From: Planctomycetaceae bacterium
GTDB taxonomy: Bacteria > Planctomycetota > Planctomycetia > Planctomycetales > Planctomycetaceae
Direction: 5' to 3'
NCBI GenBank assembly: GCA_021732975.1
Contig: JAKFWC010000021.1
Span: forward strand, 1-64,000
Length of the DNA: 64,000 bases
A model generated the notes under the pieces. The model saw only the letters and a list, made by a program, of their open reading frames with translations. It did not search any database and was not told the origin of the DNA. Below are positions 1-64,000 of the stretch, piece by piece; position 1 is the first letter of the stretch; each line of letters opens with the position of its first letter. Made by a program: the position numbers and the translations under genes.

Positions 1-17
1 CGGTTTAAGGGGGTTGG

Positions 18-1817
18 ATGGGTTGGGAAGCGTGGCTGGTATTGGGATTAGTGCTCCTGCTGGTGATCGCCCTGGCGCGGGAGATCGCCGGTGCGGACAT
101 TCTCTGCCTCGGAGTGCTCGCCGTGTTGCTCGCGGTGGGGGAAACATCTCGCGCGATCGGCGTGCCGTCCAAACTTCCGAAAGTCGGCGAGATGGTTCGT
201 GACTTCGGCAGCCCGGGATTGATCACCGTCGGATTGCTCTTCGTCGTCGTGGCGGGACTCGTGCAGACCGGCGCGATGAGCATTCTCACGGAACCGTTTC
301 TGGGGCGACCGAAGACGGTTCTTTCCGCGCAGCTCCGCTTGCTGTTTCCGGTCACCACGATGAGTGCCTTTCTGAACAACACGCCCATCGTGGCGATGTT
401 CATGCCCGTCTGTGACGACATCTGCAAGAAAGCGAACATCAGTCCCTCGAAGCTGTTCATGCCGATGGCGTTCGCGGCCACCTTCGGCGGCGTGTGTACG
501 ATCATTGGCACCAGCACGAACATCGTCGTGAACCTGGCATTGAAGTCCTCGGGACGCGAACCCTTTGGCATGTGGGAGATCACTTGGGTCGGTCTCCCGT
601 GCGCAATTGCCGGGGTGATTTACATGATCACGCTCAGCCGATGGTTGCTGCCCGATCGCAAGCCGGCGATCAGTCTCAGCGACGATCCGCGGCAATACAC
701 GGTCGAGATGGAAGTCGAAGCCGGCGGACCGCTCGAAGGCAAGAGCATCGAGCAAGCCGGGTTGCGGCATCTGCCGGGATTATTCCTGGTGGAAATCGAG
801 CGGGGCCGCGACCTCATTCCCGCGGTTAGTCCCAAAGAACGCCTGCAGGCCAACGACCGGCTGGTGTTCGTGGGGATTGTCGAATCGGTGGTCGATCTCC
901 GGAAAATGCGCGGGCTGCGGCCGGCGACGAATCAGGTCTTCAAGCTCGATACACCGGACACGCACCGTTCGCTGATTGAAGCGGTGGTGTCCAACCGCTG
1001 TCCGCTGGTCGGCAAAAACATTCGTGAAGGTCGCTTCCGTTCAACCTATGATGCTGCGGTGATTGCGGTCGGTCGCGGCGGGCAACGTATCCCCGGCAAG
1101 ATCGGGGACATCGTCCTGCAACCGGGTGATACCTTGCTGCTTGAGGCTCATCAGGACTTCGTCCGTCAACAACGAAATTCTAACCACTTCTTTCTGGTCA
1201 GCAGCGTCGAGAATTCGACGCCGATGCGACATCGGAAAGCGTGGACAGCACTCACGATTCTCGGCGTGATGATCCTCGCCAGCAGCGTTGCCGAGATCGA
1301 TATTCTCGCCGCCGCTCTCGTCGCCGGTTTGGCGATGTTGATCACCCGATGTGTGACCGGGACGGAAGCCCGACAAGCGATTGATTATCCCGTCCTCATC
1401 ACGATTGGAGCCGCCGCGGGGATTGCCAAAGCGATTGAATCGACCGGACTGGCGCTGTTCCTCACCGACGCGATGGTTTCATGGGGTGGCGATAGTCCGT
1501 GGATGCAATTGGCGATTATCTATGGTGTGACCATGGTCCTCACGGAATTGATCACTAACAATGCGGCTGCGCAGTTGATGTTCCCGCTGGCGATGGCGAC
1601 GGTTACGCGGTTGAATGTGAATTACATGCCGTTTGCGGCGGCGATCATGATTGCTGCCTCGATGGGCTTCGCAACGCCGTTTGGATACCAGACGAATCTG
1701 ATGGTGTATGGCCCTGGCGGCTACAAGTTTTCCGATTACCTGCGCGTGGGGATTCCCCTCGATCTGGTGATGATGGCGGTGACCGTCACCCTGGCGCCGC
1801 TAGTTTGGCCATTTTGA
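18..1817 (+). CDS. SLC13/DASS-family permease with central TrkA-C (RCK_C) domains
   Basis: 599-aa ORF; multiple TM segments, NNTPIVAMFMP and TNIVVNLAL motifs typical of DASS/CitT transporters, two RCK_C-like stretches (LEGKSIEQAGLRHLPGLFLVEIERG; LVGKNIREGRFRSTYDAAVIAVGRGGQRI). Confidence 0.93.
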   Translation: MGWEAWLVLGLVLLLVIALAREIAGADILCLGVLAVLLAVGETSRAIGVPSKLPKVGEMVRDFGSPGLITVGLLFVVVAGLVQTGAMSILTEPFLGRPKTVLSAQLRLLFPVTTMSAFLNNTPIVAMFMPVCDDICKKANISPSKLFMPMAFAATFGGVCTIIGTSTNIVVNLALKSSGREPFGMWEITWVGLPCAIAGVIYMITLSRWLLPDRKPAISLSDDPRQYTVEMEVEAGGPLEGKSIEQAGLRHLPGLFLVEIERGRDLIPAVSPKERLQANDRLVFVGIVESVVDLRKMRGLRPATNQVFKLDTPDTHRSLIEAVVSNRCPLVGKNIREGRFRSTYDAAVIAVGRGGQRIPGKIGDIVLQPGDTLLLEAHQDFVRQQRNSNHFFLVSSVENSTPMRHRKAWTALTILGVMILASSVAEIDILAAALVAGLAMLITRCVTGTEARQAIDYPVLITIGAAAGIAKAIESTGLALFLTDAMVSWGGDSPWMQLAIIYGVTMVLTELITNNAAAQLMFPLAMATVTRLNVNYMPFAAAIMIAASMGFATPFGYQTNLMVYGPGGYKFSDYLRVGIPLDLVMMAVTVTLAPLVWPF

Positions 1818-1827
1818 TGAGACCACC

Positions 1828-3024
1828 ATGTCCAACGATGCGATAAAATCTCCATCCGATGCCACGATTGCCGCGCGGGGAGGTTGGGTTCCTGAGTTCG
1901 TCACGCGGCCGAGTGCCCCGCCGATCTACATGACCACGGCGTTTGATCTCGACGACCTTTCGCAGTTGGATGCCATCGCCACGGGTCGTGAAGCAGGGTA
2001 CATCTACACGCGCGATGGCAATCCGAATCACGAGGCCTTTGCGGCAGACGTGGCCAAGCTCGAAGGAGCCGATGCAGGAATTACCTGTGCGTCCGGGATG
2101 GGCGCTCTCACCGCGGCACTGCTCGCCATGTTAAAGACCGGCGATCACATCGTGGCGGCCCGCGTGCTGTATGGCCGGACGGGGCAGTTGATCAACCATC
2201 TCTGTTCTTCGTTCGGTGTCACGGTTTCGTATGTCGACATCACCGACCCCGCTGCCATCCGAGCGGCCTGCACACCGAAGACGCAGTTGGGGTTGATCGA
2301 AAGCGTCTCGAATCCGCTTGTGGAAGTCGCGGATATTCCCGCTGTGGTGCAGGCGTTGGGTTCCGTGCCGCTGATGGTCGACAACACCTTCGCGACACCC
2401 AGTCTGCTGCGCCCCATTCAGTATGGCGCACAACTCGTCTGGCACAGTGCGTCGAAATACCTGAATGGTCACGGCGATGTGATGCTCGGCGTGATGGTGG
2501 GAGCGTCGCCGTTGATGCGCAAGATCCGCGGGGCGTTGTCGCTGTATGGCATGAATAGCAATCCGATGGAATCGTGGCTCGGCTCGCGCGGACTGCGGAC
2601 ATTGCCGCTGCGAATGACCCGCGTTTCGGAAACCGCATTGACGGTCGCCACATTTCTGGGAACGCAATCGGCCGTTACCCGCGTGTACTATCCTGGATTG
2701 CCGTCGCACCCGACGTATGCGCTCGCGCAGCGACTGATGCCCCGTGGACAGGGGGGGATGCTGGCGTTCGATCTGAAAGGAGGGCGGGCGGCGGTCGATG
2801 CGCTGTTCCGCCTGTTGTCCGAGGCGATTCCATTTTCGCCGACGTTAGCCGATGCACGGACAACGTTGTCGTACCCCGCGGGGACATCGCACAAGTTCAT
2901 GACCGCCGCCGAACGGGCCGCGTGCGGAATCAGCGATGGTTTGGTGCGCTTGTCGATCGGATTGGAAGACGCGAGCGATCTCATCAAAGAATTACGAGAT
3001 GCGCTTTCTCGGCTTGCCGATTAG
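1828..3024 (+). CDS. Trans-sulfuration family PLP-dependent enzyme (cystathionine gamma-synthase/methionine gamma-lyase-like)
   Basis: 398-aa ORF; YTRDGNPNHEAFAADVAKLEG, HSASKYLNGHGDVMLG (PLP Lys) and C-terminal GLVRLSIGLEDASDLI. Confidence 0.93.
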   Translation: MSNDAIKSPSDATIAARGGWVPEFVTRPSAPPIYMTTAFDLDDLSQLDAIATGREAGYIYTRDGNPNHEAFAADVAKLEGADAGITCASGMGALTAALLAMLKTGDHIVAARVLYGRTGQLINHLCSSFGVTVSYVDITDPAAIRAACTPKTQLGLIESVSNPLVEVADIPAVVQALGSVPLMVDNTFATPSLLRPIQYGAQLVWHSASKYLNGHGDVMLGVMVGASPLMRKIRGALSLYGMNSNPMESWLGSRGLRTLPLRMTRVSETALTVATFLGTQSAVTRVYYPGLPSHPTYALAQRLMPRGQGGMLAFDLKGGRAAVDALFRLLSEAIPFSPTLADARTTLSYPAGTSHKFMTAAERAACGISDGLVRLSIGLEDASDLIKELRDALSRLAD

Positions 3025-3059
3025 CGGAATCGCTCGACACTATTTTCAATCAGAAAGAG

Positions 3060-3088
3060 ACCCAGGGTTAAGAACCCCCTGGGCTTCA
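3060..3088. terminator. Hairpin between convergent genes, probable bidirectional terminator
   Basis: cccagggttaagaaccccctggg palindrome in the gap between convergent ORFs ending at 3024 and 3086. Confidence 0.5.
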
Positions 3089-3799
3089 TGGCGTTTTGGT
3101 GAGAGCAGGAGAACGGCCGCCGGAGCGGAGTGTGTCTGCCGCGATGTCGAGTGCTTCGCCGTAGAGTCCTGCGTCCTGCATCTGCTGAATGGCGCGGTCG
3201 ATGTCATACTCAACGCGGCGGAATTCGAGGCGGCCGTTCTCAATCACCGCGTAGGCCGCACGCGGGTCGCCGTCGCGGGGTTGCCCTACACTACCGGGAT
3301 TGATCACCTGGCAACGCGCGAGTTCGAGATGCATTGGGACATGCGTGTGACCGACGCACACATAGTCCGCTTCGACATCTTTTAATCGCGACGACCACGC
3401 CTTCGGATCGTTTGTCAGATACTCATCCAGTGGATCGCGCGGTGTCGCATGGACGAGATGAAACGTGCGGCCATCCAATTGCAAGGTCTGTGTCACCGGC
3501 AGCCGCGCGAGAAACTTGATGTGCGATGGCATCAAGGTTTCCCAGTGCAGTGCCCGTGTCGCCGCAGCGAGCATGCGGAACCCGGTTCCCTGGGGCATGG
3601 GAACGCGCTGCGCTGTGGAATGATCGTGGTTGCCGCGGACCGCCGCATGGGCGTGATGTCGCACCCAGTCGATGCATGTCGCCGCATCGGTGCCATATTC
3701 GACGATATCGCCGAGGCACAAACACGCATCGAACGATTCGCGAATGGCGGAGAGAGCAACGCTGTTGGCGTGGATGTCGGCCAGCAACAGAATCTTCAT
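3086..3799 (-). CDS. Metallophosphoesterase (YfcE/MJ0936-like)
   Basis: 237-aa ORF; LLLADIHANSVAL, GDIVEYG, VRGNHD, VGHTHVP and NPGSVGQPRDGDPRAAYAV motifs. Confidence 0.93.
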   Translation of the reverse strand: MKILLLADIHANSVALSAIRESFDACLCLGDIVEYGTDAATCIDWVRHHAHAAVRGNHDHSTAQRVPMPQGTGFRMLAAATRALHWETLMPSHIKFLARLPVTQTLQLDGRTFHLVHATPRDPLDEYLTNDPKAWSSRLKDVEADYVCVGHTHVPMHLELARCQVINPGSVGQPRDGDPRAAYAVIENGRLEFRRVEYDIDRAIQQMQDAGLYGEALDIAADTLRSGGRSPALTKTP

Positions 3800-4041
3800 G
3801 CCCGCCTCGAATCAACAGGTTGCTATGGCATTCGGAGAAAAGGAACTGGCCGCACGACGTGGAAAGTTTGTTATAATCTTCCCAGACATGTCCGGCCAAC
3901 CGCAAGATGGTCGTCAGTTGTTTCCGAACAATCAATCAGACAATCCGCCTGCATTGCCGGTCGGCATATCGTCAGAGAATCGGAGTTCTCAGTCCCGACA
4001 ACGTCCGCGGAACCACCGGACCAGTGTAGAAGGGGAACATC

Positions 4042-4323
4042 TTGGACGCGCGCAAGATTGAGCAACTGACACTGCGGGAAAAAATTCGCGACAGCCAGCA
4101 ATTGGCGCGCGATCTGCACGAACACATGATGCAGAATTTTCTTCCCAAGGTTGCCGAACTGGTGGCGGTCTCCAAGCCCCAACCCGATGTTGAGGAACGT
4201 GTTGCGGATGTCACAATTCGCAATCAGGCCGCGACGGTGTTGGAGAGTGAGCGATTTCTCGCTCAGAAGGAGGCCGATCTTTCTGCCTATGCCACGGCGC
4301 TGATCCGCGAAGCGATTCCATAA
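4042..4323 (+). CDS. Small hypothetical protein, helical
   Basis: 93-aa ORF, TTG start preceded by a purine-rich SD-like gaagggg; no family recognised. Confidence 0.55.
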   Translation: MDARKIEQLTLREKIRDSQQLARDLHEHMMQNFLPKVAELVAVSKPQPDVEERVADVTIRNQAATVLESERFLAQKEADLSAYATALIREAIP

Positions 4324-4373
4324 GGCAGTTTTTCACTAAGTCTCAATGCTTCATTTGGTTAAGAGAATTCCGA

Positions 4374-4402
4374 TTGACAGTCTTCCATTCTCGGCCCATA
4401 AT
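4374..4402 (+). promoter_or_regulatory. Sigma70-like promoter for the downstream kinase gene
   Basis: TTGACA (4374-4379), 17-nt spacer, CATAAT (4397-4402); about 250 nt upstream of the kinase start. Confidence 0.6.
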
Positions 4403-4647
4403 TTGGGAACTCCGTTCCCCACTTTCCCGTCATTCCGGTCGTATCGAAACTGAATCCGAGTGAACCGCTTGCGATTCATGATTCTCCAGTCTGATCATGG
4501 CTCGTGTTCCCTGTCGGCCGTTGCGGTGATGGGGAAGGCCCCAGAATGTCGTCATAAATCGGTAGTCCACAGGTGAAGTTACCGATTTCGCCAACAGGAT
4601 GGGCAGCGTGCGGAACAGGGATGTCCCACAGAGAAATTAAGGAGTGA

Positions 4648-7539
4648 TTGCCGATTATGTCGGTTTCCGGGCAAAAACTGACGGTCGAACCAACCTCCGG
4701 GAATGGAACGCCGTTTCCGTTTACTGGCTGGTCACCTGCCGCGCGCCCGTCCGAAACCGTTCTTTCCACACCGCGACGCGCTGATGACGACGCACGCAGC
4801 GATTCGACGCCCTCTGGTGTCTCTCCTGTCGCCGTCTCGGCCCTCTCCACCCGGTTGTTTCCTGCTCAAATCCCTTTCGATACTGCGGAAGATTTAAGCG
4901 GTCTGACGCTCGGGCATTTTCTGATTCAGCAACGAATCGGCATGGGGGGGATGGGGACGGTTTTTCTCGCCACCGATGAACGCTTGCAACGCCCGGTGGC
5001 GTTGAAGATTTTATCCCCGTCGCAACTCGGCGATCCGGCCTCCATTCAGCGCTTCCAGAACGAAGCCCGAGCCGCCGCACGGCTCGATCATGATCACGTC
5101 GCGCGGGTGTACTTCTACGGCGAAGAGCAGGGCCTGCATTTCATCGCGTTTGAATATGTCCAAGGCAAGAACCTGCGGGACATCATTCGCGTTCGGGGGC
5201 GTCTCGAACCGGCGGAGGCCGTGAGTTACGCCGTCCAACTGGCCGCGGCGCTGTGTCACACAAGTGCGTGCGGTGTCGTGCATCGCGATATCAAGCCCTC
5301 GAACATCATCATTACACCCCAGGGCAAAGCCAAACTGGTCGATCTCGGTTTGGCGCGCAAAGAGACGCTGGAGTCATCTGCGCATCTGACGGTGGCGGGG
5401 ACCACGCTCGGTACGTTTGACTACATCGCTCCCGAGCAGGCGAAAGATCCGCGGAATGTCGATGTTCGCAGCGACATCTACGCCTTGGGGGGAACGCTGT
5501 ACCACATCCTGACGGGCGAGCTGCCCTATCCGGAAGGAACAGTCTTACAGCGGCTGCTCGATCATCAGGACAAAGACCCGCCCGATCCCGCGTTGAAGAA
5601 TCGCCGGATTCCGCCGGGGTTATCGGCCATTGTCAAGAAAATGCTGGCCGCCGATCCGCGCCGACGGTACATGACCGCGGAGGATTTGCTCCGCGATCTG
5701 TTATTGATGGCGAGCGCGTTGGGGCTGCAACCGGTCCCGTCCGATTCGGCCGTGATGGCGGCATGGACGCCCCGGCGCGAAAGCTTCTGGGCACAACACG
5801 GCGGTTGGATCTCCGCCGTCGTGATTCTCTTGATTGCCGTGGGATTGTTGCAGGCTTTCCCGGATTGGGCGCATCGGTATGCGAATGAATCCACCAGTCC
5901 GGACGCCCCGGTTGTCGTTTTGCGCTCCAATCCTTCTCCGCCCGGCGTGAATCCTCCAGCCATCGCTGATGCGGGCCGGCCCTCCGCGCCAGCCTTCAGC
6001 ACGAGTGCCAACGAAGATCTGGACAACATCAGCATTGGTGCGATGGCGAACGAGCCTCCCATCGGCTCGGCGGCCGATCTGGTCAAGCCCAACAAGACGC
6101 CCTCAGCAACGGCCATGCTCCGTCCCGACGGCGAGCCGTTCGTCATTGGGACCGCGACCGGCAACAACACTGCCGTCAAACCAATCTTCGAGGGGAATCT
6201 CCCGTCGGTCGTCAGCGACGCGCTTTCCAAGCCGAATGTGTCGTCGGAGGCGTTACCACAGCCAACATTTCCCAGTCCGTTTAAGCAAGAGGAGTCGCCG
6301 AAACCGGAAACAAGACCGGGAACCGTTCCCACGGTCGTGGCCGATGCCGGTCGATCGACGGACACCGTTGCCGAAGTCCCGGGGCTCTTTCAAATGGTGG
6401 GGACGGGAAAGTCGTACCTCACATTGGAAGCGGCCTGTGCCGAGGCTCGCGATCAGGCCGTCATTGAACTGAACTTTGACGGCCGGTTGCCGAAGCCGGA
6501 GAGTCCGCTGCGGTTGCGCCAGAAGCGGCTTGTGATTCAGGCCGCAAAAGGGCGACGGCCGATCATCACCTTTGCCCCCCCCAGTGGAGCCACCGATCCG
6601 GCTCTCACGCGGATGGTGCATGTCTCCGGCGGGACATTGAGTCTCGTCAATGTCGGTCTGGAATTGAAGATCCCCGATAATGCCGGGGGGCAGGCTTGGA
6701 CTCTGTTCAGCCTCGCGCGGCCTGAACGCCTGCGTCTGCAAGGCGTGACGGCGACGATCATCAATCCTCGCAACGCGCAGGCGATGTTTGTCGAGTTCAC
6801 CGCCCCGTTGACCGACGGTCTCGTCAAAATGGGGACCATGAAAGAAGGTTCCGCCGCTCTGATCACCGACGTGGGAATCGAACGCTGTCTCTTCCGCGGC
6901 GAAGGAGTTGGCCTGGCCATGCGCGACTCCGCACCGCTGCGTTGCGAGATTAAAGAGTCGCTGTTTGGTCTTTCGGAATCGTTAGTGACGACCGATGTTT
7001 CCACGCAGACGATGCAGGCCCCCGGCGACATCTCCCTGGAATTGACCCGCAGCACATTCCTGCTCGGTGGCAGTCTGGTGGCACTGACCAACGGCGAAGA
7101 ACTCGGTGGTCGTGCCGCCACGATTTCCATCACCTCGCGGCATCTGATTGTGGCCTGTCCGAAAGACCGTCCGCTGCTCGATCAACTGGTCCCTGTGGAA
7201 GTGATGGAGTTCCGCAAGTCGGTGAAATGGGTGGACGAGGCGAACGTCTTCGACGATATCCAGTCGTTCTGGAGTGTGCGGTCGTCGCTCAGTGCGTCGG
7301 CCCCCAAAATCTGGGACTTCATGGCCTGGAAAAGCTACTGGAGCGCCGGGGAAGAATCACGCAACATCGCGATTCCGTGGCGTCGCGACTGGCGGAAGCA
7401 ACCTTGGTCGGAACTGACGAAGGACGATGCCCGCTTCGACCCGCTGCCCGAAAATCTCGCGGCTCCGGTGGAACCCACTCCCGGTGCGCCGCTCGATCAA
7501 CTGCCACTCGAACCTGCAGTGGCCATTCCTGCGTTGTGA
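4648..7539 (+). CDS. Ser/Thr protein kinase, single TM, C-terminal beta-helix-like extracellular region (start may be ATG at 4657)
   Basis: Hanks motifs: GMGGMGTVFLA, VALKIL, HRDIKPSNIII, DLGLA, APEQAKDPRNVDVRSDIYALG; TM ISAVVILLIAVGLLQAF; long C-terminal region. Confidence 0.93.
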   Translation: MPIMSVSGQKLTVEPTSGNGTPFPFTGWSPAARPSETVLSTPRRADDDARSDSTPSGVSPVAVSALSTRLFPAQIPFDTAEDLSGLTLGHFLIQQRIGMGGMGTVFLATDERLQRPVALKILSPSQLGDPASIQRFQNEARAAARLDHDHVARVYFYGEEQGLHFIAFEYVQGKNLRDIIRVRGRLEPAEAVSYAVQLAAALCHTSACGVVHRDIKPSNIIITPQGKAKLVDLGLARKETLESSAHLTVAGTTLGTFDYIAPEQAKDPRNVDVRSDIYALGGTLYHILTGELPYPEGTVLQRLLDHQDKDPPDPALKNRRIPPGLSAIVKKMLAADPRRRYMTAEDLLRDLLLMASALGLQPVPSDSAVMAAWTPRRESFWAQHGGWISAVVILLIAVGLLQAFPDWAHRYANESTSPDAPVVVLRSNPSPPGVNPPAIADAGRPSAPAFSTSANEDLDNISIGAMANEPPIGSAADLVKPNKTPSATAMLRPDGEPFVIGTATGNNTAVKPIFEGNLPSVVSDALSKPNVSSEALPQPTFPSPFKQEESPKPETRPGTVPTVVADAGRSTDTVAEVPGLFQMVGTGKSYLTLEAACAEARDQAVIELNFDGRLPKPESPLRLRQKRLVIQAAKGRRPIITFAPPSGATDPALTRMVHVSGGTLSLVNVGLELKIPDNAGGQAWTLFSLARPERLRLQGVTATIINPRNAQAMFVEFTAPLTDGLVKMGTMKEGSAALITDVGIERCLFRGEGVGLAMRDSAPLRCEIKESLFGLSESLVTTDVSTQTMQAPGDISLELTRSTFLLGGSLVALTNGEELGGRAATISITSRHLIVACPKDRPLLDQLVPVEVMEFRKSVKWVDEANVFDDIQSFWSVRSSLSASAPKIWDFMAWKSYWSAGEESRNIAIPWRRDWRKQPWSELTKDDARFDPLPENLAAPVEPTPGAPLDQLPLEPAVAIPAL

Positions 7540-7540
7540 C

Positions 7541-7888
7541 TCAATACCGCGGAACGGTGGGATCGATCTGTTGCGACCAGACATCGATACCCCCCGCCAT
7601 GCTGCACACCTGTGTGAACCCTTGCTTGCGGAGCCACATCGCCACCCGCAGGCTGCGGCCGCCGTGGTGACAATGCACGACAACCAATTCGTTCTTGTGC
7701 GCATCAATTTCCGCGGCACGATCAGCGAGTTGACTCATCGGGAGTAACGTCGCGCCCGCGATCTTCGCCGTGGCGTACTCATCCGGCTCGCGACAATCGA
7801 GGAAGAAGAACGGTTCTCCCGCAGCCAGTTTCTGTTGCACTGCCTGGCAGGTGATTTCCAGCGGAACCGCGTTCGTTACGTCGCTCAT
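7541..7888 (-). CDS. Rhodanese-like domain protein
   Basis: 115 aa; FFLDCREPDEYATAKIAGATLLPM and active-site loop VVHCHHGGRS. Confidence 0.93.
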   Translation of the reverse strand: MSDVTNAVPLEITCQAVQQKLAAGEPFFFLDCREPDEYATAKIAGATLLPMSQLADRAAEIDAHKNELVVVHCHHGGRSLRVAMWLRKQGFTQVCSMAGGIDVWSQQIDPTVPRY

Positions 7889-7957
7889 GGATGTCGTTTC
7901 CTGACTGTTTTGAAGATTTTCTAGACTTCTCAGTTTGCCGAACTGGGACTGACTTCT

Positions 7958-8104
7958 ACTCCGAAGGAGTTGCGACTCATAGCCCAGGGTTGCGAGTGAA
8001 ACGAGGTGAGGGCTTCAGGGTAGTTAGACCATGATGATTCCCGCACCCAGGGTAGCCTGCTGCGCACGCAACCCTGGGCTATGAGACACAATCCCTTCGG
8101 GATA
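7958..8104. repeat. Intergenic palindromic element (CATAGCCCAGGGTTGCG ... CGCAACCCTGGGCTATG with outer CCGAAGG/CCTTCGG)
   Basis: Two arms read as near-perfect reverse complements in the non-coding gap. Confidence 0.7.
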
Positions 8105-8135
8105 AAGATCAATACCGGCATTCCTTCGCGGGAAC

Positions 8136-9716
8136 CTACTTTGCGCCGAGCTCATAGAGCCGCGCGTGGATCATCATCTGGAACACGAAGGTGGCGACCA
8201 CGAACAGCGTCCAGCCGATCCCCAGCACGATCAGATGCGCGAAATCGCCCGCTTCGGACGAGATCACGACGAGCACCATGAAAATGGGGCAACAGTACAT
8301 GGTGATCAGCATCACAAAGAACGCCAACGGCAATGCGCCCCATTTGACGAACAGCGACAACAGCACCACAAGGTGCAAAAACACGGTGTAGAGAATGACC
8401 GGGAACCAGAATCCAGGATGGCCGACAACTTTAAACCATTCCTCGGCATTCGGAGCTACCAGCACGCTATCCACAATGACGAACAGCAGCGTTGGCAGCG
8501 CTCCCAGCAGCATTCCTGTGAGCTTGGAATATGCCACGTAACCAATCGAACGCGGCAGCATCAGCAACGAAGAAAGCGTCTGCAGGCGGATTTCGTCGTG
8601 AAAGAGCCGCGAGCTATAGATGCTGAGTTCGAGCACGAGGACGACAATCACAATCGTAAAATGCGCGGGGACAATTTCCCGATCGACATCCCACGGCTGC
8701 GGATCACCCGCCAGTAGACGAATCCCCGCCATCGTGGGGTAGAGCAGCAGATACAGCAGCAGGAATCCGACGAGCTTCGTCACCAGATACGGGTTACCGC
8801 CGGTGAGAAAGTTGTATTCCTTCCAGACGAGCGGGTTTGCCCACGCCCGTCCGGAAGCGGCCCACGTCGCGCGGCGGGTTGTCTGTGAGATCAGGCCCCG
8901 ACTGATGCCCTGCACGTCCGCGGTGAGGGCAAATCGATAAAATAATGCCCACGAAAGCAGAAAGAAGACCAACCCGCCGCCGATATTCGTGATCACCTGC
9001 TTCGTGATCACGGCTTCATCGAAACCGGTCTGCAGGATCGCGTAGAGTCGCAGCAGCACGTCGGAGTCGATCACCAGATCGATCGCGGAAATGGTCCACT
9101 TTCCCAGTGTGCTGCTCATTCCCCACGCTGTTCCGAGCATGGCCGTTTTCGGAAGCTGCAACAGATGTGGCGCGATGCTATGGGCGATGAGCCAGAGCGT
9201 CGTTAAGCCCGCGGCTGTCCCGCTGCGACGACTGATCACGGAACACAACAGACCAACGTTCGACATCAATACGGTGAATGCCAGGAGCGCGACATATGCG
9301 GCCAGCACCTGGTGAAACGTCACGCCGCCGAGCGTAATTGCGAGCAGCGTGAAGGGAAACTGCACCGTCAGCAGCAGCAGCGCTTGAAACATCCGCGCGG
9401 TCGACTTTCCGAGGAGAATCCCGAGCGGATTGATCCCAGCCATCATCAACAGGCCGATGGTGTCTTCTTCCTTTTCTTCGGTAATTGCCGATGAAAAGAA
9501 GCTGATACCCCCCAAGGCGATGAACGACACGTTCAGGAAAATCATGTTCATGAAGAACTGCAGACCCGGTGCGCCGATCATCATGGCCTGCACCTGTGCG
9601 ATCATCATCATGAGGTAGATGATCAGCACGAACACCAGACGGAAGAGGTGCGTTTGCAGTTGCCGCGCATCGAGCCGTAGCGAGCGGCCCATTAGCGTCG
9701 CGATGCCGTGAAACAT
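8136..9716 (-). CDS. ABC-2 type transporter permease
   Basis: Start placed at MFHGIATLMGRSLRLDARQLQTH (ATG at 9716), overlapping the stop of the upstream ATPase (TGATG); many TM segments. The upstream part of the 639-aa ORF overlaps the ATPase in another frame. Confidence 0.88.
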   Translation of the reverse strand: MFHGIATLMGRSLRLDARQLQTHLFRLVFVLIIYLMMMIAQVQAMMIGAPGLQFFMNMIFLNVSFIALGGISFFSSAITEEKEEDTIGLLMMAGINPLGILLGKSTARMFQALLLLTVQFPFTLLAITLGGVTFHQVLAAYVALLAFTVLMSNVGLLCSVISRRSGTAAGLTTLWLIAHSIAPHLLQLPKTAMLGTAWGMSSTLGKWTISAIDLVIDSDVLLRLYAILQTGFDEAVITKQVITNIGGGLVFFLLSWALFYRFALTADVQGISRGLISQTTRRATWAASGRAWANPLVWKEYNFLTGGNPYLVTKLVGFLLLYLLLYPTMAGIRLLAGDPQPWDVDREIVPAHFTIVIVVLVLELSIYSSRLFHDEIRLQTLSSLLMLPRSIGYVAYSKLTGMLLGALPTLLFVIVDSVLVAPNAEEWFKVVGHPGFWFPVILYTVFLHLVVLLSLFVKWGALPLAFFVMLITMYCCPIFMVLVVISSEAGDFAHLIVLGIGWTLFVVATFVFQMMIHARLYELGAK

Positions 9717-10711
9717 CACTTCACTCCGCGTTCGGTCAAGTCCATGAACGCTTCGTTGAGATGGCGCCGATCCGCGGTGAAACCCGTCACCGGAACGTCC
9801 CACTCTACCAGTTGTCGCAGCAGGGCATTGGTGTTGGTGACGGCGTCGTCGAACGTGAGCCGATATTCCGTGCGGCCTTCCACCGGTTCGACTTTCAGCA
9901 CGCCGGGCAATTGTTCCAGCCGCGGCAAGAGACCGTCCGTCGTCGTGCCGAAGGCGATACGGTAAGTCGGATGTTCGCCCGTATGGGCAAGCAGGTCGTG
10001 CATCGAACCGGAATATTTGATCTTGCCGCGATCGATGATCGTCACGCTGTCGCACAGTTCCGCGAGTTCGCTGAGAATGTGCGAGCTGATGAAGATGGTT
10101 TTTCCCATCGCTTTCAGGGCTTTGAGAATCTCCATCAGTTCGATGCGAGCACGGGGATCGAGCCCCGAGGCGGGTTCATCGAGCAGCAGGACTTCCGGAT
10201 CATTGACCAGCACGCGGGCTAAACTGACTCGCTGCTGCATCCCGCGGGAGAGGCCGCCGATGAGGTCTTCGCGGCGTCCACCCATATCCGTTAGTGAAAG
10301 GACATCGTCGATGACCCGCGTCCGTTCGGTTAGCGACAATCCGTAGGCCGCGGCGAAGAAATCGAGGTACTCGAAAACGGTCATTTGTCGGTACGTGCTG
10401 AAGTGATCGGGCATGAAGCCGATCTTACGGCGCACCTGCCGCGTGTCGAAGACGACATCGTGACCGAAGACGCGAACCGTGCCGAACTGCGGGCGCAACA
10501 GCGTGCAGATGATCCGCAGTGTCGTCGTTTTTCCGGCACCGTTGGGACCGACGAAGCCGTGCAGCGATTGCGGAGCGACCTGAAACGTCACTCGGTCGAG
10601 CGCTCGGCGCCCTTTGAAGCTCTGCACCAGTCCCTGCACGTCGATCACCGGCTTCAGGGCCGACGACGGTGCGGGCGGCGGCATCTGAGGTGTGACTTCA
10701 CTTTCACTCAT
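9716..10711 (-). CDS. ABC transporter ATP-binding protein
   Basis: Walker A GPNGAGKTTT, signature LSRGMQQRVSLARVLVNDPEVLLLDEPASGLD, switch SSHILSE. Confidence 0.97.
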   Translation of the reverse strand: MSESEVTPQMPPPAPSSALKPVIDVQGLVQSFKGRRALDRVTFQVAPQSLHGFVGPNGAGKTTTLRIICTLLRPQFGTVRVFGHDVVFDTRQVRRKIGFMPDHFSTYRQMTVFEYLDFFAAAYGLSLTERTRVIDDVLSLTDMGGRREDLIGGLSRGMQQRVSLARVLVNDPEVLLLDEPASGLDPRARIELMEILKALKAMGKTIFISSHILSELAELCDSVTIIDRGKIKYSGSMHDLLAHTGEHPTYRIAFGTTTDGLLPRLEQLPGVLKVEPVEGRTEYRLTFDDAVTNTNALLRQLVEWDVPVTGFTADRRHLNEAFMDLTERGVK

Positions 10712-12558
10712 CGCGTCTCTTCCAGAGGCAAATCGAACGAGTACAACACCCAGCCTTCCTGGCGGCCGACGTGCGTGTTATTGACGAAAAACGCATCGGT
10801 CATCGGGGCGACATACATCAACCGCACCATTCCCGGCGGTAAGCGGAACGTCTGCGCGTCCCCCTCCGTGCTCACGCCCAACCGCCGGGCCATCAACGGC
10901 AGAAACAACTCGCGGTATTGTTCCGTCACCGGACGATTGTCGCCGTAGTAACCCCCCATGCGGAACTGCCAGTTGTTCTGATAATCCTGCACACGGAGAA
11001 ACCCAGCCGCGGTCCCCATGCTGCCGAGAGACAGTAACGCTCCCTCCTGTCGCTGCATGTTGTAGAACCGCTCGCCGTGGACCAGCGTGATTGTGTCCAC
11101 ATTGGCAGGCAATTCGCCTTCCCAGGTCAATCGGACGGATTGCAAGACCTCGCCGGTGAATTGTTTCTCTGCGATCGTGAATTTCGGTGTGGTGACCGGT
11201 GCCTTGATGCGGTGGGTGAATTCACGCGAGGAGAACGGCGGGATATCAGCCTTGAACAACGCTTCGGCTCCGTTGCGGATCCATCGCGACACCGATTCGG
11301 TGACGCTGCACGTGGCGTACAACGTTCCGTAACCGGGATGGCTGATATCGTAATCGCCGCCGGAGGTGACGAAGACGTTCGACCATTGCGTGATGTCGGC
11401 CTGACTCTCGGGCAGTGTGCGGGCAATCGCGACCGAATGGACCGCCGTCGCTTCCCCATACCCGCGCTGTCCGACATAGCCGAACAACAGGCTGAACAGG
11501 ACAACCGTCGCAATCAAGGATGCATACACTGCACGATAGTCTGTCCAGCGCCGGCCGACGAGATAGCAGCCGGGGAATACAATGGCGATGTAAATCCAGA
11601 AGAGGAGATGGAGCAGAGCCCAATTGTGGTTCGGCTTCGTAAAGCCTTTCAACCGGGACAGGAATGATGTCCCGCTGAGGGGGTCGCTGCCGTCCTGAAA
11701 CTGGTTGCCGACCGATTGCTCCTGTTCGCCGGCGTCCAGCGCGGGGGCTTCAACTGTCGTGCCATCGCCGCGCACCTGCCGTCGCGCCGGCAGGACATTC
11801 ATCGCTTCCGTGAGTTTCTCCGGCGTCGCATCGGTCCGGGAAAAGGCGACGCGAAACACGCGGCCGGCTCCCACACTTCGTTGATCGAGCGGGCCGTTAA
11901 GAACCCCCATGGCGGCGGGAAACTCAGGAAAACCGCCATTCACATCGTGCAGGACATACGCCGTTCCCCCGAGGGTCAACCAATCGAGAAACGCCTGCCG
12001 TCGGGGTTCGTCCCAGTTTGGAACGCTATCAAGAAAAACGGCCTGCAAGCCATCCGTTGCGGTGACAAACGGCGGGAAGAGGACATCCGGCAAACGCTTC
12101 AGCGGCAGATTCTTCCGCGTCAGACCGCCGCCATCGATCATGATCCGTGACGGCCAACCAAACCTGGCGCGCGGCAACTCCACCGATTGCACGAGTTGGC
12201 CGGTCTTGGAAAAGATCTCCAGATGAAAGTCTTCCGACTCATTTCCGAGTGAAGAGATATAGGGATAGAACTGCACCCACCGTTCGCCAAAGGGGCTGAC
12301 GAAGACGGTTTCGATTAGCGGGGCATCGACGCGGCTCCCGGAGTTCATCCGTTTCGTGAGCCGCATTTCGCCTTCAAAGGCGGCAGGCAATGGGTGGTTG
12401 ACGAGAATCGACAGCACATTGAAACGGTTGCGCGTCAGCTTGCCGTCGAAGCCCCAGCGGACCTCGACGAGGTCCAAAGCCGATGCGGGAATTGGCACCG
12501 TGGCGAACGCCAGCCCGCACAGCATTCCCAACAGAAATCGGCCCCGCATCACATTCAT
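10708..12558 (-). CDS. Hypothetical exported/membrane protein of the ABC-2 operon
   Basis: 616 aa; N-terminal signal sequence, central TM region (LLHLLFWIYIAIVFPGCYLVG; VYASLIATVVLFSLLFGYVG), 4-nt overlap with the ATPase start. Confidence 0.85.
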   Translation of the reverse strand: MNVMRGRFLLGMLCGLAFATVPIPASALDLVEVRWGFDGKLTRNRFNVLSILVNHPLPAAFEGEMRLTKRMNSGSRVDAPLIETVFVSPFGERWVQFYPYISSLGNESEDFHLEIFSKTGQLVQSVELPRARFGWPSRIMIDGGGLTRKNLPLKRLPDVLFPPFVTATDGLQAVFLDSVPNWDEPRRQAFLDWLTLGGTAYVLHDVNGGFPEFPAAMGVLNGPLDQRSVGAGRVFRVAFSRTDATPEKLTEAMNVLPARRQVRGDGTTVEAPALDAGEQEQSVGNQFQDGSDPLSGTSFLSRLKGFTKPNHNWALLHLLFWIYIAIVFPGCYLVGRRWTDYRAVYASLIATVVLFSLLFGYVGQRGYGEATAVHSVAIARTLPESQADITQWSNVFVTSGGDYDISHPGYGTLYATCSVTESVSRWIRNGAEALFKADIPPFSSREFTHRIKAPVTTPKFTIAEKQFTGEVLQSVRLTWEGELPANVDTITLVHGERFYNMQRQEGALLSLGSMGTAAGFLRVQDYQNNWQFRMGGYYGDNRPVTEQYRELFLPLMARRLGVSTEGDAQTFRLPPGMVRLMYVAPMTDAFFVNNTHVGRQEGWVLYSFDLPLEETR

Positions 12559-12659
12559 CCGCGTCAGCGTTATCGAGCATCAGATTGAATAGCGAACATC
12601 AGAACATGCGTGTGAACGAAAGGCAAATCCGTACGGATCACACAATTTTCATCAACGAG

Positions 12660-12817
12660 CCGGAAGCGTGAGCGACGGTCTTTCTGTTCCGCTGTGCGCG
12701 GGTCTCCCGACCCCGCACTCATCCGCGACCGTAGGTCTCCGGCTTTTGTCCTGCAAGATCAAGATGATGAGGAGACCTGCGGTCGACCGGTGTACGGGGT
12801 CGGGAGACCCGCGCACA
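12660..12817. repeat. Palindromic composite element: CCGGAAGCGTGAGCGACGG tag, then TGTGCGCGGGTCTCCCGACCCCG ... CGGGGTCGGGAGACCCGCGCACA
   Basis: 23-bp perfect terminal inverted repeat (12693-12715 against 12795-12817), plus an inner pair CGACCGTAGGTCTCC/GGAGACCTGCGGTCG. Confidence 0.85.
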
Positions 12818-12838
12818 ACGTATCGTTCGTGAAGGATG

Positions 12839-14131
12839 TCACAACCGCGTGATGCGATAGCCCGGATGATTGTCACGGAATAACTCCGGCAGCAGGCGTG
12901 TGCCGATGCCCGGCCCGGTCGGCAATTCCGCGTGGCCGTTCTTCACGATGACGTTGGTGTCGATGAGCTGTGGATACAAAGTGCGGATGTGGGCGCGGAC
13001 GGTTTCCTGCCACATCACATTCGGCACCGCGGCGGCGACGTGCATGCCGGAGAGGAGCGTCAGCGGCCCCGTGCAGTCGTGCATCAACGTGGGAATGTTG
13101 TCGATCTGCGCGAGTTCCGCGATCCGCTTTGTTTCGCTGATGCCCCCCACCCATGTCGGATCAGCCATAATGTAATCGGCCCCACGCAACGCGAGCGCCC
13201 GTTTGTAGCTTTCACGCGTGACGAGCATCTCGCTGATCGCCAAGGGAACGCCGCCGCGATGACGGAGTTCTGCCAGTGATTCGAGACAGTCGGGCCGCAA
13301 CAAGTCTTCGCACCAGAGCAAACCGATATCCCGCAGCACTTCCGCGATGCGGGTCGCGGCCGGGAGGGCGAAGAACCCGTGGCCATCGAGCATCAGTTCG
13401 ATCTTATCGCCAACGCGATCCCGGATGGCGAACAAGGGTTTCAGTGCTGCTTTCAATGCCGGCAGCGGGAGATAGTGACCGCCGCCGTTCTGATACAGAC
13501 CGTCGAGCGTCCATACCTTCATGGCGGTGATGCCTTCTGCGAGCAGTTCTTCCGCGAGATCGGCCGGTTCGTTGGCACTCCGCCAGTTGTCTTCCAACAG
13601 GCCGGGTTTACCGGGGTCACCGTGACCGGGCCAACCCTGCGCGTCAGGAGCATTTAACGGACGGCGTCCGTAGGATGGTCCGCCGCAACTGTTGTAGATC
13701 GGAATCGAATCACGGACCGGACCGCCGAGCAACCGCCAGATCGGTTCTTGCCGAATCTGCCCGGCGATGTCCCACAGCGCGAGGTCAATCGCGGACATCG
13801 CCCGCATTTCGGCACCGAACCCGCCGAACGAGGCGCAGCGTTCGTACAGAAATCGCCAATGACTTTCGATCGCGAGTGCATCCGCCCCGAGCAGCCGCCG
13901 GGCCATCCAGTCATGCAACACCGCAGCGACGGCGTGCGGCAGATAGTACGATTCGCCATGCCCGATGACCGGCGTGCCGTTGACCGTCCCCGCATCGGTA
14001 TGCAGCCGCAGCAACACCAGCCCCGCCATCACCTCATGCGGAATGACGGTTTCCACGGCCGTAATGCGTGGCCCTCGCCGATACGCATGCTGCTGAATCG
14101 CACTCGAAGCCTGGGTTGTGAAGTCGGTCAT
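12839..14131 (-). CDS. Mandelate racemase/muconate lactonizing enzyme (enolase superfamily) protein
   Basis: 430 aa; MKVWTLDG, LMLDGHGFF, LLWCEDLLRP, ADYIMADPTWVGGISETKRIAELA. Confidence 0.9.
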   Translation of the reverse strand: MTDFTTQASSAIQQHAYRRGPRITAVETVIPHEVMAGLVLLRLHTDAGTVNGTPVIGHGESYYLPHAVAAVLHDWMARRLLGADALAIESHWRFLYERCASFGGFGAEMRAMSAIDLALWDIAGQIRQEPIWRLLGGPVRDSIPIYNSCGGPSYGRRPLNAPDAQGWPGHGDPGKPGLLEDNWRSANEPADLAEELLAEGITAMKVWTLDGLYQNGGGHYLPLPALKAALKPLFAIRDRVGDKIELMLDGHGFFALPAATRIAEVLRDIGLLWCEDLLRPDCLESLAELRHRGGVPLAISEMLVTRESYKRALALRGADYIMADPTWVGGISETKRIAELAQIDNIPTLMHDCTGPLTLLSGMHVAAAVPNVMWQETVRAHIRTLYPQLIDTNVIVKNGHAELPTGPGIGTRLLPELFRDNHPGYRITRL

Positions 14132-14168
14132 CGATCAAAACTCCGAATCAAAACGGCAGAAGGAAATA

Positions 14169-14368
14169 CGGTCCACAGATTTCGCAGATTCACACAGATT
14201 CAGAGAAGAGATGGGATGGAATGAAGAGGTGTCGTCACCGCCCGGAGCGCGAGCGACGGACGAACTCTTCGGTGATGGACTCCCGTCGTTCACGCTCCGG
14301 ACTGTGACCTCTCCCGCCAATCGTGTTTCCTCTTCTAATCTGTGTGAATCTGCAAAATCTGTGGACCG
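14169..14368. repeat. About 200-bp MITE-like element with 32-bp terminal inverted repeats and a nested palindrome
   Basis: CGGTCCACAGATTTCGCAGATTCACACAGATT (left) against AATCTGTGTGAATCTGCAAAATCTGTGGACCG (right), 1 mismatch in 32; inner CCGGAGCGCGAGCGACGG/CCGTCGTTCACGCTCCGG. Confidence 0.88.
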
Positions 14369-14377
14369 CATTTCTCT

Positions 14378-15751
14378 TCATTTCGCGGTCAACTCCGTTA
14401 GCGCGGTGAGGACACTCTGTGGATCGATGTTCACGCCCGGCGCGGCGAACACACGCACTCGTTTTACATAGTCGTCGAATTGCGTCTGTGCTAATGCCGC
14501 GACTACGGGTGAAACAGTGCTCAGCGGTCGGTACACGTTTTCCTTCGGCGAATAGATGTCGACGCGGAACTCGACTTCACGGTGAGTGGGCGGGGCATCG
14601 ATCAACAGATCGGTGGGGCCGAGTGAACCGCAGACTGTCGCGATCAAAGACGCCGTTAGTTCCTGCAGTTCGACATACGGCCGACCGGCGAGCGCTCGAT
14701 ACAAATCCGGCTGTTGTGCGTGGCTGAACTCGCAGACTCGTTTGTGCAGACGGCGTTTCGATCCGAACAAACCGTCCAACAGCGGTGCCACCGGCGTACC
14801 TTCACCGGTAATGCACAACGACCGGATAAATTCTGCGTCGCCTTGGGTGAACAGCGCAGGCAAATCGAGTCGAGCGGACAATTCGTAAAAACTGCGGGTG
14901 AGCATGCACGTCGCCGAGCGGACGGCGTGATGCCAGTAAACTTCGCTGAACATCACATACCGCGCGAACACCATCAATTCTGCGGCGGTTTTGCCCTTCG
15001 ACGACAGTGCGAGACCGTCACCAGTTTCGTTCACCAGCAAGGCATGAATCAATCGGTCTCGGTCGAAATTGCGGCCGTACGGCACCCCCGCGTGCAGGCT
15101 GTCCCGTTCGAGGTAATCCATCTTGTCGATGTCGATCGGCCCGGACAGAATCGACCGCACCAATCGTAAGGCTGGCGTATCGGTTCGCGGTTGCAGTACG
15201 TCCAGCACTTCGTCCGGTTCGATTTGCCAAAGGTCGCGCAAGTGACCGGAGAGTTCTCGCCCCGGTTGCAGAAACTGTGCGGCGAACTCTTCATGGGCCG
15301 GTATGCCGGGAAGATGCATGTCCTCAATGGGATGACAAAACGGCCAGTGGCCGAGGTCGTGCAGCAACGCCGCTGCGAGCAGCATCTCGGCGTGATGAAC
15401 ATCGACCACGTCAGCGAATCGCGGGTCTTTACCGAGTTGCCACAAATATCGGCATGCGTTGTGAAAGACGCCGAGGGCATGCTCGAACCGGGAATGCGTC
15501 GCCCCCGGATAGACTTTGCTGGCGAGTCCTAATTGCGAGACATGCACCAGTCGCTGAAATTCTGCGGTGTCCACCAGCGCTCGGACGCGCGGTGTAAATG
15601 GCACGCTCAGTCGCTCGGGGATGCGGACAATCGCCCCACCGCCATGCAAGGCGGCAATTTCCGGAATGTCTTCGTAAGGGTGACGCATGGGGCCGTAAAA
15701 ACTCGTAATGTCCGCGGGGGTGATGATTCGCGACAATCCTAACGGATGCAT
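14378..15751 (-). CDS. HD-domain phosphohydrolase (dGTPase/SAMHD1-like)
   Basis: 457 aa; THSRFEHALGVFHNACRYL, LLAAALLHDLGHWPFCH, DKMDYLERDSLHAGV. Confidence 0.92.
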   Translation of the reverse strand: MHPLGLSRIITPADITSFYGPMRHPYEDIPEIAALHGGGAIVRIPERLSVPFTPRVRALVDTAEFQRLVHVSQLGLASKVYPGATHSRFEHALGVFHNACRYLWQLGKDPRFADVVDVHHAEMLLAAALLHDLGHWPFCHPIEDMHLPGIPAHEEFAAQFLQPGRELSGHLRDLWQIEPDEVLDVLQPRTDTPALRLVRSILSGPIDIDKMDYLERDSLHAGVPYGRNFDRDRLIHALLVNETGDGLALSSKGKTAAELMVFARYVMFSEVYWHHAVRSATCMLTRSFYELSARLDLPALFTQGDAEFIRSLCITGEGTPVAPLLDGLFGSKRRLHKRVCEFSHAQQPDLYRALAGRPYVELQELTASLIATVCGSLGPTDLLIDAPPTHREVEFRVDIYSPKENVYRPLSTVSPVVAALAQTQFDDYVKRVRVFAAPGVNIDPQSVLTALTELTAK

Positions 15752-15817
15752 GCGCTGCCCGCACTCTCGGCGGATGCTACGATAGTGTCACGTTATCTTG
15801 TTGCTCCCGCTTGATCC

Positions 15818-17887
15818 TTGCTTGAGACCGCGTTTGTGCCCGCTGCGCCTGTGACTGCTCGCCCCGCGTCGTCAGCGAATCTGCCCCACCTGTGGTCGAT
15901 ATTGGGCGTGATGGTGCTGGGATATATTCTGTCGACGGCGAGCGTGCAAAGCTGGCTGATGTCGCCGGCGCTAGCCACGGGGTTTGTGAGTCCGCCAACT
16001 TACGAAAGCCTGTGCGGATGGCTGGGGGCGAACCGGTTGCCGGACGGTGATCAGCAGAATGTCACCTGGACCGCGGCTTCGATGGTCGTCTTGAGTTTCA
16101 TGGCCGCATCATGGCTGATGGGCGTGGGAGCGGCATACTCGCTTCGTCGTGATACGATGGTGGCCCGTTGGACATGGGTTTGCGGACTATGCTGGTGTGC
16201 TCTCGGTGCCTGGGAGCCGGTGCGGATTGTTGTCGCCTTGACCGGCGTGCCTTTGCTCGGTGCGATGATTGAATCCATGCCGCCCTTGTGGACTGCGATG
16301 TGTCTTGCCGCAGGGATGACGGCGTGGGGACAGATGGCGGCATCATCATCGCAAAAAAAACTGGAATTGGCGGCGGTTCCGAGTCGTGCCCTGTGGATGC
16401 TTGTGACGGTGTACTGCGTCATCTTCATCACCATGAACTGGCGGTTGTGGTTCAACCTCTTCATCCCCCATGGCGACTCGGCCATGTATGAGGAACATCT
16501 GTGGAATGTGCTCCACGGCAAGGGTTTTCGCAGCTATCTGGATCAGGGGCTGTTTTTCGGCGAGCACATTCAGTTCGTGCATCTCGGGTTGATTCCACTC
16601 TATGTGTTGTGGCCGTCGCATCTGCTGCTCGAAGCGTGTGCGTCGATCGCGCTTGCCCTTGGTGCGTTTCCCGTGGCATGGATGACGCACCGACATACGC
16701 AATCGGGACGCGTCGCGATCTGTGCGGCGGCGGCGTACCTCTTGTATGTGCCGCTGCAGGCGCTCGACATTGAAATCGACCTAAAAACCTTTCGGCCGGA
16801 AGCGTTTGGCATTCCATTGCTGTTGTTAACGCTCGACCAACTCGACCGCGGGCGTTTGTGGGGGCTGCTGCTGGGGCTCGTCGCGTGTCTTACCGTGAAA
16901 GAAGACTACGCGATTGTGATCGGTCCGTTGGGATTGTGGATTCTTGCCTCATCGTGGAAACAACCGCAGGTCTTGGGAACATCGACTTCGCGGTGGCGAT
17001 GGGCGATCCTCGGCGGTGGTTTGATGGTCTTCAGCGTCGTCTATCTCTGGTTGGCGACACGAATGCTCATTCCGTGGTTTCGACCCGGTGAGGAAATTCA
17101 CTTCGCCCGGTATTTCAGCCGCATGGGCGATTCTCCCGAAGCGATCGTCAAAACGATTCTGTTCCGGCCGGACATCGTGGCGCGGGAATTGATTACACCG
17201 CAGACGGTGTTGTATGCGTTGCTGATGTTGTTGCCGGTGGGGGGGATCGCTTTGCGGTCTCCGGGGCGATTATGTGTCGGACTGCCGCTGTTCGGCGTAC
17301 TCTGTCTGAACGAACTGGCCCGTGACCCGCGGCACCACTTTCATGCGCCGCTGGTCGCCATTGTCTTCTGGGCCGTTGCGACAGGGTTAGGCAAGTACGC
17401 TGGCCAAACGGAGCAAACCGAAAAACGGTTGCATCGTGCCGCTCATTGGTTGTGGACGTGTTCACTGGCAACAGGGTTGTTTACCAGCCTGTCACCGTTC
17501 GGGTTGCCGTTCTGGGATTCCGGTTCGACATGGCATTGGGCCAAGCTGTATGGTCCGACGGATCGCGGTACGGAGTTTGCGAAGATCGCCCCCTTGATAC
17601 CGATCGCGGCACGAGTGGCCTCCACCGATTTCGTCCATCCGCGATTCACGCACCATGCACGGTCTTACGACTACAGTCAGTATGTGCGGAAAGTGAGTGG
17701 ATACGAACTTCGCGTCCCCGATGACACCGACTTCATTGTGATCGACACCACGCATCGTTACAGCACCCGGAAGACGCCCAGCGATATCCCTGAATTCCGT
17801 GAGACGCCGCAGGATTGGGAACTCTTGACCGATCCGTCCGGTTCGGCATTCATTGTGCTGAAACGAAAACGTCCCACGAATCCCTGA
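15818..17887 (+). CDS. DUF2079-type polytopic membrane protein
   Basis: 689 aa, many TM segments; SAMYEEHLWNVLHGKGFRSYLDQGLFFGEHIQFVHLGLIPLYVLWPS is characteristic of the DUF2079 family. Confidence 0.85.
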   Translation: MLETAFVPAAPVTARPASSANLPHLWSILGVMVLGYILSTASVQSWLMSPALATGFVSPPTYESLCGWLGANRLPDGDQQNVTWTAASMVVLSFMAASWLMGVGAAYSLRRDTMVARWTWVCGLCWCALGAWEPVRIVVALTGVPLLGAMIESMPPLWTAMCLAAGMTAWGQMAASSSQKKLELAAVPSRALWMLVTVYCVIFITMNWRLWFNLFIPHGDSAMYEEHLWNVLHGKGFRSYLDQGLFFGEHIQFVHLGLIPLYVLWPSHLLLEACASIALALGAFPVAWMTHRHTQSGRVAICAAAAYLLYVPLQALDIEIDLKTFRPEAFGIPLLLLTLDQLDRGRLWGLLLGLVACLTVKEDYAIVIGPLGLWILASSWKQPQVLGTSTSRWRWAILGGGLMVFSVVYLWLATRMLIPWFRPGEEIHFARYFSRMGDSPEAIVKTILFRPDIVARELITPQTVLYALLMLLPVGGIALRSPGRLCVGLPLFGVLCLNELARDPRHHFHAPLVAIVFWAVATGLGKYAGQTEQTEKRLHRAAHWLWTCSLATGLFTSLSPFGLPFWDSGSTWHWAKLYGPTDRGTEFAKIAPLIPIAARVASTDFVHPRFTHHARSYDYSQYVRKVSGYELRVPDDTDFIVIDTTHRYSTRKTPSDIPEFRETPQDWELLTDPSGSAFIVLKRKRPTNP

Positions 17888-17913
17888 AGCACATCCTCGA
17901 ATTGAGTTTTCAC

Positions 17914-19359
17914 ATGGACGTGTCGGCATGGCAATTCATTCTCGCGGCTGTGACGGTTCTGGGGTACGCGGTGACGCTTGCACTGGTGCCCGTGGTTGTG
18001 CTCACAAAGAAACCGGCCCCGGTATCGACTGTCGCCTGGGTGATGGCGATCATCACGATGCCGTTTGTTGGCGCATTGATGTTCGTAATCTTCGGGATCA
18101 ACCGCGTCGCCCGGCGCGTCAGCGGGCGTCAGGAGGCGGCGTTGAAGATCACGCGTGGTTTGCCGCAACTGGCGAGCCAGCACCTCATGGTGAGCGAACG
18201 ATTGAACCCTGAGCAGCGCGAGATGCTGATCCTCACCGAGCGCGTGGCCGAAACGCGGGCCACGGCGGGAAACCGCGTGAATCTCTTCGCCGAAACGCCC
18301 GAGGCGTTCGCGGCCATCGAAGCCGCGATTGTTGCTGCCCAGCGGTCGATTCATCTCGAATACTACATCTGGCAGCCCGACCGCATCGGCACAAGTCTGC
18401 GCGACCAACTCATCGAACGCGCCAAAGCCGGCGTTGCCGTCCGGTTTTTATACGATGCCATCGGCTCGATGCGGCTCACGGAATCGTTTCTGAAACCGAT
18501 GCGGGATGCAGGCATTCGCACGGCACCCTTTGTTCCCGGCCGTTCCTTGCGCGAGCGGTGGTCCATTAATCTTCGGAGCCATCGCAAAATTGTGCTGATC
18601 GACGGCTGCATCGGTTTCACCGGCGGCATGAACGTCGGCGACGAATACCTCGGTGAAGATGCTCATTTCGGTTACTGGCGCGACACACATCTGCGGCTCG
18701 AAGGCCCCGCGGTCTTGCAACTGCAGGAAGTCTTTGCGACCGATTGGTACTTTGCAACGGGCGAAGAAATCGATGTCATCGAGCATTTTCCGATTCCCGA
18801 TCATCCGGGATTGATCGATGCGCATGTGCTCGCCGGTGGGCCCGACCGCAGCGAGAGCGTCTTTCACACCACGTACTTCGGGGCGATTAATGCGGCACGC
18901 GATCGGATCACGCTCGCCACATCGTACTTCGTTCCCACCGACGCACTCTGCACGGCTCTTGAAACGGCGGCGTATCGGGGCGTCAAAGTCCGCGTGTTGG
19001 TCTCCGGACCCGTGACTTACTGGGCCACTTACCATGCCTGCCGGTCATTTTACGATGAACTGCTCGGTGCCGGCGTCGAGATCTACGAGTACACCCGCGG
19101 GCAGCAACACGCGAAGACCATCACCATCGATGGTTGCTGGTCGATGGTCGGCACCGCGAATTTCGATGCCCGGAGTGTTTTTCTCAACTTTGAAGTGGGG
19201 CTGTCGCTGTACGACATGGGGCTGGCCGAGCAGTTGGAGTTTCAGTTCGCCAACGATCTGGAGTCGTCGCAGAAGATTGAACTCAAGGAATGGGAACGTC
19301 GTGGGACGTGGGAGCGGTTGAAAGAAAACGCGTGCCGGATGTTTTCGCCGGTGTTGTGA
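17914..19359 (+). CDS. cls: Cardiolipin synthase (phospholipase D superfamily)
   Basis: Start placed at MDVSAWQFILAAVTVLGY; two HKD motifs HRKIVLIDGCIGFTGGMNVGDEY and QQHAKTITIDGCWSMVGTANFDARS; N-terminal TM helices. Confidence 0.93.
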   Translation: MDVSAWQFILAAVTVLGYAVTLALVPVVVLTKKPAPVSTVAWVMAIITMPFVGALMFVIFGINRVARRVSGRQEAALKITRGLPQLASQHLMVSERLNPEQREMLILTERVAETRATAGNRVNLFAETPEAFAAIEAAIVAAQRSIHLEYYIWQPDRIGTSLRDQLIERAKAGVAVRFLYDAIGSMRLTESFLKPMRDAGIRTAPFVPGRSLRERWSINLRSHRKIVLIDGCIGFTGGMNVGDEYLGEDAHFGYWRDTHLRLEGPAVLQLQEVFATDWYFATGEEIDVIEHFPIPDHPGLIDAHVLAGGPDRSESVFHTTYFGAINAARDRITLATSYFVPTDALCTALETAAYRGVKVRVLVSGPVTYWATYHACRSFYDELLGAGVEIYEYTRGQQHAKTITIDGCWSMVGTANFDARSVFLNFEVGLSLYDMGLAEQLEFQFANDLESSQKIELKEWERRGTWERLKENACRMFSPVL

Positions 19360-19368
19360 GCATCTCGT

Positions 19369-19530
19369 TGTGCGCGGGTCTCCCGACCCCGCACATTTCG
19401 CGACCGTAGGTCTCCCGTCGATGAACATCGCAGTCGCGCCAAACCGAGAAGGAGAACTTCAGTCGGGAAGACTGCGGGGGCGGGAGACCCGCGCAGAACA
19501 AGCAATGACGGCCGTCGCTTGCGCTCCGAG
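19369..19530. repeat. Second copy of the palindromic composite element (inverted relative to 12660-12817)
   Basis: TGTGCGCGGGTCTCCCGACCCCGCA ... GGGGGCGGGAGACCCGCGCAGA, then 14 nt, then CCGTCGCTTGCGCTCCGAG. Confidence 0.82.
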
Positions 19531-19606
19531 CTGGGGCAGAAACGAAAAACACCCGCGGACATTCATCCGCGGGTGTCTGCGTTTTCACTGTTAATCAGTG
19601 ATCAAG

Positions 19607-20986
19607 TTACTGGATGCAACCACCGGGAGCCGAGCCGCAAGCGGTGGCGGCGGGAGCTGCACAATCCGGAGCGACAGGGCAGCAGGTCGCGATCGGAACC
19701 TGACGGCAGACCGTCCGAGGCACGCAGCGAACTTTCGTTTCGCAGATCTGACGCGGCGTGCAGCGGGTCTTGGTCACCATCCGGGTTTCACAGACTTGAC
19801 GGCAGGTCGTGTAAGGAACCTTGCGGGTCCGTGTTTCCTGGGTCATCGTGCAGGTCGTGTAAGGCACCTTCTTCGTGACGGTTTCACAGGTCCAAGTGCA
19901 GGTCGTGTAAGGAACACGCTTCGTGTGGCATTCTTCGGTCCACGTGCAGGTTGTGTACGGGACTTTCTTGGTGATCGTTTCGCAGGTCCACGTGCAGGTC
20001 GTGTACGGAACACGCTTCGTGCAGGTTTGCTGTTCGTGACGAACGCAGGTGTAAGGCACGTTCTTCGTCACCGTGTAAGGCACCTGACGGCAGACCGTGT
20101 AGGGCACCTGGCACTGACGGACTTCTTGTTCCATCCGCGTGCAGCAGACCGTGCGGCATTCCATCCGAGGCACCCATTTGCGGCAGCAGACCGTCCGCAT
20201 CGTTTGCTCGCACACCGTCCGGCAGCAGCCGGGCTTGTAGACGCAGCAGCAGGTGCAGGGATCCCATTCCCACGTCCCTTGATCCTGCACGCAACGGCTG
20301 ACGATCGGGCCGGGAACCTGTTTGGATTCTTCCACCCAGTCGCCGGTGCAGACCTGGACTTGCTTGGTTTCGGTGACCGGCTTGCAGACCGTGTAGCAGA
20401 CGTTCTTGTAGCAGGTTTCCGATTCCGTGCGGTACTGCGTGCAGCAGACCTGGCGATAGTGCGTTTCGTAGATCGGCTTGCAGACCGTGTAGCAGACATC
20501 GCGGTAGCAGGTCTGATAGCACGGTTTACGAACCGTGCAGCAGACATCGCGGTAGCAGGTCTGATAGCACGGCTTGCGGACGCGGCAGCACACGTCGCGA
20601 TAGCAGGTCTGGAAGCACGGTTTACGAACCGTGCAGCAGACATCGCGGTAGCAGGTCTGATAGCACGGCTTGCAGACCGTGTAGCATTCATCCCGCCAGC
20701 AGGTGTCGTAAACGTTGCGGGTGCAGGTGACCGGAACTTGTTCGATGCATTGATCGTAAACGGTCCGGGTGCAGGTGTAGGTTTGCGGTTCCCACACGGT
20801 TTCCTGGACGGTCTGATAGCAGGTGGTGTTGCACGCTTTGGCGGAGCAATAATCTCCGCACGGCGCGCACGCCTTTTTGGAGAGCGAGAAGAATCTCCCC
20901 GCTCCGCAGTAGCCGGCGTTGGCGGTTTCGCCACTGACGAGTGCCACCACACCCATCAGGACGACCATCCAGGTTGCTTGTTTCAT
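19607..20986 (-). CDS. Cysteine-rich YTV-repeat secreted protein (planctomycete cell-wall type)
   Basis: 459 aa; signal peptide MKQATWMVVLMGVVALVSGETANAG; repeated CYQTCYRDVCCTVRKP and KxVPYTTCTWTCETxT units; roughly 70 Cys by hand count. Confidence 0.88.
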   Translation of the reverse strand: MKQATWMVVLMGVVALVSGETANAGYCGAGRFFSLSKKACAPCGDYCSAKACNTTCYQTVQETVWEPQTYTCTRTVYDQCIEQVPVTCTRNVYDTCWRDECYTVCKPCYQTCYRDVCCTVRKPCFQTCYRDVCCRVRKPCYQTCYRDVCCTVRKPCYQTCYRDVCYTVCKPIYETHYRQVCCTQYRTESETCYKNVCYTVCKPVTETKQVQVCTGDWVEESKQVPGPIVSRCVQDQGTWEWDPCTCCCVYKPGCCRTVCEQTMRTVCCRKWVPRMECRTVCCTRMEQEVRQCQVPYTVCRQVPYTVTKNVPYTCVRHEQQTCTKRVPYTTCTWTCETITKKVPYTTCTWTEECHTKRVPYTTCTWTCETVTKKVPYTTCTMTQETRTRKVPYTTCRQVCETRMVTKTRCTPRQICETKVRCVPRTVCRQVPIATCCPVAPDCAAPAATACGSAPGGCIQ

Positions 20987-21547
20987 GGAACTGTCCTTAA
21001 TTCATTCCTTGCGTCGGTAGCGCGTGACCGAGACGGCTTGAGTCGAGTTGAAAAACAAGGGCTCGCTTCTAGAACATCGACGGAAAAGCCGACGCTCTTG
21101 AGCCAAAGTCCGCAAAATACCCGACCGCTAAATCTTCCCAGACTCGCCAACTAACGCGGACTCGTTAAAAATGAGTCCTCAACCAGGGTCGTACGCCGGT
21201 CCAACCCGCTGGAAATTGTCTTCCGTACAGGTCGCTGACAGGGGGTGCTGACGCCGCACCGATTCTCACTGTGACAATCGGATCGTCAGTAGCCGTAACT
21301 CTTCCCCGTCGCGTCAAACCCTTAGTGCGTCTGTAGACTTCCCAAATTACCCGGTCCGCAAACTGGCGAAGTGTTTAGCCGCGCCCTGGAGTCCGCGAAG
21401 GGGAGCGCTCGTGCGGCGCGTCGGAACCTTTTGTGCCTAGTCCCTTCTCCTCGCGGGCGGGGACCGGAGCGCGCGCTCGCGTGGTCTCCCACCGCGCTGG
21501 TATCGTTTTCCACGGTCATGCTGGAATCACCATTGCAGGAATGCGTC

Positions 21548-22381
21548 ATGCGATTTGCGATTTGTCAGGAGTTGTTCGAGGGGTGGGACTGGGAACGGCA
21601 ATGTAAATTCATGGCTGAAACCGGATACACCGGAATTGAACTCGCGCCATTCACCCTCGCGCCGCGCATCACCGATGTCTCTGCCGCGCGGCGACAGGAA
21701 TTAAAGAAGGTCGCTGCCGACTATGGGCTGACCATCTGTGGTCTGCACTGGTTGCTCGCGAAAACGGAAGGACTGCATCTCACCACAGCGGACGCAAGCC
21801 GACGCGCTGCAACCTCGTCCTATCTACGCGATCTTGCCAACGCCTGTGGTGATCTCGGTGGGACCGTGCTGGTCTTCGGCTCACCCGCGCAGCGCAACAT
21901 CGAATCCGGCATGGAGCGTGCCCAAGCTTATGCGAATGCCGCGGAGGTGTTTCGTAACGCGATGCCCGTGTTTGGCGATCGTAACGTCACGCTGTGCATG
22001 GAACCGCTCACTCCGAAGGAAACCAACTTCTGCAACACTTGCGCGGATGCCTGCGAGTTGATCGCGCTTGTTGATCATCCCTGCTTTCAACTGCATCAGG
22101 ATGTGAAGGCGATGTTGTCGGAAGCGACGCCGATCCCCGCGCTCATCGAACAGTTCGCCTCGGTGACGAAACATTTTCACGTCAACGACAACAATCTTCT
22201 TGGCCCTGGTATGGGGCCGACGGAGTACGAACCGATCTTCGCCGCGCTACAGAAGACGAACTACGCTGGTTGGGTGTCGGTGGAGGTGTTCGATTACCAA
22301 CCCGGCGCGGAATTCATCGCGCGTGAAAGCCTTCGATACATGCGCGAAGTCCTCGCGCGATTGGCTTCTCAACCCGCTTGA
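21548..22381 (+). CDS. Sugar phosphate isomerase/epimerase (AP endonuclease 2-like TIM barrel)
   Basis: Start placed at MRFAICQELFEGWDWERQCKFMAETGYTGIELAPF; FHVNDNNLLGPGMG; WVSVEVFDYQPG. Confidence 0.9.
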   Translation: MRFAICQELFEGWDWERQCKFMAETGYTGIELAPFTLAPRITDVSAARRQELKKVAADYGLTICGLHWLLAKTEGLHLTTADASRRAATSSYLRDLANACGDLGGTVLVFGSPAQRNIESGMERAQAYANAAEVFRNAMPVFGDRNVTLCMEPLTPKETNFCNTCADACELIALVDHPCFQLHQDVKAMLSEATPIPALIEQFASVTKHFHVNDNNLLGPGMGPTEYEPIFAALQKTNYAGWVSVEVFDYQPGAEFIARESLRYMREVLARLASQPA

Positions 22382-22846
22382 GTGCCTGTGCGGAAGTGTG
22401 CAAAAATGCAAAAAACGCCGGGAAAACGGCGGTCTTCTGCACCTGGAGTCATTGTTCGCGCGATGACGCGCGGGCTCATCATGCGACGAATAACAACGTC
22501 ACCGCGTGATCGCACGCCGTCTTCATCGCGCTGTATCTTGCGCGATCGGCAGACATCTTCACGACACTGCGTGCGGGATACCTCGCGTCTGAAGTATGAG
22601 TGCTGCGCAGAGCCGCGATCGATGTGTTTCGTGCTCTGCATCGCGCGGGCAAGACATGCATTTGAAGGCCGTTTTCTCGATGTTTTATGCCTGTGCAGGT
22701 CAGCGCATAATGGAGCGCTAAGGCGGCGTGAATGTCGTTCGCATGGTCATCGCGCATGAAGCGCGGGCAACGCGTGCGATGAGATGCGACTCGAAACGAT
22801 TTCTAAAAAATCATCAAATTTCTTTGCGCGAACGCGCATAAAAGGC

Positions 22847-22874
22847 TTGAAGTATTCTTTGAAATGCTTAGTAT
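22847..22874 (+). promoter_or_regulatory. Candidate promoter upstream of the H1-like gene
   Basis: TTGAAG, 16-nt spacer, TAGTAT; weak match. Confidence 0.25.
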
Positions 22875-23108
22875 GCACGCCAGTTCTGTGACAGTTGAAA
22901 CGTTGGATTGAGTGTCAAGTGCAGGACACAATTGCTGCCGCGATTGTGCAACCCCGAGACTTGATCCCTCGAACTCTGTCACGCGACTTGCCATGGTTGG
23001 TAGGTCGGAAGGGATTCGAAGTGAGTGACGCGTTGACGCCGAACAGCTTAGCCCGGTATGCCAGCGGCGAAAACGGTCACGATGTCTCTCTGGAAGGAGG
23101 ACTGTAAA

Positions 23109-23258
23109 GTGGCCAAGAAGAAAGCAGCGAAGAAGGCAGTGAAGAAGGCCGCCCCTAAGAAGGCCGCCAAGAAGGCAGCGAAGAAGGCTGTCAAGAAGAC
23201 CGTGAAGAAGGCCGCGAAGAAGGCTGCGAAGAAGGCAGCACCATCGCCGTCCATGTAA
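23109..23258 (+). CDS. Histone H1-like Lys/Ala-rich DNA-binding protein
   Basis: GTG start 8 nt after a strong SD (ggaaggagg); MAKKKAAKKAVKKAAPKKAAKKAAKKAVKKTVKKAAKKAAKKAAPSPSM. Confidence 0.88.
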   Translation: MAKKKAAKKAVKKAAPKKAAKKAAKKAVKKTVKKAAKKAAKKAAPSPSM

Positions 23259-23289
23259 TGTAAACGGTCGATTAACTCGATGTTTCGCG

Positions 23290-23327
23290 AGAGGTGGTTG
23301 GATTCGTCCAGCCACCTCTTGTTTTTT
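23290..23327 (+). terminator. Intrinsic terminator of the H1-like gene
   Basis: AGAGGTGGTTGGA-ttcg-TCCAGCCACCTCT stem-loop followed by TGTTTTTT. Confidence 0.88.
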
Positions 23328-23328
23328 A

Positions 23329-23402
23329 CCAGCCCGTAGCGCCGGCAAGGGCAAATTCCGCGTGAACCAATGCCAAGCACCCTTGCTCGCGCTACGGGCT
23401 GG
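23329..23402. repeat. Palindromic repeat CCAGCCCGTAGCGCCGGCAAGGG ... CCCTTGCTCGCGCTACGGGCTGG
   Basis: Inverted arms in the convergent intergenic space; a single-arm copy occurs at 52134-52159. Confidence 0.85.
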
Positions 23403-23408
23403 TTAAAG

Positions 23409-24131
23409 TCACTCGGTCTCGTTCGGCGCCGGCTCGCCCTGCAGTTGATGCCAGGCATTCTCCGCCGCTCGCTGCTCGGCCTCTTTCTTATTCGGTCCCC
23501 ATGCGGCTAGGAACACTTCCGCTCCCACAGCTGCGGCGACCTTGAAACACTTCGAGTGGTCCGGACCCTTCTCGTCGAGCAACTGATAGACCGGCGTGGC
23601 TCCCAGGCTCTTCTGCGCGAACTGCTGCAGCAGGCTCTTGTAGTTCTTGCCGTGCGTCGACTGCAGCGCGTGTTCGATCTCCAGCAACGCCCACGGTTCG
23701 ACAAACGCCTTCGTCGCCTCCAGGCCACCGTCCAGATAGACGCCGGCCACCAGCGATTCAAAGACCGCGGCCATCACCGAACTGGGGACGGCATCCGCGA
23801 GGCTGAGACCCTTGCCCAGGATGAGATACCGGCTCAGTCCCGATTGCTGGCTGATGCGCGCACACGCTGAGCGGCTAACGACCACCGACTTGATGCGCGT
23901 GAGTTCACCTTCGGGTTCTTCCGGCAACTTGTGGAAGAGCAGCTCGCAGACGATTGTCCCCAGGATGGCGTCACCGAGGAACTCGAGGCGTTCGTTGGAG
24001 TCGAGCCGGGTCCGCGCAATCGACGCATGGGTGAGACAGCGCTGGAGTAGGGCGCGATCGCGGAAGTGGTAACCAATCACCTCCTCACAACCGCGGAGAT
24101 GGTCTTCGAGGTTCAACGGCTCCAACGACAT
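23409..24131 (-). CDS. rnc: Ribonuclease III (upstream in-frame starts to 24230 are possible)
   Basis: [21 protein letters not shown] signature, [25 protein letters not shown]-terminal dsRBD ([21 protein letters not shown] ... [18 protein letters not shown]). Confidence 0.95.
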
Positions 24132-24436
24132 CCACAATATCTCACAGGGCGCGGCTTCCGGGTCCATCAGTACCGGCTGATTCTCGCCCGAGGAACGCTG
24201 AACGTCCTGGCGGCGGAGACGGGCCGACACTGGAGACTATCGCCGCGCTGAATTCGCTGTCAATTCGGTTTTGCCGTCAGGCGTTCCTGAAGTGGACGAC
24301 AGCGAAACCTTCCAACACCCCTTGCCCGCCCCGCGTAGAATTAGAAGACATCCGCCGCGAACGCGGAGCGGACCGATTATTGCTGAGCATGCGTCCGGGT
24401 CACCGGCGCTTCAAACTGCTGAGGAGGACCGAAGAA

Positions 24437-25927
24437 ATGACGAAGGTTGTGCAAACAACGCGGCACTATGGAATGGGCATTGTGTTGGGAGCGGCGCTCG
24501 CAGCGGCAGCTTTGGGATGGGGTACACGCCGGGAAGTGGCGGCGGTGCCTACGGTTCCGGACGCCGCGATTGATCTCTCGATGGCGTTCCGCAGAATTGC
24601 CGCCGAGGTCACGCCCGGAATTGTTTCCATCGAAACGATGACCAAACCGCGACAAGTCGAAATGCAAGATGGTGCGCTAGATGATGCCCTTCCCGCTCCC
24701 TTCCGCGAGTTCTTTCGTGACGACCCGCGATTCCGCAATCCGCGTCGGGGGATGACGCCTCGGAAGCGAGGTGGTGGATCGGGCTTCGTGATCGATCCCT
24801 CGGGCATCATCATGACGAACAACCACGTCGTGAGTGAGGCAGACGAAGTCCGCGTGCGATTTCAGGACGGGCGGACGTTCGTCGCCAAGGACATCAAGAC
24901 CGATCCGAGGACCGATGTTGCGATTCTCCGAATTGAAGGGGCGGGGGAATTGAAGCCGCTCAAACTTGGCAACAGTCTCGACATGCAAGTGGGTGACTGG
25001 GTGCTGGCGGTCGGCACGCCGTACGGCCTCGAAAGCACCGTCACGCAAGGCATCATCAGCGCGAAGAGCCGGTCGCGCGAACTGGCCGATCGGGAGGATT
25101 TTCTCCAAACCGACGCCGCCATCAATCCGGGGAACAGTGGCGGACCGCTCATCAACCTGAAGGGGGAAGTCATCGGCATCAATACCGCCATTGCATCGGC
25201 GAGCGGTGGTTATGACGGCATCGGTTTCGCGATTCCCACGCACATCGCCGGCTGGGTTGGCGAACAACTCGTGAAATCAGGTTCGGTGAAGCGCGGTTAT
25301 CTCGGGACGGCCATCGCCGTGGTCGACGCGGAAACGGCCAAACAGTTCAACGTTGCCGTGCGGGAAGGGGCCGTGGTGAAAACCGTGATGCCGAACTCGC
25401 CGGCTGATAAAGCCGGTTTGGAGCCGAGCGATATCATCCTGACGCTGAACGAGAAGAAAGTCTCCGACCCGGCGAGCCTGCAAGGGATCGTCGAACGTCT
25501 CGACATCGGGAAAGCTTATCCGATGGAGATCGTTCGTGGAGGCAAACGCGAGACGCTGCAAATCACGATTGAAGAAATGCCGGCATCGTTCACGTCGCGC
25601 AGCAAAGGCCGCGAACGTTCCGAAGCCTCGCCCGCTTCGTTCGATGCTCTCGGTTTGCAGATCAAGGCTTTAACCAAGGAATTGGCGCGTCAATTGGGAG
25701 TCGAGAACGTCAAAGGCGTCGTGGTCACCAGCGTGAAGGAAGACAGTCCGGCGAGTGAAGTCGGCGTGCAAACCGGCGACATCATTGAGCGCGTCGGCAC
25801 AACCACGGTGGCTTCCGTGGAAGAATACCAGAAGGCGGTCGATACCCTTTCCTTAACAGACGGAATCGTGCTCCACCTGCGAAATCAGGACGGCAAACGC
25901 TATGTCGTGCTGAAATCGCAGGAATAA
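24437..25927 (+). CDS. Do/DegP-like trypsin-family serine protease with two PDZ domains
   Basis: SD gaggagg; signal/TM; SGFVIDPSGIIMTNNHVV, TDVAILRIEG, TDAAINPGNSGGPLINLKGEVIGINTAI; two PDZ segments. Confidence 0.96.
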   Translation: MTKVVQTTRHYGMGIVLGAALAAAALGWGTRREVAAVPTVPDAAIDLSMAFRRIAAEVTPGIVSIETMTKPRQVEMQDGALDDALPAPFREFFRDDPRFRNPRRGMTPRKRGGGSGFVIDPSGIIMTNNHVVSEADEVRVRFQDGRTFVAKDIKTDPRTDVAILRIEGAGELKPLKLGNSLDMQVGDWVLAVGTPYGLESTVTQGIISAKSRSRELADREDFLQTDAAINPGNSGGPLINLKGEVIGINTAIASASGGYDGIGFAIPTHIAGWVGEQLVKSGSVKRGYLGTAIAVVDAETAKQFNVAVREGAVVKTVMPNSPADKAGLEPSDIILTLNEKKVSDPASLQGIVERLDIGKAYPMEIVRGGKRETLQITIEEMPASFTSRSKGRERSEASPASFDALGLQIKALTKELARQLGVENVKGVVVTSVKEDSPASEVGVQTGDIIERVGTTTVASVEEYQKAVDTLSLTDGIVLHLRNQDGKRYVVLKSQE

Positions 25928-25935
25928 GACATCTC

Positions 25936-25975
25936 ATTCAGCCCCCGGTGGAAGACAACCGGGGGCTAAATGAAT
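25936..25975. terminator. Bidirectional terminator hairpin between convergent genes
   Basis: attcaGCCCCCGGTggaagacaACCGGGGGCtaaatgaat. Confidence 0.75.
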
Positions 25976-25984
25976 GGTCATTCC

Positions 25985-27523
25985 TCACGCGGCGGTGGAG
26001 GTCGTAACCGACTTCGCCGCCGTGATCCATTCCAGGACTTCGTTCCAATCGGGTGGGGCACTGTCGCGCAGGATACGTTGTCCGGGTGGCGATTGGGCAA
26101 ACGCGGTCACGGCGCGGTACAGGTCATCGGCATTCTTCTCAGCGAGATCACTGCGAGTGCCCACGCTGCATGCCACCAGCAATTGCGCATCGTGACCGCG
26201 CAGTTTCGGTACTTCGCACACGAACCGGGCCTGCTGTTGCCAGCCGCGAATGGTGGTGGCATCCAAATGTTTCTGATTCAGCTTCGCGGCGATGGCATCT
26301 GCGGGTTGATCGAGCAGTTGTCCCACCGTCTTCACACCAATGCGATCGAGTTGCGATGCCGTCTTGGGACCAATCGAGGGGGCTTTTTCCACGGGTTGAG
26401 TGCGGTCGAGGTAGAACTTCAGTCCCGGGTCTGTCCGTGTCTTCTCGACGGACGCGGTGACAACTTCGGCGCGCGACAACACCTTCACGGCCGGTTCTGA
26501 AGCGGGCATTCGCTTCGCCGGTTCGACGACCGTTGGCACCGCAGATTCCGCGACGTGCGATTGTCCCGGCGGCGGGGGGATTTCAGCGTCGAGCTTCTCG
26601 AGCGGAATCTTCGAGACTTCTTCCGCATGCAACGCCCGGATGATCTTGTCGTCTTCTGATAGCGTCTTCAGCACTTTACCGGTCTGTTGAAACTCGTTGT
26701 ACATGGCCTGCACAACCGCCTTTTCCTTGGCGTTCTTCATCTTCTTCGTGATGAAGAAAATGGGGACCGTGAGTTGTGCCATCACGCCGAGGAGCGTGAC
26801 ATTCGTCTTCGGCGGCATGACGGCGGTCTCGGCGATCGCGCGGTCGAGAATCTTTGCGAATCCCACCACGGCACTGCCCAAAAGCGGAGCGATGCGGCGG
26901 CGAAGCGGTTCGTCTAATCCCGTCGGCGGGTCTTTTGATCCCTTCTTCAGATCGTAGTGATCAATGCTCGCCTGGTAATGCACATTCGAAGATTTCGCTG
27001 CATGACGAACCATCTCGGCGAGCCAGTCGTCGCCGGTCGGCATCGGGACATCTGGATAGCCAGCACCGTCGGCTTCGAGCATCGCCTGCAAATCCTGATA
27101 GGCGCAGGCGATGCTCCATTCCGCGGCGCGATGGACGACTCCTTCCTGCTCCGTTTGCCCGGTGTGAAACGGCTGCCACGGATCGGAATAGTAATGGCTG
27201 AGGACGCCTGCGCTGTAAACCGCTTCGGACCAGTTGCGGACGGCGAGGGCCGACTTCGTATGTTCGTACCACTTCTGCGTTGCGGCGACCGCTCCTCCCC
27301 AGTAATTGTCCTTCACATGTAGCACATGGTTCTTGAAGTCTTTGAATTTGTTGTCCGGAGCCTTGGAACCGTCGAGGTAGGTTTCGATGTGCGACAGGAA
27401 CAGGTTCATCCATTGATCGGCATCGGGCGATTCGAGGTGTCGCAGCGCGTCCATGGCCAGTTTGTGGTGCGTGCTGGAACATTTCCACGCGAAGATGACG
27501 TTGTACAACAGCGGCGGCGACAT
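25985..27523 (-). CDS. Zinc-dependent phospholipase C/S1-P1-like protein with C-terminal DUF4332-like (helix-hairpin-helix) domain
   Basis: 512 aa; N-terminal His/Asp-rich region (HHKLAMDAL, HVKDNYWGGAV, LSHYYSDPWQPFHTGQ, HRAAEW); C-terminal SIGPKTASQLDRIGVKTVGQLLDQPADAIAAKL. Confidence 0.75.
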   Translation of the reverse strand: MSPPLLYNVIFAWKCSSTHHKLAMDALRHLESPDADQWMNLFLSHIETYLDGSKAPDNKFKDFKNHVLHVKDNYWGGAVAATQKWYEHTKSALAVRNWSEAVYSAGVLSHYYSDPWQPFHTGQTEQEGVVHRAAEWSIACAYQDLQAMLEADGAGYPDVPMPTGDDWLAEMVRHAAKSSNVHYQASIDHYDLKKGSKDPPTGLDEPLRRRIAPLLGSAVVGFAKILDRAIAETAVMPPKTNVTLLGVMAQLTVPIFFITKKMKNAKEKAVVQAMYNEFQQTGKVLKTLSEDDKIIRALHAEEVSKIPLEKLDAEIPPPPGQSHVAESAVPTVVEPAKRMPASEPAVKVLSRAEVVTASVEKTRTDPGLKFYLDRTQPVEKAPSIGPKTASQLDRIGVKTVGQLLDQPADAIAAKLNQKHLDATTIRGWQQQARFVCEVPKLRGHDAQLLVACSVGTRSDLAEKNADDLYRAVTAFAQSPPGQRILRDSAPPDWNEVLEWITAAKSVTTSTAA

Positions 27524-27719
27524 GCGAGCGCACTCCGGGCGCAGAAGGTTTCCGTGAGCGCGAGTTCTCGCAAATGTCTGGCATCACAGCAAGATCGGTT
27601 CGGAAAGAACAAAGGTGTCCCACGGTCGTGACGGCCGTGCGTTGATACCGATTCGCGACCGTTTCGCTTCAGCGTTATAATCGCCGCCTTGGATGTGAAC
27701 CTTCTTCTCGGCGGATCAT

Positions 27720-28976
27720 TTGATGCTCATTCTCGAACAATTCACTTTTGGCGTTGGTGACCGGTTTGCTCATCAGGCTCGTTCACAACTGGCGGCGTTT
27801 GAGAAGCTGGCGAAGGAGGGCATCATTGTCGTTCCGGTATGGAACAAGTCGAACCGCGAGCACTCGTTCATCGGCTCGGAACCACCAAGCGTGTATGAGG
27901 CCGCGACTGCAGCGATTTCCGCAGCAAAGTGGTCGCATGGCTGGCATGTCGACGCCGATCACATTCGGCTGGAAACCGTGGATCGATTTCTATCGAGTTC
28001 CGATTTTTTCACGATCGATGTCGCCGACAGCATCGGCAAGCCCGCGTCTCCCGAATCCGTCGCGAAGTTTGTGGCGAAACATCCCGAATTGATCGGCAGC
28101 CTGTCGATCCCCGGTATCGCGAGGCCGTTGACGATTACTGCCGACGATGTCACCCGTACGGCGAACAAATACCTGTTGGCGGTGAAAGAAGCCGGTGAAA
28201 TTTACCGGTACATCGCCAAGAAAAAGGGAGGGGCGGAGCGCATCATTGCCGAGGTGTCGATGGACGAAACCGACGCTCCGCAGACACCGCCGGAATTGCT
28301 GGTGATTCTTGCACTGCTGGCCGATCAAGGCGTGGCGTTGCAAACCATCGCCCCAAAGTTCACTGGCCGATTCAACAAGGGCGTGGATTATGTCGGCGAT
28401 CTTGCACAGTTCGAGCAGGAATTCAACGACGATCTCGCCGTCATCGCCTTTGCGGTGAAGCAATACGGGTTGCCGACGAATCTGAAGTTGAGTGTCCACA
28501 GCGGCAGCGATAAATTCTCGCTGTACCCGATTATCCGCCGGGCGTTGCAGCGCACCGGTGCAGGACTACATCTCAAAACCGCCGGCACAACATGGCTGGA
28601 AGAAGTCATCGGCCTTGCGGAAGCGGGGGGGGAGGGGCTCGCGCTCGTCAAAGAAATTTACGCCTACGCGCTGGAGCACGTCGACGAATTCTGTGCCCCG
28701 TATGCATCCGTGATCGACATCGATCGCGCGAGCCTGCCGAGTGCCGCAACGGTCAACAGTTGGGATGGCACGCAGTTCGCTAACGCTGTCCGCCACATTC
28801 CCGGCCATCCGCAGTTCAACGCGAACGTGCGACAATTGCTGCACGTTTCTTTCAAAGTGGCGGCCAAGCACGGCACGCGCTATACGGACTTACTTAAAAT
28901 CAACGAAGCGGTCATCGCGAAGAACGTGGTCGAGAACGTTTACGACCGGCATCTTAAACCGTTGTTTGTCGGCTGA
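27720..28976 (+). CDS. Tagaturonate epimerase family protein
   Basis: 418 aa; GVGDRFAHQARSQLAAFEKL, PVWNKSNREHSFIG, WHVDADHIRLETVDRFL, KLSVHSGSDKFSLYPIIRRAL. Confidence 0.85.
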   Translation: MMLILEQFTFGVGDRFAHQARSQLAAFEKLAKEGIIVVPVWNKSNREHSFIGSEPPSVYEAATAAISAAKWSHGWHVDADHIRLETVDRFLSSSDFFTIDVADSIGKPASPESVAKFVAKHPELIGSLSIPGIARPLTITADDVTRTANKYLLAVKEAGEIYRYIAKKKGGAERIIAEVSMDETDAPQTPPELLVILALLADQGVALQTIAPKFTGRFNKGVDYVGDLAQFEQEFNDDLAVIAFAVKQYGLPTNLKLSVHSGSDKFSLYPIIRRALQRTGAGLHLKTAGTTWLEEVIGLAEAGGEGLALVKEIYAYALEHVDEFCAPYASVIDIDRASLPSAATVNSWDGTQFANAVRHIPGHPQFNANVRQLLHVSFKVAAKHGTRYTDLLKINEAVIAKNVVENVYDRHLKPLFVG

Positions 28977-28981
28977 TGCGT

Positions 28982-29012
28982 CTTAGCCCCCGGTCATTGA
29001 CCGGGGGCTAAG
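28982..29012. terminator. Perfect palindromic bidirectional terminator hairpin
   Basis: CTTAGCCCCCGGTCATTGACCGGGGGCTAAG between convergent stop codons, overlapping the 3' end of the minus-strand gene. Confidence 0.75.
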
Positions 29013-30826
29013 ACGGTTTTGATCCACCCCATCCAGACCTGCACGAAGGCATCGATGTCCGCATCCGCCGTGACACGGGTCGTCGCCAATTGGGACCGTT
29101 CCATTGGTGCCGTTTTCCCGAAGGCATAGAACTTGATCTTCGGCTCCGTGCCCGAGGGGCGTACTGCCAGTTTGACGCTGGCGTCGCCACGGCGGGTCTG
29201 GAAAATCAGCAGATTGCCACTTGGTTCGAGTAGGTCGGCGGATCGTTGATTGTCCGGCAGCGTGCGGATTTCATGCTGCGAATAATCGCGGACTTCGACG
29301 AACTGAAAACCCGCCAGATTGGTGGGTGGTGCCGTTCGTAAACGAGTCATCAAAGAGGTAATTGCGGCTTGTCCATCGGCTCCTTCGAGGGTGAGTGCGG
29401 CCTGCCGTTCGACGTGGTAGCCGTGCAAGACAGACAAGTCATCCAGCCGATCCAGTAACGTCCGTCCATGGCATTTGTCTTCCGCAGCGGCTTCACAAAG
29501 CCACAACGCTGCGATGGATGCGTCTTTATCACGGCAATGTGTGCCCCCCAGGAAACCGTGCGATTCCTCGCAGGCATAGACGAATTTCTCGGGCCCTTCG
29601 GCGTCCATTCGCGCCCCGATGTGTTTGAAGCCGACAAGCAAATCCTCGATCACCCGCAATCCGCCCTGCCGCGCGACCGCCCCCACAAGCGGCGTCGTAA
29701 CCAGCGTTGTGAGGATGTAATGGTCCGGGGTAATCGTGCCTTGGGCTTGTCGTTGATGGGAGACGTAATCGATGAGCAGTGCTCCCAACTGGTTGCCGGT
29801 CGCATAGACATATTCTCCCGCGGCAGTACGGATCATTGCCCCCAATCGGTCGGCGTCGGGGTCGCTGGCGATGATCAAGTCGGCATTCAAATTCTTCGCC
29901 CGTGGCACCATCGGTGGGAACACGGCCGGGCGTTCCGGGTTCGGCAGGCGGTCGGGCACATTGGGAAAATCGCCATCGGGTTGCCGCTGCGGTTCGTACA
30001 GATGCAGTCCGTTAAACCCGGCTCGCTGCAAGGTCGCGGCGACCGATGTTTCCCCGACACCGTGCAGGGGTGAATAGAGCACTGTCAGTTCGCGCGCCGG
30101 AGAGAGACTCAAGGACAAGACGGCGTCCAGATACGCATCGTCGATCTCCTGGCCAATCATCTGAATGCCGCCGGTTTTGACCGTCGCCGCGAAATCGACT
30201 TCGGGCAATTCCCCCACTTTGGCGACAGCATCAATGATCCCCTGATCATGAGGAGGCAACACCTGCCCGCCGTGCGACCAGTACGCTTTGATGCCGTTAT
30301 CGCTCGGTGGATTATGTGACGCGGAGATCATCACTCCCGCATCGCACTGCAAATATCGCACGGCAAAGGACAATTCCGGGGTGCTGCGATGGCCATCGAA
30401 CAAAAACGTCGCGAACCCTTCCGCGGCAAAGATTCCGGCGGCGATGCGGGCGAATTCCGTCGAGCGATGCCGGGTATCGCAGGCGATGACGACCCGCCAC
30501 GGCCCGGATGGTTTCGCCTGCTTGACATACCGGGCCATGCCCATCGCGGATTCGCCGACCGTGCGGGGATTGAGCGTTGCCGAGCCGAGGTCCGCCATGG
30601 GACCGCGCCGTCCACCGGTACCGAACGGCAGCACTTCCCAGAACCAACGCTGCAACTTGTCCCACTGTTCGCTGTCAATCAGCGCCTGCACCGCCGGGGC
30701 TTCACGGTGGTAACCCGGTTCGGTCAACCAGCGACGAATGTTGTCCCGTGCCGCCGGGGTGAGTTTCCCGGCCACGACCGCGTCGTCCACTTGTTTCAAC
30801 TCATTCATCGCTCGATCGCTTCCCAT
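28994..30826 (-). CDS. Phosphoglucomutase/phosphomannomutase (phospho-sugar mutase); start may be ATG at 30808
   Basis: 610 aa; GVMISASHNPPSDNGIKAYW phosphoserine loop, ASDPDADRLG, GFKHIGARM, CEESHGFLGG, RPSGTEPKIKFY. Confidence 0.95.
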   Translation of the reverse strand: MGSDRAMNELKQVDDAVVAGKLTPAARDNIRRWLTEPGYHREAPAVQALIDSEQWDKLQRWFWEVLPFGTGGRRGPMADLGSATLNPRTVGESAMGMARYVKQAKPSGPWRVVIACDTRHRSTEFARIAAGIFAAEGFATFLFDGHRSTPELSFAVRYLQCDAGVMISASHNPPSDNGIKAYWSHGGQVLPPHDQGIIDAVAKVGELPEVDFAATVKTGGIQMIGQEIDDAYLDAVLSLSLSPARELTVLYSPLHGVGETSVAATLQRAGFNGLHLYEPQRQPDGDFPNVPDRLPNPERPAVFPPMVPRAKNLNADLIIASDPDADRLGAMIRTAAGEYVYATGNQLGALLIDYVSHQRQAQGTITPDHYILTTLVTTPLVGAVARQGGLRVIEDLLVGFKHIGARMDAEGPEKFVYACEESHGFLGGTHCRDKDASIAALWLCEAAAEDKCHGRTLLDRLDDLSVLHGYHVERQAALTLEGADGQAAITSLMTRLRTAPPTNLAGFQFVEVRDYSQHEIRTLPDNQRSADLLEPSGNLLIFQTRRGDASVKLAVRPSGTEPKIKFYAFGKTAPMERSQLATTRVTADADIDAFVQVWMGWIKTVLAPGQ

Positions 30827-31340
30827 CGCTCTTCGACCACGCTTCGCGGTTTCGCGCCCCGCGCCAAACCCACCACGCGATCCCCAACATCACCACCCAT
30901 CCAACCAGCACCCACGTCCACCCCCGCGGCCCGAAGACCACGGTGGCATTGAACATCATGAACGCGAAGAAGGCATGAAGCGACCAATACGCCCCTCGAT
31001 TTTCCGGCCAGCGCAGATTTCGTGACCAAAGTACCGCGTCGATGGTCCACCACGCGGCCATCAGTTCGTTGAGATAGAGTCCGAAGCCAGAATTGAACCC
31101 GGTGAGCTGCAATGTTTGCTTTCGTACGTGCTCAAACGCTGCCGCGTGACTCCAGCCATGATAGAAATGGAACGCCGCTACCGCATGAGCGAGGAAAACC
31201 AGGCAACCGACCGTCCAAATCACGCGGTTCCAGCGCTGCACGCGCTCATTCCGCGGGGCGAGCACATCAAAACTGATCCGCGTGAGATACGCTGCCGCCG
31301 CAAGTCTGGCTGTCCAACGCACAATGGCTTCACCGAGCAT
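30801..31340 (-). CDS. Hypothetical membrane protein
   Basis: 179 aa with several TM segments; its 3' end overlaps the mutase start region. Confidence 0.75.
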   Translation of the reverse strand: MLGEAIVRWTARLAAAAYLTRISFDVLAPRNERVQRWNRVIWTVGCLVFLAHAVAAFHFYHGWSHAAAFEHVRKQTLQLTGFNSGFGLYLNELMAAWWTIDAVLWSRNLRWPENRGAYWSLHAFFAFMMFNATVVFGPRGWTWVLVGWVVMLGIAWWVWRGARNREAWSKSDGKRSSDE

Positions 31341-31364
31341 CGGTCGATTTCGCTAGTAGAATGG

Positions 31365-31454
31365 GTGCCACGGGCGGCTTGTCCGCCCGTGCGATGGGCG
31401 CGGCATCTCCACTGCGCGGCATCTCCACTGGCGGACAAGCCGCCAGTGCCACAC
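31365..31454. repeat. Double-hairpin palindromic element with internal 16-bp tandem duplication
   Basis: GTGCCACGGGCGGCTTGTCCGCCCGTG ... CACTGGCGGACAAGCCGCCAGTGCCACAC; GCGCGGCATCTCCACT twice in tandem (31399-31414, 31415-31430). Confidence 0.85.
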
Positions 31455-31502
31455 GTATCGAAGACTTGCCAATCATCCTCGTCCCCCGGCATCATTCGCA
31501 GC

Positions 31503-32897
31503 ATGACGAAACCACTGCTGATTCTGAACGTCGTCGGTCTCACGCACGAAATGCTCGGGCCGAACACGCCCCATTTGAAACGGCTTGCCGATGACGGCTT
31601 CGCGCGGCCGATGGGGACCGTGCTTCCCGCGGTGACGTGTTCGGCTCAGTCGACGATTCTCACCGGCACCTTGCCGCGTGAGCATGGAATTGTCGCAAAC
31701 GGCTGGTATTTCCGCGATCTCGCCGAGGTGCTGTTCTGGAAACAGTCCAACCGGCTGGTTCACGGCGAGCGGATTTACGATGTCGGCGAGCAACGCGACC
31801 CGCTCTATACCACTGCGAAAATGTTCTGGTGGTATAACATGTACTCGACCGTCGATTACTCGATGACGCCGCGGCCGAGTTACCCCGCTGATGGTCGCAA
31901 GGTGATGGATTCCTACAGTTTTCCCCCAGAATTGAGGGATGAACTGCAAAGCAAACTTGGAGTCTTCCCGCTGTTCAAATTCTGGGGTCCGGGGGCGGAC
32001 ATCACCAGTTCGCGGTGGATTGCGGATGCCAGCATCGAGGTGATGCAGCGGCACAAACCGTCGCTGACGCTCGTCTACTTGCCGCACCTCGATTACAACC
32101 TGCAACGCCTCGGGCCGGATGATCCGCGCATCGCCGAGGACATTCGGCTCATCGATGCGGAAGCGGGGAAGGTGATCGACGCTGCCCGCGAGCTCGGCAC
32201 GGACATCATCGCGCTATCGGAGTATGCCATCACGCCGGTGAATCAGGCGGTGCACATCAACCGCGTGCTGCGGCATCACGGGTATCTCACGGTGCGACGC
32301 GAACCGCTCGGCTGGGAAACGCTCGATTGCGGGGCGTCCCGGGCGTTTGCGGTCGCGGATCATCAGGTCGCCCACATCTATGTTCGCAACTTTGAAGACG
32401 TGAAATCCGTGAAGCTGGTGCTCGGCATGACCGACGGCATCGATGGCGTCTTCGATCGTGCGGAACAACGGCAATTCGGGTTGGATCACGAACGCTCGGG
32501 CGACTTGATCGCGGTCGCTGCAGCGGGCGCGTGGTTCACCTACTACTTCTGGGAAGACGACGCCCTCGCCCCGGACTACGCCCGCACCGTCGACATTCAC
32601 CGCAAACCGGGTTATGACCCCGTTGAGTTGTTCGTCGACCCACATTTGATGTTCCCGAAACTGCGGATCGCCCGGCGGTTAGCCCAGAAATTTCTCGGCT
32701 TCCGCTACTACATGGATGTCATCGGGTTGGATGCGTCGATCGTGAAAGGTTCGCACGGCCGGTTGCCGACACCGCATCACGAAACCCGTGAAGCGCCGGT
32801 GTTCATCTCCTCAAATCGCGCGATAGAGCAGGATGACATTCCCATGACCGCGGTGAAGGAACTCGCGCTGCGGTTGCAGTTCGGGTCAAACGAGTAG
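31503..32897 (+). CDS. Alkaline phosphatase superfamily protein (nucleotide pyrophosphatase/phosphodiesterase-like)
   Basis: MTKPLLILNVVGLTHEMLGPNTPHLKRLADDGF, PAVTCSAQSTILTGTLPREHGIVANGWYFRD, VYLPHLDYNLQRLGPDD, ADHQVAHIYV. Confidence 0.9.
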   Translation: MTKPLLILNVVGLTHEMLGPNTPHLKRLADDGFARPMGTVLPAVTCSAQSTILTGTLPREHGIVANGWYFRDLAEVLFWKQSNRLVHGERIYDVGEQRDPLYTTAKMFWWYNMYSTVDYSMTPRPSYPADGRKVMDSYSFPPELRDELQSKLGVFPLFKFWGPGADITSSRWIADASIEVMQRHKPSLTLVYLPHLDYNLQRLGPDDPRIAEDIRLIDAEAGKVIDAARELGTDIIALSEYAITPVNQAVHINRVLRHHGYLTVRREPLGWETLDCGASRAFAVADHQVAHIYVRNFEDVKSVKLVLGMTDGIDGVFDRAEQRQFGLDHERSGDLIAVAAAGAWFTYYFWEDDALAPDYARTVDIHRKPGYDPVELFVDPHLMFPKLRIARRLAQKFLGFRYYMDVIGLDASIVKGSHGRLPTPHHETREAPVFISSNRAIEQDDIPMTAVKELALRLQFGSNE

Positions 32898-32915
32898 GGC
32901 AGGCTTCCGCCTCTG

Positions 32916-32946
32916 TTGTGCGGGGTCGGGAGACCCGCGCACAACA
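32916..32946. repeat. Solo hairpin copy of the GGGTCTCCCGACCCC family
   Basis: GTTGTGCGGGGTCGGGAGACCCGCGCACAAC. Confidence 0.8.
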
Positions 32947-33037
32947 CCCGTTTACTTGGCAACCGTGGCGAACCGATCCGCGTCGGTTTATGCTGCGATG
33001 ACAATCAGCCTCGAATCTTCATCTCAAGGATTGTGTC

Positions 33038-34249
33038 ATGGTGCGTTGGGCTTTACTGGGTCTGTTCGTTTTCTCAGTCACTTCAACAACACGGGCGGAG
33101 ACGAAGTGGAAGCGGATTCAGATTGATGGAGTGTTCCGTGCGGAAGGCGTCGCGGCGGGCGACTTCAACAAAGACGGGCAGATGGATGTCGCCGCGGGGG
33201 ATTACTGGTTCGCCGCGCCGGACTGGAAGCGACACGAAATCCGTCAGCCTCTCGATCGCATGGCGAAGCCGGCCGAGGGATACGACGGCACCAAGGGCTA
33301 CAGCAACACCTTCGCCAGTTGGGCCTACGATGTGAACGGCGATGGCTGGCTGGATGTCATCAACATTGGTTATCCGGGGGCACCGTGCTACTGGTATGAG
33401 AACCCGAAAAACGCCGGCGGGATGTGGAAGCAGACCGAGATCTGGCACAGCGCGTGCAACGAGACGCCGCTCTTCACGGATGTCACAGGCGACGGCAAAC
33501 CTGAACTGATCATGGGTTCGCAACCCGAACGGCAACTCGGCTACCTGTCCGTGCCGTCGGCCGATAAGTGCTATGAGAAGTGGAAGTTCGTGCCGATCAA
33601 TGAAGCGGGTGAACCGAATCAGAACGGCACGTTCATGTATTACCACGGCCTCGGTACCGGGGATGTCAACCAGGACGGCCGTCTCGATGTCATTATCCCG
33701 CATGGCTGGTATGAAGCTCCCGAAAAACGCGACGACGGGCTGTGGGCTTATCACCCACTCAATCTAAGCAAGAACAACGACGGCAAAGTGCTACCAGCGT
33801 CGAATATTTTTGTGCTAGATCTCGATCTCGATGGGGACCAGGACATCGTAATGAGTTCGGCCCACGCATTCGGGATCTGGTGGTTCGAGAACCCCGGCAA
33901 GGATTCCAGCGAGCCGTTCAAGTATCACCTCGTCGATGAATCGTTCTCACAGACCCACGCACTGGCGCTGGTGGATCTCGCGGGGGACGGCAAGCTCAAT
34001 CTGGTTACCGGTAAGCGGTACTTCGCCCACATGGGGCCCGATCCCGGTGAATTCGACCCAGTGGTGATGTTCCAGTTCGGCATTCAACGGGAAAAAGGCC
34101 AGGCGCCGAAGTTTGACAAGCAGGAAATCGTCGCGGGGAAGGACACGGGCGTCGGCACGCAGTTCCTGATGACGGATTTCAACAAGGATGGAAAGCTCGA
34201 TATTGTGTTGTCGAACAAGAAGGGTGTGAATGTTCTTGTTCAAGAGTAG
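33038..34249 (+). CDS. FG-GAP/VCBS-repeat secreted protein
   Basis: 403 aa; signal peptide; Asp-rich repeats DFNKDGQMDVAAGDYW, DVNGDGWLDVINIG, DVNQDGRLDVIIPHGW, DLDLDGDQDIVMSS, DFNKDGKLDIVLSNKKG. Confidence 0.9.
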   Translation: MVRWALLGLFVFSVTSTTRAETKWKRIQIDGVFRAEGVAAGDFNKDGQMDVAAGDYWFAAPDWKRHEIRQPLDRMAKPAEGYDGTKGYSNTFASWAYDVNGDGWLDVINIGYPGAPCYWYENPKNAGGMWKQTEIWHSACNETPLFTDVTGDGKPELIMGSQPERQLGYLSVPSADKCYEKWKFVPINEAGEPNQNGTFMYYHGLGTGDVNQDGRLDVIIPHGWYEAPEKRDDGLWAYHPLNLSKNNDGKVLPASNIFVLDLDLDGDQDIVMSSAHAFGIWWFENPGKDSSEPFKYHLVDESFSQTHALALVDLAGDGKLNLVTGKRYFAHMGPDPGEFDPVVMFQFGIQREKGQAPKFDKQEIVAGKDTGVGTQFLMTDFNKDGKLDIVLSNKKGVNVLVQE

Positions 34250-34255
34250 ATTTTG

Positions 34256-34327
34256 ATCGGTCGCTTGCGCTTTGCGGGATCACCAAGGTTGCGATCTGTG
34301 GGATCTGCGAAGCGCAAGCGTAGATCG
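34256..34327. repeat. Inverted repeat TCGCTTGCGCTTTGC ... GCGAAGCGCAAGCG
   Basis: Convergent intergenic palindrome. Confidence 0.65.
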
Positions 34328-35089
34328 TTACTTCTTCAACGATTCCAGTGCCGCGCGCGCCACATTGGCGACTTCGACATCGTCGTCGTTTGATGCGATC
34401 GTCAGCGCTTCGACGATGTTCAGAGATGCCATTCCCATCCGTCCCAGTGCCAGCGCCGCTTGTTCGCGGACGACCGGTTCTTCATCGTCGAGCGCCGTAA
34501 TCAACGTCGTGACCTGTAGCGTTGCCTCCGGGCCCAATACCGCCAGGGCCGTCGCGGCCGCTTCCCGGACTTCGCCGTGATCATCGCTCAGCCATTTTCC
34601 GAGGAGCGGCACGGTGATGTCGACCTGTGTGGTTAACGGTGCGATCAGCTTCGCCAAGCGGGCGATCGTTAGCGATTCGAGATCGTCACGCCGGGCCAAG
34701 TCCAACAAGGTGGACGCAGCGGCGGGGTGTTCCGATTGAAAGTGAACCAACGTAGCCGCGGCTTCGAGTTGCACATCGGGGTCACTGGCAGCGAGCAGTT
34801 TCTCCGCATGATTCCGCACCGTCCCGGCCTGTTCACCCTCGCTATCCGCACTCGGCGATTGCCACCAGCGCAACGCCGCTGCCTGCAGTTCCGCTGTGGG
34901 ATCAGACAGCAGCTCGATTGTCACGGGGGCGACTTTGTCCGCTGGTCCCAGTTGGGTCAGCGCGAGGAACGCCTGGTAGCGTTGCTCGATCTCTGTGCCG
35001 AACCGCAACTGCCGCAGCCAGTCGTCCCACGACCGCTCCGCGTACCACTTCACCGGTAAAGACCGTCCTGCCATTGTGCTGTTTTCCAT
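34328..35089 (-). CDS. HEAT-repeat domain protein
   Basis: 253 aa; repeated DPTAELQAAALRWW, DDHGEVREAAATALAVLG, DEEPVVREQAALALGRMG. Confidence 0.88.
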   Translation of the reverse strand: MENSTMAGRSLPVKWYAERSWDDWLRQLRFGTEIEQRYQAFLALTQLGPADKVAPVTIELLSDPTAELQAAALRWWQSPSADSEGEQAGTVRNHAEKLLAASDPDVQLEAAATLVHFQSEHPAAASTLLDLARRDDLESLTIARLAKLIAPLTTQVDITVPLLGKWLSDDHGEVREAAATALAVLGPEATLQVTTLITALDDEEPVVREQAALALGRMGMASLNIVEALTIASNDDDVEVANVARAALESLKK

Positions 35090-35123
35090 ATCAAAATATT
35101 CCGGGGACGGCAGTCCCTGGGCT

Positions 35124-35909
35124 TCACCAATGCATCACGAAACCGCCGTCGACGTTGATTGTCTGGCCCGTCACTTGCTCGGCACGCGGCGATGACAGGA
35201 ACACAATCATGTTCGCGATGTCGGCGGGTGTCTGCCAGCGTCCCAACGGCACGACTTGGCGGACTTTTTCGTCGGCCCATTCTTCGTACGATTTTCGCAG
35301 CTCCGGCGGTTGTCGATCGTGCCAGCCTTGCCACACGCGGCGATTGAGCGGCGTCTGTACCATCCCCGGACAAACGGTGTTGACCCGCACGCCGAACGGG
35401 GCCAAGTCCTTTGCCATGCACTGCGCAAAGTTGATGTTTGCCGCCTTGCTCGCACTATACGGCGGATCGGTCGGCGACCCGATTTGTCCCGCCACCGAGG
35501 CCACGAACACGCACGTTCCCGACTTCCGTTCGCGCATTCCCGGCGCGACGACATGGGCGATGTGCGTCATCCCCATAACGTTCACCTCCAGCACTCGCGG
35601 CCAGGCCTCGACGGGCACTTCGGTAAACGGGAAGCCAAAGTGCCCCGATCCGATGGCGGCCGCATGAACGAGATGGTCGACCGGACCAAGCGTCTTTTCG
35701 GTTTCGAAGAGCGCCCGCTGGACCTGCTCCAGTTTCGACACATCACATGAGACGAACAGATCGCACAGCGCTGCCGCGTCACTCGGCGGTTGCAGATCCC
35801 ACACGGCGACACGGCCCCCTTCCGCGCGAAACGCTTCCGCCGCAGCCCGGCCGATGCCGCTCGCCCCGCCGGTGACGACGGCGATGTGGTTGGTGAGATC
35901 GAGATTCAT
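35124..35909 (-). CDS. SDR-family oxidoreductase
   Basis: 261 aa; AVVTGGASGIGRAAAEAF, HAAAIG, S...YSASKAA catalytic motif, VNTVCPGMVQTPL, C-terminal INVDGGFVMHW. Confidence 0.95.
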   Translation of the reverse strand: MNLDLTNHIAVVTGGASGIGRAAAEAFRAEGGRVAVWDLQPPSDAAALCDLFVSCDVSKLEQVQRALFETEKTLGPVDHLVHAAAIGSGHFGFPFTEVPVEAWPRVLEVNVMGMTHIAHVVAPGMRERKSGTCVFVASVAGQIGSPTDPPYSASKAANINFAQCMAKDLAPFGVRVNTVCPGMVQTPLNRRVWQGWHDRQPPELRKSYEEWADEKVRQVVPLGRWQTPADIANMIVFLSSPRAEQVTGQTINVDGGFVMHW

Positions 35910-35939
35910 CAGTCGCCTTTAGAAAATGGACGGTGCCGA

Positions 35940-36518
35940 TCAATGCTTTTCCGGTTCTGCTTTCGAAGTCTGATTCTGAAGTTGCAACCCACACCAGATG
36001 GCATAAGCCAGAACAGCTACCGGCAGAGTCCAGGAAACGACCATGACCCACCGCATCGCTGGGGGAGATTCAGCCAGGTCCGATAACAAAATCGCCATGG
36101 CCGGAAACACGCAGAGAAAGCTAAAGAACGTCAGGACGACGCCGGCAAGCAGCCAGCAACTGACGAACCAATACAGGAAACGGATCGCAAACTCCGGTGA
36201 CGAACGATACGTCCGATTGCAGTAGATCAGGGATACCACGAACGGCCACCACAACCAAAAAATCGCCGCGATTAAATAGCAATCCGGACGATGCCCAAAC
36301 CCAACGAGATACAGTTTGCAGAGACCGTTGAGTTCTATGCCTCGTGCTTCGTAAAAGCCACGGAACTCCCACGCAGCGAACTGAAATGGAGCCGAGATGA
36401 AAAACAGAACAAAGGCCGATCCCAGTACTAAGCCGGCCGCCTGCTTCCGATAATCCGGTGATGTTTGGCTCGACATGAACAGGCTTTCCAATCCGCGAGC
36501 ACCTGCGTTGAGCAACAT
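35940..36518 (-). CDS. Hypothetical membrane protein
   Basis: 192 aa, four predicted TM segments; start uncertain. Confidence 0.6.
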   Translation of the reverse strand: MLLNAGARGLESLFMSSQTSPDYRKQAAGLVLGSAFVLFFISAPFQFAAWEFRGFYEARGIELNGLCKLYLVGFGHRPDCYLIAAIFWLWWPFVVSLIYCNRTYRSSPEFAIRFLYWFVSCWLLAGVVLTFFSFLCVFPAMAILLSDLAESPPAMRWVMVVSWTLPVAVLAYAIWCGLQLQNQTSKAEPEKH

Positions 36519-36627
36519 CGGAGAACACCGCCGCTTGACCGATGTTCGTTGCCGTCGGTATCGTTACGGATTCTCCCCAATCATCAATCATACTCTTGAC
36601 CGGTGCGTTTCGCCCCCGGAGTCGTTC

Positions 36628-37758
36628 ATGATGTTGCGTCCATTGCGTTTGTCGTCCCTATTGTGCCTTGGCGTGCTCACTTTTGCCGCCGGGTGTGCGT
36701 CCGAGATTCCCAAAGAAGTCGCGAAGTCACCCGACAAAGCCGCGGTACCGGAAGCGGGTAGCGCAAAGGCGACCAGGCGGATTATCATTCTGACCAACGG
36801 CAATTCGCCCTACTGGGATGCCTGCCGCGCCGGGGTGCAGGATGCGAACACGCAATTGAAACTCGCGGACGCCGGACTCGTTGCGGAGATGGAAGTCAAC
36901 GACGGCACGCCCCAGGGACAGATCGACAAGTTGCGGCAATACGGCAGCCAGAGCGATATCGCCGCCGTCGGCGTCTCGGCGATTGATGCCAGCAATGCTG
37001 CCGTTGCTGACGAACTTCGCAACCTGCAGAAGAAAAGGCTTGCGGTCATCACCATCGATTCCGATCTCGATCGCGAAAAGTTCCGCGATGCCCGGCGGGC
37101 CTTTGTCGGCACAGACAACCTCGCCGGCGGCAAAGTCCTCGGCATGTGTGCGGCGGCTCTGAAGCCGGATGGTGGCGAATATGTGACGTTTGTCGGCCGG
37201 ACCGGAGCACAAAACGCCATGGAACGCATTGGTGGTTTCGGCGAAGGAGCCGGGCCGAAATTCGCGGCGAAGGATTCGATGGGGGACGATCTTGATCGCA
37301 CCCGCGCCAAAGACAACGTCCGCAATGCGATCGGCAATCATCCACAGCTCAACACGCTGGTCGGCATCTGGTCGTACAACGCCCCGGCCATTGTGGATGT
37401 CGTCCGCGAACTGAAAGCCCGTGAGAAATACAGCATCGTCGTCTTCGATGCCGAGCCAAGCACCATCCAGGCGATGGCCGACGGCGATGTCGACGTGATG
37501 GTCGTGCAGGATCCGTATCGCATGGGCTTCGACGGCGTGAAGTTGCTCAAGGCGATCATCCAGAACGACGACGCCACGCAGAACGCTTTGATTTCGGAGT
37601 TCGTCAAAGGCATGGACGTTCTCGACACGGGACTGAAAGTGGTTGTGCCGAACGATGCGTCACCGATCGCGAAGCTCAAGTTAGGCGAAGGCGTGAAAGT
37701 CCACACGCTCTCTGATTTCAAAGCGTGGCTGGAAAAGTACGGCCTCGCGGGTTCGTAA
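36628..37758 (+). CDS. Sugar ABC transporter substrate-binding lipoprotein (ribose/xylose-like)
   Basis: Start at MMLRPLRLSSLLCLGVLTFAAGC (lipobox); IIILTNGNSPYWDACRAGVQDA, TIDSDLDREKFRDARRAFVGTDNLAGG, VDVMVVQDPYRMGFDGVK. Confidence 0.92.
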   Translation: MMLRPLRLSSLLCLGVLTFAAGCASEIPKEVAKSPDKAAVPEAGSAKATRRIIILTNGNSPYWDACRAGVQDANTQLKLADAGLVAEMEVNDGTPQGQIDKLRQYGSQSDIAAVGVSAIDASNAAVADELRNLQKKRLAVITIDSDLDREKFRDARRAFVGTDNLAGGKVLGMCAAALKPDGGEYVTFVGRTGAQNAMERIGGFGEGAGPKFAAKDSMGDDLDRTRAKDNVRNAIGNHPQLNTLVGIWSYNAPAIVDVVRELKAREKYSIVVFDAEPSTIQAMADGDVDVMVVQDPYRMGFDGVKLLKAIIQNDDATQNALISEFVKGMDVLDTGLKVVVPNDASPIAKLKLGEGVKVHTLSDFKAWLEKYGLAGS

Positions 37759-37805
37759 AGTTTTCGATGTCGGGGCAGGGGCCCCGACCTATGTTGATCT
37801 CACAC

Positions 37806-37928
37806 TTGTTCCCAAGCTCCGCTTGGGAACATCCGGAATCGAGGCTCTGCCTCGTCTCTGTCCTACTCATCTCAGCCTGTCGAGGCGGAGCCTCGGAAAA
37901 GAACGTTCCCAAGCAGAGCTTGGGAACG
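37806..37928. repeat. Palindromic element TTCCCAAGCTCCGCTTGGGAAC ... GTTCCCAAGCAGAGCTTGGGAAC with inner GAGGCTCTGCCTCG/CGAGGCGGAGCCTCG
   Basis: Multiple nested self-complementary arms inside an ABC transporter operon. Confidence 0.88.
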
Positions 37929-37940
37929 AGTGTGTGCGAA

Positions 37941-39581
37941 ATGTCTGCTCCGTCTTTCTGGCGTCGACATGAATTCAGCCTGCTGCTGGCGATTCTCTGC
38001 GTCGTCATCGCGACAGCAGCTCTCGACGCCCAGCACAACTACATCACCGACCCGGTGAACAGCGGATGGCAACTGCTGCGGCAATGGTCGATGCTCAGCC
38101 TGTTCGCGCTCGGGGCCGCAGTGGTGATCATCACCGGCGGGATCGATCTCTCGACGGGATCGGTCATCGCCCTCAGCGGCACCGTCTGCGCAACGATCAT
38201 GCTGCTTCTCGCACCGGAAGCGCTGACGACACCGAATGCGCCGCTGCCGATGTGGGTCGCAGGAACCGCGATTGGCGGCACGATCTTCGTCGGTTTTCTC
38301 ATCGGCAGCCTGCACGCCTGGCTCATCACTGTGGTGGGCCTGCCTCCGTTCGTCGCAACGCTGGCGACACTGGTTGGGCTCCGCAGCCTTGCCCGAGCCC
38401 TGTGCGAATCGGTCACACTGGCGGTCAACGGCGGCGTGGGGACACAGATCAATGTCGCCAATCAACAATTTCGCTACCTCGCCAATTCCGTATGGATTCC
38501 CGCGGTACTCGTCGTCGTGTTGAGTCTCGCGCTGTGGGTCATGCTCAGCCGGTCAGTTCTCGGTCGGCATCTGTATGCCCTCGGGGGGAACGAGCAGGCC
38601 GCGCGACTCAGCGGCATTCAGACCGATCACCTCAAATGGGTGGCGTACTGTCTGAGTGCGATTCTGAGTTCGCTTTCGGGCATTCTGTATGTGTGCGACC
38701 AGACTGTGGCCGAGCCACAAACTCTCGGCCGCGGTTACGAATTGAACGCGATCGCCGCCGCCGTGGTTGGCGGTTGTTCGCTGCAGGGCGGAGTCGGTAC
38801 CGTGCCCGGCACGCTGCTCGGCGCGTTATTCCTGCGCGTGGTGATCGATGGCGTCGCGAAGATCATCGATACCGGGGCTGACGTGTTCGAGGGCCTGATC
38901 GTCGGTGTCGTCGTCGTCTTCGCGGTGACGTTTTCTCATAGTGGTGCCGCTCAGTCACACCGCCGTGGTCTATTCGCAGGTGGTCTCGGTGGGGTGACGA
39001 TTCTGAACCTCACGATTCTCGCCGGGGTGCTCACCGCCCTCCTGGGCATCAAGTTCACACAGGGCCGTCTGAACATGGACGCGCTGTGGTTAAGCACCCT
39101 GGCGATGCTTAGCACTGTGGCATTGTTATTGATTGCCCGGCAGGAATGGTCGCCGATACTCCGCCGTCGTGCCGGAATCACCTGGGCCGTTGCAACCGTC
39201 GTGCTGGTCATCGGTCTGGATCGGGCCTACCCCGCCGTGCAAACCAATTCTGCCATCGCGGTGGTGCAACGCCTCGGTGGCCGCGTGATTCAGAACGACA
39301 ACGGCATCGTCGTGGACCTCACCGACACGACCGTTGATGATGATGCCTTCCGCCGTGTCGCGGCCAAGTTCGAGCATCTCCGGCCGTTCGGCGAATTGCG
39401 GCTCGCCAACACCACTGTGACCGATCGCAGCCTGCGGTTGTTGCCGAAATTCAAAACATTGAAGACGGTCGATGTCAGCGGGACGAAAGTCACTCCCGGG
39501 GGCGTCATTGGGTTAAGGCGCGCTTTGTCAGGGGCAGAAATCGTTGGCGATGAAACTCCCAAGGCGAGCGGGGGGACGTGA
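37941..39581 (+). CDS. Sugar ABC transporter permease with extra TM segments and C-terminal LRR-like domain
   Basis: Start MSAPSFWRRHEFSLLL; ITGGIDLSTGSVIALSG, LVGLRSLARAL, GGNEQAARLSGI, GRGYELNAIAAAVVGGCSLQGGVGTVPGTLLGAL; C-terminal LRPFGELRLANTTVTDRSLRLLPKFKTLKTVDVSGTKVT. Confidence 0.9.
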   Translation: MSAPSFWRRHEFSLLLAILCVVIATAALDAQHNYITDPVNSGWQLLRQWSMLSLFALGAAVVIITGGIDLSTGSVIALSGTVCATIMLLLAPEALTTPNAPLPMWVAGTAIGGTIFVGFLIGSLHAWLITVVGLPPFVATLATLVGLRSLARALCESVTLAVNGGVGTQINVANQQFRYLANSVWIPAVLVVVLSLALWVMLSRSVLGRHLYALGGNEQAARLSGIQTDHLKWVAYCLSAILSSLSGILYVCDQTVAEPQTLGRGYELNAIAAAVVGGCSLQGGVGTVPGTLLGALFLRVVIDGVAKIIDTGADVFEGLIVGVVVVFAVTFSHSGAAQSHRRGLFAGGLGGVTILNLTILAGVLTALLGIKFTQGRLNMDALWLSTLAMLSTVALLLIARQEWSPILRRRAGITWAVATVVLVIGLDRAYPAVQTNSAIAVVQRLGGRVIQNDNGIVVDLTDTTVDDDAFRRVAAKFEHLRPFGELRLANTTVTDRSLRLLPKFKTLKTVDVSGTKVTPGGVIGLRRALSGAEIVGDETPKASGGT

Positions 39582-39667
39582 GTCCCCCCGGTGATTTCAA
39601 CTCGTCTTTCAAAAGCCAATCACCGGGGGCGAGTAACCTCCCCCCGCTCGCCGAAGAGATTTGTCGC

Positions 39668-41182
39668 ATGACCGAACCCGCTCGCATCCGCTTTTCACAT
39701 GTGACGAAGCAGTTCTTCGCCGTCACCGCGCTGGATGATGTTTCGTTCGATGTCCGTCCCGGCGAATTGCTCGCCCTTTGCGGTGAAAACGGAGCGGGCA
39801 AAAGCACGCTGATGAAAATCCTGTCGGGGGTTATTTCCGACTACGAAGGCATCATAGAGCTCGATGGTCAGTCGGTTCGTTTCACCGGAACTCGGGATGC
39901 TGAACGGCACGGTGTCAGCATCATCCATCAGGAACTTAACCTCGTTAATGACCTGACGGCCGCCGCAAACATTTTTCTTGGACGCGAGATCACCCGGCTG
40001 GGTGTCTGGCTCGATGATGCCGCGATGCGCACGCAAGCCGCGGACTTGTTCCAGCAACTCGACTGTGCGATCCGACCGGATGACTTGATCCGGACCTTGC
40101 GGATCGGCGACCAGCAACTCGTGGAGATCGCGAAAGCCCTCGCGCTGCGGGCCCGCATTCTCATTATGGACGAGCCGACGAGCGCCCTCACGGAAAGCGA
40201 AGTCGCCCGGTTGTACCGCATCATCGCCAAGCTGCGCGAGCGCGGTGTGACGATCATTTACATCTCGCACAAGATGGATGAAGTCTTCCGACTCGCTGAC
40301 CGTATCACCGTGCTGCGTGATGGCAAGGTGATCCAAACGCTCGAACGGGCCGCGACATCGCCGAAGGACATCACACGATTGATGGTCGGTCGTGACATCA
40401 ATACCGCCGGATTTCGCACATCGCCGGCGGTCGGTGAAGAAATTGTGCGTGTCGAAAATCTTTCTCTTCCTTGGCCCGGGCATGCCCGCGAGTGGCGGCT
40501 GCAGAATGTGTCGCTGTCGGTGCGGCGAGGCGAGGTGCTGGGTATCGCTGGACTGATGGGCGCGGGGCGGACGGAACTGCTCGAATGTCTGTACGGCAGC
40601 AGCCCGGAACCTCCGCAGGGGCAAATTTTTCTGCGGGGAAAGACCTTGCGGTTCGCTGATCCGCAAGCTGCCCTGCAAGCCGGCGTGGCGATGGTCACTG
40701 AAGACCGCAAGCGCTACGGCGTGATCACCACCATGAATGTCCGCGAGCACATTACGCTGTCGAGTTTGGACCAATCGTCGATCGCCGGACTGATTCAATT
40801 CGGCCGCGAAGCCGACGCCGGGCATGAATCGATTCGACAACTCCGCATCAAGACGGCAGGCGGAGAAGCAGGGATCCTGTCCCTCAGCGGTGGCAATCAG
40901 CAAAAGTGCCTGATTGCCCGCGCGCTCCGCACCAACCCCGTGCTGTTGCTGCTTGATGATCCCACGCGCGGCATCGATGTCGGCGCGAAAGCGGAAATCT
41001 ATCGGCTCATCGACGAACTCTGTCAGCAGGGGCTCGCCATCATCATCACATCGAGCGAACTGCCGGAACTGCTGACCGTGTGCGATCGCATCGTCGTCCT
41101 TTGCGAAGGCCGCAAGACGGGCGAATTTCAGCGCGAAGAATTCTCCGAAGCGGCTCTCATGGAAGCCGCGACAGGGAATTGA
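39668..41182 (+). CDS. Sugar ABC transporter ATP-binding protein (RbsA/MglA-like, two nucleotide-binding domains)
   Basis: GENGAGKSTLMKILSG, IIHQELNLVNDLTAAANIFLGRE, MDEPTSALTESEVARLY, LSGGNQQKCLIARAL, DDPTRGIDVGAKAEIYRLI. Confidence 0.96.
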   Translation: MTEPARIRFSHVTKQFFAVTALDDVSFDVRPGELLALCGENGAGKSTLMKILSGVISDYEGIIELDGQSVRFTGTRDAERHGVSIIHQELNLVNDLTAAANIFLGREITRLGVWLDDAAMRTQAADLFQQLDCAIRPDDLIRTLRIGDQQLVEIAKALALRARILIMDEPTSALTESEVARLYRIIAKLRERGVTIIYISHKMDEVFRLADRITVLRDGKVIQTLERAATSPKDITRLMVGRDINTAGFRTSPAVGEEIVRVENLSLPWPGHAREWRLQNVSLSVRRGEVLGIAGLMGAGRTELLECLYGSSPEPPQGQIFLRGKTLRFADPQAALQAGVAMVTEDRKRYGVITTMNVREHITLSSLDQSSIAGLIQFGREADAGHESIRQLRIKTAGGEAGILSLSGGNQQKCLIARALRTNPVLLLLDDPTRGIDVGAKAEIYRLIDELCQQGLAIIITSSELPELLTVCDRIVVLCEGRKTGEFQREEFSEAALMEAATGN

Positions 41183-41231
41183 GGCGGTACGACATCCTTC
41201 CAAGTCCGGAGCGCAAGCGACGGGAGTCCGC

Positions 41232-41755
41232 TCACCGCACGCGCTGGAAATACTCACGAGACGTTCCCATACCGGGGATGATCCAGTACGAATCAGAACT
41301 GTCAAAATGGATGTGTGAGATCTCGGATTGCTCGATTCCGAGCGACTGGAGTTCGGACGGCTTCGACGCGATTTCCCGAATGACAACCGAGTGCGAATCG
41401 CGTCCTATAACTTCATAACGACTCTTTTCCGCAGGATCGTTTGCAGTCAACTGATACGTGAATGTTCCATTGTTGACGTACGTGATCTGTAGCGTTCCGA
41501 ACAACTTGCGAAGTCCGGCTAACTGCTCGTCGTTGAAAGTGCGGTTTGCTTGCAGTTCAGCGATGGTTCGCTCGGCATCAGATTGCCAGGTTCCCAATAG
41601 CCGCTCATCCGTGATCCGCCGCGGAATCAGTATCAGGGCCATAACGGCAAACAGAAGTGACGCGAGGAGTGCTAATCCGAAGGCAAGTTGCTTCCACTGC
41701 GTCATCGACAGCTCAACAGCGACTGTCATCTCACGCCCCTCGTTAACTCCATTCA

Positions 41756-41756
<1 letters not shown>
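41232..41756 (-). CDS. Hypothetical single-TM protein (likely start ATG at 41729)
   Basis: 174 aa; TM LAFGLALLASLLFAVMALILI; directly downstream of pyrG. Confidence 0.7.
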
Positions 41757-43512
<1,756 letters not shown>

Positions 43513-44340
43513 ACCGAGCATAATCATCCGGCGTGTCGATGCCAACGGAGGGCTGATCGACGACGCCGACGGCGATCCGGACGCCGGCTTCCAAGGCCCG
43601 CAGTTGCTCGAGTTTTTCCTGATTTTCCAGCCGCGACGGAGGTTGTTGCGTGATGTTCAGCAGAAAATTGCGGCGGTACGCATAAATTCCCAGATGCAGG
43701 TGCCACGGGCGTTCACCACTCGCCAGCACATCTGCAATGTCGCGGTCCCGCAGATGCGGAATTGGCGACCGGCTGAAATAGAGCGCCTGCCCATTGGCGC
43801 CGCAAACCACTTTCACGCAAGACGTTGCCAGCACCTGCTCGGCATGATCGATCGGTGTCGCGAGCGTGGCCATCGGTGCGGTCGGATCATCGATCAGCAA
43901 TTGCACAACGTGGTCAATATGTGAGGGATTCAGTTCGGGTTCATCGCCCTGAATGTTGACGATGATGTCCGCGTCAGCCAACGACCGCCGGGCGACTTCG
44001 GCAATGCGATCGGTCCCGCTGGGATGATCACCGGTCATTTCCGCCCGGCCGCCGAATCCGCGGACCACACCGGCGATTTCGGGACTGTCGGTGGCGATGA
44101 GGACATCGGCCAGGGATTTTGCTTTCCGGGCCGATTCCCACACGTATTGAATGAGGGGCTGCCCCGTCTCCGCCAGCAACAATTTCCGCGGCAACCGGGT
44201 GGATTGCAGCCGTCCGGGGATGACACCGTAAACTTTCATGCCGACCTCCTTGTCGTGAGCGCAGATGGTCCTGCGGATGGACCAAGATGCCGGAAGAGGC
44301 GGTCTGCGTCAATGTCGGTTCGCGGTCGATGGAATCCTTG

Positions 44341-44417
44341 TGTGCCACGGCCGTGTCGGCCGTGCGTTGGTACAGAGCGTGATGCTCCACTTGCACGGCC
44401 GACACGGCCGTGGCACA
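44341..44417. repeat. Palindromic element TGTGCCACGGCCGTGTCGGCCGTGC ... GCACGGCCGACACGGCCGTGGCACA
   Basis: 25-bp arms read as perfect reverse complements. Confidence 0.9.
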
Positions 44418-44420
44418 CCA

Positions 44421-47400
44421 TCAGCGTACCGTCACAAAATCGTTGTGATTGAGCAGGGCCTGCACCAGTGACACGCGGGCTTGTTGGGCCGGATTGGGGC
44501 GATTTGTGGCTTTCGCGAGGACAGTCCATGATGCAAGGGCTTCCCGGCTGGCAGTGATTTCAGTCGCAACCGGGTCGACGGCCAGGATCGTTCGGAACGC
44601 ACTCCGAATGAACTCTTCATCGTCGATGGCCGTGATGCGTGCGGCGATCTTCTCCGCGGCGGTCGCGGCCAGCGGGCTGTTTTCGAGGGCGAGGGCTTGT
44701 TGCGGCACGATACTTTCCGCCCGGCGGTAACATTCGAGCACATTCGCATCATCGAATGTCGACAGGAATTTCTGATGCTCGTTGTGGGAATGGACGTAGT
44801 ACAAACTCCGGCGGCGGGATGCGTCGTCGTTGACAGGAACGGACGGTCCGCCTTGTGTGAGATCGAGTTCGCCGGACAGCGACAACAAACTGTCGCGCAC
44901 GACTTGGGCTTCCATCCGCCGTGGGTTCGTTCGCCACACGAAACGATTTTCGGGGTCTTTCGCGATGGTTGTTTCTGGCACATCCGCATTCGACGACGAC
45001 AGGCGGTACGTACGCGATGTCACAATCAACCGGTGAATGTACTTCATGCTCCAACCGTGTTCGATGAATTCCACGGCGAGCCAATCGAGCAGTTCAGGAT
45101 GCGTCGGCGGCGTCCCTTTGCGGCCGAAGTCAAACACCGTCGGCACCAGCGGGCGACCGAAGTGCCGATTCCATAAATGATTCACCGCTACCCGCGCCGG
45201 CAGGGGATTCGCGGGGTCGGTGAGCCATTTCGCCAAAGCGGTGCGCCGTCCAGTGCTGGTGGCGGGAAACGGCTTTCGGCGTGATTCCTCATTCTCCAGA
45301 TTGTTTTCGAGCGTCTTCAGCGATCCCACCAGGGGCGTGTATGTCTCCCCCGGTGTTTCCGCAGCTTTCTGAGCTGTTTCGAGAGCTGTCCTTGCCGCGG
45401 CAACTTTCTTCTCCGCATCAACTTTCTTGTCCGGAGCGGTTTTCAGCAGTTCCAGTTCTGTCTGGGAGATGGCTTCGTCAGCTTGCGCGACGGCTGCCGC
45501 CTTCTCAGCTTGGGCCGCCGCTTGCGAAAGTGGCGCAACGTCTCCGTTGGTGAGCCGCGCTCGATCTGCGGCAGCTTTGGCTTGAATCGCAGCCATCTGC
45601 GCGGTGACGGAAACGAGCTTCTTCTCGGCGATGGCGAAATCCAACCTCGCTTGATCGACAGGTAGCGGACCCTCTGACGGTTTGCCCGCGTGTTCGATGA
45701 GCTTCACCGAATTGGGCAGCGTTCGAAGTTCAAAGTGCTGGAAATCGGCCTGCGCATCGAACGTGATGATCTCCAACGCCCCGGCTTTCCGCGCAATGGG
45801 CAACCGGTAGGCAACTGCGTGTTGGCTATCGACGGAGATGTTCACCAGGGTGCCGCGGACACGCAAGATCATCTCATGCGGTTGGTTCAATTCGATCTTG
45901 CGCGATTGAGCGGAATTGGGCGGGTAGACATAGTCCGCACCGTTCTTGTAGGCGACCTGCGCCTTGGGGCCGGCCGCATAGGAACTCAAATACGCGAGGA
46001 TTTCCTGTTCCTCGGCGGTCACATCGAACGTGATGCCAACCGATTTCCACATGTCGCCGCCGGTGGGTGTGTACTTCAGTGTGGCCTCGAAGTTTTCCGG
46101 CGGTGGCGTCTTGAGTCGCAACGCTGTGCGGGTGGCACCGACTTGCGATTGCCGCAATTTGCCGTCGACATACGTCCACTGCCCGATCCGCTGCTCCCAC
46201 ACGTCCGGTCGCGCGGCGGTGAAATCGTCTTTCACGATGGCAGCCCCGTTCTCTTCCACGGGTGACGCTGGTAATTTCGTCGCCGCGGCTTCGGATTCTG
46301 CGAGTTTCTTCTTCGCGGTAATGAGACCCGCTTCGGCTTCAATCCGGCGTTTTTCTGCGGCCTTGAGATGCGCCTCAGCAACAAACCCCCGCATGCCGGG
46401 TTGCGTGGCTTCCGGTGGCAATGTGACTGGTTCGATATGCAACGGTTTGAAGCCGAGAAACGCGGGGATCTTCGGTTCGATCACCCGGTTCTTGTCCGGA
46501 TTACGGTCGTCACCGCGGATGTGCAGGAACGTCTGTGCGTCGAGATTGCAGTCGAACGCCCGCGGGATGCCGTCTTTCTCGAAGTCGATTTCTCCCGGCA
46601 CGGCATCGGTCCGTACCTGATACGGCTCGAAGATCGCCCGCATCTGGTAATACTCGACTTGCGCAAACGGGTCATATTTGTGGTCGTGACACTTCGCACA
46701 ATTGAACGTCAGTCCAAGGAATGACTTCGCGGTGTGTTCGACGGTTTCGTCCAGCCAACTGGTGCGATTGAACTTGAAATACTGCCGGGCGAGAAAGCCA
46801 CTGGCCCGTAGTTTGTCGAGATCGTTCGGATACAACTCGTCCGCAGCAAGCATTTCGCGCACCATCTGGTCGTAACCCTTGTCGGCATTCAACGATTCGA
46901 TGATCCAGTCGCGCCAGTGCCAGATGTGCTTCTGCGAATTGCGGACTTCGGCCCCGAGGCCCCACCAGTCGCTGTACCGCCAGATGTCCATCCAGTGTCG
47001 GCCCCAGCGCTCGCCGTATTGGGGACTGTCGAGCAACCGCGTGACGACTTTGTCGTAGGCTTCCGGCGAATCATCGGCGAGGAAGGCTTCGCGCTCGGCG
47101 AGTGTCGGCGGCAAGCCGATCAGATCGAGCGACACCCGCCGCAGCCAGACGGCTTTGTCGGCGGTCCGTTGCGGGGTGAGTCCCATCTCGTGATGCTTCG
47201 CAGCGATGAATGCATCAAGCGGATTCTGTGACCACGCCTGATCGCTGACGATAGGAACGGTTGGTCGCACCGGAGTTTTGAACGCCCAATGTTCGCGCGG
47301 ATCACGCTCGGGTTGTTCATCCGCTGGCGTTTTCGCGCCACTGGCGATCCATGTCCGAATGGCCGCGATTTCCGCGGGTTTGAGCGGTTCCCCCTCCGGC

Positions 47401-47702
47401 GGCATCCGTTCGGATTCTTCCGTCGCCGCCACCCGTTTTAACAACTGACTCGCAGTGGTGTCACTCGCCACAATCGCGGGGCCGCTGTCCCCCCCTTTGA
47501 TCGCGAGCGCCGCGGTATCGAGCCGCAATCCACCTTCCTGTTTCAGTACGCCGTGACAGGCGTAACAGCGCTCCCGCAGGATGGGTTTGATCTGCTTGGA
47601 ATAATCGACAGCGTCATCCGCAACGGCCGCTGTCGTCAGCAGCGAGAAATAAACGGCCAGCCGAATCGACATCATCCACAACTCCCCACTGGAACGTATC
47701 AA
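44421..47702 (-). CDS. Planctomycete cytochrome/DUF1549/DUF1553 protein with LamG/DUF1080-like insert and coiled coil
   Basis: 1093 aa; RERCYACHGVLKQEGG haem-binding motif, AEREAFLADDSPEAYDKVVTRLLDSPQYGERWGRHWMDIWRYSD (DUF1549), FARQYFK...CAKCHDHKYDP, RTALAKWLTDPANPLPARVAVNHLWNRHFGRPLVPTVFDFG (DUF1553). Confidence 0.95.
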   Translation of the reverse strand: MIRSSGELWMMSIRLAVYFSLLTTAAVADDAVDYSKQIKPILRERCYACHGVLKQEGGLRLDTAALAIKGGDSGPAIVASDTTASQLLKRVAATEESERMPPEGEPLKPAEIAAIRTWIASGAKTPADEQPERDPREHWAFKTPVRPTVPIVSDQAWSQNPLDAFIAAKHHEMGLTPQRTADKAVWLRRVSLDLIGLPPTLAEREAFLADDSPEAYDKVVTRLLDSPQYGERWGRHWMDIWRYSDWWGLGAEVRNSQKHIWHWRDWIIESLNADKGYDQMVREMLAADELYPNDLDKLRASGFLARQYFKFNRTSWLDETVEHTAKSFLGLTFNCAKCHDHKYDPFAQVEYYQMRAIFEPYQVRTDAVPGEIDFEKDGIPRAFDCNLDAQTFLHIRGDDRNPDKNRVIEPKIPAFLGFKPLHIEPVTLPPEATQPGMRGFVAEAHLKAAEKRRIEAEAGLITAKKKLAESEAAATKLPASPVEENGAAIVKDDFTAARPDVWEQRIGQWTYVDGKLRQSQVGATRTALRLKTPPPENFEATLKYTPTGGDMWKSVGITFDVTAEEQEILAYLSSYAAGPKAQVAYKNGADYVYPPNSAQSRKIELNQPHEMILRVRGTLVNISVDSQHAVAYRLPIARKAGALEIITFDAQADFQHFELRTLPNSVKLIEHAGKPSEGPLPVDQARLDFAIAEKKLVSVTAQMAAIQAKAAADRARLTNGDVAPLSQAAAQAEKAAAVAQADEAISQTELELLKTAPDKKVDAEKKVAAARTALETAQKAAETPGETYTPLVGSLKTLENNLENEESRRKPFPATSTGRRTALAKWLTDPANPLPARVAVNHLWNRHFGRPLVPTVFDFGRKGTPPTHPELLDWLAVEFIEHGWSMKYIHRLIVTSRTYRLSSSNADVPETTIAKDPENRFVWRTNPRRMEAQVVRDSLLSLSGELDLTQGGPSVPVNDDASRRRSLYYVHSHNEHQKFLSTFDDANVLECYRRAESIVPQQALALENSPLAATAAEKIAARITAIDDEEFIRSAFRTILAVDPVATEITASREALASWTVLAKATNRPNPAQQARVSLVQALLNHNDFVTVR

Positions 47703-47946
47703 CCATTGGCTATGATAGCGTCGCCGCGTGCCGAATACCGCCGTCTTAGCTCCCGGTCAATGACCGGGAGAAATCGGGCTGCGGTCGTTTCCTGAATGAC
47801 CACTGGTCGCGTTGCGGACGCATCCATCTCGCCGCCATTGACGGGGGGGCCAAGACGAACCTCATTTACAATGGTGAACAATCTCCTCCCGCGGCATAAT
47901 GCATCAACAACCGTTGTCGTGACATTTGGACCGAAGGGATTCTTGC

Positions 47947-48828
47947 ATGCTGAACTGGATTGGGTCGTGCTCCGCTGCCGTCGTTCTCATGGCGACCACC
48001 GCGATTTCCGCGGGAGAAATCGTCTTTGAAAAGGATGTCGAATACTCCAATCCCGACGGCCAGCATCTGCAGTTGAACATCGCCCGGCCGAAAGACGGCG
48101 ATGGGTTGCGGCCCGCGGTCCTTTGCATTCATGGTGGCGGCTTCCGGGCCGGTAAGCGCGAACGCTGGGACGGCCTCTGCCAGAAACTCGCCGCGGATGG
48201 CTATGTTGCCGCGACGGTCACCTATCGGCTCGCTCCGAAATACCAGTTCCCCGCAGCAATCTACGATGTCAAAGCTGCCGTGCGCTGGCTGCGGACAAAA
48301 GCCCCTATTTATCAGATTGATCCGGAGCGCATCGGTGTTGTCGGTGATTCGGCAGGCGGACATCTCGCCCAGTTTCTCGGCGTGACGGGTGACCTGCCAG
48401 ACTTCGAGGGCATCGAAGAACTCGGCGATTTGCCGGACAATCTGGAATCAACCGCCGTCACCTGCGTCGTGAATTACTACGGTCCCAGCGATTTCACCAA
48501 GTCGTACGGCAAGAGTGTCGACGCCGCCGAAGTGCTGCCTCTGTGGCTGGGTGGCGATGTCACCAAAGAACGCCGCAAGCACATTCTCGCCAGTCCGCTG
48601 TACTGGGTGACGCCGAACGCCGCCCCGACGTTGCTCATTCACGGTACCGAAGACAAATACGTGGCCTTCGAGCAGGCGGAGTGGATTTACGACCGGATGA
48701 AAGCTGCGGAAGTTGACGTGGAGATGCTGAAACTCGAAGGGGCCGGCCACGGTTTCAAAGGAGCCGACGCGGAGAAAGCCGAAGCCGCGATGCTGGCGTA
48801 CTTCAAGAAGCATCTTCAGGTTGAATGA
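47947..48828 (+). CDS. Alpha/beta hydrolase (esterase/BD-FAE-like), exported
   Basis: Signal peptide; VLCIHGGGFRAGKRERW, VVGDSAGGHLAQFLG (nucleophile elbow), LLIHGTEDKYV, GAGHGFKGAD. Confidence 0.93.
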   Translation: MLNWIGSCSAAVVLMATTAISAGEIVFEKDVEYSNPDGQHLQLNIARPKDGDGLRPAVLCIHGGGFRAGKRERWDGLCQKLAADGYVAATVTYRLAPKYQFPAAIYDVKAAVRWLRTKAPIYQIDPERIGVVGDSAGGHLAQFLGVTGDLPDFEGIEELGDLPDNLESTAVTCVVNYYGPSDFTKSYGKSVDAAEVLPLWLGGDVTKERRKHILASPLYWVTPNAAPTLLIHGTEDKYVAFEQAEWIYDRMKAAEVDVEMLKLEGAGHGFKGADAEKAEAAMLAYFKKHLQVE

Positions 48829-48856
48829 AGCCCAGGGAATGCGTTCCCTGGGATGC
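48829..48856. repeat. AGCCCAGGG-type short hairpin
   Basis: agcccagggaatgcgttccctggg. Confidence 0.6.
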
Positions 48857-48871
48857 TGACGGAGAACAATC

Positions 48872-50278
48872 ATGCCACACCATTCCCTGTTCACGCGCCG
48901 ACAATTGCTGCAGTTTTCGGGAACCGGGGCGCTGGGGTTGCATCTCGGGGGATTGTGGCGGGCAGCGGACGCGAAGCCCGCTGAAACGAAACCGTCCGCG
49001 AAGATCAAGGCGTGTATTCTCGTCTTCTACTACGGCGGACCGAGTCAACTCGAAACGTACGACCTGAAGCCGTTCGCGCCGGCGGAAGTCCGTGGGGAGT
49101 TTCAACCCATCGCGACCTCCGCACCGGGAGTTTACATCTCCGAACACCTGCCGCGGATGGCGAAGTGGATGCACAAGGCGGCGATCATCCGCAGCGTCAC
49201 CCATCAGGCGCGGTTACACGATTCCGCATCCATTCATGCTTTGACGGGGCGACCGCTGGCTGGGCCGGATCGGGAATTGTTCGAGCCGACGCCGCAATTT
49301 TATCCGAGTTACGGCAGCGTCATCGCGCACAGTCAACGAGATCCGCAACGCGATGTCCCGTTTGCCGCATTGCCGTTTCCCTTCCGCAATGTGCATGAAG
49401 TCCCCGCTCAAGGCGGCGGGTTTCTCGGTACCGCGTACGATCCGTTGTGGATTGATGTCAAACCGGATGAGAAACGGTACGCCGCCGAGTTGTTGCAACG
49501 AGCTCAGGCGTTGACCGACCAACGGCTCCGCGATCGACGACGACTGCTCGGTGGACTGGACCAAATCGCTTCGACGGAAATCCTCGCACGGCCATACTAC
49601 GAGCGGGCCTATCGTCTGTTGGAATCGGACGCCATTCGCAAAGCCGCGGAGATTGGCGAGGAACCGGTGGAAGTCCGCGAGCGGTACGGTTTCGATTCGA
49701 TTCCCGCAACGACCGGTTCGGGTGGGGGTGGTGGCAACGGAGCCGAGTTAGCCTACGCCCGGCAGATGCGTGGTCAGAATCTTTTACTGGCGCGGCGACT
49801 CGTCGAAGCCGGTGTCCCGTTCGTCAATGTGAACGATTGTCGGCAACAGGGACAGAACTGGGACGCGCACTTCGTCTGCATGGATCAGCACAAAAAATGG
49901 TTGCTCCCACAAGCGGATCGCGGCCTTTCGGCGCTCGTGGAAGATCTGGAAAACCGCGGACTGCTCGATTCCACGCTCATCATCGCGATGGGCGAATTCG
50001 GTCGGACGCCGCGGATCAACGGCGAGGCGGGCCGCGATCACTGGCCCGATTGTTACTCGGCCCTCCTCATCGGCGGCGGTGTCACCGGTGGTGCGATCTA
50101 TGGCGCGAGTGACCGCCTGGCCGCATATCCCGAAGTCGATCCGGTCACGCCGGGTGATATTGCCGCGACCATTTACTGGCTGTTCGGCATCGACCCCGCG
50201 TCGGAAATACATGATCAAACCGGTCGCCCGCATCGCCTGGCTTCCGGTGAACCATTGATGCGGCTCTTTGGTGCGTGA
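48872..50278 (+). CDS. DUF1501 domain-containing protein (sulfatase-like fold)
   Basis: 468 aa; TAT-like RRQLLQFSGTGALGLHLGGLWRA, FYYGGPSQLETYDLKP, MGEFGRTPRINGEAGRDHWPDCYSALLIGGGVTGGAIYGASD. Confidence 0.95.
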   Translation: MPHHSLFTRRQLLQFSGTGALGLHLGGLWRAADAKPAETKPSAKIKACILVFYYGGPSQLETYDLKPFAPAEVRGEFQPIATSAPGVYISEHLPRMAKWMHKAAIIRSVTHQARLHDSASIHALTGRPLAGPDRELFEPTPQFYPSYGSVIAHSQRDPQRDVPFAALPFPFRNVHEVPAQGGGFLGTAYDPLWIDVKPDEKRYAAELLQRAQALTDQRLRDRRRLLGGLDQIASTEILARPYYERAYRLLESDAIRKAAEIGEEPVEVRERYGFDSIPATTGSGGGGGNGAELAYARQMRGQNLLLARRLVEAGVPFVNVNDCRQQGQNWDAHFVCMDQHKKWLLPQADRGLSALVEDLENRGLLDSTLIIAMGEFGRTPRINGEAGRDHWPDCYSALLIGGGVTGGAIYGASDRLAAYPEVDPVTPGDIAATIYWLFGIDPASEIHDQTGRPHRLASGEPLMRLFGA

Positions 50279-50423
50279 GGTTTGCTCGATCAAATCGCTC
50301 CGCTCTAGCCGGTCTGTACAAAGCGCGATAGAGTGTGCTTTTAACGGGACAGGCGATCCATCTGCGATATGAACGCGGAAGCCGTTGCCGTGGCGGGCGG
50401 TCGTACCGAGGAAGGATGCAACC

Positions 50424-50927
50424 ATGGCAGGGCAAAACACAGATCGACGAGCGGGCTGGCTGTTGGCGGGACTGGTGGGCGGCGTGGTTTTGTCTTACCT
50501 GTGGCCCGCGGAAGAGGCGAAGGCCGTCGCCACCGACCGCGAGGAACGGTTCGCGATTGCGACGACCGACACGGGTCTCGGCGCACCGGAATCGGTGTTC
50601 GTGCTCGACTTTCTGACCGGCCGATTGGTCGGGGCGACGTTGAATCAGCAAACGGCCCAGTTCACCAATTTTTATGCGCGGAATATCGCTGCCGATTTTC
50701 AGGCCGATGCCGCCGCCAAGCCGAAGTTCGTAATGATTCCCGGTCGTGCGGATTTGAACAGTCGCGCCGGTGCGACGACATCTGCAGGGGTGCTTTACGT
50801 CGGCGAACTGACGACCGGTAAGGTGATTGCCTATCGATTCCCCTTCCGCCAGTCACGCACAGCGCTGCCCGTTCAACCGCTGGAAGCGTTCGCCTTCTTC
50901 CCGTTCCGCGAAGCGGTGCAGGAATAG
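50424..50927 (+). CDS. Hypothetical exported/membrane-anchored protein
   Basis: MAGQNTDRRAGWLLAGLVGGVVLSYLWP N-terminal TM; gaaggatg SD-like sequence; no family recognised. Confidence 0.75.
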   Translation: MAGQNTDRRAGWLLAGLVGGVVLSYLWPAEEAKAVATDREERFAIATTDTGLGAPESVFVLDFLTGRLVGATLNQQTAQFTNFYARNIAADFQADAAAKPKFVMIPGRADLNSRAGATTSAGVLYVGELTTGKVIAYRFPFRQSRTALPVQPLEAFAFFPFREAVQE

Positions 50928-50928
50928 G

Positions 50929-52131
50929 TTAGTTCGAGGATGGGACGCGCTGTGCGAGAACGCAGCGCGTTTTCCCCGCAATGCGCAGATAGAAGATCAC
51001 TCCAGGCGTCTTGCCTTCCAGCGGCAACTTCTTGCGCACTGATTCCGCGGCAATGGGAACATGCCGGCATTTAATTTCCACCGCGCCCCATTCGCGCCGA
51101 CGCACGGCGTGTCGGATCTCGCGGTCGTTGTTCGGCAGTTCTTCCAGCACGGAAAACGTCTGCACGAACGGTGACGCGAGGGGGTGGTCGCCCGTGAGAT
51201 ATTCTTCCGCCGGGTCGAGCCGTCGCAAGTTCAACCTCTCGGCGAGCAGATCGACCAATCCCGCGCGAACCACGGCCGGGTCGGGATCGAATACATACGC
51301 GCCGAGGCCGGATTGTTCCGCGACGGCATCGAGCGGGTGACCGGTAATCGTTTCGCCGCTCGGCAACACCGTTGCCCGGAATGGTGTGGTTCCCATCAAA
51401 CTGCCAAACCACAGCGTGGCTTCCTTGCATTCGCCATGCAGACTGATGAGTTCCGTCTCAACAGGACCGAACTTGCCGCCAAAGTTGCTCGCCGGGCCGA
51501 CTTTAATCGCTCCGCCATCGACGCGCGACATCAGCACGAGCAGGAAGTCGAGACTGGGAACATAGTCTTCCACCCGCGACATCCGTCCGGAAGAAAACGG
51601 GCGGCGATCCGGATCAATGTGCACCAGCCCGCGGACATCGCCCGGCAGCGTGTGCACATCGGCATAACGGACCTGCAACCTTTCCGCCACACCGTAGAGT
51701 TCCCCGTTCCACAATGTGCGTAAGCACATGGCGGGGGACGAATCGACCGCGGTAACATCGGTTTGCGCAGCGATCGCGACGGCGTCGCCACCCATTCCGC
51801 AGCATAAATCCCACGTCGTCGCGTTAAATCGCTTTGCTTTGTGCTGGGCGACTAACTCGGCTGTCGACTGTTCGATGCTGACACGATCAGCCCAGATTTC
51901 CGTGGCCTTGGAGAACTTGGCTGCCGCCCGTTGGCGAGCTTCAAATAACCGCAACCCCGCCCGCACGAGATCGTCGGGATAGCGTTCGCGCAGCCACTTC
52001 TGTTGCGGCATTCCGGTTAACGGTGAAGTCGCAACGTCGACCAGCAACTGTGGTGTCACGCGCAGTTGGGCCATCCACCGGCACTCTTCGTCCGTTGCCC
52101 ATTCCGGCAGCGGATACGCAATCTCAGTCAT
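50929..52131 (-). CDS. SAM-dependent methyltransferase with THUMP-like domain
   Basis: 400 aa; TWDLCCGMGGDAVAIAAQTDVTAVDSSPAM motif I, VHIDPDRRP, EIKCRHVPIAAESVRKKLPLEGKTPGVIFYLRIAGKTRCVLAQR C-terminal. Confidence 0.85.
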   Translation of the reverse strand: MTEIAYPLPEWATDEECRWMAQLRVTPQLLVDVATSPLTGMPQQKWLRERYPDDLVRAGLRLFEARQRAAAKFSKATEIWADRVSIEQSTAELVAQHKAKRFNATTWDLCCGMGGDAVAIAAQTDVTAVDSSPAMCLRTLWNGELYGVAERLQVRYADVHTLPGDVRGLVHIDPDRRPFSSGRMSRVEDYVPSLDFLLVLMSRVDGGAIKVGPASNFGGKFGPVETELISLHGECKEATLWFGSLMGTTPFRATVLPSGETITGHPLDAVAEQSGLGAYVFDPDPAVVRAGLVDLLAERLNLRRLDPAEEYLTGDHPLASPFVQTFSVLEELPNNDREIRHAVRRREWGAVEIKCRHVPIAAESVRKKLPLEGKTPGVIFYLRIAGKTRCVLAQRVPSSN

Positions 52132-52133
52132 TC

Positions 52134-52159
52134 ACCAGCCCGTAGCGCCAGCAAGGGCG
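52134..52159. repeat. Single-arm copy of the CCAGCCCGTAGCGCC repeat
   Basis: accagcccgtagcgccagcaagggcg, matches the left arm at 23329. Confidence 0.75.
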
Positions 52160-52285
52160 TCTCATCAAAAGAGGGGATTGGCATTCCATCAAATGGCATT
52201 GATTCTCGCGAACAGTTGTCTGTGAGCCGTGTCACAACGTAATATCTGGAGACGAATTTCGTCCTCAAACCGACTTGGAAGCGTC

Positions 52286-53422
52286 ATGCATTTTGAAACC
52301 CGTTGCGTCCACACGGGCGTCGACAAGGATGGCACGTACCTCAGCGCGACGACGCCGATTTACCCCACGTCCACCTTCCGCTGGGACGACCTGAAGACCA
52401 ATCGCGGCTTCGACTATACCCGCAGCGGCAATCCGACGCGCCGGGCTCTCGAAGAAAACCTCGCGGAACTCGAAGGCGGCATCGATTGCCGGGCGACCTG
52501 TACAGGCATGTCCGCCATTACCGCGACGATGCACATGTTCCAGCCGGGCGACCACATTATCGCCGGGCACGACATCTACGGCGGCACCTACCGCCTGTTC
52601 GACAGCCTCTTCCGCGGGATGGGGATCGAATTCTCCTTCGTGAAAATGGGCGACCCGGAAAACATCCGTAAGGCCGCCAAGCCGAACACGAAGTGCGTGT
52701 GGATCGAAACGCCGAGTAATCCGCTGCTGAACATCGTGGACATCGCTGCGGTGTGCAATGTTGCACAAGAGATTGGGGCGATTACCATCGCCGACAACAC
52801 GTTCCTGTCACCCTACCTGCAACGGCCGTTCGAGTTCGGTGTCGATGTGATCGTCCATTCGACGACGAAGTACCTCAACGGCCACTCGGATGTCGTCGGC
52901 GGCTGTGTCATCACTCGCAAGAAAGAACATGCCGAGCGGATCGGCTATGTCGTCAATGCGCTCGGTCTGGCGTGCTCGCCGTTCGATGCCTGGCTGGTCC
53001 TTCGAGGGGTGAAGACCCTTGGCCCGCGGATGGAAGCCCATCAGCGCGGAGCACAGGCGCTGGCGGAATTCCTCGCCGGTCACTCCGCGGTGCAGAAAGT
53101 CTACTATCCCGGGTTGAAGACGCATCCGCAGCACGCGCTCGCCAAGACGCAACAGCGTGGCTTCGGAGCGATGCTCAGCTTCGATCTGGAAGGCGGGCGG
53201 CCGAAAGTCGAAAGCGTGCTCGCCAAGCTGAAACTGTTCCAGTTGGCCGAATCGCTCGGCGGTGTCGAATCGCTGATCGAGTATCCGGACACGATGAGTC
53301 ACGCATCCATGACCGAACCGGCGCGGCGCGAAGCGGGCATCACCGATAAGACGCTTCGTGTGTCCGTAGGCATCGAACATGCTGAGGATCTGATCGCGGA
53401 CTTCGCCCAAGCGCTGAGTTAG
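52286..53422 (+). CDS. Trans-sulfuration family PLP-dependent enzyme (cystathionine gamma-synthase/lyase-like)
   Basis: Start MHFETRCVHTGVDKDGTYLSATTPIYPTSTF; YTRSGNPTRRALEENLAELEGG, VHSTTKYLNGHSDVVGG (PLP Lys), LRVSVGIEHAEDLIADF. Confidence 0.96.
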   Translation: MHFETRCVHTGVDKDGTYLSATTPIYPTSTFRWDDLKTNRGFDYTRSGNPTRRALEENLAELEGGIDCRATCTGMSAITATMHMFQPGDHIIAGHDIYGGTYRLFDSLFRGMGIEFSFVKMGDPENIRKAAKPNTKCVWIETPSNPLLNIVDIAAVCNVAQEIGAITIADNTFLSPYLQRPFEFGVDVIVHSTTKYLNGHSDVVGGCVITRKKEHAERIGYVVNALGLACSPFDAWLVLRGVKTLGPRMEAHQRGAQALAEFLAGHSAVQKVYYPGLKTHPQHALAKTQQRGFGAMLSFDLEGGRPKVESVLAKLKLFQLAESLGGVESLIEYPDTMSHASMTEPARREAGITDKTLRVSVGIEHAEDLIADFAQALS

Positions 53423-53602
53423 CGCAGGGTGGATACGATCGGCTTAAAACGCTCACCTACTCCGCTGGCGGTTTCGCGCCCAGCGCCGATCGCTTCCCCG
53501 TGACGATGATGACACTGCCAAGCGCGCTTCTCGCGGCGCAAAACCGCAAAGCGTCGTCGGTGACCATCCGCTACCGACGGACGATCACCGATGACAGACC
53601 GA

Positions 53603-56044
53603 TTACCGATTGAACAAAAACGCGGGGCTGTTGATCAGCGCCCACATCAAGTCCTGGCCCCCTTCGGACAGGTTTGCGGTCTTCGCCAGATACGCCGTTG
53701 CACTGGCCATTTCGCCTTCGGTTGGCGACCGGTTCAGCACCGACATGTAAATCTCTTCGACTGCTTCCTGAGGCGTCGCATTCTTCGCAACGAGCTTCGC
53801 GATGCGGCCGTGTGGATGGGCGATGGCATCCGAAATCGTTGGGCCGTTGATCATTGTTAACGTCTGCGCAAGGCTGACTTCCGACGAGCGTTCGCATTCG
53901 CAGGGGCTTTCCCGCGGAGCCCGGCCGAACATGTCGAGGAATGGCACGTTGACCGCACTGTCCGGCAGTTGCGACGCTCGGAAGCCCGCCGGGGCACCGG
54001 GGACGCTGTTGGGGGCGCCGGTCGCGACCATGATGGCATCGTACAACGCTTCCGCCTGCAATCGTCGCGGGGTCGCATGCGAGTAGTTCGTGTCGTCATC
54101 GCGGTTCCATTCATTCGGCACGAATGTCCGTTGATAGGTGTGCGACGAAACAATCGTCCGCAGCAGGTGTTTCAGATCGAACTTGCTGGCCACGAAATCG
54201 GCGGTAAGGGCATCGAGCAATTCCAGGTTCGACGCCGGGTTGCTGAGCCGGATGTCATCGACCGGGTCGATGATCCCTCGACCCATAACGTAACTCCAGT
54301 AGCGGTTCGTCAGGCTCTTGGCGAAGTAGGGGTTGTCTTTCGCTGTCAACCACTGCGCGAGTTGCAGCCGTGGGACATCCTGCTTTTGCACTTCAAAACC
54401 GGCGAACAGGAATGGGAACTTGGCGGGAGCCGGTTGGCCGGTGCCGCCGTGCATCACGGTTTGTGGCGTACGGAGATCGTAGATCACTTCCGTTTCATTG
54501 GGGCCGGGCTTGCGACCGACGCCGCCGAAGTAGGACGAGAGTTCAAAGTATTGCGTCTGCGTCCATTTCTCGAACGGATGGTCATGACACTGGGCACAGA
54601 CGAACCGCGTGCCGAGGAACACCTGCGTCATGTTTTCCATCGCCTCGCGCGGCTCGCGGGCAATGCGGTAGTAATTAGCAGGCGGATTTTCGAGTGAATC
54701 GCCGGACGCGGTCATCAGGTCGAAGACGATTTCGTTGTACGGCCGGTTGGCGGCGAGCGCTTCACGGATCCAGTTGCGGAAGGCCCACACACCGGGTTCC
54801 TTGATGAACTTGCGGTTGGACAATAGCAGGTCGCTCCACTTCAGCGTCCAGTGGTCGACATACGCCGGAGTGTCGAGCAGTTCGTTGATCTTGGCTTCGC
54901 GCTTCACCTTCGATTCCCGCGCGTCGGCGAGAAACGCCCGGGTTTCCTCCGCGGTCGCCGGGAGACCGATCAGGTCCAGCGACACGCGCCGCAGGAATTC
55001 GGCATCGGTGCACAGCGGTGCGGCGAGATTCTTCATCCGCTGCAACTTCTTGTTCACATGGGTGTCGATGAAGTTGAATTCGGGCGAATCCTGCCAGGCA
55101 AAGCCATCGCGATTGCCGAGCACCGTCACCATCGTGTTGGCATACGACCCTTCGTAACGGACGAGAATGGCGGCTTCACCACGACGAACGGCCTTCACTT
55201 GCCCCGAGGTGCTGACGAGCGCGACTTCAAAGTTGCTCGTCTCGAAGATCGCATCGCGGGAGACATCGCGGCTGCTGCCATCGGGGTAGTGGGCGATGAC
55301 CTGCACCTGCTGTTTCTCGCCGGTCTTGCCGAGCATCGGGTTCGCGGGGACCACTTCCAAGCGATTCGGCCGTGCGGTTTCGGAATACTGACATCCTTCC
55401 GCAATCCACTGAGCGATGATCTTGTACGCCCGTGATTCCTCATCGAACAGGAAGCCCCCTTCGTGCGGTACCCCTTGCGTCGGCTTCAACAGCATCAGGC
55501 TGTCGGACGGCATCGTCCGGTTGAACCGCCGACCGGACACGTCATCGACGAGAGCCCGGTAATCGTAGAGCGGATCGTACCCCCGCAGTGACAGCTTGAA
55601 CCCCTTGCGGCCGGCTTGGGCTCCGTGACACGTTCCCTGATTGCAGCCCGTCTTGCTGATGAACGGCAGGAAATCGCGGGAGAAATCGACTGCCTTCGGG
55701 GAAACATCTTTCACTTCCACCGGCACGCGGCACGATTGCCCCGCCACTTGCACCACGACTTCCGTCGCCCCGGCGCTGACCGGCACGACAAAGCCATCCT
55801 TGTCGATCGCGACTTGTGGTCCGGCGGCTTCCCGTTTCGCCTCTGCGGTCAGATCGTACGCCTTGCCGGCGGCATCAAAGCCGGTGACGAGCAACCCGCG
55901 TCCGTCCCGCAAATCGGAAAGGACCAATCGCTCCGGTGTGGTCGTCAGTTTGACAATTGCAGGCTGTTCATCCGCTGCGGCGATTGTCCCGCTGAGAGCA
56001 AACAGTGTGGCGAGAGTCACGTTCTGAAGGTTGCATATCATCAA
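53603..56044 (-). CDS. DUF1549/DUF1553 protein with N-terminal bacterial Ig-like (Big_2-type) regions
   Basis: 813 aa; signal peptide; CNQGTCHGAQAGRKGFKLSLRGYDPLYDYRAL, RRVSLDLIGLPATAEETRAFLAD, FVCAQCHDHPFEKWTQTQYFELSSYFG, LTNRYWSYVMGRGIIDPVDDIR. Confidence 0.95.
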   Translation of the reverse strand: MMICNLQNVTLATLFALSGTIAAADEQPAIVKLTTTPERLVLSDLRDGRGLLVTGFDAAGKAYDLTAEAKREAAGPQVAIDKDGFVVPVSAGATEVVVQVAGQSCRVPVEVKDVSPKAVDFSRDFLPFISKTGCNQGTCHGAQAGRKGFKLSLRGYDPLYDYRALVDDVSGRRFNRTMPSDSLMLLKPTQGVPHEGGFLFDEESRAYKIIAQWIAEGCQYSETARPNRLEVVPANPMLGKTGEKQQVQVIAHYPDGSSRDVSRDAIFETSNFEVALVSTSGQVKAVRRGEAAILVRYEGSYANTMVTVLGNRDGFAWQDSPEFNFIDTHVNKKLQRMKNLAAPLCTDAEFLRRVSLDLIGLPATAEETRAFLADARESKVKREAKINELLDTPAYVDHWTLKWSDLLLSNRKFIKEPGVWAFRNWIREALAANRPYNEIVFDLMTASGDSLENPPANYYRIAREPREAMENMTQVFLGTRFVCAQCHDHPFEKWTQTQYFELSSYFGGVGRKPGPNETEVIYDLRTPQTVMHGGTGQPAPAKFPFLFAGFEVQKQDVPRLQLAQWLTAKDNPYFAKSLTNRYWSYVMGRGIIDPVDDIRLSNPASNLELLDALTADFVASKFDLKHLLRTIVSSHTYQRTFVPNEWNRDDDTNYSHATPRRLQAEALYDAIMVATGAPNSVPGAPAGFRASQLPDSAVNVPFLDMFGRAPRESPCECERSSEVSLAQTLTMINGPTISDAIAHPHGRIAKLVAKNATPQEAVEEIYMSVLNRSPTEGEMASATAYLAKTANLSEGGQDLMWALINSPAFLFNR

Positions 56045-56088
56045 TTATGGTTTCCCTGAAAGGGTTCAATCTCGTCTTCCAATCAGCC

Positions 56089-56117
56089 ACCCAGGGATTG
56101 CAATCCCTGGGCTTCCA
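56089..56117. repeat. AGCCCAGGG-type short hairpin
   Basis: cacccagggattgcaatccctgggctt. Confidence 0.6.
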
Positions 56118-56120
56118 TGA

Positions 56121-57551
56121 TCATTTTCCTGCGACCGCCGGGGTGAGCGGCACCGGTAAAAACTCTTTCACGAGCTGCCCCGTCGCGACATCAAACAACC
56201 GTACGTTGCCGTCGAGACCACCCGTCGCGACTTGTTTGCCATCTGGACGGAACGCCACGGCGAAGACACCGGCTTTGTGCCCCGCGAGCTCGTGCAACAT
56301 CGCGCCGTCGTCGGTCTTGTAGATGCGCGCCGAACCTGTCGTTGCGTCGCTGGCTCCCACGACGAACTGCGAACCGTCGGCGTTGAACTGCACGCTGTAA
56401 ATGCGGCCATTCATCTTAGGATAGGCCCGAATCTTGTTGAAATCGTCGCCAATCTGCCGGGCTTGCGTGCGGAAAATCTTGTAGAGCTTTGGCTCGCCGT
56501 CCGCCCCGCCGATGAGAACTTGCTCCTCTTTGGGATGGCGTTGCACGGACATGATGCCCCCCTTCAACGCGCCGGGGGTGATGCTGGAAATGTTATCGAT
56601 AAACTGGGCGGTTTTGATTTCGGTGAGCTTCATCGACATATCGCGGCTGACGGAAATCAGGTGGTCGTTTTTCAGCGAAAATGTCGTGGCGAAGACGAGA
56701 TCGGAATGAGCATCCATCGACATGATCACTTTGCCGTCGGTGACGTTCAGCACGCGGGCTTTGTTGTCGAAACTGCCGAACGCGAGTTGCGAACTGTCGT
56801 CGCTGAAACTGGCACCGAAGAGCGTGTCGAACGAAATCGCGACCGATTGCTTCAACTTCTTGTCGGCGACATCCCACAATTGGACTTCCCCGAACAACGC
56901 CGGAGCGCCGCCGAGGACCGCGAGCGATTTGCCGTCGGGCGAGAATCGGACCGAGGTGATCTTGGACGAACGACCCACCAACCGGGCGACCAGACTGCCG
57001 CCATCCGCTTGATGTAACAACGTTTCGTGATAGCCGCTGACCGCAAGGAGTTGGCTGTCGGGAGAATACGACAGCGCGGTAATCACCGGCGGCGTGGAAT
57101 AGACCGGCGGGTGATCCGCACTCACGGTGTCCCGCGCGGCGGCAGGCGTGTCGTCCTTTGCCCCTTCCTGAATCCATCGACGCAGCAGGGCAACCTGCTC
57201 GGCTTTGAGTGGGTCGGCTCCGCGGGGCATCTCGGGTTTATCACCAGAGACGTATTGAATCAGCAGGCTGTTATCCGGCTGACCGGCGACGAATCCAGTG
57301 CCGTTTTCGCCACCCTTTTGGAAGGCCGCAAAGTCGGTAAGGATCAGATTGCCGCCCGCTTTCGCCGGTTGATGGCACCCCGAGCACTGCCGCTGAATGA
57401 GCGGACGCACCTGGCGGTAATAACTCACCGGCGCGGGGGCTTCCTCCGCCGAACGGATTGAGGACGTGAGTCCCATCAACACCGAAAACACGAGCGCAAG
57501 GTGCCGCATAGAATACGACTCAAAACGAGGTGCGAGATCACGGTGACACAA
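56121..57551 (-). CDS. Planctomycete cytochrome C-type domain + WD40-repeat protein (likely start ATG at 57509)
   Basis: 476 aa; RPLIQRQCSGCHQPAKAGGNLIL; repeated WD-type units (SVRFSPDGKSLAVLGG, SVQFNADGSQFVVGASD, AVAFRPDGKQVATGGLDGNVRLFD). Confidence 0.92.
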   Translation of the reverse strand: MCHRDLAPRFESYSMRHLALVFSVLMGLTSSIRSAEEAPAPVSYYRQVRPLIQRQCSGCHQPAKAGGNLILTDFAAFQKGGENGTGFVAGQPDNSLLIQYVSGDKPEMPRGADPLKAEQVALLRRWIQEGAKDDTPAAARDTVSADHPPVYSTPPVITALSYSPDSQLLAVSGYHETLLHQADGGSLVARLVGRSSKITSVRFSPDGKSLAVLGGAPALFGEVQLWDVADKKLKQSVAISFDTLFGASFSDDSSQLAFGSFDNKARVLNVTDGKVIMSMDAHSDLVFATTFSLKNDHLISVSRDMSMKLTEIKTAQFIDNISSITPGALKGGIMSVQRHPKEEQVLIGGADGEPKLYKIFRTQARQIGDDFNKIRAYPKMNGRIYSVQFNADGSQFVVGASDATTGSARIYKTDDGAMLHELAGHKAGVFAVAFRPDGKQVATGGLDGNVRLFDVATGQLVKEFLPVPLTPAVAGK

Positions 57552-57657
57552 ATGACGGCAACATATCGACGATTCTCGATAGATTACCGCGCCGAACGGT
57601 CAGCCGTAAAGTCCCCGGTTGTGAAAACGCCTTGGCTGCTGTGTATCACACCGGTCG

Positions 57658-57723
57658 TGTGCCACGGCCGTGCGAATTGTAGGAAGTGCGCCTATTTTGC
57701 ACGGCTCACAGAGCCGTGGCACA
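57658..57723. repeat. TGTGCCAC...GTGGCACA palindromic element
   Basis: TGTGCCACGGCCGTGC ... GCACGGCTCACAGAGCCGTGGCACA. Confidence 0.85.
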
Positions 57724-57740
57724 CAAGCGGCTAACGTTTA

Positions 57741-60296
57741 TTACAGAATTGCGAGTGGGTTCCGGCGTTCTTCAAGTGTGCCGCGAGTGACGCCGACGCG
57801 GTTGGACGCTTCAAGGGCCTGCCACACGGCTTCACCGGTCAACTTGCCGTCGAGCAAATCGCCATAGAGAGCAATCGTGCGGGTGGCTTGGGTCGCGGTT
57901 TCATCGAGCAGTTCGACGCGGAAATCGCGGACGCCCCGTTCGAGCAATATGGGGACAATCTCCGCGGCACTTTGCGACCGCGAATTGTAGAGGGTGTTCC
58001 GGCAACCCACATCGGCTTTGAGCGGATGCTCGGCTCCTACCCGGTCGCGGAGTTTGACGAGATGATCGTCGCACGGCCGGCCGCAGTTCGTTTTGTTCGT
58101 GCCGGGTGACAGCACCGCACAGAAGACGCAATGCTCCATGTGGAACATCGGCATGTGCTGGTGGATCACTGTCTCGATCCAGGTTGCGGGAGTGTGACCG
58201 ACGAGGTCGAGCAACTGATCGCGATTCAAATCGTACGACGCCGTCAACCGCCGGGCACCGAACTGCATCAGCCAGTCGGCGGTCAATTCGTTCGTGACGT
58301 TCATCGAGTAATCGAGCACGAACGGAATGTTGTTGTCCTGACAGAACCGCATTCCCGCGAGATTTCGCACAAGAATTCCATCCGGCGACCAGCGTTTCAG
58401 GACGACGAAGATGCCGGTTTCCTCGGGCTTCTGGATGCGCGGCGGGGCGAGCCAGATCGTTTTACCGGCGGCATGGGCAATCTCGATCGCGCTGGAATAC
58501 TCCCGCAAGTCCTGAAAGTCGGCATACAGTGACGCCACCGAGGTCGCTGCCGCCGCACGGATTTGTTCGAGTGTGCGACAGAGGACATGCAGCCGCGCCG
58601 CTGTGGTTTCTGCTGAGATTGTTCGCGCTGTGTTCAAACTACTACGAAGGTGCGACAGGACATCACTGTCAGAGAGCGAACGCGCCGGCGGTTGCCCGCA
58701 GGTTTCGGTCAGGTCACGAATCAATTCCTGCCGCACGCGCGAGAGCACACTCAGCGGCACGATGGGGCTGCCGACGATTTCACAGCGCACGTCTCGCAAG
58801 CGAAAGACCGTGTGGCCCAAGCGCCCGAGTTGCTCGCGGAAGAACTCTTCGGACGCCGGCCGGGTCCGCGCAACTTGCAGCGGTTCCTCGCTGAAGACGG
58901 TGAGCGTCGCGCCGGTTTCAGTCTGTGCAACAATCCGCAGCGGTTCGCCGACAGACGCAAATACTTCGAAGTTGACGTTCTGTTTGCGGACGGGATCGGC
59001 GGACGAAAACGATTGCCGCAGCCGCGCAGTCAATTCCGGATCGTCGGTTTTCCACACTTTCTGACCGGGGACGACGCGCGAGAAATCGATGTGTCCCGGC
59101 TGAAATTCAAGGTCGACATGGCCTGTTGAAACGGTTTCTTCCAAGCGATCCTGATCGCGATAAACGCCGAAGACGCGGCCGCCCTGTTCATCTCCGGCGA
59201 CGGTGCGGTCGCCGTCGAAGACGATGCCATCACCGCGTTTAATCGGGGCGGCGAGTTTCACTTCGACGCAATCGGTGAGCACCGTGACGACTTCACCCAG
59301 AAACACGCCGCGTTTGGCGGAACTGAGCGCCGGCACCAATCGCTTGTGGTCGCATCCCTCCAGCCAGCCGGGAGCCAAGCCGCGTGAGAACGACAATTCC
59401 ATCTCGCGCTGGGCATCAGCATCGAGACGGACCGGCTGCTGCTCCATCGCGGCATCAATTGCCGTACGGTAATGCCGGGTAATGTTGGCGACGTACTCCG
59501 GCGTCTTCAACCGGCCTTCGATTTTGAACGAGTTGACCCCGGCAGCAATGAGGTCGGGCGTGAGTTCATACGCGGCCAAGTCCTGTGGACTAAGTAGGTA
59601 TTTCATTGCGCCGAGATCGACATCTTTGCCGTCGCAAATCAGTTCGTACGGCAACCGGCACGCCTGGGCACATTGACCGCGATTGGCACTGCGACCGCCG
59701 AGCGATTCACTAGTCAGACACTGTCCGGAGTACGCGACGCACAACGCTCCGTGAACGAAGACCTCGATTTCGAGGTCCGTCTGCTGACGAATCATGCGGA
59801 TTTCGTCCAATGACATTTCGCGGGCCAGCACCACGCGCTCGATGCCGAGTTCCGCGGCGACGTTGATGCACTCGGCGCTCGTGAGCGTCATTTGTGTCGA
59901 CGCATGCAACGGCAGGTCTGGCGACAACGCCCGGATCAGTCGCGCGACGCCAATATCCTGCACGAGTACGGCATCGACACCCAACTTCGTGATGGCCCGC
60001 ACGGCGGCAATCACATCTGGCAACTCGTTGGTGAAGGCCAACGTGTTCAGCGTCACGAAGCCTTTCACACCCCGTTGATGCAGGTACTTCATCGCCTCGG
60101 CGGTTTCATCGAGGGACAAATTCGCTGCCCGGGCGCGGGCATTGAAGCCAACATCCAAGCCGAAGTAGACCGCATCCGCCCCGTTTTCGACGGCGGCGGG
60201 AAGGCACGCCATGCTCCCCACCGGCGCGAGCAGCTCCGGTCGTTGGAGCGGCAGCGGAGACAAAGTGAGAACAGCGTCAGCGATAGCGGTCGACAA
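57741..60296 (-). CDS. U32-family peptidase / tRNA-rRNA hydroxylation-type protein with DUF3656-like middle region
   Basis: 851 aa; ELLAPVGSMACLPAAVENGADAVYFGL, HASTQMTLTSAECINVAAELGIERVVLAREMSLDEI, EVFVHGALCVAYSGQCLTSESLGGRSANRGQCAQACRLPYEL. Confidence 0.95.
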   Translation of the reverse strand: MSTAIADAVLTLSPLPLQRPELLAPVGSMACLPAAVENGADAVYFGLDVGFNARARAANLSLDETAEAMKYLHQRGVKGFVTLNTLAFTNELPDVIAAVRAITKLGVDAVLVQDIGVARLIRALSPDLPLHASTQMTLTSAECINVAAELGIERVVLAREMSLDEIRMIRQQTDLEIEVFVHGALCVAYSGQCLTSESLGGRSANRGQCAQACRLPYELICDGKDVDLGAMKYLLSPQDLAAYELTPDLIAAGVNSFKIEGRLKTPEYVANITRHYRTAIDAAMEQQPVRLDADAQREMELSFSRGLAPGWLEGCDHKRLVPALSSAKRGVFLGEVVTVLTDCVEVKLAAPIKRGDGIVFDGDRTVAGDEQGGRVFGVYRDQDRLEETVSTGHVDLEFQPGHIDFSRVVPGQKVWKTDDPELTARLRQSFSSADPVRKQNVNFEVFASVGEPLRIVAQTETGATLTVFSEEPLQVARTRPASEEFFREQLGRLGHTVFRLRDVRCEIVGSPIVPLSVLSRVRQELIRDLTETCGQPPARSLSDSDVLSHLRSSLNTARTISAETTAARLHVLCRTLEQIRAAAATSVASLYADFQDLREYSSAIEIAHAAGKTIWLAPPRIQKPEETGIFVVLKRWSPDGILVRNLAGMRFCQDNNIPFVLDYSMNVTNELTADWLMQFGARRLTASYDLNRDQLLDLVGHTPATWIETVIHQHMPMFHMEHCVFCAVLSPGTNKTNCGRPCDDHLVKLRDRVGAEHPLKADVGCRNTLYNSRSQSAAEIVPILLERGVRDFRVELLDETATQATRTIALYGDLLDGKLTGEAVWQALEASNRVGVTRGTLEERRNPLAIL

Positions 60297-60356
60297 ATCA
60301 CGGCCTCAAAAGACAAAGAGACGAATAGTATACGCAGTCCGCAGCGGAATTCGGTC

Positions 60357-61253
60357 TCAATCGGTACGGTCGGGGACGAATAACGTCAATGCTCGCGGAA
60401 GGAGGCTGATTTCCACGGGTGTTGTGCCCGCCGGATCGCCATCCAGATGCACGGGAATGGGTTCATCGCAGGTGATTGTCGCCCCCGACAGTTGGAGACA
60501 GACCACCGCGCGACGGCGTTCGACCGTTCCCCACCACGCGGCCCAGAGATCGAGCAGTCGATTCCACAGCGTGCCGCGTTGGAACAGCCGGAAATCCAGC
60601 AAACCATCATCCCCCACTGCGGTTTTAGCCCAGCGTAGTCCAACAGCATAGGTCGGTAAGTTCGACAAGAGGATATGCGTTGCGCGGTGGGTGTTTCCCA
60701 CGGGATCGTGGAGTGTCAACGTCGGCCAATCACGACGGCAAAGGCAGCGCCAGATCGGTCCGAGATAGTGCAGTTTCGTAATATGACCGCGACGGGCGGA
60801 GTGGACATCGTGAATGATGGACGCATCAAGTCCGATGCCCGCACAGATGACGAACCGCTTGCTTCCTGCACAACCGACATCCAGGACACGCGTGTGACCG
60901 GCATGGATGATGGCCGCGAGTCGGCGGCCCGAGCGCGGGAGACGAAAGAATTTGGCGAGCAGGTTCTCGGTTCCGAGCGGTAACACGGTGAGTGGGACGC
61001 CGGGATAACGAGTGAGGAGGTCGCATACGGTGCCGTCGCCGCCAGCAGCGATGAGACAGTGCAACCGCAGTCGATGAGCAGGATCGGACATCCACGCGGC
61101 CAAGCGGTCGCGGTTGCGAAACATCCGGGGTTGATAGCCGTGCGACTTCAGTTCACGGACGAGTTCAAGCAGTTCCCACCGGCGCGTGCGAGCCCCGGCT
61201 TTGGGATTCCGTTGGATCACGACGTAGCGCAAAGTGGGCCGTGCGGAACTCAA
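60357..61253 (-). CDS. Diacylglycerol kinase/lipid kinase family protein
   Basis: 298 aa; VIQRNPKAGARTRRWELLELVREL, IAAGGDGTVCDLLTRYPG, LPLGTENLLAKFFRLP, HLDGDPAGTTPVEISLLPRALTLFVP. Confidence 0.92.
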   Translation of the reverse strand: MSSARPTLRYVVIQRNPKAGARTRRWELLELVRELKSHGYQPRMFRNRDRLAAWMSDPAHRLRLHCLIAAGGDGTVCDLLTRYPGVPLTVLPLGTENLLAKFFRLPRSGRRLAAIIHAGHTRVLDVGCAGSKRFVICAGIGLDASIIHDVHSARRGHITKLHYLGPIWRCLCRRDWPTLTLHDPVGNTHRATHILLSNLPTYAVGLRWAKTAVGDDGLLDFRLFQRGTLWNRLLDLWAAWWGTVERRRAVVCLQLSGATITCDEPIPVHLDGDPAGTTPVEISLLPRALTLFVPDRTD

Positions 61254-61426
61254 CCCCGTCCACCTTCACAGCAGGTTTGACAGATCGTATGGCAGCGCTC
61301 GCAGACCCACTTCTGACGGATCGCGATCAGATGTCCGCCGCAAACCGGGCACACGGGGAGATCCTCCAGCGATTCCACAGACGGTGGGGTCGTCGTCGAT
61401 GGCGGTGGTGGCTGAGGTTCTTCCAT
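61250..61426 (-). CDS. Small double-CXXC zinc-ribbon protein
   Basis: 58 aa from ATG at 61426: MEEPQPPPPSTTTPPSVESLEDLPVCPVCGGHLIAIRQKWVCERCHTICQTCCEGGRG; ATGA overlap with lipid kinase start. Confidence 0.75.
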   Translation of the reverse strand: MEEPQPPPPSTTTPPSVESLEDLPVCPVCGGHLIAIRQKWVCERCHTICQTCCEGGRG

Positions 61427-61445
61427 GGAATGTTGCCTGGTTCCT

Positions 61446-61511
61446 GTGTACCACTGGTTCTGCCAGTGCTGTTTTTTCAGGAGGAAGACACTGGCAGAGC
61501 CAGTGGCACAC
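61446..61511. repeat. GTGTACCACTGG...CCAGTGGCACAC palindromic element
   Basis: GTGTACCACTGGTTCTGCCAGTG ... CACTGGCAGAGCCAGTGGCACAC. Confidence 0.88.
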
Positions 61512-61530
61512 GAAATCACTCGATGGGCTT

Positions 61531-62136
61531 TCAACCTAAAGTTCGCAGGATGGTGACTCCGCGTTGAACGTAGATGACGCCACTCCAGAGGGTCACGAGC
61601 ACCATTCCCCAGAGAGAAAGATCTCGCAGCAACACAATCGACATCGGGCCGATCATCCACGTGCGAATCGCGTCATCCATGGTCAATAGGGCGATGGTTG
61701 CCGCCACGCATTGCAGGAACATCTTCAGCTTGCCCACCGCCGACGCAGAAAAATCCGCCCCGCGCTGTTCGAGGAAACCTCGCAGGCTGGTGACGAGCAT
61801 CTCGCGTCCCAGGACCGCAATCACCATCCACGCCGTGACGCCCGATTCCCGATACGGCAACAGGAAGATGAACACGCCGGACGTGATGAACTTGTCCACA
61901 AACGGGTCCATGATGCGGCCCAGTTGCGTGATTAATTGGTACTTGCGGGCGATGTAGCCATCGAGGATGTCCGTCAGCACCGCGAAGACAAACAGCCCCG
62001 CGGACCACACCCAACCCACGCCGGCGGACATCATGCCGAACAACACAAACGACAGCGCCAGCCGCGCGAACGTAATGATGTTCGGCAGATTCAGGTTGCG
62101 CTCGGGAACGGATGTCATCGTGGGAGAAGTCATCAT
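61531..62136 (-). CDS. pgsA: CDP-diacylglycerol--glycerol-3-phosphate 3-phosphatidyltransferase
   Basis: 201 aa; LNLPNIITFARLALSFVLFG, DILDGYIARKYQLITQLGRIMDPFVDKF (CDP-OH-P transferase motif DGxxAR...GxxxDxxxD-like). Confidence 0.93.
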   Translation of the reverse strand: MMTSPTMTSVPERNLNLPNIITFARLALSFVLFGMMSAGVGWVWSAGLFVFAVLTDILDGYIARKYQLITQLGRIMDPFVDKFITSGVFIFLLPYRESGVTAWMVIAVLGREMLVTSLRGFLEQRGADFSASAVGKLKMFLQCVAATIALLTMDDAIRTWMIGPMSIVLLRDLSLWGMVLVTLWSGVIYVQRGVTILRTLG

Positions 62137-62199
62137 TCTTTGCTTGCGATTAGCGGGCGAAAAAGTCTGCGATCAATTTCAAATTGATGCAGATTCGAC

Positions 62200-62598
62200 C
62201 TATTCCAGCCAATCTTCAAATCGTAATCCGGGAATCAGAGCGAAGTGTTTTACATTGTGCGTGACCAATGTCAGATCATTTTGAATTGCTACCGCCGCAA
62301 TCATCATGTCGACAACATCAACTACCAAACCCTTCGCTAACATTTCAGACCGCAGGCGACCGAATGTTCGGGCACATGCACGATCAAAATCGATGATTTT
62401 CACATCGACCAGCATGTCGTTATCGATGGCTTTCAATAACTGTTCCGACCGACCTCGTTTCATTGCCCAGACATAGAGTTCCGCCAGTGAGATCGAAGCG
62501 ATGCACAGCCCGCCGTTATGCTGAAAGAAACGATGTGTCAACCGAGCCGGGCGTCTTAACCATGCTGAGCAGATATTCGTATCGAGCAGGTAGCTCAT
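62200..62598 (-). CDS. PIN-domain toxin (VapC-like)
   Basis: 132 aa; MSYLLDTNICSAWLRRP, SLAELYVWAMKRGR, VDVVDMMIAAVAIQNDLTLVTHNVKHF. Confidence 0.93.
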   Translation of the reverse strand: MSYLLDTNICSAWLRRPARLTHRFFQHNGGLCIASISLAELYVWAMKRGRSEQLLKAIDNDMLVDVKIIDFDRACARTFGRLRSEMLAKGLVVDVVDMMIAAVAIQNDLTLVTHNVKHFALIPGLRFEDWLE

Positions 62599-62852
62599 TC
62601 GTTATCTTCCAGATCGAGGTCGCGATTTCGACCCCCTTGACGCGATCGGGCAATTTCCTCCAGGATGCGGTCGTCTTCTTCAGTCCACCACTCGTTGAGA
62701 ATTCCTGCGCATCGACTTAACCCGTCTCCCCATTTGGTTAAGGATGCGGGTGTGGGTTGAAGCACAACTTGGACGCGCACGCCATCCGGAAGCTCCAAGG
62801 GCTCTGTCAATTCGATGGATTGACCATGCACGATTCCTTCGTATGTCTTCAT
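62595..62852 (-). CDS. Antitoxin (AF2212-/DUF104-like) partner of the PIN toxin
   Basis: 85 aa; MKTYEGIVHGQSIELTEPLELPDGVRVQVVLQP; ATGA overlap with the toxin start. Confidence 0.82.
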   Translation of the reverse strand: MKTYEGIVHGQSIELTEPLELPDGVRVQVVLQPTPASLTKWGDGLSRCAGILNEWWTEEDDRILEEIARSRQGGRNRDLDLEDNE

Positions 62853-62867
62853 CGTAATTCCTTCGAT

Positions 62868-64000
62868 CTATCCCATCCGCACAATGGGTAATCCCGCTTC
62901 CAGTTGCGGGGCGCGGCCGCTTTCGTCCGCACCGGTGGCTTGGCCGACGAAATCGTAGTCGCGGCGTTCGAGCAGTTCGACGGGGACCATTTGTCCGGGG
63001 GCGAGATTCTCGCCGGTAACGTAGACTTCGCCATCAATTTCTGGAGCATCGCAGTACGCGCGGCCGGTCCACACGCCGTCTTCTACGGGGGCATCGATCA
63101 GCACATCGAGTTCGTAGCCGAGCAGTGAGTCGCCGAACTGGAAGGCGATATCCTGTTGCAACGCCATCAGCTCATCACGCCGGGCTTCTTTGACGGATTC
63201 GGGAAGATGGTCGGTCAATTTCACGGCGGGTGTGCCCGGTTCGACGGAGTACGTGAAGACGCCCATTCGCTGGAATTGCGTCTCTTTCACGAACTGCCGC
63301 ATCGTCTCGAACTGAGCGTCAGTTTCGCCGGGAAAACCAGTGATGAACGTGGTTCGCAGCACGAGATTCGGAATCCGTTCACGGAGCTTGTGAATAAGCG
63401 TTTCCGTCTGGGCCCGGTTCACACGACGTTGCATCCGTCGCAGCAGCGTGTCGTCGATGTGCTGCAACGGCATGTCGAGGTATGGAAGAATTTTCGGCGA
63501 CTGTGCGATCGTCTCAATCAATTCGTCGGTGAAGTTGATCGGGTAGAGATAGAGCAGGCGAATCCAATCGATCCCCTCGACCTTTTCGAGCTCCTTCAGC
63601 AACTCGGCGAGACGCAGGCGGCCGTAAAGATCGAGGCCGTAGTATGTCGTGTCCTGCGCGACGAGATTCAGCTCGCGGACGCCATCACTTGCCAGTTCGC
63701 GAGCTTCTTCCAGCACCATTTCGATCGGTTTGGTGACGTGCTTGCCGCGCATCTTCGGGATTGAGCAGAACGTACAGGTGCGGTCGCAGCCCTCGGAGAT
63801 TTTCAGATAGGCATAGTGCCGCGGCGTGATGCGGAGGCGCGCGCGATCGTCCATCGCTTTAATCGGCGCGGGACGGAACAGCTCGCGCTGCTCGCGGGCG
63901 CCCCCAACGAGGTGATCCGCGACCCGGTTGATTTCATCGCGACCGAAGACCCCGACGATGTGGTCAATTTCGGGAAGTTCGTCCACCAGCGCCGGACCGA
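62868..64000 (-). CDS. rimO: Ribosomal protein S12 methylthiotransferase, 5' end beyond the window
   Basis: ISEGCDRTCTFCSIPKMRGKHVTKPIEMVLEEAREL radical-SAM motif, NLVAQDTTYYGLDLYG, YLDMPLQHIDDTLLRRMQRR, C-terminal TRAM-like region; frame remains open to window end. Confidence 0.93.
   Translation of the reverse strand, partial: GPALVDELPEIDHIVGVFGRDEINRVADHLVGGAREQRELFRPAPIKAMDDRARLRITPRHYAYLKISEGCDRTCTFCSIPKMRGKHVTKPIEMVLEEARELASDGVRELNLVAQDTTYYGLDLYGRLRLAELLKELEKVEGIDWIRLLYLYPINFTDELIETIAQSPKILPYLDMPLQHIDDTLLRRMQRRVNRAQTETLIHKLRERIPNLVLRTTFITGFPGETDAQFETMRQFVKETQFQRMGVFTYSVEPGTPAVKLTDHLPESVKEARRDELMALQQDIAFQFGDSLLGYELDVLIDAPVEDGVWTGRAYCDAPEIDGEVYVTGENLAPGQMVPVELLERRDYDFVGQATGADESGRAPQLEAGLPIVRMG

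Follow-up and report, generated by a model that had tools for sequence, protein, structure and literature searches.

A cysteine-rich YTV protein of a Planctomycetaceae bacterium whose two repeat arrays probably form the arms of one giant antiparallel beta-hairpin

The window analyzed here is a stretch of 64,000 nucleotides from a Planctomycetaceae bacterium (assembly GCA_021732975.1, contig JAKFWC010000021.1), and it contains a gene of the YTV family whose layout is given in Table 1. The ORF starts with ATG and encodes 459 amino acids, among them 69 Cys (15.0%), 75 Thr (16.3%) and 55 Val; the chain opens with MKQATWMVVLMGVVALVSGETANA followed by GYC. A preliminary description of this DNA had counted by hand about 70 Cys in 459 residues after a signal peptide; the length and the signal peptide, the latter as read by eye, stand and the Cys count becomes 69. 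An open frame of 518 codons overlaps the gene in antisense on the plus strand (window 19598-21154). It showed no match in Pfam and was taken as a shadow ORF of the repeat coding. Divergent from the YTV gene lies a Xylose-isomerase-like TIM-barrel gene (window 21371-22381), which adjoins YTV in about 30 of 80 related loci; since this is a minority and no functional link was seen, the gene neighborhood was discarded as a clue to function.

Table 1. Features of the YTV gene and its flanks, in window coordinates
Feature	Position	Strand	Basis or remark
YTV protein gene	19607..20986	-	ORF and PF07639 match, E=1.2e-24; stop codon 19607-19609
AAGGA, Shine-Dalgarno-like, 7 nt upstream of ATG	20994..20998	-	sequence reading
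Putative signal peptide, residues 1-24	20915..20986	-	by-eye reading; AlphaFold2 helix 3-17
Cys-rich head, residues 25-55	20822..20914	-	low model confidence (pLDDT <50)
N-arm, residues 56-234	20285..20821	-	ten 16-residue units, then turn approach; one predicted beta-strand
Predicted hairpin turn (Trp/Cys linker), residues 235-254	20225..20284	-	strand break in both AlphaFold2 models; symmetry center residue 244
C-arm, residues 255-432	19691..20224	-	turn approach, then ten 16-residue units; one predicted beta-strand
Ala/Pro/Cys-rich tail, residues 433-459	19610..19690	-	low confidence in AlphaFold2 model
Terminator-like stem-loop of 14 pairs with T-rich tail, 29 bases past stop	19547..19578	-	pattern match only

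The protein matches the Pfam YTV model with 86.5 bits against a curated cut-off of 21, in seven stretches covering both halves, which confirms the identity first proposed for it. The gene is an ordinary member of a family that was already known, as was its repeat. Its product has the features of a secreted Cys-rich repeat protein: 69 Cys, the by-eye signal peptide and 16-residue units. The source genome (65% complete; its relatives place it in class Planctomycetia) carries three YTV genes and both paralogues also pass the PF07639 cut-off. A close relative of the window protein occurs in 117 of the 120 genomes of its taxonomic family and in all 94 good ones, the closest being 97% identical. The YTV model was matched in 149/149 genomes of class Planctomycetia, in 12 of 118 across the phylum and in none of 14 control genomes; two of the 12 are weak matches outside the class, and YTV was otherwise confined to Planctomycetia / Planctomycetales. 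A sequence search of the PDB with the YTV protein returned no relatives.

YTV proteins had been proposed to belong to planctomycete walls, and this agrees with the literature covered here. They are described as the main components of the boiling-SDS-resistant walls of G. obscuriglobus (PMC5287468), and in T. immobilis wall preparations they are top-scoring (PMC8567305); for the SDS-resistant planctomycete wall see also PMC3422733. The essential genes of P. limnophila include a YTV protein, whose Cys were suggested to serve wall rigidity (PMC10632474). The window protein is like the YTV proteins from the walls of R. baltica, G. obscuriglobus and T. immobilis in its Pfam match, Cys richness and apparent signal peptide, and nothing sets it apart from them; what is added here is the predicted hairpin architecture.

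The preliminary description had pictured two module classes with a common period of 16 residues (48 bp), quoting four units of each, separated by a Trp/Cys-rich linker. All the quoted repeats are present in the ORF, as is the linker GTWEWDPCTCCCVYKPGCC (residues 237-255), but each half runs ten units rather than four, with anchors at residues 58-202 in the N half and 284-428 in the C half. The period itself is far above chance: self-identity at lag 16 is 0.393 for the mature protein, 0.561 for the N part and 0.344 for the C part, against 0.151, 0.229 and 0.195 for the best lag in 1000 shuffles of each, and in the DNA the units of both halves are spaced by exactly 48 bp. In the 16-residue phase the N units read [YC]-T-V-[CR]-[KR]-P-[VC]-Y-[QKE]-T-C-Y-[RK]-[DT]-V-C and the C units Y-T-[TV]-C-[TSR]-[MWY]-[VT]-[CQP]-[EQ]-T-x-T-[KR]-[KRQ]-[VI]-P. 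Out of 16 possible phases they align best at phase 0, where both follow, roughly, Y-T-[VT]-C-[KR/T]-x-[VT]-x-[EQ]-T-x-x-[KR]-x-V. Two distinct module classes are ruled out, because the halves hold the same repeat in the same phase and a single Pfam model spans both. In more distant members of the class the two halves are even more alike (YTVCKPVWETKTKDIC and YKVCKMVPETRTKTCT in L012). Units within a protein are slightly more similar than the same unit between proteins (0.68 versus 0.62 for N units, 0.63 versus 0.59 for C units), which points to concerted evolution, and two N units are identical over all 48 bases.

Because AlphaFold2 can invent structure for repeats, pairing between the halves was examined by a separate coevolution test, in which mutual information with APC correction was computed between residues 57-214 on one side and residues 271-431 on the other over 91 orthologues (Neff 50). 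The couplings between the halves peak at i+j=488 (z 16.1), 486 (z 10.6) and 490 (z 9.2), whereas outside this peak the best antidiagonal reaches 2.7 and the best parallel diagonal 3.1, a pattern that we read as an antiparallel ladder between the arms. Permuting the C halves between proteins erases the signal at 488 (maximum 2.0-2.5); it is kept in two disjoint halves of the data and in all four quarters of the putative hairpin, and at i+j=487 the couplings still reach z 11.8 within the turn, at residues 235-242. The orthologue group of the second YTV gene, a paralogue with 33% identity to the window protein, comprises 47 sequences; it gave peaks at i+j=454 (14.5), 452 (10.0) and 456 (6.3) and nothing else above 2.6, and its register lies +2 from its G...W turn landmarks, as does that of the window protein.

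The AlphaFold2 model built from 60 orthologues places residues 56-234 in one unbroken strand (179 residues) and residues 255-432 in another (178 residues), joined by the Trp/Cys linker. Its pLDDT is mostly 70-85 and its pTM 0.21; a fragment of the tip (residues 150-336) reached a pLDDT of 90.4 and a pTM of 0.33, with strands of 82 and 81 residues. The outer strand ends of the tip model are residues 153 and 335, whose sum is 488, and the full-length model also sums to 488; the agreement is to be read knowing that AlphaFold2 draws on the same coevolution signal as the mutual-information test, so that the two are only partly independent. The low pTM values would be expected for a long thin rod but also for an uncertain arrangement, and so count somewhat against the model. 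Foldseek gave as top matches the phi29 collar/tail complex and the lysenin and aerolysin pores (E 4e-7 to 1e-3), which have a long two-stranded hairpin in common with the model. With TM-scores up to about 0.2 and no sequence relation, these pores and phage tails were rejected as relatives and the resemblance is of shape only. The PDB searches returned nothing comparable to one hairpin with about 178 residue pairs.

Coevolution is blind to whether pairing is intra- or intermolecular, and the N-arm of one chain might pair with the C-arm of another, in a domain-swapped dimer or a polymer; polymerization would suit a wall. This we regard as unlikely, since the register is centered on the turn and the couplings run into it, where the chain closes on itself, and since the AlphaFold2 monomer folds as a hairpin.

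The arms were also compared by an alignment-free test on paralogues, several of which contain 14-residue units; unit anchors were listed for each arm, counting outward from the turn, by motif patterns alone. The 14-residue units stand at mirror-image positions in the two halves. In L155 the arms match to the residue over 18 anchors, including six steps of 14 residues; in L219 and L222 nine anchors each agree to the residue, a double 14-14 step included, and these three loci come from single-contig genomes. Seven anchors are identical to the residue between the arms of L217, and in L170 nine agree up to residue 153; beyond that point one arm has a 14-residue unit more than the other. In most cases the spacing of an arm agreed better with that of the other arm of the same protein than with the arms of unrelated proteins; as several lists are near-palindromic, unit spacing alone cannot separate antiparallel from parallel order. 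Two loci, L158 and L163, and a related 585-aa paralogue (L010:4715-6472, same genome) have a period of 14 or 14-14-16 residues instead of 16, in both arms together.

Within the group of the window protein, the arms are of identical length in 57 of the 60 parsed orthologues. Of the remaining three, two have one extra unit (+16) in both arms and are not mutual nearest neighbors by identity, and one has an arm a unit short and a shorter turn. Against this, unequal arms were clearly seen in the paralogues L199, L204, L206 and L216, all from draft genomes, where near-identical repeats may have collapsed at assembly. An automatic unit count over 58 representatives found equal arms in 16% and arms within one unit in 47% (Pearson 0.67), but the parser cannot be relied on where the outer units have diverged, and the count is too noisy at the outer ends to prove equal arms, so the explicit motif anchors were used. 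Recovered in two gene groups and echoed by mirrored irregularities, the hairpin taken by itself is well supported, and we hold it to be highly probable.

In the window protein itself, no Cys sits opposite another Cys at i+j=488. Across the orthologues there were 0.19 facing Cys-Cys pairs per protein versus 1.79 with the C halves permuted, 9.93 facing opposite charges versus 8.65 and 0.45 facing like charges versus 1.17, and for each of the three counts none of 2000 permutations was as extreme. The paralogue group showed the same directions for Cys and charges (facing Cys 0.98 versus 1.56 permuted). As Cys avoids facing Cys at this register, the arm Cys (28 + 20 = 48) are unlikely to bond directly across their own hairpin, and intramolecular cross-strand disulfides were discarded as the main mode. 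The 48 arm Cys are probably used between hairpins, bonding neighboring molecules. Among the orthologues the Cys number varies from 53 to 94. Of the 69 Cys positions no more than 18 are conserved at 90% or above, as would be expected if many alternative crosslinks were workable.

A search for candidate disulfide oxidases in 25 genomes, those of the source organism and 24 relatives, found DsbB in 4 and VKOR in 5, and neither in the source genome or two congeners; they are missing from most of this set, though the relatives carry Cys-rich YTV proteins, which weighs against disulfide formation, and both were set aside as the oxidase. Their absence from the source genome and the two congeners, together with the large number of Cys, would suit a hairpin whose Cys bind metal or act as a redox store rather than as structural crosslinks. 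We consider this improbable, because so low a conservation of Cys positions and so variable a Cys number are loose for metal sites and because the relatives are components of walls that resist boiling SDS (PMC5287468, PMC3422733).

The reading that we prefer, with a probability of roughly 0.8, is that the YTV gene product is a secreted structural protein whose two repeat arrays would be the arms of one giant antiparallel beta-hairpin, with Cys left for bonds between hairpins in the wall. Over about 178 residues, residue i of the N-arm would lie opposite C-arm residue 488-i; the turn would be at the Trp/Cys linker and, taking 0.33 nm per residue, the hairpin would be about 60 nm long. Facing positions would be charge-matched, and the common 16-residue period would give every unit the same cross-strand environment; the register would in this way explain why both halves share one period, and being defined it makes the structure directly testable. 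With Cys kept off Cys-facing sites, the arm Cys would be free to reach neighboring hairpins, and such bonds would produce a disulfide-linked, SDS-insoluble wall fabric, consistent with walls that resist boiling SDS. The data show the family, the period, the hairpin register and the avoidance of facing Cys; we infer the wall location in the source organism, the intermolecular disulfides and the load-bearing role, and the crosslinked fabric, taken by itself, is plausible. There is about an even chance that the protein wall of the whole class Planctomycetia is a fabric of self-zipped giant hairpins tens of nm long, in which facing Cys are selected away so that crosslinks are inter-chain and compensatory changes in the two arms hold the register while length varies among paralogues.

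The solenoid-like fold of the preliminary description, with each 16-residue unit a coil stacked on the next, draws on the strong period and on in-arm couplings at offset 16, but is very improbable: the couplings at offsets 16, 32 and 48 are about equal (z 6.1, 4.2 and 5.3 in one arm; 6.1, 6.6 and 5.7 in the other), which fits concerted evolution of units and not stacking between neighbors only, the single antidiagonal between the halves is not predicted by coils and argues strongly against them, and neither coil geometry nor dominant (i, i+period) contacts were found, AlphaFold2 giving two extended strands. Beta-solenoids such as curlin share the short regular beta repeat, whereas the YTV arms would pair end to end with no coiling.

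It has long been asked how a protein wall lets planctomycetes keep their shape, and YTV proteins were already known as Cys-rich components of that wall. A contact-based trRosetta model exists for a member of the same Pfam family (D5SU36; PMC8078820), listed in a table row with a predicted TM-score of 0.59 and no template; the main text describes no architecture for it. The YTV literature covered here by text search gives no description of a YTV fold or hairpin, and within that literature a giant-hairpin building plan for a protein-based bacterial wall is unreported.

Some minor observations concern other YTV loci. The second YTV gene of the source genome (L009:8850-14655; G000:C3:68849-74654) lies about 2-4 kb from a D-Ala-D-Ala ligase gene and an FtsQ-like gene, the latter a marginal Pfam match. 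One of the two weak matches outside the class scores 26.7 bits (L320; G246:C53:24906-25022), and a simple filter there yielded no ORF corresponding to it. The other, on the minus strand of L321 (G280:C12:10000-15500) and from another class of the phylum, is a 719-aa protein with a prepilin/PilX-like start and a Cys-poor block of YTV-like repeats arranged in two arms; if real, it would be a pilus-type protein with a built-in YTV-like hairpin.
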